Positions 1 to 34,062 of a DNA stretch of 34,062 bases are shown piece after piece (position 1 is the stretch's first letter; every line of letters begins with the position of its first letter). The notes under the pieces were generated by a model. That model was not told where the DNA came from and searched no databases. It saw nothing but the letters and a program-made list of their open reading frames with translations. The stretch is from positions 1-34,062 of the forward strand of contig JABIXB010000249.1 of NCBI GenBank assembly GCA_018666805.1, read 5' to 3'. The translations under genes were made by a program, and so were the position numbers. This DNA is from Rhodospirillaceae bacterium (GTDB taxonomy: Bacteria > Pseudomonadota > Alphaproteobacteria > UBA828).

Positions 1-441
1 CTCCTCCGGCCAGACCGCCTCACCGAGCGCACGATCCGAGAGAATAACCGCGCCGGGCGCCGCCAGCGGGCGCAGCACCGGCCCCAGCCATTCCACCAAC
101 TCAGCATCGCGTTCCACAAACGCACTGCCAATATCGCCGTGAATAAGGGCTGCGGGAGCACCAATGCGCACCAGGGCAGCGGGCAGCGTATCCTTGAAAT
201 CGCCGCGAATCAGATGCGCCTCATCGGGGATGCAATCGGGATGGGCGGCAACATCGCGCTCAAACACATAAATCTCGCGCGCTGGAAAGACCTCGCGCAG
301 ATGGTCATAAGTGCGGCCATTGCCGAGGCCGAGCTCCAATATCGGGCCACTGGTGGCTGTGATCAGCCCCGCCGCCATATTCAGGCAATCGCGCTGCGCC
401 TTGATGCGGCAAATAAATTGATCGAGCCGGCTGCTATCCAT
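1..441 (-). CDS. Class I SAM-dependent methyltransferase, N-terminal part (gene continues off the left edge)
   Basis: The minus-strand frame is open from an ATG at 441 to the window edge, giving 147 codons with no stop. Residues about 33-41 read ILELGLGNGRTYD, the glycine-rich SAM-binding motif I. An acidic strand end follows (YVFERD, motif II region), then a GDF segment and, near the edge, a strand of the PGAVILSDRAL type found late in the Rossmann fold. This supports a class I methyltransferase; the substrate is unknown. The C-terminus lies outside the window. A GTG four codons upstream is an alternative start, and the ATG has only a weak GGGG stretch ahead of it. It is transcribed away from the transporter block on its right. 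Confidence 0.75.
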   Translation of the reverse strand, partial: MDSSRLDQFICRIKAQRDCLNMAAGLITATSGPILELGLGNGRTYDHLREVFPAREIYVFERDVAAHPDCIPDEAHLIRGDFKDTLPAALVRIGAPAALIHGDIGSAFVERDAELVEWLGPVLRPLAAPGAVILSDRALGEAVWPEE

Positions 442-795
442 ATTTTGCCCCACTGGCCGCTTTTTTCGGGCTGGCCTTAAGCCATACTGTAACCAGCCTA
501 AACAGTTATGCCGCAATGATAAACATTGTGCGTAAGGAAGCGCCGGGCGATTGATTTATTCGACCCGTTGGGGCCTGTATGATAGGCTGGACCAGTCCTG
601 ATAGCCGCAAGGTGACGGGGCCAACAGGGTGACAACGAATATAGCGGCCGCAAAATAGGGAGCGGAGTGATGGTGGCGGATCCTGCATATTGCCGGGAGA
701 AGTTTGGCGTGGCCGGAATATTTGGTCTGACGCGCCGCCATGCGCCCTATCCGAGCCGGAATTTCCGCTAGATTCCGCAGCGGAGTTGTAGATTC
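442..795. other. Intergenic region between divergent genes
   Basis: This 354-base stretch separates the left-edge methyltransferase (minus) from the solute-binding protein (plus), so it should hold both promoters. I could not recognise a convincing -35/-10 pair or operator. It holds a 33-codon plus-strand ORF at 670-771 that starts ATG just after a GGAG sequence and encodes CREKFGVAGIFG, but nothing confirms that it is a gene. No repeat, RNA gene or terminator hairpin was seen. Confidence 0.5.
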
Positions 796-2730
796 GTGCC
801 TATCCCGTCTTTCATGCGATTTCGATTGCCAGTCATGACCCTCCCGGCCCTGGCGCTGCTGTTTGCCGCGTTTGGCGGGGCAAGCATCGCGCAAACCGTC
901 CCTTATGTAGAGGCGCCGGTCCTCGAGGCACGGGTCGCGGCGGGTGAACTGCCACCGGTCGCCGAACGCCTGCCAGCCAAGCCGCGACAAGTAATGATGG
1001 ACGGCGAAAACTTAAGCCCCGGCCATTACGGCGGCACCTGGCGCATGCTGATCCACCGCTCCAAGGACGTTAAAATGTTCTCGGTCTATGGCTATGCCCG
1101 CCTGGTAACCTATGGCGAGAATCTCGAGCTGGTGCCCGATATCCTCGCCGATGTGACCAGCGAGGACGAGCGCATCTATACCCTCAAGCTGCGCCAGGGG
1201 CATAAATGGTCCGACGGCCATCCCTTCACGGCAGAGGATTTCCGCTATTATTGGGAAGATGTGGCCAACAATGAAGAGCTCTCACCGGCTGGGCCGCCGC
1301 GCACGCTGCGCGTCAACAATGAGCTGCCGCTGGTGGAAATTCTCGATGAAACCACGGTCCGCTATAGCTGGTCGCAGCCCAATCCAACCTTCCTGCCGGC
1401 TTTGGCAGGTGCGGCGCCACTCTTCATCTACCGCCCAGCGCACTATCTCAAACAATTCCATGACAGTTACAAAAAGAAGAAAAAGAAAAAGAGCGCGCTC
1501 TCGAGCCGGATGATGCGCAACTGGGCGGCGGAGCATAATTCCAAGGACAATCAATATAAATTCGACAATCCGGAGCTGCCGACATTACAGCCCTGGATGA
1601 ACACCACCAAACCCCCGGCAACGCGCTTCGTCGGCCTGCGTAATCCGTATTTTCATCGTGTCGATCCGAATGGCTTGCAGTTGCCCTATATGGACAAAGT
1701 CACCATGACCGTCGCCGACAGCAAATTGATCCCGGCCAAGGTCGGCTCGGGCGAGGTGGATTTGCAGGCGCGCAGTCTCAATTTCAGCGATTACACTTTC
1801 CTGAAAGAGGGCGAGAAGCGGCACAATTATACCGTGCGGTTGTGGCGCACGGCGGGCGGCGCGCGGCTCGCGCTTTATCCCAATCTCAATGTCAGGGACG
1901 ATGCCTGGCGCGGCCTGTTTCGCGATGTCCGCCTGCGCCGCGCCCTATCGCTCGCCATCAACCGGCACGAAATCAATCAGGTGATGTATTACGGCCTCGG
2001 CATCGAGGGCAATAATACGGTGCTGCCCGATAGCCCGCTGTTCGAGCCGAAATACCGCGATGAGTGGGCCTCTTACGACCCCGAATTGGCCAACCAGTTG
2101 ATGGACCAGATCGGCTTGACCGAATATGACGATGACGATTATCGCCTGATGGCGGATGGTCAGCGGCTTGAAATCATCGTCGAGACGGCTGGCGAGGACA
2201 CCGAGCAATCCGATGTGCTCGAACTGGTGCGCGACGCGTGGGCGGTGATCGGCATCAAAATGTACACCAAGCCGTCGCAGCGCGAAGTGTTCCGCAACCG
2301 CATCTATGCCGGTGATTCGCAAATGTCGATCTGGGCCGGTTACGAAAACGCCATGCCGACACCCAATATGAGCCCGGATGAATTTGCGCCAACCCGCCAA
2401 ACCGGCCTGCAATGGCCGAAATGGGGCCAGCATTATGAAACCTCAGGCATGGCCGGCATCGCACCCGAGCTACCCGCTGCGGCGCGGCTGCTCGAGCTGC
2501 ATGAAGAATGGTTCCGTATTGGCAGAGGCCCCGAACGAAAGCGCATCTGGCATGAAATGCTCGACCTGCATGCCGATAACGTGTTTACCATCGGCCTCAT
2601 CAGCGGTGTTTTGCAGCCGGTCGTAGTATCCAATAATTTGCGCAATGTTCCGATCGAAGGCATATACAATTGGAATCCAGGCGCCCATTTAGGCATCTAC
2701 ATGCCTGATACTTTCTGGTTTGATAATTAA
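796..2730 (+). CDS. ABC transporter substrate-binding protein, family 5 (peptide/oligosaccharide type)
   Basis: A 644-residue protein with a signal peptide (hydrophobic core at residues about 13-31, cleavage likely near residue 32) and the SBP_bac_5 fold of Dpp/Opp/Yej-type periplasmic binding proteins. Family hallmarks include an early GGTWR segment, the YTLKLRQGHKWSDGHPFTAEDF stretch, and RDVRLRRALSLAINR in the middle. It would capture an oligopeptide or oligosaccharide in the periplasm for the permeases encoded at 4926-7126. The start is GTG at 796 with GGAG 10 bases upstream; an in-frame ATG at 814 is the alternative. Residues 226-232 are seven consecutive lysines (bases 1471-1491), which is odd for this family. 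The C-terminus is complete. The ligand cannot be inferred. Confidence 0.88.
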   Translation: MPIPSFMRFRLPVMTLPALALLFAAFGGASIAQTVPYVEAPVLEARVAAGELPPVAERLPAKPRQVMMDGENLSPGHYGGTWRMLIHRSKDVKMFSVYGYARLVTYGENLELVPDILADVTSEDERIYTLKLRQGHKWSDGHPFTAEDFRYYWEDVANNEELSPAGPPRTLRVNNELPLVEILDETTVRYSWSQPNPTFLPALAGAAPLFIYRPAHYLKQFHDSYKKKKKKKSALSSRMMRNWAAEHNSKDNQYKFDNPELPTLQPWMNTTKPPATRFVGLRNPYFHRVDPNGLQLPYMDKVTMTVADSKLIPAKVGSGEVDLQARSLNFSDYTFLKEGEKRHNYTVRLWRTAGGARLALYPNLNVRDDAWRGLFRDVRLRRALSLAINRHEINQVMYYGLGIEGNNTVLPDSPLFEPKYRDEWASYDPELANQLMDQIGLTEYDDDDYRLMADGQRLEIIVETAGEDTEQSDVLELVRDAWAVIGIKMYTKPSQREVFRNRIYAGDSQMSIWAGYENAMPTPNMSPDEFAPTRQTGLQWPKWGQHYETSGMAGIAPELPAAARLLELHEEWFRIGRGPERKRIWHEMLDLHADNVFTIGLISGVLQPVVVSNNLRNVPIEGIYNWNPGAHLGIYMPDTFWFDN

Positions 2731-2779
2731 TCATCCGGATGCACAGGGAATTAGTGGGAAGCATGGGGAAGCGAATCAA

Positions 2780-4012
2780 ATGAGCCAAAACAATAGTTCG
2801 CGAATTTTGATTTACAGCCACGACACATTCGGGCTGGGACATCTTCGGCGCTGCCGCGCCATCGCCCACCATTTGGTGGAACAGCACAAGCATCTAACGG
2901 TGCTGATCCTGTCGGGCTCGCCGATTATCGGCAGCTTCGATTTTCGCACCCGCGTGGATTTTGTCCGCGTTCCCGGCGTGATCAAACTGCGCAATGGCGA
3001 GTACACATCGCTCAGCCTGCATATGGATATCGAGGACACGCTGATGCTGCGCTCGTCGATTATCAAACATACAGCGAGCATTTTTGACCCTGACGTTTTC
3101 ATCGTCGACAAGGAGCCGATTGGTCTCAGAGGCGAAGTCAAGGAAACGCTCGAAATGCTGAAAGAGCGCGGCACCCGCCTGATCCTCGGCCTGCGCGACG
3201 TGATGGACGAACCCAATCTCCTTGCCGCCGAATGGCGCACCAAAAATGTGCGCCCCATTCTGGAAGAGCTCTATGACGAGATGTGGGTCTATGGCCTGCC
3301 GCAAATCTGCAATCCACTGGAAAATATGGGCCTCAGCGAAAGAACCCAGCGCAAGATCGTCTATACCGGCTATCTGCCGCGTCAGGTCGGCGCCTCAGCG
3401 GGCCTGCCGGATATGAATATCGTCAAGCGCCCCTATCTGCTGGCGACCACCGGCGGCGGCGGTGACGGCGAGGAAATGGTCGATTGGGTGCTGAGCGCCT
3501 ATGAGACCGATCCGCTGCTGCCCTATCCGGTGCTGCTCGTGCTCGGCCCCTTCATGCAGCCCGAGGCGCGCGCGCGTTTCGCCAAGCGCGCCGCCCAGCT
3601 CGACCGGGTCGATACCATTACCTTCGATCCGCATCTCGAAAGCCTGATGACCCACGCCGCCGGCGTGGTCGCCATGGGCGGCTACAATACATTCTGCGAA
3701 ATCCTGTCGTTCGACAAACGGGCGCTGATCATTCCGCGCGAGAAACCGCGCCTCGAGCAGCGCATCCGTGCCATGAAAGCCAAGGAACTCGGCCTCGCCA
3801 ATGTGCTGTTGGACGATGGCAAGCGCGACCCGGCCAAGATGGCGGCAGCACTGCGTTCCATGCCGAAACAAAACCTGCCTTCCGAGGTGGTGGTGCCGGG
3901 CCTGTTGGAGGGCCTCTATAACGTCAACCGGCGCATGACCCCGTGGCTGCACCGTGCGGGCGAAGCCGGCGGCAACAATAGAACCGTGCATAAATTGATG
4001 GATGAAGCCTAG
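2780..4012 (+). CDS. MurG-like glycosyltransferase (COG4671-type), GT-B fold
   Basis: A 410-residue protein. The N-terminal ILIYSHDTFGLGHLRRC segment matches the glycine-rich nucleotide-sugar transferase start of predicted glycosyltransferases of the COG4671 type. The C-terminal half holds a strand-turn LVLGPFM and the segment GGYNTFCEILSFDKRALIIP, which corresponds to the donor-binding loop of MurG-like GT-B enzymes. The ATG at 2780 has GGGGAAG about 8 bases upstream; an ATG at 2720 is in frame but overlaps the preceding gene and adds an unlikely N-terminus. It starts 49 bases after the solute-binding protein and is followed after 33 bases by a methyltransferase, so all are probably co-transcribed. 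Donor and acceptor are unknown. No signal peptide was seen; it should be cytoplasmic. Confidence 0.75.
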   Translation: MSQNNSSRILIYSHDTFGLGHLRRCRAIAHHLVEQHKHLTVLILSGSPIIGSFDFRTRVDFVRVPGVIKLRNGEYTSLSLHMDIEDTLMLRSSIIKHTASIFDPDVFIVDKEPIGLRGEVKETLEMLKERGTRLILGLRDVMDEPNLLAAEWRTKNVRPILEELYDEMWVYGLPQICNPLENMGLSERTQRKIVYTGYLPRQVGASAGLPDMNIVKRPYLLATTGGGGDGEEMVDWVLSAYETDPLLPYPVLLVLGPFMQPEARARFAKRAAQLDRVDTITFDPHLESLMTHAAGVVAMGGYNTFCEILSFDKRALIIPREKPRLEQRIRAMKAKELGLANVLLDDGKRDPAKMAAALRSMPKQNLPSEVVVPGLLEGLYNVNRRMTPWLHRAGEAGGNNRTVHKLMDEA

Positions 4013-4045
4013 TGTCTCCTCTCATGATTGCGTGGCATTAGAGCG

Positions 4046-4888
4046 ATGACGGAAGTGCGAAGGGCGGATATTTCAGGCGCGAATGGGCAAAAGCCCTCGC
4101 GCGGCCTGCTGCACCAAAGCCTGCGCAAGCTCGCCTTCCGCATGGGATATAATTTTTCACTGCGCAAGATTCCGCAATATGACCGCGAGCGCCGGGCGCT
4201 CAGGGTTCCGCATGACATGGAGCCGGAATTCGTTGCGCTCTACCAACAGGCGCGAAGCTTTACCCTCACTTCGGTCGAGTGCATGTACACGCTGTATCAG
4301 ACGGTGCGCTATTTACAGGCCAACAATGTGCCGGGCGATATGGTTGAATGCGGCGTCTGGCGCGGCGGCTCGTCGATGATGATCGCCCTCACCCTGAAGG
4401 CGCTCGGCGATACCTCGCGCGATATCTATCTCTACGACACCTATGCCGGCATGACCCGGCCCGAGAGCGTCGATGTGCGCAGCCAGGACGGCATGGAGCA
4501 AGTTTCACGCTGGCAGGCATTTGAGCGCGATGGCTACAATGAGTGGGCGCATGCCGCGCTCGACGAAGTGCGCGCCAACATGCGCGCCACCGGCTATCCT
4601 GAAGACAAGCTGCATTTTGTCGAAGGCGAGGTCGAGACGACGATCCCGGCGGCGGCACCCGAACAAATCTCCCTGCTGCGGCTCGATACCGATTGGTACC
4701 GCTCGACCTTGCATGAGCTCAACCACCTCTATCCCAAGCTGGTGCGCCGCGGCGCCTTGATCATCGACGATTATGGCGCCTATGAGGGATCACGGAAGGC
4801 GACGGACGAATATTTCGCTGACCGCTCCAACCCCATCTTTCTCGGCCGTATCGACGAAGCGGCACGTATCGGGTTTAAGAACGAATGA
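4046..4888 (+). CDS. TylF/MycF-type O-methyltransferase
   Basis: A 280-residue protein resembling the macrocin O-methyltransferase (TylF/MycF) family, which are SAM- and metal-dependent sugar O-methyltransferases. Visible hallmarks are GDMVECGVWRGGSSM (SAM-binding motif I), IYLYDTYAGM (the DT-x-x-GM segment), LLRLDTDWYRST (the LDxDxYxST metal-ligand motif) and ALIIDDYG (second acidic pair). Length is usual for the family. ATG at 4046 is preferred; a TTG at 4028 would add six residues, and neither has a strong ribosome binding site. Lying directly behind a glycosyltransferase, it may methylate a sugar added by that enzyme, but this is inference. Confidence 0.85.
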   Translation: MTEVRRADISGANGQKPSRGLLHQSLRKLAFRMGYNFSLRKIPQYDRERRALRVPHDMEPEFVALYQQARSFTLTSVECMYTLYQTVRYLQANNVPGDMVECGVWRGGSSMMIALTLKALGDTSRDIYLYDTYAGMTRPESVDVRSQDGMEQVSRWQAFERDGYNEWAHAALDEVRANMRATGYPEDKLHFVEGEVETTIPAAAPEQISLLRLDTDWYRSTLHELNHLYPKLVRRGALIIDDYGAYEGSRKATDEYFADRSNPIFLGRIDEAARIGFKNE

Positions 4889-4925
4889 TCGTGCACCGTG
4901 ACATAGCGAAAACCTGGGGCCAGCC

Positions 4926-5924
4926 ATGCTGACCTTTATCGTCCGCCGCATGCTGATCATGATCCCGACCATGCTGGCGATCAGCATTCTCACTTTCATC
5001 ATCATCCAGCTGCCGCCGGGCGATTATCTGACCACTTATATTGCCGAGCTGCAGGCCCAGGGCGAAGGCTCCAACGTCGAGAAGATCGAATTTCTGCGCC
5101 AGCAATATGGCCTCGACAAGCCGATGGTCGAGCAATATGGCATTTGGCTGTTGGGCCTGTTGCAAGGCGATATGGGCTATTCGTTCGAATATAATCTGCC
5201 GGTCGACGAGGTTGTCGGCGACCGCCTGCTGCTGACTTTCATCGTCTCCTTCACCACCATCATCTTCACCTGGATCGTGTCCTTTCCGATCGGTGTCTAT
5301 TCCGCCACCCACCAATACAGCGCCGGCGATCACAGCCTGACCTTCCTCGGCTTTCTCGGCCTGGCGACGCCCAATTTTCTGCTCGCCCTGGTTTTGCTCT
5401 ATGTCGCCAATGTGGCGTTCGGCACCTCGATCGGCGGCTTGATGGACCCGGAATATCTCGGCCAGCCGTGGAGCGGCGGCAAGCTGCTTTCGGTGTTGGA
5501 ACATCTCTGGGTACCGGTGCTGGTGATCGGCACCTCGAACACCGCCGGCATGATCCGCCGCTTGCGCGCCAATTTGCTCGACGAACTGCAGAAGCAATAT
5601 GTTGTCACCGGCCGCGCCAAAGGCCTGCCGCCAGGGAAACTGCTGATCAAATATCCGCTGCGCATGGCGCTCAATCCGTTTATTTCCGACATCGGCAATA
5701 TTCTGCCGCAGGTCATATCGGGCGCCGCCATCGTCTCGGTGGTGCTGTCGCTGCCGACCACCGGGCCGATGCTGCTGGATGCGCTCAGGACACAAGATAT
5801 GTATCTCGCCGGCTCGTTCCTGATGTTCATGGCCTTCCTCACCGTGATCGGCGTATTTATCTCCGACATTCTGTTGGCCGTGCTTGATCCGCGCATCCGT
5901 CTCTCCGGCGGCGTCACGCGATGA
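4926..5924 (+). CDS. ABC transporter permease, DppB/OppB type
   Basis: A 332-residue inner-membrane protein. It has an N-terminal first helix (VRRMLIMIPTMLAISILTFI), a periplasmic loop with the family LRQQYGLDKP segment and the GDMGYS motif, then five further hydrophobic helices. The cytoplasmic EAA loop that contacts the ATPase is visible as QYVVTGRAKGLPPGKLLIKYPLR. Its length is typical of DppB/OppB. It overlaps the next permease gene by four bases (ATGA), showing translational coupling. It is 37 bases downstream of the TylF-like gene. Together with the partner permease it forms the channel of a peptide/oligosaccharide importer; the ATPase subunits are not encoded in this window. Confidence 0.9.
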   Translation: MLTFIVRRMLIMIPTMLAISILTFIIIQLPPGDYLTTYIAELQAQGEGSNVEKIEFLRQQYGLDKPMVEQYGIWLLGLLQGDMGYSFEYNLPVDEVVGDRLLLTFIVSFTTIIFTWIVSFPIGVYSATHQYSAGDHSLTFLGFLGLATPNFLLALVLLYVANVAFGTSIGGLMDPEYLGQPWSGGKLLSVLEHLWVPVLVIGTSNTAGMIRRLRANLLDELQKQYVVTGRAKGLPPGKLLIKYPLRMALNPFISDIGNILPQVISGAAIVSVVLSLPTTGPMLLDALRTQDMYLAGSFLMFMAFLTVIGVFISDILLAVLDPRIRLSGGVTR

Positions 5925-7126
5925 GCGAACGAGACCAGAATAACGGTGGCACTGGCGGGGGTGGACCGGAGTCCTCTGGGCCGCTTAAGCATTTCGTCAG
6001 CGACGCGCCCTTCGATCCCTATTCGACCGCCGCCCTCACGCCCGAGCAGGAACGCTTCTACATGGCCTCGCAATGGCAAATGATGTGGTGGAAGCTGAAA
6101 CGCCATCGCATTGCCGTCATTGCCGGCATCTTCCTGTTGGTCCTCTATGGCGTCATCGTCATCGCCGAATTCGTCGCGCCCTACAATCTGCACAGCCGCG
6201 ATGTCGACCATATCTACGCGCCGCCGCAAGCCGTGCAATTGTTCCACGAAGGCGAATTGCGCGCGCCCTTCGTCTACGGCTTCAAATATCACCTCGATAT
6301 GGAGAATTTGCAGCGTATCTATGAGCGCAATACATCTGAAATCCACACCATCCGCTGGTTTTGCCTCGGCGATGAATATAAATTCTGGGGCCTGATACCG
6401 GGGCGCTTCCACTTTGTCTGCCCGGCCGAAGACGGCACCCTGTTCCTGTTCGGTACCGACCGCCTTGGGCGCGATATGTTTTCGCGCGTCATTGCAGGCG
6501 CGCGCATTTCGCTCACCGTCGGCCTGATCGGCATTAGTATTAGTTTTCTCCTCGGCCTCATTCTGGGCGGCATTTCGGGCTATTACGGCGGCTGGGTCGA
6601 TACCATCATCCAGCGCTTTATCGAGATCATCCGCTCCTTCCCCGAACTGCCGCTGTGGATGGCGCTCTCGGCCGCGTTGCCGGTGACCTGGTCGCCAATC
6701 GTGGTTTATTTCGGCATCACAATTATTTTAGGATTGATCGACTGGACCGGCCTTGCGCGCGGTGTGCGCTCGAAGCTCTTGGCGCTCAGGGAAGAGGATT
6801 TCGCCACTGCCGCAATGCTGTTGGGCGCGCGCCCGAGGCGCGTGATCGGCCGCCACCTTATTCCGAGCTTCATGAGCCACCTAATCGCCTCGGCGACACT
6901 CTCGATCCCCTCGATGATCCTGGGTGAGACGGCGCTGTCCTTCCTCGGCCTTGGCCTGCGTCCGCCAATTACCAGTTGGGGCGTTCTCCTCAACGAATCG
7001 CAGAATATCAACGCGGTCGCGCTCTATCCCTGGCTGATGCTGCCGGTGGTGCCGGTTATCCTCGTCGTCCTCGCCTTTAATTTTCTCGGCGACGGCCTGC
7101 GCGACGCCGCCGATCCTTATAAATAG
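5921..7126 (+). CDS. ABC transporter permease, DppC/OppC type, with enlarged periplasmic loop
   Basis: A 401-residue permease. After about 60 cytoplasmic residues there is a first helix (about 65-88), then an unusually long periplasmic stretch of about 95 residues, then the usual FGTDRLGRDMFSRVIAGAR entry into the transmembrane domain with four to five helices. The EAA loop is visible as EEDFATAAMLLGARPRRVIGRHLIP. Typical DppC/OppC proteins are near 300 residues, so the extra length lies in the N-terminal tail and the loop between helix 1 and the GTDxxGRD motif. Longer versions occur in some Yej-like and oligosaccharide systems. Translation is coupled to the upstream permease. The tail is rich in glycine (GGTGGGGPE). 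Confidence 0.88.
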   Translation: MSERDQNNGGTGGGGPESSGPLKHFVSDAPFDPYSTAALTPEQERFYMASQWQMMWWKLKRHRIAVIAGIFLLVLYGVIVIAEFVAPYNLHSRDVDHIYAPPQAVQLFHEGELRAPFVYGFKYHLDMENLQRIYERNTSEIHTIRWFCLGDEYKFWGLIPGRFHFVCPAEDGTLFLFGTDRLGRDMFSRVIAGARISLTVGLIGISISFLLGLILGGISGYYGGWVDTIIQRFIEIIRSFPELPLWMALSAALPVTWSPIVVYFGITIILGLIDWTGLARGVRSKLLALREEDFATAAMLLGARPRRVIGRHLIPSFMSHLIASATLSIPSMILGETALSFLGLGLRPPITSWGVLLNESQNINAVALYPWLMLPVVPVILVVLAFNFLGDGLRDAADPYK

Positions 7127-7242
7127 AGCCGCACACACCGCTTCACACTTTATTGAGCGTTATTGAGCGCTATTTATTGGCGAACAGCACGCAGCAACCT
7201 CATATATCGCTGTAACCTGAATTCATTTTTCGGATTGCAGCC
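7127..7242. repeat. Short intergenic region with a tandem 10-base repeat
   Basis: Between the permease and the cytochrome-like gene the sequence TTATTGAGCG occurs twice in direct tandem (7150-7159 and 7160-7169). No GC-rich hairpin with a T tract is present, so transcription may continue into the next gene. The function of the repeat, if any, is unknown. Confidence 0.45.
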
Positions 7243-7863
7243 ATGATTCGCACGCACCGACTTCTATTTATCGCTCTTGCCCTGATGCTTTTGCCGCTCC
7301 AGGCAATCGCGAATGACGGCGTCCTCGAACGCTGGCCGGAGGGCGGCCATATCCGCATTCACGATCCGCGCGGCCTCTCGCCCGAGGAAGCGGAGAAGAT
7401 TTACGATGCGATGCTCGACCGCATGGTCACCGGCTATGCCAAATCGGGTTTGAACAATATGGACTACCGCGCCTGGCCGCGCTTCAACACCTCGCCCTAT
7501 GTTTCAGACCAGCACGGCGCGCGCTTTGTGAATGTCTATATCAACCAAAACGCCGATCAGTTCTTCACCGCCAGCGATCAGGAGCCGATGCCGATCGGCA
7601 CGATTGTGATCAAGGATTCGATCTCCGCCGTCGAATCGGGCGGCATCTCGCGCGGCCCGCTGTTCGTCATGGAAAAAATGCCGCCCGGCTTCAAGCCTGA
7701 TTTCGGCGATTGGCGCTATTCGATGATTATGCCGAACGGCAAGCTGTTCGGCATCACCGGCGGCCCCGGCAACCGGGCGGTTGAATTTTGCGGCGAATGC
7801 CATCTCCAGGTGGCCGGACGTGATCACCTGTTCGAACTGCCGGAAGAATATTTAAAACGCTAG
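7243..7863 (+). CDS. Cytochrome P460-like secreted c-type heme protein
   Basis: A 206-residue protein with a clear Sec signal peptide (RLLFIALALMLLPLQAIA, cleavage near residue 24). A single heme c motif, C183-G-E-C186-H187, lies near the C-terminus. The middle part has the pattern PIGTIVIKDSI, followed by GPLFVMEKMPPGF and DWRYSMIMPNG, which fits the cytochrome P460/cytochrome c'-beta fold (usually a single C-terminal CxxCH). Known P460 proteins oxidise hydroxylamine or bind NO; a role here is only inferred. It should be periplasmic. It follows the permease genes by 116 bases and may be independent of them. No maturation genes are nearby. Confidence 0.7.
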   Translation: MIRTHRLLFIALALMLLPLQAIANDGVLERWPEGGHIRIHDPRGLSPEEAEKIYDAMLDRMVTGYAKSGLNNMDYRAWPRFNTSPYVSDQHGARFVNVYINQNADQFFTASDQEPMPIGTIVIKDSISAVESGGISRGPLFVMEKMPPGFKPDFGDWRYSMIMPNGKLFGITGGPGNRAVEFCGECHLQVAGRDHLFELPEEYLKR

Positions 7864-7875
7864 AGTTTGCATCTT

Positions 7876-7895
7876 CGGGTCAAATGAATGACCCG
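7876..7895. other. Inverted repeat after the P460-like gene
   Basis: CGGGTCA (7876-7882) and TGACCCG (7889-7895) form a perfect 7-base stem with a 6-base loop, 13 bases behind the stop codon at 7863. No run of T follows, so it is at best a weak terminator or an RNA-stabilising hairpin. Confidence 0.35.
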
Positions 7896-8046
7896 TTGGT
7901 AGTTCCCTCAGACGCCGGGCGAGCGCATCCGCGCTCTTGGCTACCTCGCATAAGCTCGGGCGCGCAGTCGCGCTTGCCACAATGCTGGAGGCATTCTGGG
8001 GGAGTGCCTACGGACAAATCACTTGTGTTGGCTTGCGCACACAATA

Positions 8047-8886
8047 TCAAAGCTTGCGCAGCCAGAGCGACGATTCGATCGCGCCGGACGGGCGCAGGAT
8101 GCGTGAGACGGCCGAGCGGCTGAGGACTTCGCGCATGCGTGAGGCGACGAAGTGGCTGGCGAACACCGGCGCGTAGGATTTCGATGTCAGCAGCGCCGCC
8201 ACGGCAAGCTGCTCGTTATAGCCGCGCCATGCCCAGTGATGGGGATAATCATCGGGCAGGAAGATATCGTGAAAATGCACCAGCACGCCGGACGGCAGCG
8301 CCGGCAGGGCGCGGTTGATCAGCAAATCCACATCCGATCCCGGCATCAAAACATGGCTTGAATCGATAAACAGCATGTCGCCCGGATTGAGCGCGTCGAA
8401 CACCTGCAGGCCAATTTCCTGCACCGGTGCGCGCAGCAATTCGAGATCGGGAATGCCGTGCAGGCTGGAACGGGGATGGGGATCAATTGCGGTGATGCGG
8501 CCATCAATGCCGCCGTCACGCATGGCGCGGGCGAGAAAACGGGTGGAATGGCCGGAGCCGACCTCGACGATATGCTTGGGCCGCCCGGCGCGCACCAGGG
8601 TATAGGCCACTGCCGCATCGAGACGGGGAAACCAATCCTGATCCCAGCGCGGCTCGGGCGGTGTATCGCGGCCAATATTCTTGAGGTCTGTTATGAAGCC
8701 GTCCATGCCGTCCAAGAGGGTGCGGAAATCATCCTCATGGCCGTGCAACATATCGCCCAACAGCGCATAGGGAGCGCGGGCGCCAGGGGGCGGTAAGGCA
8801 TGGGCGTAGCGATAAGGAATAAAGAAGCCCTTGCGCCCGAGGCCGAGCACGGTCGCCAGACCCATCATCTTCAAGCGCAAGCTCAT
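8047..8886 (-). CDS. Class I SAM-dependent methyltransferase (Methyltransf_24-like)
   Basis: A 279-residue protein. The central part reads HIVEVGSGHSTRFLARAM (SAM motif I), then RITAIDPHPR (motif II acidic end) and GDMLFIDSSHVLMPGSDVDLL, followed by GVLVHFHDIFLPDDYP. This order is typical of the Methyltransf_24 group of class I methyltransferases with an H-x-HDIFxPxDYP segment, often found in glycan or secondary metabolite loci. ATG at 8886 is preferred because GGAGA lies about 10 bases upstream; the open frame continues further but into the upstream gene. It is the second gene of a likely two-gene operon with the metallo-hydrolase, 40 bases apart. Substrate unknown. Confidence 0.78.
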   Translation of the reverse strand: MSLRLKMMGLATVLGLGRKGFFIPYRYAHALPPPGARAPYALLGDMLHGHEDDFRTLLDGMDGFITDLKNIGRDTPPEPRWDQDWFPRLDAAVAYTLVRAGRPKHIVEVGSGHSTRFLARAMRDGGIDGRITAIDPHPRSSLHGIPDLELLRAPVQEIGLQVFDALNPGDMLFIDSSHVLMPGSDVDLLINRALPALPSGVLVHFHDIFLPDDYPHHWAWRGYNEQLAVAALLTSKSYAPVFASHFVASRMREVLSRSAVSRILRPSGAIESSLWLRKL

Positions 8887-8926
8887 CGTCGCGGTTCTCC
8901 GCTTGTTATTGTTGTTGATATTTCTT

Positions 8927-9760
8927 TCACGGGCGCAGGACCAGGCCCTCGCGCGCCACGACGGACCCCGGGCGGGCATCGGTAACGTCACGCGCGATAC
9001 GATCCATAAACGTATCGTCATGCCCCGGATCATGGTGGAAGACGACAAATTTTTTCGCTTCCGCTATCTCACACAGCTTTACGCCTTCGCGCCAAGTCGA
9101 ATGACCCCAACCGACATGGTTGGGATATTCCTCATCCGTATAGGTCGAATCGTAAATCACCAAATCCGCCCCCCGGGTCAGATCGACCAGCGCTTTGTCG
9201 GGGCCGCCTTCGGTATGTTCATGGTCGGTCAAATAACAAATCGAGCGGCCGGCGAACTCGATACGGTAGCCGGAAGCGCGATTGGGATGGTTGAGGTGCG
9301 CCGTGCGCACCTCAATGCCGGGCCGGGGCTTGAGCGTGTCACCAATGACGAAATCCTCAAAGCTGATATTGGCGCGCAGTGTTTCAGAATTGAGCGGGTT
9401 CAGCGGATCGTTGAGCAGACCGAGCATCAGATCCTGAATGCGGTATTCCGGGATCAAATGGCCGGCCCGGATGTTGAGCCGGGTATCCTTGTCGAGGCCG
9501 GGAGAAAAATGCGGCCAACCCCAAATATGGTCGTAATGGGTGTGCGTGAGAAAGAGATCGGCATCGAGCGGGCCGTCGCCACGCACATGTTTGCCCAGTT
9601 CCGCCAAGCCCGTTCCGGCATCGAAAATGAGCAAGCGGCCGCCACAACGGATTTCCAAACAGGAAGTATTTCCGCCATAACGCGACGTTGCTGCGCCGGG
9701 GCACGGTATGCTCCCCCGCACGCCCCAAAAACGCACAAAGAATTCCACCTCTGCGGACAC
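8927..9760 (-). CDS. Metallo-beta-lactamase-fold hydrolase (PhnP/RNase Z-like group)
   Basis: A 277-residue protein of the MBL superfamily. It starts with the FWGVRGSIPCPG and YGGNTSCLEI segments of the COG1235-type group. The metal-binding motif is THTHYDHIWG (His73, His75, Asp77, His78 from the chosen start). Further ligands are probably the His in VRTAHLNHPN, the Asp in CYLTDHEH and the His in FVVFHHDPGHDD. The family includes phosphodiesterases acting on cyclic nucleotides or phosphonate-pathway intermediates; no substrate can be assigned here. GTG at 9760 is chosen because AGGGGA sits about 5 bases upstream; a TTG at 9775 would add five residues. It is divergent from the crotonase gene. 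Confidence 0.85.
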   Translation of the reverse strand: MSAEVEFFVRFWGVRGSIPCPGAATSRYGGNTSCLEIRCGGRLLIFDAGTGLAELGKHVRGDGPLDADLFLTHTHYDHIWGWPHFSPGLDKDTRLNIRAGHLIPEYRIQDLMLGLLNDPLNPLNSETLRANISFEDFVIGDTLKPRPGIEVRTAHLNHPNRASGYRIEFAGRSICYLTDHEHTEGGPDKALVDLTRGADLVIYDSTYTDEEYPNHVGWGHSTWREGVKLCEIAEAKKFVVFHHDPGHDDTFMDRIARDVTDARPGSVVAREGLVLRP

Positions 9761-9930
9761 GCTTTCCCCTGCCAACTGGCCTCTAAAATTGAGCCGCAGT
9801 CTGCCTCAAGCGCGGCACGGGTGAAAGCCCAAATTGCATATATTAATTTTCCTTCCGGCTACCCTCAGGCGCCATCCTGAAGTAGGGTTTGCGCCAAATT
9901 TCATTCCCTCTCTTAACATGTGATCATTTT

Positions 9931-10701
9931 ATGCCCGCAACCATATCCCCGACCATCACCTATGCCGCCAAGGGTCACCGTGCCTATCTCACCCTGATGC
10001 GCGAGGCCGCGCATAACCGTTTGCGCGAATCCGACCTGGTGCAATTAGAGACGCTGATCGAGGAGATTAACCAAGCGGAAGATATTCGCGTCGCCATTCT
10101 CACCGGCAGCGGCAGCAAATGCTTTTGCGCCGGCTTCGAGATCAGCGATATCGAAGCCACCGATTGGCAGGACAATCAGTTTGGACGCACGATTGGGCGG
10201 CTTGAAGCGGCCCGCCCGGCAGTGATCTGTGCGCTTAACGGTTCGGTCTATGGCGGCGCCTGTGAAATCGCCCTGGCCTGCGATTTCCGTATCGGCGTCA
10301 GCGGTATGGAGATGCGCATGCCGCCGGCCAAGCTCGGCCTGATTTATTTTGCCCCGGGGCTGAAACGCCTGGTCTCGCGCATCGGCCTCGGCGCCACCAA
10401 GCGCCTGCTGCTCACGGCCGAGACGATGGACGCGGAGACCCTGCTCGAGATTGGTTTTCTCGACCGCCTGGTGGCGCCCGAGGCGCTCGCCACCGAGAGC
10501 GAAGCCTTGGCGGCGCGCATTGAAGCGCTATCTCCGCTTGCGGTTCAAGGCATGAAAAAACTACTCAACGATATCGCGGCCGGCGAATTGGATGCGGCTG
10601 CGGCTGAACGAAGCGCGCTTGAATCGTTCCGCTCGGAGGATGCCAAGGAAGGCATCCGGGCGTTCAAGGAAAAACGCACGCCGCGCTTTAGCGGCCGCTA
10701 G
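9931..10701 (+). CDS. Enoyl-CoA hydratase/isomerase (crotonase) family protein
   Basis: A 256-residue crotonase-fold protein. The first oxyanion-hole region is KCFCAGFEISDI and the second is NGSVYGGACEIALACDFRIG, where the Glu of CEIALA matches one catalytic glutamate of hydratases. The second hydratase glutamate normally lies in a PE pair just downstream; here the equivalent segment reads MPPAKLGLIYFAPG, with proline in its place. It is therefore probably not a classical hydratase and could be an isomerase, hydrolase or another crotonase activity. ATG at 9931 is preferred over a TTG at 9889; no good ribosome binding site precedes it. The MFS gene follows after 12 bases, suggesting co-transcription. 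Confidence 0.85.
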   Translation: MPATISPTITYAAKGHRAYLTLMREAAHNRLRESDLVQLETLIEEINQAEDIRVAILTGSGSKCFCAGFEISDIEATDWQDNQFGRTIGRLEAARPAVICALNGSVYGGACEIALACDFRIGVSGMEMRMPPAKLGLIYFAPGLKRLVSRIGLGATKRLLLTAETMDAETLLEIGFLDRLVAPEALATESEALAARIEALSPLAVQGMKKLLNDIAAGELDAAAAERSALESFRSEDAKEGIRAFKEKRTPRFSGR

Positions 10702-10713
10702 GCGGATTGCCCG

Positions 10714-11961
10714 ATGCCACCCGCGCACGATCCCGCCGCCACAGCGCCAGGCGAGAAGCCGACAAGCTGGTTCGGCGTTGCAACCGGATTCGGCCTCGGC
10801 GCGCTTGCCGCCTATCATCTGTTCAAGCTGCCGCCGATCTTGCCGATATTGTTGCAGCAATATGATTACGGCCTTTTCGCGGCGGGCGCGTTCATGTCTA
10901 TTTATGCGGCGATCGGCTTGGCCACATCGGCCCTGCTCGGCAGCCGGTTACAGCGCCACGGCATGCCGCCTTTTTTGCTGGCATCGGCGTTGTTTTTTAT
11001 TTTGGGCAGCGTTCTCACCATTGCCGCTCCCGGCGAGGTGACGCTGATGCTGGTGGCGCGCGGGCTCGAGGGGATCGGCTTTTCCGTGCTCGCCATCGCC
11101 GCGCCGGTGCTGGCTATCGCCAGCGCAAACAATCGGCACAAAACCATCGCCATCGCCATCTTTGCCGCATGGATACCGGCCGGGCAGTTGATCGTCTTGG
11201 CCGTCGCCCACCCATTTGCCGGCAGCGGAGAATGGCGCGCCATATGGTGGGTCGGCATTGCCTTGACGATCATTGTTGTCGCGCTCGGCTGGCGCGCCAG
11301 CAACCGCCACGCGCCGCGCCGCAATAAGGCGGATCGTGGCGGCCCCGCGCCGCTCAGTGATTTTTCCCGGCGCGACCGCCTGGCCCTGACCCTGGTGGCG
11401 GTTATTTTCATGCTGTGGTCGACAGAGATATTCGTGATGCTGACCTGGCTGCCGCAATATCTTGTCGATGCGCGCGGCCTCGATACCCAAGAGACGATTC
11501 TGGTCTACGCCCTGCCGATCCTTCTCGTCCTGATCTTCAATGTTGCCGGCGGTTACGTACTGCGCGCCGGCGTACCACTGGCGCCGCTGCTGGCGTTCAG
11601 TCTTCTGCTCCAGGCGGCGGTGTGGTTTTTACTGCCAAGTTTTGACGATATGGCATTCGGACTGGCCGGTCTGGTGGTGTTTGGCATTGCTGCGGGAATT
11701 TCTCCGACCTGCCTGTTCGCGGCACCAGCCTTAATCCTCGGCCCCAGCAACGCCGGCGGCAGCGCCTTTGGCGTCATTATGACCGGGCGCAGTACCGGCG
11801 TTTTGCTTGGGCCGATATTGTTGCCGCCGGTATTGCTCGCCATGGGCGCGTGGCGTGATATCGGCCCGATCTTCGGCGGCGTCTCATTGGCCGCGACGCT
11901 CGTTACGCTCGGGCTGATTGCTGTATTGACGCGGCGCGGCGGCGATAAAAGAACGGCTTAG
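10714..11961 (+). CDS. Major facilitator superfamily transporter
   Basis: A 415-residue protein with about 12 hydrophobic segments in two halves, joined by a charged, proline- and arginine-rich cytoplasmic loop near residues 195-225 (NRHAPRRNKADRGG). After helix 2 there is SRLQRHG, the position of the MFS loop 2-3 motif. The overall pattern resembles CynX/NimT-like members, which move small anions or drugs. The substrate cannot be told. It starts 12 bases after the crotonase gene and ends tail to tail with the response regulator gene (stop codons adjacent at 11961/11962). Confidence 0.85.
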   Translation: MPPAHDPAATAPGEKPTSWFGVATGFGLGALAAYHLFKLPPILPILLQQYDYGLFAAGAFMSIYAAIGLATSALLGSRLQRHGMPPFLLASALFFILGSVLTIAAPGEVTLMLVARGLEGIGFSVLAIAAPVLAIASANNRHKTIAIAIFAAWIPAGQLIVLAVAHPFAGSGEWRAIWWVGIALTIIVVALGWRASNRHAPRRNKADRGGPAPLSDFSRRDRLALTLVAVIFMLWSTEIFVMLTWLPQYLVDARGLDTQETILVYALPILLVLIFNVAGGYVLRAGVPLAPLLAFSLLLQAAVWFLLPSFDDMAFGLAGLVVFGIAAGISPTCLFAAPALILGPSNAGGSAFGVIMTGRSTGVLLGPILLPPVLLAMGAWRDIGPIFGGVSLAATLVTLGLIAVLTRRGGDKRTA

Positions 11962-12651
11962 TTAGCTCACCAGCCGGTAGCCGCCGCCCTCCGTCACCAG
12001 GAGCTGTGCATTGGAGGGGTCTGTCTCGATCTTTTGGCGCAGGCGGTAGATATGGGTTTCGAGCGTATGCGTGGCAACGCCGGCATTGTAGCCCCAAACC
12101 TCATTGAGCAAGACCTCGCGCCCGACCACCTGATCGCGCGCGCGGTAGAGATATTTGAGGATCGCCGTTTCCTTTTCCGTTAAACGAATCTTACGCTCAC
12201 TGTCGGGATCGATCAGCATTTTCGCCGCCGGGCGAAAGGAAAACCGGCCAATCGTGAAAATCGCATCTTCGCTCTGCTCGTGCTGGCGCAATTGGGCGCG
12301 GATACGGGCGAGCAACACGCCGAGGCGAAACGGCTTGGTGACATAATCATTGGCGCCCGAATCGAGGCCGAGAATTGTATCGGCCTCACTGTCGGCGCCG
12401 GTGAGCATAATGACCGGCGCCTTGACGCCGTTGCGCCGCATCAGCTTGCACAGCTCGCGCCCATCCATATCGGGCAGGCCGACATCGAGCAGGATCAAAT
12501 CAAATCTTTTGCTTTTGACGACCTCAAGCGCTTCAGCGCTGTTTGCCGCCTCGGTCGCGGAAAACTCTTCATAAACGCCAAGTTGCTCCGCCAATGACTG
12601 GCGCAGCGCCTCATCATCATCGACGAGCAATATGCTCTTGCGGGAGCTCAT
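11962..12651 (-). CDS. OmpR/PhoB-family response regulator
   Basis: A 229-residue two-domain regulator. The receiver domain has the acidic cluster D11-D12-D13, the phospho-acceptor Asp56 in LILLDVGLPDMDG, Thr84 in IMLTGAD and Lys106 in YVTKPF. A C-terminal winged-helix DNA-binding domain follows, with LTEKETAILKYL, REVLLNEVWGY and the recognition region THTLETHIYRLRQKIE. It should act as a phosphorylation-controlled transcription factor. No histidine kinase gene is present in the window, so it is an orphan here. ATG at 12651 is chosen (GGGTGA a few bases upstream); a TTG at 12663 is possible. Confidence 0.92.
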   Translation of the reverse strand: MSSRKSILLVDDDEALRQSLAEQLGVYEEFSATEAANSAEALEVVKSKRFDLILLDVGLPDMDGRELCKLMRRNGVKAPVIMLTGADSEADTILGLDSGANDYVTKPFRLGVLLARIRAQLRQHEQSEDAIFTIGRFSFRPAAKMLIDPDSERKIRLTEKETAILKYLYRARDQVVGREVLLNEVWGYNAGVATHTLETHIYRLRQKIETDPSNAQLLVTEGGGYRLVS

Positions 12652-12977
12652 AATTTCACCCAAAACAGTGCCAAAGTCGTATGACGTAGATAATGATTAA
12701 ATTTCGCCAAACTGCAATGCTCCAGAGGTAGTTTTTGCGGGCTGGGGGCGGGTGCGCGATACCGTCCCGTTTGCCGTGATCGACGAAGATTGGCGGCGCG
12801 TCAAAAAGGCGCTGAAATCGCGCCTCGAAGCACGCTAGGCAAATTCGACCCGGTAAATTATGCCGCCCACCCCCTGTCCGGCGGGCAAAATCGCTGTAAT
12901 TCATTGATTCCACACGAAACCCGAATGGCGCGCCGATTGCACTGATAAAGCGATAGGTGTGTTGTGAAGGACGTATA
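12652..12977. other. Intergenic region between divergent genes, with a coding-like fragment
   Basis: About 326 bases between the response regulator and the next plus-strand gene. One plus-strand frame is open from 12701 to a TAG at 12836-12838 and reads like genuine protein near its end (PFAVIDEDWRRVKKALK), yet it lacks an ATG and a ribosome binding site. It may be a remnant of a lost gene or chance. The rest should hold promoters for both flanking genes, but I see no clear -35/-10 pair. Confidence 0.4.
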
Positions 12978-13973
12978 GTGGCTTTCGACAATTTAGAGAT
13001 GATGAGTGTCCGCGACCGGGCGGGCCTCAATCATCAGCAAAAACTGTTCAACCTCTCGGGCGGGCCAAAAGACCCCTCCAGCGGGCAGGAGTTCGCCCAG
13101 GTGATCGCCGAGGCCGCCGGCCTTGACGGCAATCAAGCCATTGCCACGCGGCAAGGCGAAGCCTTTTTTGGCGATGACGGCTTCGGTTTCGATGATTTCG
13201 TCGACCTTATCAATCCGCTGCAACACATCCCCATTGTTTCCTCGATCTATCGCGATTTAACCGGCGACACGATTTCAGACGGCGCGCGCATTTTTGGCGG
13301 CGCCATATTCGGTGGCCCCATCGGCTTTGCTTCGGCGATCGGAAACGTCGCCGTCAAGGAGGTGGCCGGCAAGGATGTCGGCGAACTCGCGCTTTCCGTG
13401 TTTGATTCCGATACACCCGAGGGCGAGATCTTAACCGCCGGCATTTCGCCCGCACCGCTGCCAAGCGTCACCGATGTGAAAAACCTGTCTAATATTGCCC
13501 CTGCCGCCGGACCGGTAGCGGACATTATTTCCGAAACTGAATCGGCCGCGCGCGATAATGCAGCGGCGCTCTCGGCATTTGCCGCGGACCTCGCCAAGCC
13601 GACGGCGCAACGCAGCGTGCCCGATTATCTCGACCGGATGAGCGAAGCGGACAAGGCGCTGCTGCTGTCTTCGATTGGGCTGGCGTCTGACACGGCGGCA
13701 AAATCGGTGCCGGAGAAGGCAGCGCAAAAGCTTGCGCCGCGCGAAGTGGCGCCAAAGCAGGTGCAGGAGCTGTTCGTGCGTTCCGCCGCCACACCGGACA
13801 GCCCGCCGATAAACAGCGCCGTGATGGAATGGCCGGATGCGAAAGTACCGCCCGGAATAGATCCGAATTCGCCCGACTGGATTGCCAAATCAATGTCGCG
13901 CGCGCTCGACAAATATGAGCAAACATTCGATGCCACGCGCAAAAAAAGCGACCAGATAGATTCCAAAATTTAG
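12978..13973 (+). CDS. Conserved-looking protein of unknown function with a glycine-rich hydrophobic segment
   Basis: A 331-residue protein. GTG at 12978 is chosen because AAGGA lies 7 bases upstream; a GTG at 12957 is less well placed. Residues about 72-130 contain FDDFVDLINPLQHIPIV, then TGDTISDGARIFGGAIFGGP, then IGFASAIGNVAVKEVAGKDVG. The spaced glycines suggest a membrane-inserting or helix-packing hairpin. Similar INPLQHIP...IFGG segments occur, as far as I recall, in unannotated alphaproteobacterial proteins. The C-terminal two thirds are Ala/Ser/Pro rich and low in complexity. No signal peptide or enzyme motif was seen. It lies 9 bases upstream of the YkuD-like gene and is probably co-transcribed, which hints at an envelope role. 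Confidence 0.7.
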   Translation: MAFDNLEMMSVRDRAGLNHQQKLFNLSGGPKDPSSGQEFAQVIAEAAGLDGNQAIATRQGEAFFGDDGFGFDDFVDLINPLQHIPIVSSIYRDLTGDTISDGARIFGGAIFGGPIGFASAIGNVAVKEVAGKDVGELALSVFDSDTPEGEILTAGISPAPLPSVTDVKNLSNIAPAAGPVADIISETESAARDNAAALSAFAADLAKPTAQRSVPDYLDRMSEADKALLLSSIGLASDTAAKSVPEKAAQKLAPREVAPKQVQELFVRSAATPDSPPINSAVMEWPDAKVPPGIDPNSPDWIAKSMSRALDKYEQTFDATRKKSDQIDSKI

Positions 13974-13982
13974 GTTTTTGAT

Positions 13983-14609
13983 GTGAGCGATACCAAGTCA
14001 GAACAAAGTGACGCACAGGAAAAGCTTGACCTTCGGGTCGATGCTTCGGGAATGCTGCGCTGGAACGATGCATGCTTCCCTTGCGCCATTGGCAAGAACG
14101 GTATCAACCAAAGCAAAATCGAAGGCGACGGCACCACGCCACTCGGTAATTTTCCGCTGCGCCGGGTGCTCTATCGCCCCGACCGGCTCTCGCCGCCGCG
14201 CTCGGCGCTGCCCACCGCGCCATTGTCGCCGCGCGACGGCTGGTGCAAGGATCCGAGCCACAGCCTCTATAACCAGCAGGTTCGCCAACCCGTTCAGGCA
14301 AGCTGTGAATTGCTGTGGCGCACGGATGGCATATACGATTTGATCGTCGTGCTCGGCCACAATGACAGCCCAGTTGTGCCCGGCACCGGCAGTGCTCTTT
14401 TTCTCCACGTCGCGGCGGACAATCTGAAAGCGACGAAGGGCAGTATTGCACTGCGCCAAAACGACCTTCTTACCATTCTCGGCAAATGCGACCCGTGTGC
14501 GCGGCTTTGCGTCGATGACATCGAGGCGCTCGCCCTGGAGGGCAGGCGGGAGTCGGCACAGGCGTCGGGAAACAATCCGCTCGACGCTTCTTTCGGGACG
14601 TCGCGCTAG
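13983..14609 (+). CDS. YkuD-like (L,D-transpeptidase fold) protein lacking the expected catalytic cysteine
   Basis: A 208-residue protein matching the COG3786 branch of YkuD proteins: DGTTPLGNFPLRRVLYRPDR, then a DGWCKDP segment, YNQQVRQP, YDLIVVLGHND and GSALFLHVAAD. In active members the sequence after the histidine ends in a GC(V/I)AL motif, where Cys is the nucleophile. Here it reads KGSIAL: residue 154 is serine, encoded AGT at 14442-14444. One base change from TGT would explain it. The fold otherwise looks intact, so the protein may be inactive, a binding protein, or use serine. The start is GTG at 13983. There is no obvious signal peptide, although the family acts on peptidoglycan. A short tail with C-D-P-C-A-R-L-C follows the domain. 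Confidence 0.8.
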   Translation: MSDTKSEQSDAQEKLDLRVDASGMLRWNDACFPCAIGKNGINQSKIEGDGTTPLGNFPLRRVLYRPDRLSPPRSALPTAPLSPRDGWCKDPSHSLYNQQVRQPVQASCELLWRTDGIYDLIVVLGHNDSPVVPGTGSALFLHVAADNLKATKGSIALRQNDLLTILGKCDPCARLCVDDIEALALEGRRESAQASGNNPLDASFGTSR

Positions 14610-14637
14610 AGAAATGGCGCGCGAGAAGAATGGTGCG

Positions 14638-15345
14638 CTAAGCCGCGCGCGCGCCGAAGATCGCGCTGCCAACGCGAATATGCGTGGCGCCAAAAGCTAT
14701 GGCGGTCTCGTAATCCGCCGTCATGCCCATGCTCAATTTCGTCAGGCCATGGCGCTCGGCAATTTTTTTCAATAGCGCGAAATGCGGCGCCGGCTCTTCA
14801 CCGTGCGGCGGCAGGCACATCAGCCCGACCAGGGGAAGCGCGTATTTCTCCATGCAAGCATCGATCAGGGCATCCGCATCGCCCGGCAGCACACCTGATT
14901 TCTGCGCCTCCTCGCCGGTGTTGACCTGAATAAAACATTCCGGCCGGCGCTCCTGGCGCGTTATTTCCTCGGCCACCGCGCGTGCCAGCTTTTCCCGGTC
15001 GAGCGAATGAATGGCATCCGCCAGCGCCACTGCATCGCGCGCCTTGTTGCTTTGCAACGCGCCGATAAGATGGAGGCGCGCCGCCGGAAAGCGTGCTTGC
15101 AAATCCGGCCACTTGCCCGCCGCCTCCTGCACCCGGTTCTCACCGAAATCGAGATGGCCGGCGGCGAGCACCGGCTCGATAAGTTCCGCCGGCCGCGTTT
15201 TGGATACGGCAATCAAGGTAATTTCCGCCGCGTCACGCCCGGCGGCCTTGGCCGCTTGCGCGATGCTGTCGAGAACATGGCTAAAATTCTCGGCCACAGA
15301 TGCCACAGACGGTGCCGATTCGGTTTGAATGCTTTCTTGCGTCAT
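14638..15345 (-). CDS. yggS: YggS/PLPBP-family pyridoxal phosphate-binding protein
   Basis: A 235-residue protein of the alanine-racemase N-terminal fold. The PLP lysine is Lys49 in LIAVSKTRP. Other family hallmarks are DFGENRVQEAAGKW, LHLIGALQSNKA, CFIQVNTGEEAQKSG and the C-terminal LSMGMTADYETAIAFGATHIRVGSAIFG, which binds the phosphate. The family keeps free PLP and amino/keto acid pools in balance and has no clear catalytic activity. Length is usual. ATG at 15345 is used. It is divergent from the ThiE/TenI-like gene with only 35 bases between starts, and convergent with the YkuD-like gene (28 bases). Confidence 0.95.
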   Translation of the reverse strand: MTQESIQTESAPSVASVAENFSHVLDSIAQAAKAAGRDAAEITLIAVSKTRPAELIEPVLAAGHLDFGENRVQEAAGKWPDLQARFPAARLHLIGALQSNKARDAVALADAIHSLDREKLARAVAEEITRQERRPECFIQVNTGEEAQKSGVLPGDADALIDACMEKYALPLVGLMCLPPHGEEPAPHFALLKKIAERHGLTKLSMGMTADYETAIAFGATHIRVGSAIFGARAA

Positions 15346-15380
15346 GTCAGCCTGTCCTCATCCTTGGCGAAGAAACGAAT

Positions 15381-15986
15381 ATGATGAAGCTAGCAGAGCT
15401 GGCAATTTGGCTCAATTCAGACAACGCGCCCGGCCTCGGCCTGCCGCCGCTGATTATGGTAACGGATGTGAGGCGCCTGCCTGATCCGCTCGGCGCCGCG
15501 GCTAAGCTACCGCCTGGCAGCGCCATATTGCTGCGCGACTATGAATTGGCGGAGCGCGCGGCGCTGGCCGGGCGCCTGGCGATTGTGGCGCGCCGGCATG
15601 GCCTTAAATTACTGATTGGTGGAGACGCCGAATTGGCAATTCGTGTCGACGCTGCCGGCGTTCATTTTTCCGAGACACGGGCCAGCGAGGCGCGGCGCTG
15701 GCGCCATCGCAAGAACTGGTTGATCACCGTTGCCGCCCATTCGCGCACGGCATTGCGAAGTGCCGCCCTCAGCGGTGCGGATGCGGCGCTTCTATCGCCG
15801 GTTTTCAGCACGAAAAGTCATCCTGGCCAGGCGCCGCTCGGCGCCGCCGGCTTTACCCTGTTGGCGTCGCGCGCGGCGCTGCCAGTTTATGCCCTGGGGG
15901 GAATTGACGAAAACAACGCGGCCCGGCTGCTGAGCAGTCCGGCAGCCGGCATTGCCGCTATTGGCGCCTTCAATCCGATAAATTAA
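15381..15986 (+). CDS. Thiamine phosphate synthase/TenI-family protein
   Basis: A 201-residue TIM-barrel protein of the ThiE/TenI family. Recognisable parts are LIMVTDVRRLPDP (strand 1), AILLRDYEL, LKLLIGGDAELAIRVDAAGVHFSE, LITVAAHS, the segment ADAALLSPVFSTKSHPG with PLG shortly after it (phosphate/pyrophosphate site), and VYALGGIDENNAARL. The motif set fits either thiamine phosphate synthase or its TenI-like relative; ThiE members usually have clearer pyrophosphate-binding residues, so no symbol is assigned. ATG at 15381 (or 15384) has only a weak GAAGAA ahead. No TPP riboswitch can fit in the 35-base gap to yggS, and no other thiamine genes are nearby. It ends 13 bases from the end of cysNC, in convergent orientation. 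Confidence 0.8.
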   Translation: MMKLAELAIWLNSDNAPGLGLPPLIMVTDVRRLPDPLGAAAKLPPGSAILLRDYELAERAALAGRLAIVARRHGLKLLIGGDAELAIRVDAAGVHFSETRASEARRWRHRKNWLITVAAHSRTALRSAALSGADAALLSPVFSTKSHPGQAPLGAAGFTLLASRAALPVYALGGIDENNAARLLSSPAAGIAAIGAFNPIN

Positions 15987-15999
15987 TCCGTGGCGAAAC

Positions 16000-17940
16000 T
16001 TAATCTGTCGCGAAATTCTCTTCGATATGAGCGACCAGCGCGGCGACGCTTTGCTCCTCCGACAGGCCATTGGTGTCGATAACCAGTTCCTGTTCTTCCG
16101 GTGCTTCATAAGGTGCGGAAATGCCGGTGAATTCTGGAATGTCGCCGGCCCGCGCTTTTTGGTACAGGCCCTTTGGGTCACGGCTTTCGCACGTCTCAAG
16201 CGAGGCCTTTACATAAACTTCATGGAACGCACCTTCTGCACGACGCTCAACTGCTTCGCGCGCGCGCACGCGGTCCGAACGGTAGGGCGAAATAAAGGCG
16301 GTGAGAACGATAAAGCCGGCATCGGCAAAGAGCGCCGCGACCTCACCGACGCGGCGAATATTTTCCGCCCGGTCTTCCGGCGAGAAACTTAGGTTTGCGT
16401 TGAGCCCGCCGCGCACATTGTCGCCGTCGAGCACATAGACTTGGTAGCCCTTCTGGAAGAGCTGCTTTTCCGCTTCCAGCGCGATCGTGGTTTTGCCCGA
16501 GCCGGAGAGCCCGGTGAACCATAAAACGCCGCCCTTGTGGCCGTTGCGCTGGCGCCGCGCGGCATGGGAAATGCCGTAATCGACAGCCGTGATGTTGCTC
16601 GATTTGCCGGTGATGAGTTGGCGCTGATCGGGATAACCGCGCATCGAGATAATGCCGCCGCCGGCGATATCGTAGCCATCGACGAGGACGAAACGGCCGC
16701 TGCGTTGGTTGTTGCCAAACTCGTCCAAAGCCAGCATGGCGCGGCTGCGCAAAACGACCTCACCGACACCGTTGCGCTCGATCGACGCGTTGCCGGAAGC
16801 AGCTTCGGTCATGGCGAGATCGTCGATATCAATAATGCGGTCGATCGACTGCACCGTCACCGGCGCCTCAAGCGTGCCGAGCTTGAGCTTGTATTGTTTG
16901 CCCGTGGTGAGCGGCTCGCGGCCGAGCCAGAACAGGTGGCCGCGGAAGACGTTCGATTCGAGCGGCGGCTGGACAACATGGCTGATCATCTCGCCACGCT
17001 CGACAAAAATCTGCTCGTCCAATATCAGCCCGACCGATTGACTGGCCTCGGCGCTGGCACGGCCATCCGAATCCGGCCAGCTTTCAATCCGTTGCAGCCG
17101 CGCGCGTTTGTTGGAGGGCGAGAACAGCAGCTCATCGCCGACCTTCAATTTACCCGATTCGATCCGCCCGGCGATGATCCGGCGGTCGTCAAAATGATAG
17201 ACATCCTGCACCGGCATGCGGAGCGCCGCCTCGGAATCGGCCTCCGGCAACTGGATGGCGTCGAGCGCCTCGGTCACGGTTGGCCCGTCATACCAAGGGC
17301 TTCTCTCAGACCGAATATCTATATTGTCGCCGTCGCGCGCCGAGACCGGAACGACGTGGCTCGGCGTGATACCGAGCTCGGCGAGATAATCGCGCATGTC
17401 GGCTTCGACGGCGGCAAAACGCGCCGCGTCGAAATTGACCGCATCCATTTTGTTGACCGCGATGACGATGCGGCTGAGGCCGAGCAGATGGAGGAAGTAG
17501 GCATGCCGGCGCGACTGCTCGCGCACGCCTTCGCCGGCATCGATAACCAGCAGCGCCGCCGCGCAGGACGCCGCACCGCTCACCATGTTCTTGACGAACT
17601 CGCGGTGGCCCGGCGCATCGACAATCACATAATCGCGCTTTTTGGTGCTGAACCAGATATGCGCGGCATCGATGGTAATTGCCTGATCGCGCTCGGCCTG
17701 GAAGGCATCCATGACAAAGGCCCACTCGAAAGCCATGCCACGCCGTTCGCACATCTTCTCAATCGCCTCGACCTTGCCGTCCGGCAGCGTGCCGGTATCG
17801 TGCAGCAGGCGGCCGACCAGGGTGGATTTGCCGTGATCGACATGGCCGACAATGGCGATATCGAGGCGCTGGCCGGAACGCGCGCCGGCCTCCTCGGCAC
17901 TGTCGGTGAAAATTTCAAACTTGCGCGGTGTCTTGCTCAT
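16000..17940 (-). CDS. cysNC: Bifunctional sulfate adenylyltransferase GTPase subunit / APS kinase (CysN-CysC fusion, NodQ type)
   Basis: A 646-residue fusion. The N-terminal EF-Tu-like GTPase has GHVDHGKST (residues 32-40), DAPGHREF and NKMD; beta-barrel domains follow to about residue 440. The C-terminal APS kinase has its P-loop GLSGSGKTT at 477-485, then [11 protein letters not shown] and the [29 protein letters not shown] stretch typical of CysC. With CysD it converts sulfate and ATP to APS (driven by GTP) and then to PAPS. It is the last gene of the cluster, 9 bases after cysD. As no PAPS reductase is nearby and sulfotransferases are, the product probably feeds sulfation, as with NodPQ in rhizobia. 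Confidence 0.95.
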
Positions 17941-17949
17941 CTCGCGCCC

Positions 17950-18747
17950 CTACATATATCCGTCGGCGCGCAGGCGCTCGAACGAATCTTCCGCTTCGTG
18001 ATCCATCGCGCGCCCGGCGCGCTCGGCTTCTGTCGTCACCCTGAGCTCGGCGATAATCTCGTCAATGGTCAGCGCCTCGCTAACGATCGGCGAGGTGATA
18101 TCTTCATCGCCGAGCGAGCGGTAGCGCTTGCCGTCGCGCGCGAAATAGAGCGACACGGTTGGGATATTCTCGCGCTGGGTATAAAGCCAGACATCGATTT
18201 CAGACCAATGCAGCAGCGGATGGACCCGGACATGGGTGCCGGGCGGAAAATCGGTCTTGAACTGATCCCAGAATTCCGGCGGCTGATCGCGGAAATGCCA
18301 CTGCCCGGTTTCGCCGCGCGGGCTAAACACCCGCTCCTTGGCGCGCGTGCTCTCCTCGTCGCGCCGGATGCCGGCAAAAACACCGGTATAGCCTTCGCGC
18401 GCCAGCAGGGCTTTCAGGCCCTCGGTCTTGCGCGCGGCGGCGCGTGCCGCCGGCGGCAGGGTGGGATCCGTCTCTTCAATCGGCGGGCACAGGCCGGTGA
18501 CCAGATTGAGATCCCATTCCTTACTGTAGTGGTCGCGAAATTCGTACATTTCGGCGAATTTCTTTTCGGTATCGACATGCACCACCGGAAACGGCACATG
18601 GCCATAGAAAGCCTTGCGGGCAAGCCACAGCATGACGTTGGAATCTTTGCCAAGCGACCACAGCATGCCCAAACGCTCGAGCCGGTTATAGGCCTCGCGG
18701 ATAATGTAAATGCTTTGGCTCTCGAGAGTTTCCAGATGATCAAGCAT
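17950..18747 (-). CDS. cysD: Sulfate adenylyltransferase subunit 2 (CysD/NodP)
   Basis: A 265-residue protein. The PP-loop-like ATP-binding segment is SLGKDSNVML (residues 31-40), after LESQSIYIIREAY. Other hallmarks are VVHVDTEKKFAEMYEFRD, the RAKERVFSPRGETGQWHFRDQPPEFW stretch, HVRVHPLLHWSEIDVW and the C-terminal RAGRAMDHEAEDSFERLRADGYM, all of the CysD type. It forms the catalytic subunit with CysN and makes APS in the cytoplasm. ATG at 18747 is chosen; a GTG at 18756 is in frame. It sits between a sulfotransferase gene (55 bases upstream) and cysNC (9 bases downstream). Confidence 0.96.
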   Translation of the reverse strand: MLDHLETLESQSIYIIREAYNRLERLGMLWSLGKDSNVMLWLARKAFYGHVPFPVVHVDTEKKFAEMYEFRDHYSKEWDLNLVTGLCPPIEETDPTLPPAARAAARKTEGLKALLAREGYTGVFAGIRRDEESTRAKERVFSPRGETGQWHFRDQPPEFWDQFKTDFPPGTHVRVHPLLHWSEIDVWLYTQRENIPTVSLYFARDGKRYRSLGDEDITSPIVSEALTIDEIIAELRVTTEAERAGRAMDHEAEDSFERLRADGYM

Positions 18748-18802
18748 TATATTCACACCTTAATTTCGGTAATTAATTAATTATCCAGATTTGCGCTGCC
18801 TT

Positions 18803-19639
18803 TTAATACCCTTTCGGCACATAGTCAAACCTTTCCATCTGCTCGCGGTGCACTTCGATCACACGGCGCACTTGCGCCGCGCTCAACTGCTTGCGCCAGC
18901 CGCCGGACTTGCCGGCGCGGAAAAAATTCTTCTGTACCGGCGTGCGCTCGACGAAGCCGGTTTGATCCTCCAAATCGCGCAATACTTTGAACGAGGAGAA
19001 TTCAATTGCCCGGCTCAACCGGTCTTGATCCGGCGGAAGACCCAGGAAACCAACAATCGCACCAAAGGTTGCAAGCGGCTCTGATACCATGTCTTCATAG
19101 CGCGCGATATGCAGCGCCGGATGCGTGACCTCCGTCCAGCTCGCAACATGGCTCGACCAGTCACTGTGATGTTCAGGCACGTTTTTATCGGTTGCCGGAG
19201 ACTCGAAGCCGTGTTCGGCCAAGAGAGCAATAACATCATCCACCTTCTGGCCGAGATGATCGGCATAGGAAAGCACAACATCGAGCGGATTGCGCACCAG
19301 ATATATCACACCGGCAGTAACGGCCCGGGTGATCATCGGCACGCCCGCTACCTGAACCAGTGCATTGTGGGTTTTCACCAGGGCGGAATCAGCGGTGCAT
19401 TCGGCAATTCGCGCATGCGCTTGCGGGCGCAACCGGGCCAGATCCGCCTGGCTGAATTCGGTGGCGGGACGCGGATCAATTTCCGTAAACCAGCGCGCGA
19501 TGCTATCGCCCGTGGTCAGCGCCGACATTTTGTTGATGTCCACCGGCTCTTGCGCGTCCGTCATATAGGTGACGAGAAACGCGCGCAACCAGGTGTTGCC
19601 GGATTTCGGATAGGAGGCGAGCCAAAGGATATTACCCAT
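18803..19639 (-). CDS. PAPS-dependent sulfotransferase (short form, active-site motifs intact)
   Basis: A 278-residue Sulfotransfer_1-type protein. The 5'-phosphosulfate loop is SYPKSGNTW (residues 9-17). The KTH motif, with the likely catalytic His91, is present in LVKTHNA. The 3'-phosphate motif is LVRNPLDVVLSY with Arg116 and Ser124. The C-terminal FFRAGKSGGWRKQLS matches the RxGxxGxWK/R motif of the family. It should transfer sulfate from PAPS to a hydroxyl group. No signal peptide or membrane segment was seen, so it acts in the cytoplasm on a precursor. It lies 18 bases after the TPR-methyltransferase gene and 55 bases before cysD. It is a paralogue of the product at 22360-23193. The acceptor is unknown. 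Confidence 0.92.
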   Translation of the reverse strand: MGNILWLASYPKSGNTWLRAFLVTYMTDAQEPVDINKMSALTTGDSIARWFTEIDPRPATEFSQADLARLRPQAHARIAECTADSALVKTHNALVQVAGVPMITRAVTAGVIYLVRNPLDVVLSYADHLGQKVDDVIALLAEHGFESPATDKNVPEHHSDWSSHVASWTEVTHPALHIARYEDMVSEPLATFGAIVGFLGLPPDQDRLSRAIEFSSFKVLRDLEDQTGFVERTPVQKNFFRAGKSGGWRKQLSAAQVRRVIEVHREQMERFDYVPKGY

Positions 19640-19657
19640 GAATTCGTTCGCAAATAT

Positions 19658-22267
19658 TCAAGCGCCGGCGGGCCCGCCGCGCGATTTGACCCAAAACTGA
19701 TACATGCCAATAAACATATTGGTTTCGTCCGCCTCAAAGTGGTGCCAATTGTCGAGATTGACGGCGCCGGGATCCTCGGGAAAACGCGCCCAGTAGCGAT
19801 CGATCAAGGTGTGGTCGCTCAACTCGAATCCCATGAATTCAAGATTTAGCGCGTCCAGGCACGTGCCGATCTCAGGCAGCGTAAAGCGATGTTCCTCGGC
19901 ATTGAAGAATAAACCGCGGCATTCCGAAAGGGTGAAAAAATCGCGGAGCGCCATGAGCCGCTTCAATGGCGCTGCGTCGGGCATGGCGAAAACTTGATGA
20001 CGAAATTCTCGAATACGCTCCGCCGGATCGCCGCCACCCGCCTGCAACTCCGCGCCTTGGCGAACAATTTCGGCCCGGGCCAATTCGCTGTAGAGGCCGA
20101 TCTTCATGACCCCGCCCGGCTTCAGCAAATCGCGTAAGATCTGCCATCCCGCCATCGGCTCCGCCATATGGTGCAGCACGCCAATACAATCGATCATGTC
20201 AAACCGTCGATCGCTCCCCGCCATTGCCAAAATATCGCCATGCAGCCATTCGATCCGGTCTACGCCCAACTCGCTTGCTTTACGCTTGCCATAAGCCAGG
20301 CCGGCGAGATTTAAATCCATCGCCACCACCCGCGCGTTGCGGTAACGCAGTGCCGACGCGACGGCTTGCGCGCCCGTGCCGCAGCCGGCGACCAGCATGT
20401 CGGGCTCTGGAGAAATGCTCAGACCTTCCATATTTGCGTAGGGCAATATCGCGCCGAGCACCGCGCCCAACGGCTTTGCGCTCAGCCGCGTTACACTGGT
20501 CCAGCGTGGATAGGGCAATGGCGCATCCTTACCGAGCCCCTGGCGTGGCGCTTCATCGCCGCTCTCAATGAGCTCACGAATGCTGCCCGCCAACACGCGC
20601 TCCGCCGCCGGTTCGCGAATTTGCTGGCGTATCAAGTGGCCAAAGGAATCATCCCGCGAAGCGCTTTCATGAGCCTCCAGAATGTCACTTTCCGCCAATC
20701 CGCCCAACGGGCGGTAGCAGGCGAATAGCGCGATTGTGGCGCGCGGCGGCTGTTCCTCGGGCTGGCGCAAGCGATTATCGATTTGCGTCTGCAAATCCGC
20801 TACCTGCGCCGCCTCATCGGCGCTTTCCAGGTAGACATAATCATTGAGAAAGCACTGGCGCGCCAAGGCACAGATGAAATCAAGCGTCACCTTGTTCATC
20901 TGCTCCGGCAGGCGGCCCGCCACGGCCAACGCCAAGAGGCTCTTGCGAATGGCAGTGAATAGAATTTCGAGCGGGCCATCCACCAACGGATTGCGCACCA
21001 ACAGGAGATTGGCAATGCCGCTACTGAGCGGTGCGAGAATTTCGCCCTTCTGCACCTCGGTTGCGCTGAGAGAGAAATCCCCCTGCCGCGCCGATTCGCT
21101 CAAGGACATCACTTGTTGAGCATTTCGCAACAAACGCGCGGCGGGCCCGCTCAGGGGCAGGTGATTAATCCCCTCAATTTTCAGACACCGTTCCAGGTCA
21201 TTCCATAATTGCGCATTCGCCGATAAATAAGCCGCCCCGCTCAAGCTATCGGCAAAAGACTGGGCGCGGTCCATATTATCGGGATCGATATCGAGGGCCC
21301 GGCGAAAACAGGAAATGGACTCTCCCCAATTTTCAAGCCGCCGTAAAACCGAGCCAAGATTCATATGCGCCGCAGCATTGAGCGGATCAAGTTCAGTGAC
21401 GCGCTGCAAAAGACGACGCGCCTCCTCCAGCCGTCCCTGATTGCGATAAATAACGGCGAGATCAATGAGCGAATTGGCGTTGTCCGGATCCAGATCCAGC
21501 GCCCGTTTAAATTCGGATGCCGCCTCCGCGTGGGCGCCCCTGGCATACAACACAGCGCCCAAATTGGTGCGCGCATTCACATCGTCGGGCTCCAGCGCCA
21601 CCGCCTCACGCAAAATATTCTCGGCCTCTGCCGCCTCGCCTAATTCCAGCAACAGCCCGCCCAGCGTTATGAGCGCCGCGCCATATTGCGGCGCGAGCGC
21701 CACCGCCGCCCGCGCTTCGCTGGTAGCCTCTTCCAGCCGCCCGCGCGCTTTCAAGGAAATTGCAAAATTATTCAACGCCGGGGCATATCTGGGATTGTTC
21801 TCGAGCGCCTGATGAATATGCGCCTCGGCCGCCTCAAGCTGTTCGGGCGTTGCCAGTAGAATTGCCGCGATGGCGTTGTGCGCTTCAAAATTTCGCGGCT
21901 CCAGCGCGACCGCCCGGCGGAAAGCGGTGAGCGCCTTTTGCCCATCGCCCTGGGCACGCTGGGCCAAGCCGAGATTGTAATGCGCCTGACTGTTTTTCGG
22001 ATGAACGGCGATCGAGCGTTCAAACAATTCGATTGCTTCATCGCCGCGCCCGGTTTGCATTTTACTGACGCCCAGGAACTGCAGCGCATCGGCATGGCGC
22101 GGCTCGCGCGTGAGGACGGATTGATAAGCCGCCATTGCCTGATCGATGCGGCCTTCACGATGAAAGCCGACAGCGCGCTGCATCATATCGCGCAATTCCG
22201 GATCGGTGCTGCCCGGGGGAGCGCCGCGTGCTTGCGCCTCCTGACCGCGGCGCTCTTTTCTGTTCAT
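19658..22267 (-). CDS. TPR-repeat protein fused to a C-terminal SAM methyltransferase domain
   Basis: An 869-residue protein. Residues about 27-335 form roughly nine tetratricopeptide repeats with the usual NLG, A-x-x-x-F-x-x-A and LDP patterns. Residues about 340-610 form a helical middle region I do not recognise. A class I methyltransferase domain begins with DMLVAGCGTGAQAV (about 623-636), followed by VVAMDLNLAGLAYG, DMIDCIGVLHHM and LKPGGVMKIGLYS. ATG at 22267 is chosen because GGAGA lies about 6 bases upstream; the MNRKERR start is common in alphaproteobacterial TPR proteins. The longer open frame overlaps the upstream sulfotransferase and is unlikely. Its position between sulfotransferase genes suggests methylation and sulfation of the same product. 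No transmembrane helix was seen. Confidence 0.88.
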   Translation of the reverse strand: MNRKERRGQEAQARGAPPGSTDPELRDMMQRAVGFHREGRIDQAMAAYQSVLTREPRHADALQFLGVSKMQTGRGDEAIELFERSIAVHPKNSQAHYNLGLAQRAQGDGQKALTAFRRAVALEPRNFEAHNAIAAILLATPEQLEAAEAHIHQALENNPRYAPALNNFAISLKARGRLEEATSEARAAVALAPQYGAALITLGGLLLELGEAAEAENILREAVALEPDDVNARTNLGAVLYARGAHAEAASEFKRALDLDPDNANSLIDLAVIYRNQGRLEEARRLLQRVTELDPLNAAAHMNLGSVLRRLENWGESISCFRRALDIDPDNMDRAQSFADSLSGAAYLSANAQLWNDLERCLKIEGINHLPLSGPAARLLRNAQQVMSLSESARQGDFSLSATEVQKGEILAPLSSGIANLLLVRNPLVDGPLEILFTAIRKSLLALAVAGRLPEQMNKVTLDFICALARQCFLNDYVYLESADEAAQVADLQTQIDNRLRQPEEQPPRATIALFACYRPLGGLAESDILEAHESASRDDSFGHLIRQQIREPAAERVLAGSIRELIESGDEAPRQGLGKDAPLPYPRWTSVTRLSAKPLGAVLGAILPYANMEGLSISPEPDMLVAGCGTGAQAVASALRYRNARVVAMDLNLAGLAYGKRKASELGVDRIEWLHGDILAMAGSDRRFDMIDCIGVLHHMAEPMAGWQILRDLLKPGGVMKIGLYSELARAEIVRQGAELQAGGGDPAERIREFRHQVFAMPDAAPLKRLMALRDFFTLSECRGLFFNAEEHRFTLPEIGTCLDALNLEFMGFELSDHTLIDRYWARFPEDPGAVNLDNWHHFEADETNMFIGMYQFWVKSRGGPAGA

Positions 22268-22359
22268 TTGTTCTCCGTTACCCAGCCAAAAGGTTTGGTG
22301 GTTTTCCGCCCGCCGGGTCGTAATTTGGCCCGAGAGTGCGGCGAAGTCACGCGCCCAAT

Positions 22360-23193
22360 TCAGAAGCCGTCCGGAATATAACTGAATCGCTCCATTTGCT
22401 CCCCATGGGCCGCAATGATGCGGCGCACTTGATCGGCGCTTAGCACATCGCGCCATTGATCCGACGTGCCGGCACGCAACAACTTTCCCGCTGACGCAGA
22501 TTCCCCCTCCACGCCCGCTTCTTTTTCGCGCAAGGAAAGTTCGGCAAAGGAAGCAAAATGGATTGCCCGGGCCAGGCGCTCGCCCGGTGTATCGAAACCG
22601 AGAAACGTGGCCAACGGGCCAAAGGCATTTTCCGGCGCCAACAACATATCCTCATAGCGCAAGAGATGAAGGCCAGCATGGCGCTGGTAGGTCCAACTGA
22701 GAACATGGGTGGACCAACTGCCATGACACTCATAGGCAAATTGATCGCTGTTCTTCGATAAATATTCCGTCTCCAGCCGCGTGATTGCCTGGTCGATGGA
22801 TTGCCCCTGCGCGGCAGCCAAGGAGACGGCAAGGTCGAGCGGATTGCGGACGAGATAAATTGCCGCCGCCGTGTACTCCATGGTGATGGTTGGCGCGCCG
22901 CCGCTCTCCGCCAGTGCTGCGCGGGTACTGGCGAATACGTTGTCGGAGCGCAATTCGGTGATCGCCTTGTGCGCCGCGCCGCGGCGTCCAGCCGCCTCCT
23001 GCCAGGTCCATTCGCTGAGCGGGCGGGCCCCTGGTGTCATAAAGTGAATCGCGGCGGATTCCGATGCGCAAAACCCGCTAATCTCTTCGCGATTAGGGGT
23101 ATGGCGCGCATCGCTCAACAAATTATGGAGGAAGGATTGCAGCCAGATATTGCCTGACCTGGGATAGGAAGCCAGCCAGATGATATTGCCCAT
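22360..23193 (-). CDS. Sulfotransferase-like protein with altered active-site motifs
   Basis: A 277-residue paralogue of the sulfotransferase at 18803-19639: both begin MGNI, share SYPxSGN, IYLVRNPLD and an identical layout, and end in H-x-EQMERF-x-Y-x-P. Here the PAPS loop is SYPRSGNIW, with Arg12 for Lys and Ile16 for Thr. The KTH motif with the catalytic His is replaced by STR (residues 89-91, bases 22921-22929). The 3'-phosphate motif LVRNPLDLAVSL keeps Arg and Ser. It may be weakly active, act on a special acceptor, or be a non-catalytic partner. The reading frame is intact. It lies 55 bases after the TPR-sulfotransferase gene and 92 bases before the TPR-methyltransferase gene. Confidence 0.85.
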   Translation of the reverse strand: MGNIIWLASYPRSGNIWLQSFLHNLLSDARHTPNREEISGFCASESAAIHFMTPGARPLSEWTWQEAAGRRGAAHKAITELRSDNVFASTRAALAESGGAPTITMEYTAAAIYLVRNPLDLAVSLAAAQGQSIDQAITRLETEYLSKNSDQFAYECHGSWSTHVLSWTYQRHAGLHLLRYEDMLLAPENAFGPLATFLGFDTPGERLARAIHFASFAELSLREKEAGVEGESASAGKLLRAGTSDQWRDVLSADQVRRIIAAHGEQMERFSYIPDGF

Positions 23194-23248
23194 TTTCGTG
23201 CCTGTTGCTGGAATTTAATTATACGGGATTATAGCGGCCCGGGCACCG

Positions 23249-24916
23249 CTAGGCGATTGCTTCAGGTGGTAAATTGTCGATCAGCGGCTTTAATTGATCC
23301 TCATAGTGCCGCCAGCGCCCGACGGAACTGGCATAAATCGGCTGACGCACTTGCGCACTGCTGGCGGTGAATACCGGGCGCTCGGAGCGGTGAAATTCAA
23401 GACAATCCGGATGCCAGTCGAGGCCGCAAAAATCCAGCAGGCGGCGCGCCTCGCCAGCCAAATCGGCGACCACGGCTTCATATTGGATGTCGTAAATTGG
23501 CAGCGGAAGAACACGCTTCCAATGGGCCATCAATTCTTCATAAAGACCGTAACAAATGCCAAGTTCGCCAAGCTCATAGCTCCACTCCTGGCCCTCGGTA
23601 AAATCCGTGGTGAAGCAGGACACGCAAACATCCAAGGCATCACGGCGGCAGTGAACGATGCGGGCGTTAGGAAACAGCAGAGAAATAAAGCCCAAATAGT
23701 GAAAATTTCCAGGCATCTTGTCACTAATGTAGGGTTCGTCCCCCGCTCGACCGAGCCGCGCCATATAGAGTTTTGCAGCGCGCGCCCAATCCGAATCGTC
23801 AAGACCGAGCAAAGCCGATGGAAACTTGCCGCCCGCATCAGACCATTCGGTAACGCCGAGCGCGATATCGGCGATATGAGGCAACTCGCCCAAACCGGTA
23901 ACCAGCGGGTGGCTTGCCAGAATTTGCTCGGCCAGCGTCGTGCCCGAGCGCGGCATGCCAACAACGAAAATCGGCGTCGGCCCTTCGACCGGCCGGTGCA
24001 GGCGGCTTTCAAAAAGAGTTGTATCAAAAACCGCCTGATAACCGGCGAATTGTTTCCGGCTTGCCGCAATATTGAATTTCGTCGATTTTCGCCGCAGCCG
24101 TGCCCCTTCAATCCAGTGCGTCATGGCAGCATCATGGTTGCCACGATCGTCCGCCACCTTTCCTGCGGCGTAGAGAAGGCGGGCGCGCTCGCCGTCGCTC
24201 CAGCCCCGTTCGGCAAGGGCGGCATGCAAATCATCGGAAAACGTATCACCGGCGTCGACACGCCGCGAATAGGCGTAGTTTTCATACGCCTCGGCAAGCC
24301 GCCCATTCAGTGTGATGGCCTCGCGAAAATGGAAAATTGCTTCCTCAATCCTCCCGTTTGCCAACAATGTGCGGCCGAAATTCAAATGTCCCGTGGCGGA
24401 AGACGGCTCGAGCCGCACGGCAGTCTCGCCGCATCGCAACGCATCGTCGATGCGGCCGAGAAAATGCATCGCCTGACCCAAATAAACATAAGCTTCGGCA
24501 AATTCTTCGTCCAAATCGATGGCCTGCTCATAGTGCGTTATAGCGTTCTCACGCTTTCCCTCCTGCCAATATAACGAGCCCAGATTCATATGCGTCCGCG
24601 CTTGCTTCGGATCGAGCTCAAGCGCCCGGAGATAGTGCGTCTTTGCCTTGTCCGACTTTGACAGGCCTTCATAGGCGACCGCGAGACTGCCATGCGTGGT
24701 GGGATTGCCGTCGTCCAAACGAAGTGCGCGCTTGAGCAAGGGAACAGCCTGCGCATGCTTACCGCTTTGAACTTTTAACGTGCCGTGAAACCCATATATG
24801 TCGGCATTATCAGGGGCAATTCTCGCCAATTTGGTCAGTATTTTCTCAGCCTGGCGAATTTCTCCCGTGCGTGCCAATTCGGAGGCACGCGCCCATAGCG
24901 CGTTTGCTTCCGACAT
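23249..24916 (-). CDS. TPR-repeat sulfotransferase (tyrosylprotein sulfotransferase-like domain)
   Basis: A 555-residue protein. Residues about 5-275 are tetratricopeptide repeats (about seven). The C-terminal half is a Sulfotransfer_3-type domain: PIFVVGMPRSGTTLAEQIL (PAPS loop at 321-328), LGELPHI with Glu344 at the position of the catalytic Glu of tyrosylprotein sulfotransferases, SDKMPGNFHYLG, and RIVHCRRDALDVCVSCF (3'-phosphate motif with Arg425 and Ser433). This TPR-plus-sulfotransferase design is common in bacteria with unknown acceptors. ATG at 24916 is chosen for its GGAG about 8 bases upstream; an ATG at 24949 with GGGG is the alternative. It is the first gene of the sulfation cluster, behind the porin terminator. 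Confidence 0.9.
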   Translation of the reverse strand: MSEANALWARASELARTGEIRQAEKILTKLARIAPDNADIYGFHGTLKVQSGKHAQAVPLLKRALRLDDGNPTTHGSLAVAYEGLSKSDKAKTHYLRALELDPKQARTHMNLGSLYWQEGKRENAITHYEQAIDLDEEFAEAYVYLGQAMHFLGRIDDALRCGETAVRLEPSSATGHLNFGRTLLANGRIEEAIFHFREAITLNGRLAEAYENYAYSRRVDAGDTFSDDLHAALAERGWSDGERARLLYAAGKVADDRGNHDAAMTHWIEGARLRRKSTKFNIAASRKQFAGYQAVFDTTLFESRLHRPVEGPTPIFVVGMPRSGTTLAEQILASHPLVTGLGELPHIADIALGVTEWSDAGGKFPSALLGLDDSDWARAAKLYMARLGRAGDEPYISDKMPGNFHYLGFISLLFPNARIVHCRRDALDVCVSCFTTDFTEGQEWSYELGELGICYGLYEELMAHWKRVLPLPIYDIQYEAVVADLAGEARRLLDFCGLDWHPDCLEFHRSERPVFTASSAQVRQPIYASSVGRWRHYEDQLKPLIDNLPPEAIA

Positions 24917-25063
24917 GTTCGCGCTCCGCCGATGCGCTCGCTCCGTCATATCCCCATCTTACGACCAGTTTTCATGCGCCGCTATCCCAATACCTAATCG
25001 ATCAAAAACTGCATAAAATCTGTCTTAGTCTCAATTATTCCGGTTTATTTAGGTATAAAAAAA
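24917..25063 (-). other. Leader region of the sulfation cluster
   Basis: This AT-rich stretch between the porin terminator and the TPR-sulfotransferase start must hold the cluster's promoter if the terminator works. A TTGAGA and a TATGCA occur on the minus strand but only 13 bases apart, so I do not call a promoter. No operator-like palindrome was seen. Confidence 0.35.
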
Positions 25064-25086
25064 GGGGGCGGCCAAAGGCCGCCCCC
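25057..25086 (-). terminator. Rho-independent terminator of the porin gene
   Basis: GGGGGCGGCC (25064-25073) and GGCCGCCCCC (25077-25086) form a perfect 10-base stem with a 3-base loop. On the minus strand it is followed directly by seven T (25057-25063). It lies 26 bases beyond the porin stop codon, in the correct orientation, and separates the porin from the sulfation cluster. Confidence 0.95.
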
Positions 25087-25111
25087 AAAATTTCAAGAGA
25101 AGAACGACTGC

Positions 25112-26260
25112 TTAGAAGTTCAACGCAGCGCTCATCTTGAATTCGGTGTAATCATTGTCCAAACCGCCTGCCGTGCCGTTGTCATATTCGCCCTTGGCAA
25201 TTGCGGCACCGACGTCGATACCCGGGCCCAACACATAGGTTGCGTTAAGCTCGTAAATCTTCAGCTCGTCGGTTGTGTTGTCAGCAGCGATGTCGAGCTC
25301 GGCTTGACCATATTGCAGGCCAACGCCAAACGGACCATGCCACCAGGCAACGCCGAGGTCGAAGTCTTCACGGTCACGGCTGGAGCCGTTCGCGTTGAAG
25401 GTGGTCTGCTCGGTCTCGAGCCAACCGCCGCCAATGGACCATTCGCCAAAGCCGACGGAACCACCGATCTGGGTCGAATCGACATTGTTGTCACAAGTCT
25501 GAACAGCTGCGGTGGCGCCGCATTGCTCAACAACATAGCCTTCCCAACCAAGCATAAGACCAAGCGAGACACTGCCGAAGGTTTTATGGAATTCAGCCGA
25601 AACCGATGCGTTGTTCTGGAAGCCAGAAGCCGCATCGCCAGCGTTACCGCCATATTGACCATTATTGCCGTCTTCCGGCGAATAGCTCGCGCCGAGGCGG
25701 AAGCCGTTAAAGGTCGGCGAGTAATAGACCAGCTTGATGTTGTCTTCGTTGCCGAGACCATCATCATAGGTACGGACGTTGAAGAAACCGGCTGCGTTGC
25801 CCGGATTGGCAAAGATAAAGAACGGCGAGTTGACGCCGAAATTATAGTTGCCGCTCGGTGCAAATACCGTCATTGACTGACGTGCGCTTTCAATCTGGCC
25901 GATACGGAGTAGGCCGAAGCCACCGCTGAAGAAAACAAAGCGTTCGTCGAGAGCGGCACTACCGTTCGCCGCCGTACCGCCGCCATTGCCTTCGATGTTG
26001 GCATTGAAGCCGGCAGTGATGCCGTTATCAAGCGTCGTCTTGCCCGAAACAACAATCTCGATATCGTTGCCGAGCGTGAAGCTTTGCGCGCCTTCGGCAA
26101 ACTCGCCGTCATTATCGTCTTGGCTGATCAAGCCCATGGCAGAGCGGAAATAGCCGCCGACGCCAGCTGTGATTGGCTCTTCAGCCGCCTGGGCCACACC
26201 GCCTGAAACAACGCCAGCGGCGATGAGAGCGGTCGTCCCCAATAAAAGTTTTTTCTTCAT
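25112..26260 (-). CDS. Outer-membrane porin (alphaproteobacterial general porin type)
   Basis: A 382-residue protein with a signal peptide (MKKKLLLGTTALIAAGVVSG, cleavage after AQA, residue 24). The mature chain has alternating beta-strand pattern, many Gly/Asn/Asp, FTLGNDIEIVVSGKTTLDNGITAGF near the start, LLRIGQIESA (the usual FGxLxxGQ-like strand) and a C-terminal Phe (SAALNF), the outer-membrane insertion signal. Two cysteines (QCGATAAVQTC) may form a loop disulfide. It would form a trimeric diffusion channel for small solutes. The ATG at 26260 has a very strong GGAGGAGG 9 bases upstream, and it has its own terminator, both fitting a highly expressed, single-gene unit. Confidence 0.93.
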   Translation of the reverse strand: MKKKLLLGTTALIAAGVVSGGVAQAAEEPITAGVGGYFRSAMGLISQDDNDGEFAEGAQSFTLGNDIEIVVSGKTTLDNGITAGFNANIEGNGGGTAANGSAALDERFVFFSGGFGLLRIGQIESARQSMTVFAPSGNYNFGVNSPFFIFANPGNAAGFFNVRTYDDGLGNEDNIKLVYYSPTFNGFRLGASYSPEDGNNGQYGGNAGDAASGFQNNASVSAEFHKTFGSVSLGLMLGWEGYVVEQCGATAAVQTCDNNVDSTQIGGSVGFGEWSIGGGWLETEQTTFNANGSSRDREDFDLGVAWWHGPFGVGLQYGQAELDIAADNTTDELKIYELNATYVLGPGIDVGAAIAKGEYDNGTAGGLDNDYTEFKMSAALNF

Positions 26261-26269
26261 GTGTTCAAT

Positions 26270-26277
26270 CCTCCTCC
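26270..26277 (-). promoter_or_regulatory. Strong ribosome binding site of the porin
   Basis: On the minus strand the sequence is GGAGGAGG, 9 bases before the ATG at 26260. It decides this start over upstream in-frame codons and is stronger than any other in the window. Confidence 0.85.
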
Positions 26278-26326
26278 GGAGAGATATGGTTTCCCAGGTC
26301 ATCGCTGGCAGGGCCAGACCGCCTGG

Positions 26327-26356
26327 ATTGTGATCGTTTCGTTAACGCCGTGCCAA
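26327..26356 (-). promoter_or_regulatory. Candidate porin promoter
   Basis: On the minus strand TTGGCA (26351-26356) is followed after 17 bases by TCACAAT (26327-26333). The -35 is good, the -10 poor. It would give a leader of about 60 bases. Tentative. Confidence 0.25.
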
Positions 26357-26420
26357 CACCGGTAAATCACCTGACTTCTGGAACGTTGCGCCCGTTAAGA
26401 GCTTGTCGCTCCTTATTCGC

Positions 26421-26444
26421 TAGTGACCTAGTTAGTGACCTAGT
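26421..26444. repeat. Perfect tandem 12-base direct repeat
   Basis: TAGTGACCTAGT occurs twice head to tail (26421-26432 and 26433-26444). The unit contains CTAG, itself a palindrome, so CTAG recurs at 12-base steps. It lies about 160 bases upstream of the porin start and could be a regulator binding site; this is inference. Confidence 0.7.
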
Positions 26445-26627
26445 TGCCGACATGGCACGTATAGCCGCCCTACATGGACAACCAGAGCCGAACCTATCCC
26501 AATTGAATCAAAGATCAAGAATTATGGGCCATGCACATTCATCATTTTCGCAACATGTGGCAATAATACCTCAGTCGGCCGTTAGACCATGTTTTTTTTG
26601 ACCGTTTTAGGGCAATGCAGCAAGGTT

Positions 26628-26657
26628 TTGCGGATTTATGACGGTTTGTGATATGAC
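26628..26657 (+). promoter_or_regulatory. Candidate promoter for the DUF3576-leuS-lptE-holA direction
   Basis: TTGCGG (26628-26633) and TATGAC (26652-26657) are 18 bases apart, with TG two bases before the -10, as in an extended -10 element. It lies about 150 bases before the lipoprotein start. Assigned by pattern only. Confidence 0.3.
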
Positions 26658-26812
26658 AGGCGCGTGCGATGCTACCGAGTCGCAGCCGGCGTCTTGGTGC
26701 AGTGTATTTCGGTTCGACGCGGCGAAAAATATTGCTGACGGTAAAAGAAGAACGGGGCGATTTTGACCCAGGAAAACACCAAACAATGCAGCAAGGAAAT
26801 CAGAACGGAGCA

Positions 26813-27349
26813 ATGAGAAGGAATATCACCAAATTCATCGCCCCCGTGGTTCTGGCTTGTTTGATGACGGCACTCGCCGCCTGTCAGTACGCCGATCCCG
26901 ATCAGGTTTTGGTCACCAATCCGAAAAAATCCCGCGGCGCCACCGCCAACAGCAGCGTGTTTGGCGAAGGCGGCCTTAATTTGTTCGGCCCGGGCGGCGA
27001 CGATTTAGGCGGCGGCGGCGCTGGAATCGGCGTCAACAGCCATTTGTGGCGCGCTTCGCTCGATACCATATCGTTCATGCCGCTTACTTCGGCCGACCCC
27101 TTTGGCGGCGTCATCATCACCGATTGGTACGCGCCACCCGATACGCCGCGCGAGCGCTTCAAGATGACGATTTACATTCTGGCCCGCACGCTCCGGGCGG
27201 ATGGTCTGCGCGTTGCCGTGTTTCGTCAGGAAAAAGGCGATCAGGGTGCCTGGGTTGATAGCGCCATCAACCCGGCCACCGTAACCAGCCTGGAAAACAA
27301 GATTTTGGAGCGCGCGCGCCAGCTCCGGACCGGTGGCATCGGCGAGTAA
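26813..27349 (+). CDS. DUF3576-family lipoprotein
   Basis: A 178-residue protein. The N-terminus is a lipoprotein signal: basic RRNITK, hydrophobic core, lipobox LAAC with Cys24. A Gly-rich linker (about residues 60-72) is followed by the conserved part NSHLWRASLDTISFMPLTSADPFGGVIITDWY and RFKMTIYILARTLRADGLRVAVF, which matches the DUF3576 family found almost only in alphaproteobacteria, often just upstream of leuS as here. It is likely outer-membrane anchored; its function is unknown. ATG at 26813 gives a standard lipoprotein signal; an ATG at 26786 would add nine polar residues. leuS starts 75 bases downstream and lptE follows, consistent with an envelope role. Confidence 0.88.
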   Translation: MRRNITKFIAPVVLACLMTALAACQYADPDQVLVTNPKKSRGATANSSVFGEGGLNLFGPGGDDLGGGGAGIGVNSHLWRASLDTISFMPLTSADPFGGVIITDWYAPPDTPRERFKMTIYILARTLRADGLRVAVFRQEKGDQGAWVDSAINPATVTSLENKILERARQLRTGGIGE

Positions 27350-27424
27350 CACGCCGTAAGTATTTATCTTTCTTACCATAATTATAAAAATGACGGCAAA
27401 CCCAAGGACCCAAGCCCAGACAGC

Positions 27425-30055
27425 ATGAGCGAGCGATACAACGCCAAGGAAATAGAGGCCAAATGGCAGGCCAGCTGGGAGGCCGAAGGCGCCTATCAGC
27501 CCGATCCAGAGTCCGAACAGCCTAAATATTACGTCCTGGAGATGTTTCCCTACCCTTCAGGCAAGATTCACATGGGCCATGTGCGCAATTACACCATGGG
27601 AGACGTGGTGGCGCGCTATAAGCGCGCGCGCGGCTATAACGTCCTCCATCCAATGGGCTGGGACGCCTTCGGCCTGCCGGCGGAAAACGCCGCCATGGAG
27701 CGCGGCGTACACCCCGGCGAGTGGACTTACAGCAACATCGCCACAATGCGCCGCCAGCTCAAATCGATGGGCCTGTCGCTCGATTGGGAGCGTGAGATCG
27801 CGACCTGCCATCCCGGTTATTATGTCCATCAACAGCGCATGTTTCTCGATTTCCTTGAGGCCGGCCTCGCCTACCGCAAGGAATCATGGGTCAATTGGGA
27901 CCCGGTCGACAATACCGTGCTGGCCAATGAGCAGGTCATTGAAGGGCGCGGCTGGCGCTCTGGTGCTGTGGTCGAAAAACGCCTGCTGTCGCAATGGTTC
28001 TTTCGCATTACCGAATATGCCGAGGAGTTGCTGCAAGCGCTCGACGGGCTCGAGCGCTGGCCCGACAAAGTACGCCTGATGCAGAGCAACTGGATTGGCC
28101 GCTCGACCGGCGCACGCTTGTTTTTCCCGCTTATCGGTGGGGAGGACGGGGGGGTCGGCGCCGAAATTGTTGGTGAAAATGACGGCCCGGAAGCGGCAAA
28201 GCCGCTCGAAGTCTATACCACCCGCCCCGATACCCTGTTCGGCGCGTCATTTTGCGCCCTCTCGCCCAACCATCCGCTAAGCGCCGAATTGGCCGTGGAA
28301 AACCCGGCGATCGCGGCCTTTGCCGAACAATGCAATCTCCTGGGAACCGGCGAGGAGGCTGTCGAAAAGGCGGAAAAAATTGGTATCGATACCGGATTGC
28401 GCGCGCGCCACCCGTTTATTGAGGGACGCGAATTGCCGGTCTATGTCGCCAATTTCGTCCTCATGGATTACGGCACCGGTGCAATTTTCGGCTGCCCGGC
28501 ACACGATCAGCGCGATCTCGACTTTGCCCGCAAATATGAATTGCCGGTCATTCCCGTGGTTTGCCCGGCAGACAGCAACGCCGCCGATTTCGAAATCGCC
28601 AACCTGGCCTATACCGACGATGGCAAGCTGATCAATTCGGATTTTCTCGATGGCCTTGGTATCGAGGAGGCCACAGAGACGGTTATTAAGCGCCTGCAAG
28701 CCGCTGGGCTGGGTGAAGCGACAATCAACTATAGATTGCGGGATTGGGGCATTTCCCGGCAGCGCTATTGGGGCTGCCCGATTCCAGTGGTGCATTGTTC
28801 CGATTGCGGCGTGGTGCCAGCCGCCCGGGACGATCTGCCGGTGCGTCTGCCCGACGATGTCAGCTTCGATGCGCCGGGAAATCCGCTCGACAGCCACGTT
28901 GCATGGCGCGACGTTCCCTGCCCCGCTTGCGGTGCGCCGGCGCGGCGCGATACCGACACGATGGATACCTTCGTTGATTCATCTTGGTATTACGCGCGCT
29001 TTTGTTCTCCGCGCGCGGACGAGCCGGTAACGGCGGAAGACGTCAATGCCTGGCTGCCGGTCGATCAATATATCGGCGGCGTCGAACATGCTGTGCTGCA
29101 TCTTCTCTATTCGCGCTTCTTTATGCGGGCAATGAAACGCTGCGGCTATGTCACCATCGACGAGCCGTTTGCCGGCCTCTTTACCCAGGGCATGGTGTGT
29201 CACGAGACCTATCAGGACGGCGATGATAAGTGGCTCTATCCGGAAGAGGTTAAAGGCGATGACAAGGGCGGCATGGTGACCGTTGCGTCCGGAGAATCGG
29301 TTCACGTTGGCCGATCGGTTTCGATGAGCAAATCGAAACGCAATGTCGTCGATCCGGAGGAGATTATCGATTCATACGGCGCCGATACGGCGCGACTGTT
29401 TATGCTCTCCGACAGCCCGCCGGAGCGCGATTTGGAGTGGAGCGATACCGGCATCAAAGGGGCGTGGCGTTATCTCGGAACCCTGTGGCGGATGGTTTCG
29501 GAATTTACTGATTCGGACAGCGGGGAAAATGTTGCGCCCGGCGCTCCGGCAGCAGACGCGGCCGTGCCCGGTGAAAACGTGCAACGCGCAATTCACCAAG
29601 CCGTCGCGGGCGTGACCCAGGACCTGGAAAAATTTCATTTTAATCGCGCCGTGGCCCGCATCCGCCAATTGACCAATGAGCTGAGTGATTTTCGCTCCAA
29701 CAAGGCGTTTAATACGGAGGTATATCTCGAGGGATTAAAAATCATTCTGCGTTTGTTAACACCGATGACGCCACACATCTGCACCGAGTTATGGCAACGC
29801 CTGGAACCGCAACAGTCGCTTTTCGCGATGCCCTGGCCCGAGGCTGAAGCAAGATATTTGCAAGAAGACAGCGTAATTTTGCCGGTGCAGGTAAACGGCA
29901 AAAAAAGAGCGACGATTGAACTCCCGAGCAACCATGACAAGGCAGCAGCTGAAAGTGCCGCATTGGCCGATGAAGGTGTGCAGCGGGCAATCGCCGGAAA
30001 GGCTGTGCGTAAGGTGATCGTCGTACCGGGCAAGATTGTAAATGTCGTTATTTAA
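27425..30055 (+). CDS. leuS: Leucyl-tRNA synthetase
   Basis: An 876-residue class I synthetase that charges tRNA-Leu. The HIGH motif is HMGH (residues 49-52) in [20 protein letters not shown]. The CP1 editing domain is present ([20 protein letters not shown] and [20 protein letters not shown]). The catalytic loop that usually reads KMSKS is SMSKSK here (residues 633-638): the first lysine is serine while MSKSK is kept. The anticodon-binding helical domain and the C-terminal domain ending in [16 protein letters not shown] are complete. Length is normal. Its last 14 bases overlap the start of lptE, suggesting coupled translation. Confidence 0.98.
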
Positions 30056-30572
30056 GGCACCACGGCATCTTAGTTATTTGAGTTTTGCTGCTCTCTTTAT
30101 GGTCATTGTTATTTTGGCCGCCTGCGGTTTCAGGCCGGTTCATCAGTTTAAAAACGATCAATCTATACAGCAAGATCTTTGGTCGATTAATGTCTCACCA
30201 ATCGCCGGGCGGGACGGATTGGTCTTACGCAATCGTTTGTTGGAAAAGTTTTCACCATGCGGAAACACTGACGCGCCGGAATATCAGCTTTCAGTGCAGC
30301 TCACCAAAACGACTGAGGCGCTGTTAATCCAGTTGGACAACACAGCCACGCGCATTAATTTAAAGATGAATGCGGTTTTTGTTTTACTTAATTTAACGAC
30401 TGAAGCCACCGTTTATAAAGGCTCGGCTTATTCCGTCGGAAGTTACAATGTTGTCGAATCTGAGTTCGCAACGGTGGCGGCGGAGAAGAACACGGCAGAT
30501 CGCGTGGCGCAAGCGGTTGGGGAAGAGATTTTTGATTTGTTGGTAATTTATTTTAATGGCGCAAGCTCTTAA
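30042..30572 (+). CDS. lptE: LPS-assembly lipoprotein LptE
   Basis: A 176-residue lipoprotein with lipobox LAAC (Cys28) after a hydrophobic stretch, then GFRPV, the usual start of mature LptE. The following strand pattern ([89 protein letters not shown]) matches the alphaproteobacterial LptE pattern. It plugs the LptD barrel and helps place lipopolysaccharide in the outer membrane. Gene order leuS-lptE-holA is conserved in proteobacteria and supports the call. The start lies inside the end of leuS. The gene is visibly more AT-rich than those to its left. Confidence 0.92.
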
Positions 30573-30599
30573 GGCTCTGCCCAAAGTCAGGCATCGCCA

Positions 30600-31661
30600 A
30601 TGGTAGCTTTTAAAGCTGGCCGCGGTGAACGGGTTTGTGCGCAACCGCCGGACAATATTCGCGCCATTCTTGTTTATGGACCAAATAACGGGCTGGTCCG
30701 TGAACGTGCTAAGACGGCAGTGACCTTTGCGGTGGAAGACCTCAAAGATAGTTTTCGCCTGTGCGAATTAGATGCGCGAGATGTATCGGATGACGCCGCA
30801 CGGTTAGCCGATGAACTGGCAGCATTTTCATTTGGTGGCGGACGCCGCGCCGTTTGGCTGAAGGGCGCCGGGGATAGTCTGAGCGACAATATTTCGGCAG
30901 CGCTCGATATTGATTTCGGCAACACGCTTTTCGTAATCGAGTGCGCCAATTTAAAGCCACGCTCGGCACTGCGCAAACTGTTCGACAAAGAGTCAGACCT
31001 AGCTGCCGTTCCTTGTTACGAAGATGATGACAATACGCTGCGCGATTATATTTCCGATTTTTTGGCCTCTGAAAACACCGCGATTGACCAAGACGCACTC
31101 GCTTGGCTGCTCGGTCGGTTGGGCAATGACCGTTTGCAAGTGCGGAGCGAACTCGAAAAATTGATTCTCTATTGCAGTGATTCGGGAGAAGGGGCGGAGG
31201 GAAAACAAACAAAAATCACAATTGAAGCTGTCACCGCCTGCAGTGCCGATGCCGGGCAACAGTCTCTCGATAGTCTTGCCGATGCCGTGGCGAGTGGAGA
31301 ATTGGCCAATATTGATCGATATCTTGAATTAGCGTTTGATCAAGGTATTCAACCAATTGGTGCAATCAGATCGGTTACCAGGCGCTTTACTCAGCTTCAT
31401 TTTGTCGTTGGGTTGACCGAGGATGGTGGATCAACGGAACAATTGATCGCCAGCTTGCGGCCACCGATATTTTTTAAATACCGCCGCGCCTTTCAAATGC
31501 AGACGGCGCTTTGGCCACTGCGACGAATTGTTCAGGCTTTGGATATTTTGACTAAGGCGGAGATTGACTGCAAAACCACCGGAATGCCGTCGACGGAAAT
31601 TTGCGCCCGCGCTCTGACCCGCATTGGCGGCGCGGCACGGACCAAAAAGGGCCGCCGCTAA
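30600..31661 (+). CDS. holA: DNA polymerase III subunit delta
   Basis: A 353-residue clamp-loader subunit. Hallmarks are IRAILVYGPNNGLVRERA near residue 20, FSFGGGRRAVWLKGAG, NTLFVIECANLKPRSALRKLFD, the AWLLGRLGNDRLQVRSELEKLILY region and C-terminal IGAIRSVTRRFTQLH, followed by a WPLRRIVQALDILTKAEIDCKTTG stretch. The protein opens the beta clamp during replication. It begins 27 bases after lptE and completes the leuS-lptE-holA unit. Its stop codon overlaps the stop of parB on the other strand (shared CTAA at 31658-31661). Confidence 0.95.
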   Translation: MVAFKAGRGERVCAQPPDNIRAILVYGPNNGLVRERAKTAVTFAVEDLKDSFRLCELDARDVSDDAARLADELAAFSFGGGRRAVWLKGAGDSLSDNISAALDIDFGNTLFVIECANLKPRSALRKLFDKESDLAAVPCYEDDDNTLRDYISDFLASENTAIDQDALAWLLGRLGNDRLQVRSELEKLILYCSDSGEGAEGKQTKITIEAVTACSADAGQQSLDSLADAVASGELANIDRYLELAFDQGIQPIGAIRSVTRRFTQLHFVVGLTEDGGSTEQLIASLRPPIFFKYRRAFQMQTALWPLRRIVQALDILTKAEIDCKTTGMPSTEICARALTRIGGAARTKKGRR

Positions 31662-32545
31662 CGTAGCTTTTTTAGCAATTCGTCCAATTGTTCCAATGTC
31701 TTATACTGAACACTCACCGACCCACCACGCTTCTTTTCAGAAATAGTCACCTTTAATCCGAGACGGACAGTGAGGGTCTCCTCAAGGTCCCTTAGGTCGG
31801 CATTCTTTTCTTTTTTCGCCTTAACCGGCTGAGAGGCGCCCTCATTTGTATCCTGCATCAGTTTTTCGGTTTGCCGGACATTGAGGTTTTCGTTGACGAT
31901 CTTGTGAGCGATTTCAACGGCATTTTCAGCGCCCAGCAATACCCGCGCATGACCGGGGCTCAGTTTACCGGCGACAGTCAGATCCTTGATCTCCGCCGGC
32001 AGAGCCAGCAGACGGACCGTATTTGCGACGTGGCTGCGGCTACGCCCAACGGCGCCGGCCACTTCCTCCTGTGAGTTGCCATAATCGGAGATCAAATGCT
32101 GGTAGGCCTCCGCCTCTTCAAAAATATTGAGATCTTGGCGTTGTAGATTTTCGATCAGAGCTATTTCCAGCGCGTCCTGATCGCCAATAAAGTGAATTAC
32201 AACAGGGACTTCGTGTAATCCAGCCACTTGCGCGGCGCGCCACCGGCGCTCACCCGCAATGATTTCATAATCGCCATCCGAATCCTTTGCCGGGCGCGCC
32301 AGAATTGGCTGGATAATACCCTGAGCGCTAATCGATTGCGCCAGAGACTCGATTTCAGCGCGATCAAACGTTGTGCGCGGCTGCAGACGGCCGGCGCGCA
32401 AACTGCCGATTGGTAGGACACGTGCCGCGGCCGGAGTCGTTTCGGTATTTACCCCATCCGCCCCGCCTTCACCAAGCAGAGCTGCGAGACCCGACCCTAA
32501 TCCACGCATGCGTTGCGGTGTTTGACCCGATGAATCAGAGCTCAT
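31658..32545 (-). CDS. parB: Chromosome partitioning protein ParB
   Basis: A 295-residue ParB/Spo0J protein. The N-terminal RGLGSGLAALLGE is the usual chromosomal ParB start. LPIGSLRAGRLQPRTTFD begins the CTP-binding N-domain; IIAGERRWRAAQVAGLHEVPVVI contains the GERR motif (98-101). ENLQRQDLNIFEEAEAYQHLI is followed by a helix-turn-helix (GRSRSHVANTVRLL) that reads parS. The C-terminal dimer domain ends the protein. It loads at parS and spreads as a clamp to segregate origins. The start overlaps the end of parA by four bases. A perfect parS site lies 1.4 kb upstream inside rsmG. Confidence 0.97.
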   Translation of the reverse strand: MSSDSSGQTPQRMRGLGSGLAALLGEGGADGVNTETTPAAARVLPIGSLRAGRLQPRTTFDRAEIESLAQSISAQGIIQPILARPAKDSDGDYEIIAGERRWRAAQVAGLHEVPVVIHFIGDQDALEIALIENLQRQDLNIFEEAEAYQHLISDYGNSQEEVAGAVGRSRSHVANTVRLLALPAEIKDLTVAGKLSPGHARVLLGAENAVEIAHKIVNENLNVRQTEKLMQDTNEGASQPVKAKKEKNADLRDLEETLTVRLGLKVTISEKKRGGSVSVQYKTLEQLDELLKKLR

Positions 32546-33402
32546 GACACTCTAACCCCCTCTCGTTTCAACATTTCGCTGGCGAGATGCGCATAAGCCT
32601 GGGCGCCAGCACAATGGAGATCATAGAGGAGAACCGGCCGGCCGAATGACGGCGCCTCCGAAACTCGTACATTTCTCGGTATGACCGTGTCGTACACCTT
32701 CTCACCAAGGTGATTTCGTACATCTTCAGCAACCTGCTCTGACAGGTTGTTTCGCTTGTCATACATGGTCAAAACAACGCCTTGAATTTGTAATACACTA
32801 TTGAAAGAAGAGCGCACCCGCTCATAAATACTAAGAAGCTGACTCAGCCCTTCGAGAGCAAAAAATTCGCACTGCAAAGGCACCAGCAGCGAATCCGCCG
32901 CCGCCAGAGCATTAATCGTCAGCATGCCGAGCGCCGGCGGACAGTCGATCAATATGTAATCATAGGGCGCCCGGGTCGCTTCCAGGGAGCCACTGTCAAT
33001 TTCGCTTCTGAGAGCTGTTTTAAGCAGATATTGCGGCCGCGATATTTGCGCCAGCTCATATTCAGCGCCGGCCAGCTCCACGGTCGACGGCACCAGGTCA
33101 AGGTTGGGTATTTCCGTCTTCCGCACCGTTTCGCCAAGCGGAACACCATGAATCAGGCCATAGCTGCCCGGTGGCCGGGTTTCGGGCTTAATGCCAAGAC
33201 CCGTACTGGCATTGCCCTGCGGGTCCAGGTCGAGAATAAGAACACGCATACCGACGGCGGCCAGGGCCGTCGCCAGATTGATCGCTGTCGTGGTTTTGCC
33301 GACCCCGCCTTTCTGGTTGGCGACGGCAATAATGCGGCCAGACAGCCGTTCATCCAAACGGGCGCGCTCCGGCGCAACGCTGATATCTGCAACATGGTCC
33401 AT
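32542..33402 (-). CDS. parA: Chromosome partitioning ATPase ParA
   Basis: A 286-residue ParA/Soj ATPase. The deviant Walker A motif is KGGVGKTT (residues 31-38), Walker A' is LDLDPQGNAST, and YILIDCPPALGMLTINAL is Walker B. Nonspecific DNA binding and ATP-driven movement of ParB-parS complexes are expected. ATG at 33402 is chosen because GGAGG lies 6 bases upstream; the longer open frame reaches into rsmG and is not supported. It starts one base after the rsmG stop and overlaps parB by four bases, so rsmG-parA-parB is one operon. Confidence 0.97.
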   Translation of the reverse strand: MDHVADISVAPERARLDERLSGRIIAVANQKGGVGKTTTAINLATALAAVGMRVLILDLDPQGNASTGLGIKPETRPPGSYGLIHGVPLGETVRKTEIPNLDLVPSTVELAGAEYELAQISRPQYLLKTALRSEIDSGSLEATRAPYDYILIDCPPALGMLTINALAAADSLLVPLQCEFFALEGLSQLLSIYERVRSSFNSVLQIQGVVLTMYDKRNNLSEQVAEDVRNHLGEKVYDTVIPRNVRVSEAPSFGRPVLLYDLHCAGAQAYAHLASEMLKREGVRVS

Positions 33403-33403
33403 T

Positions 33404-34054
33404 CTAATCCTCCACTTCCACTCCACCCAGGCGGCGAATATTGCGCAATCTGAGAATCGTGCCACTTGGGTCCGAAATACTGGCGATGCGCTCAAGTTCG
33501 AAGCGCCACTGCTCCCGAGCGATATTCAACTCCTCATCGACTCGGGAACCCTTGTGAAATATACAACATGTTCTGTCATACATCAAAGGATAAGCTATAT
33601 CTAGGACATTCACCAATTGGGAGACGGCCCTCGCCGTAATAATTTCAGCCTTTGGTAGTTTTTGGCCCGGATCGGCCTCATCTCCGAGACGGATGTTATG
33701 GACCGTAACCATGCTGTCAGTGCGCCGTGCGACCTCTCGCAGGAAGGTGCATTTTCGTAAATTCGCCTCTATGAGATGGACATTGGCGAGGCCCATGATG
33801 GCGAGCACCAAACCGGGAAATCCGGCGCCGCTACCAAGGTCAACAAGTGCGCCATCATAGTCCGGGATCATTTCGTGAAGCTGTGCCGAGTCGACAAAAT
33901 GGCGGCGCCATAAATCTCTAAGGGAATCCCTCGAGACCAGATTAATACGCGGGTTCCACTGTTTCAAAAGTTCGGCATAAAGCTCTAAACGTTCGCATGT
34001 TTCACGTGAAACATTAGCGTCGCGGGCAAAATCTTCAGATCCATAACCAGCCAT
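33404..34054 (-). CDS. rsmG: 16S rRNA (guanine-527 N7) methyltransferase RsmG/GidB
   Basis: A 216-residue protein. The SAM-binding motif VDLGSGAGFPGLVLAI, the preceding WNPRINLVSRDSLRDLWRRHFVDSAQL segment and IITARAVSQL are diagnostic of RsmG. It methylates G527 of 16S rRNA. The protein appears complete; its ATG at 34054 is 8 bases from the window edge, and mnmG would be expected beyond it. The segment NVSRETC (residues 14-20) is encoded by the parS palindrome, a frequent arrangement in bacteria. It is followed directly by parA. Confidence 0.97.
   Translation of the reverse strand: MAGYGSEDFARDANVSRETCERLELYAELLKQWNPRINLVSRDSLRDLWRRHFVDSAQLHEMIPDYDGALVDLGSGAGFPGLVLAIMGLANVHLIEANLRKCTFLREVARRTDSMVTVHNIRLGDEADPGQKLPKAEIITARAVSQLVNVLDIAYPLMYDRTCCIFHKGSRVDEELNIAREQWRFELERIASISDPSGTILRLRNIRRLGGVEVED
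33997..34014. promoter_or_regulatory. parS: parS centromere site (ParB binding)
   Basis: The 18-base perfect palindrome ATGTTTCACGTGAAACAT contains the canonical 16-base parS consensus TGTTTCACGTGAAACA (33998-34013) without mismatch. It lies inside the coding region of rsmG, upstream of parAB. It marks an origin-proximal position. I saw no second copy in the window. Confidence 0.96.
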
Positions 34055-34062
34055 TTACGTCC

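Follow-up and report, generated by a model that had tools for sequence, protein, structure and literature searches.

Does a sulfotransferase that has lost its catalytic histidine still transfer sulfate, and if it does not, why is its gene kept intact within a run of genes devoted to sulfation? The question is raised by ST_A, encoded in a 34,062-nucleotide stretch of DNA from a Rhodospirillaceae bacterium (the window), where the KTH motif of the family is replaced by STR.

The locus and its neighbours

The features on which the analysis draws, all on the minus strand, are the following:

16000..17940, minus strand: cysNC, sulfate adenylyltransferase GTPase fused to APS kinase (makes PAPS)
17950..18744, minus strand: cysD, sulfate adenylyltransferase small subunit
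18803..19639, minus strand: ST_B, paralogue of ST_A, 278 aa, with intact PKSGNTW, KTH, RNP..S and RxG motifs
19658..22267, minus strand: TPR and methyltransferase fusion, between ST_A and ST_B
22360..23193, minus strand: ST_A, degenerate PF00685 sulfotransferase (STR, K12R, T16I, R19Q), 277 aa, intact ORF
22474..22593, minus strand: ST_A residues 201-240, which include the loop-3 lid; constraint lost in comparison with the active paralogue ST_B
22921..22929, minus strand: ST_A codons AGT ACC CGC, residues 89-91, STR (KTH in homologues)
23134..23163, minus strand: ST_A residues 11-20, PRSGNIWLQS, the altered 5'-phosphosulfate loop
23249..24949, minus strand: TPR and Sulfotransfer_3 fusion
25064..25086, minus strand: rho-independent terminator (10 GC pairs, then a T run), after the porin and before the sulfotransferase genes
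25112..26302, minus strand: porin (Porin_4), upstream of the sulfotransferase genes, with the strong terminator between

Read along the minus strand, the order is thus porin, GC-rich terminator, TPR-Sulfotransfer_3, ST_A, TPR-methyltransferase, ST_B, cysD and cysNC. CysD and CysN-CysC make PAPS, and the locus therefore combines a PAPS supply with sulfotransferases. Promoter-like and most terminator-like matches were no commoner than in shuffled sequence.

The arrangement recurs across Alphaproteobacteria, where a porin, tandem sulfotransferases numbering from one to about ten and usually cysD-cysNC are located between leuS/DUF3576 and thiE. Most related loci in the comparison have the porin next to sulfotransferase genes, an adjacency which suggests a functional link, either with the substrate or through anion uptake. 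In one alphaproteobacterial family (f36; L020, L021, L023 and L198-L206), up to about ten tandem PF00685-type sulfotransferases lie beside the porin, and the TPR-methyltransferase fusion (19658-22267) was found inside the sulfation gene run of four same-genus genomes (G000, which is the window's own genome, G007, G008 and G009). A literature search on the sulfotransferase/cysDNC/porin locus returned no match.

Residues lost and residues kept

ST_A is 43% identical to ST_B over its full length and passes the cutoff of the PF00685 Pfam profile, with a value of 5.3e-22 (3e-26 for ST_B). The first-pass annotation of this DNA had described STR in place of KTH at residues 89-91, Lys12 to Arg and Thr16 to Ile against the paralogue at 18803-19639, in an intact reading frame. 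All of these substitutions were seen again in the alignment, and the 277-aa ORF at 22360-23193 is unbroken, with the correction that it lies on the minus strand. By using 134 intact homologues as reference, it was found that 10 of the 74 columns conserved at 85% or more are changed both in ST_A and in its orthologue from genome G007, namely T16, R19, K89, H91, G110, H128, F228, E230, F238 and F239. Judged by homology to SULTs, these take in the catalytic pair, the lid and the part of the PAPS site that faces the sulfate; residue roles were assigned through established SULT knowledge and published work (PMC8134075, PMC6969939). Thr16 is Ile in both orthologues and Lys12 is Arg in G000 and Lys in G007, so that K12R is private to the window's genome. 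The catalytic His of KTH is Arg in the G000 protein and Gln in that of G007.

The ST_A orthologues show no change at W17, R116, S124, Y180, F216, R240 and G242, the positions for 3'-phosphate and adenine, and W247 is also kept in ST_A. The earlier claim that the 3'-phosphate motif is retained was thus borne out by R116, S124, R240, G242 and W247, though the FF preceding R240 (238-239) has become LL.

These losses are rare. KTH or KxH, PKSGNTW and R19 occur in nearly all homologues, in a first set of 138 and then in 233 non-redundant sequences. Among these 233, mostly alphaproteobacterial, another residue stands in place of the KTH Lys in 5, of His91 in 3 and of Thr16 in 4 (a count which leaves aside one more row with a damaged N-terminus). 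The three sequences lacking His91 are ST_A, its G007 orthologue (STQ) and one copy from G261 (TTR), and Gln at R19 likewise occurs only in the two ST_A orthologues and in a single copy from G261.

History of the loss

The orthologue in G007, a genome of the same genus, is 66% identical to ST_A, occupies the same gene order and shares T16I, R19Q, K89S, F238L, F239L and the loss of His91. Positional orthologues from G004 and G012, of the same family and other genera, have an intact KTH. In the tree, the ST_A pair and these KTH-bearing copies form one clade with support of 96/93, and the ST_A clade carries a deletion of one residue that is unique among the aligned homologues. The proposal that ST_A is a recent copy of the same-genus or neighbouring ST_B was rejected (AU p 0.008). 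A scan of genome contigs found no relative closer than about 43%.

Since the sister-genus orthologues keep KTH and G007 shares the loss, the loss is derived and arose on one stem branch. This branch is long and accelerated, at 0.9-1.2 changes per column; the ST_A tips measure 0.25-0.31, which is close to the 0.07-0.29 of same-genus ST_B copies. The last step at His91 may have happened twice, Arg and Gln each being one base from His. The first-pass annotation had asked whether orthologues keep STR, and had held that orthologues with KTH would point to a local error or decay. The nearest orthologue does share the loss of His91, albeit as STQ, whereas KTH is found only in the sister genera, where it marks the loss as derived rather than as an error.

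The distribution of ST_A within the genus is uneven. In G009 the flanking genes are directly joined, with ST_A absent and ST_B kept; this absence is a secondary loss, and the role of ST_A is thus dispensable and not universally required. The contig of G008 ends before the ST_A position, and the incomplete assemblies of G005 and G006 hold no ST_A copy and no cysD. Outside the genus, ST_A is present in G004 as two partial copies, almost the same in sequence and each at the end of a contig (L029:4241-4795 and L030:1-618), with KTH in the one that covers the motif; they are either variants from different strains or the product of a recent tandem duplication.

Selection after the loss

Pairwise comparison of G000 and G007 gave dN/dS values of 0.235/1.54 for ST_A and 0.234/1.28 for ST_B. 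With a codon model that fits omega by branch class, written for the present analysis, omega on the stem was at the upper bound (at or above 1) and not distinguishable from 1, while after the loss it was 0.126 on the ST_A tips and 0.137 on the ST_B branches, with no difference between them (p 0.73). A tip omega of 1 was rejected (2dL 139, about 5e-32), in a test based on one orthologous pair, as only two ST_A pseudo-orthologues are known, with synonymous sites near saturation. Neutral simulation at 0.4-0.75 substitutions per site led to an expectation of 6-9 stops per lineage; neither stops nor frameshifts were found in ST_A of either G000 or G007.

The same locus offers a control within G007, where the TPR-sulfotransferase copy at L026:7856-8623, upstream of the ST_A orthologue, is a frameshifted pseudogene with stops; it has decayed while ST_A is intact, and decay is therefore visible at this locus where constraint is absent. 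This pseudogene has no sulfotransferase domain, and a second, intact copy lies downstream. Since the loss, ST_A has been under purifying selection of about the same strength as that on its active paralogue, and the dN/dS check proposed earlier thus returned selection instead of decay.

Predicted structure and the lid

AF2 models of ST_A and ST_B reached pLDDT values of 89.5 and 93.7, respectively, with the same order of elements in both, and the best PDB matches are SULT-fold proteins. The models differ at residues 221-240, where the score falls to 67 and 49 in the ST_A blocks, compared with 94 and 89 in ST_B, and the segment is poorly ordered in ST_A. Identity between orthologues over these residues is 20% for ST_A and 70% for ST_B, a local drop with a permutation p of 1e-4. 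The segment overlaps the counterpart of loop 3 of SULT1A1 (residues 235-263), a substrate-binding loop adjoining the PAPS-binding RKG motif (PMC6969939). In the alignment with SULT1B1, His158 of ST_A stands opposite the Tyr of YGSW. Extra conservation of ST_A residues 84-200 was considered as a new interaction surface and set aside as nominal only (Fisher p 0.026, post hoc; permutation maximum p 0.30).

Catalysis and rival explanations

In AtSOT18, the substitutions Lys93Ala, Thr97Ala and His155Ala each left no detectable activity (PMC5482895). The Lys of KTH, however, is Ser in human SULT2A1 and Ala in SULT6B1 (PMC7694633), so K89S alone would not be inactivating and the argument is carried by H91R/Q and T16I. 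Mouse SULT2A8, the one active SULT without this His that the analysis encountered, bears directly on the matter: Leu (Leu99) replaces the His, and His48 of the phosphosulfate loop is used instead (PMC8134075). Like ST_A, SULT2A8 lacks the canonical catalytic His and otherwise keeps its PAP(S) site; unlike ST_A, it has His48 at the position of Thr16 and retains the P-loop Lys. This position is Ile16 in both ST_A orthologues, and a rescue of the SULT2A8 type was rejected. Because AtSOT18 cannot work without either the His or the Thr at these positions, and because Ile occupies the place at which SULT2A8 has its substitute His, ST_A is predicted to be unable to transfer sulfate. The earlier argument from KTH and the loop therefore holds for His91 and Thr16 and gives way for Lys89, which is not essential, and for the private K12R, and it has to accommodate an active SULT2A8 without the His.

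That ST_A retains sulfotransferase activity, its base having moved or being dispensable (through an acidic acceptor or substrate assistance) and its acceptor having changed, is unlikely, although this alternative has more in its favour than any other. Besides SULT2A8 and the tolerated replacements of the KTH Lys, it can draw on the intact 3'-phosphate and adenine residues, on Lys12 in G007, and on human SULT4A1 (1zd1), which like ST_A is a conserved SULT maintained by selection and was long held to be inactive, yet was later reported active (PMC7694633). SULT4A1, however, keeps His111 and Lys109, of which ST_A has neither equivalent, and the AtSOT18 mutants, Ile16, the disappearance of the otherwise invariant R19 and FF238-239 and the lost constraint on the lid all speak against retained activity. 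A decaying pseudogene that by chance is still open is considerably less probable. The long stem branch, the loss in G009 and the decayed TPR-sulfotransferase neighbour in G007 would agree with it, but an omega of 0.13 equal to that of the active paralogue, the rejection of neutrality and the uninterrupted frames in two lineages do not. Least probable of all, to the point of being negligible, is a sequencing or assembly error, or contamination: the draft assembly is fragmented (317 contigs), but the substitutions recur in an independent genome, at 66% protein identity and in the same gene order.

The explanation which we consider probable is that ST_A is a pseudo-sulfotransferase specific to its lineage, kept in a PAPS-dependent sulfation operon for a role other than catalysis. 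A duplicated PAPS-dependent sulfotransferase would have lost sulfuryl-transfer chemistry in one lineage: the acceptor base H91, Thr16, Arg19, Lys89 and conserved lid residues are gone, both the fold and the contacts to 3'-phosphate and adenine remain, and purifying selection would since have maintained the protein for another function. From the first-pass proposal of a non-catalytic protein beside the active enzyme, the shared loss and the dN/dS results uphold a maintained, probably non-catalytic paralogue next to an intact enzyme and PAPS-making genes. More tentatively, it might bind PAP(S) and/or the acceptor and work as a non-catalytic subunit, most likely serving the sulfotransferases of the same gene run as their partner or by holding a ligand.

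In other families of enzymes, pseudoenzymes have been studied thoroughly. In the full text of 5.39 million open papers, to which the search was directed, pseudo- or inactive sulfotransferases gave two incidental matches only, one from hormone biochemistry and one on a pseudohelicase. The loss in ST_A is real and conserved, in a narrow lineage. With dead and intact copies in one gene run with PAPS-making genes, and a still-intact orthologue in sister genera, its setting represents a natural before-and-after comparison for a sulfotransferase fold without catalysis.

Comparison with known systems

The nearest solved PAPS-dependent SULT-type proteins (PF00685) are Teg12/Teg14, StaL and SULT1B1. 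ST_A resembles them in its fold, in the N-terminal SYPxSGN.W loop and in the RNP..S and RxG...W segments, and differs from them by the absence of the catalytic His, Thr16 and Lys89 and by a divergent lid.

A second case of loss was observed in G261, a genome from another alphaproteobacterial family, where two adjoining degenerate copies (L120:4303-5091 and 5097-5930; C18) directly follow an intact KTH copy and two porins. One has TTR and destroyed PAPS motifs, the other STH and a PESGNKL loop. As in ST_A, active-site residues were lost independently beside an intact KTH copy; unlike ST_A, these copies occur in one genome only, their PAPS-loop and RxG motifs are damaged too, and cysD/cysNC are not adjacent. 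As a tentative proposal, in which we place less than even confidence, ST_A could be a PAP(S)-binding pseudo-sulfotransferase that serves the operon's active sulfotransferases as a non-catalytic subunit or as a PAP/PAPS sensor, a strategy that might have arisen more than once in alphaproteobacterial tandem loci.

For SULT dimers, cofactor-dependent communication between subunits has been proposed from simulations (PMC4492763), which is not evidence on ST_A itself. In trypanosomatid deoxyhypusine synthase, a dead paralogue activates its active sister by forming a complex (PMC3663545). That enzyme is unrelated and is likewise no evidence on ST_A; the two are alike, by analogy only, in that a catalytically dead paralogue has been retained beside an active one.
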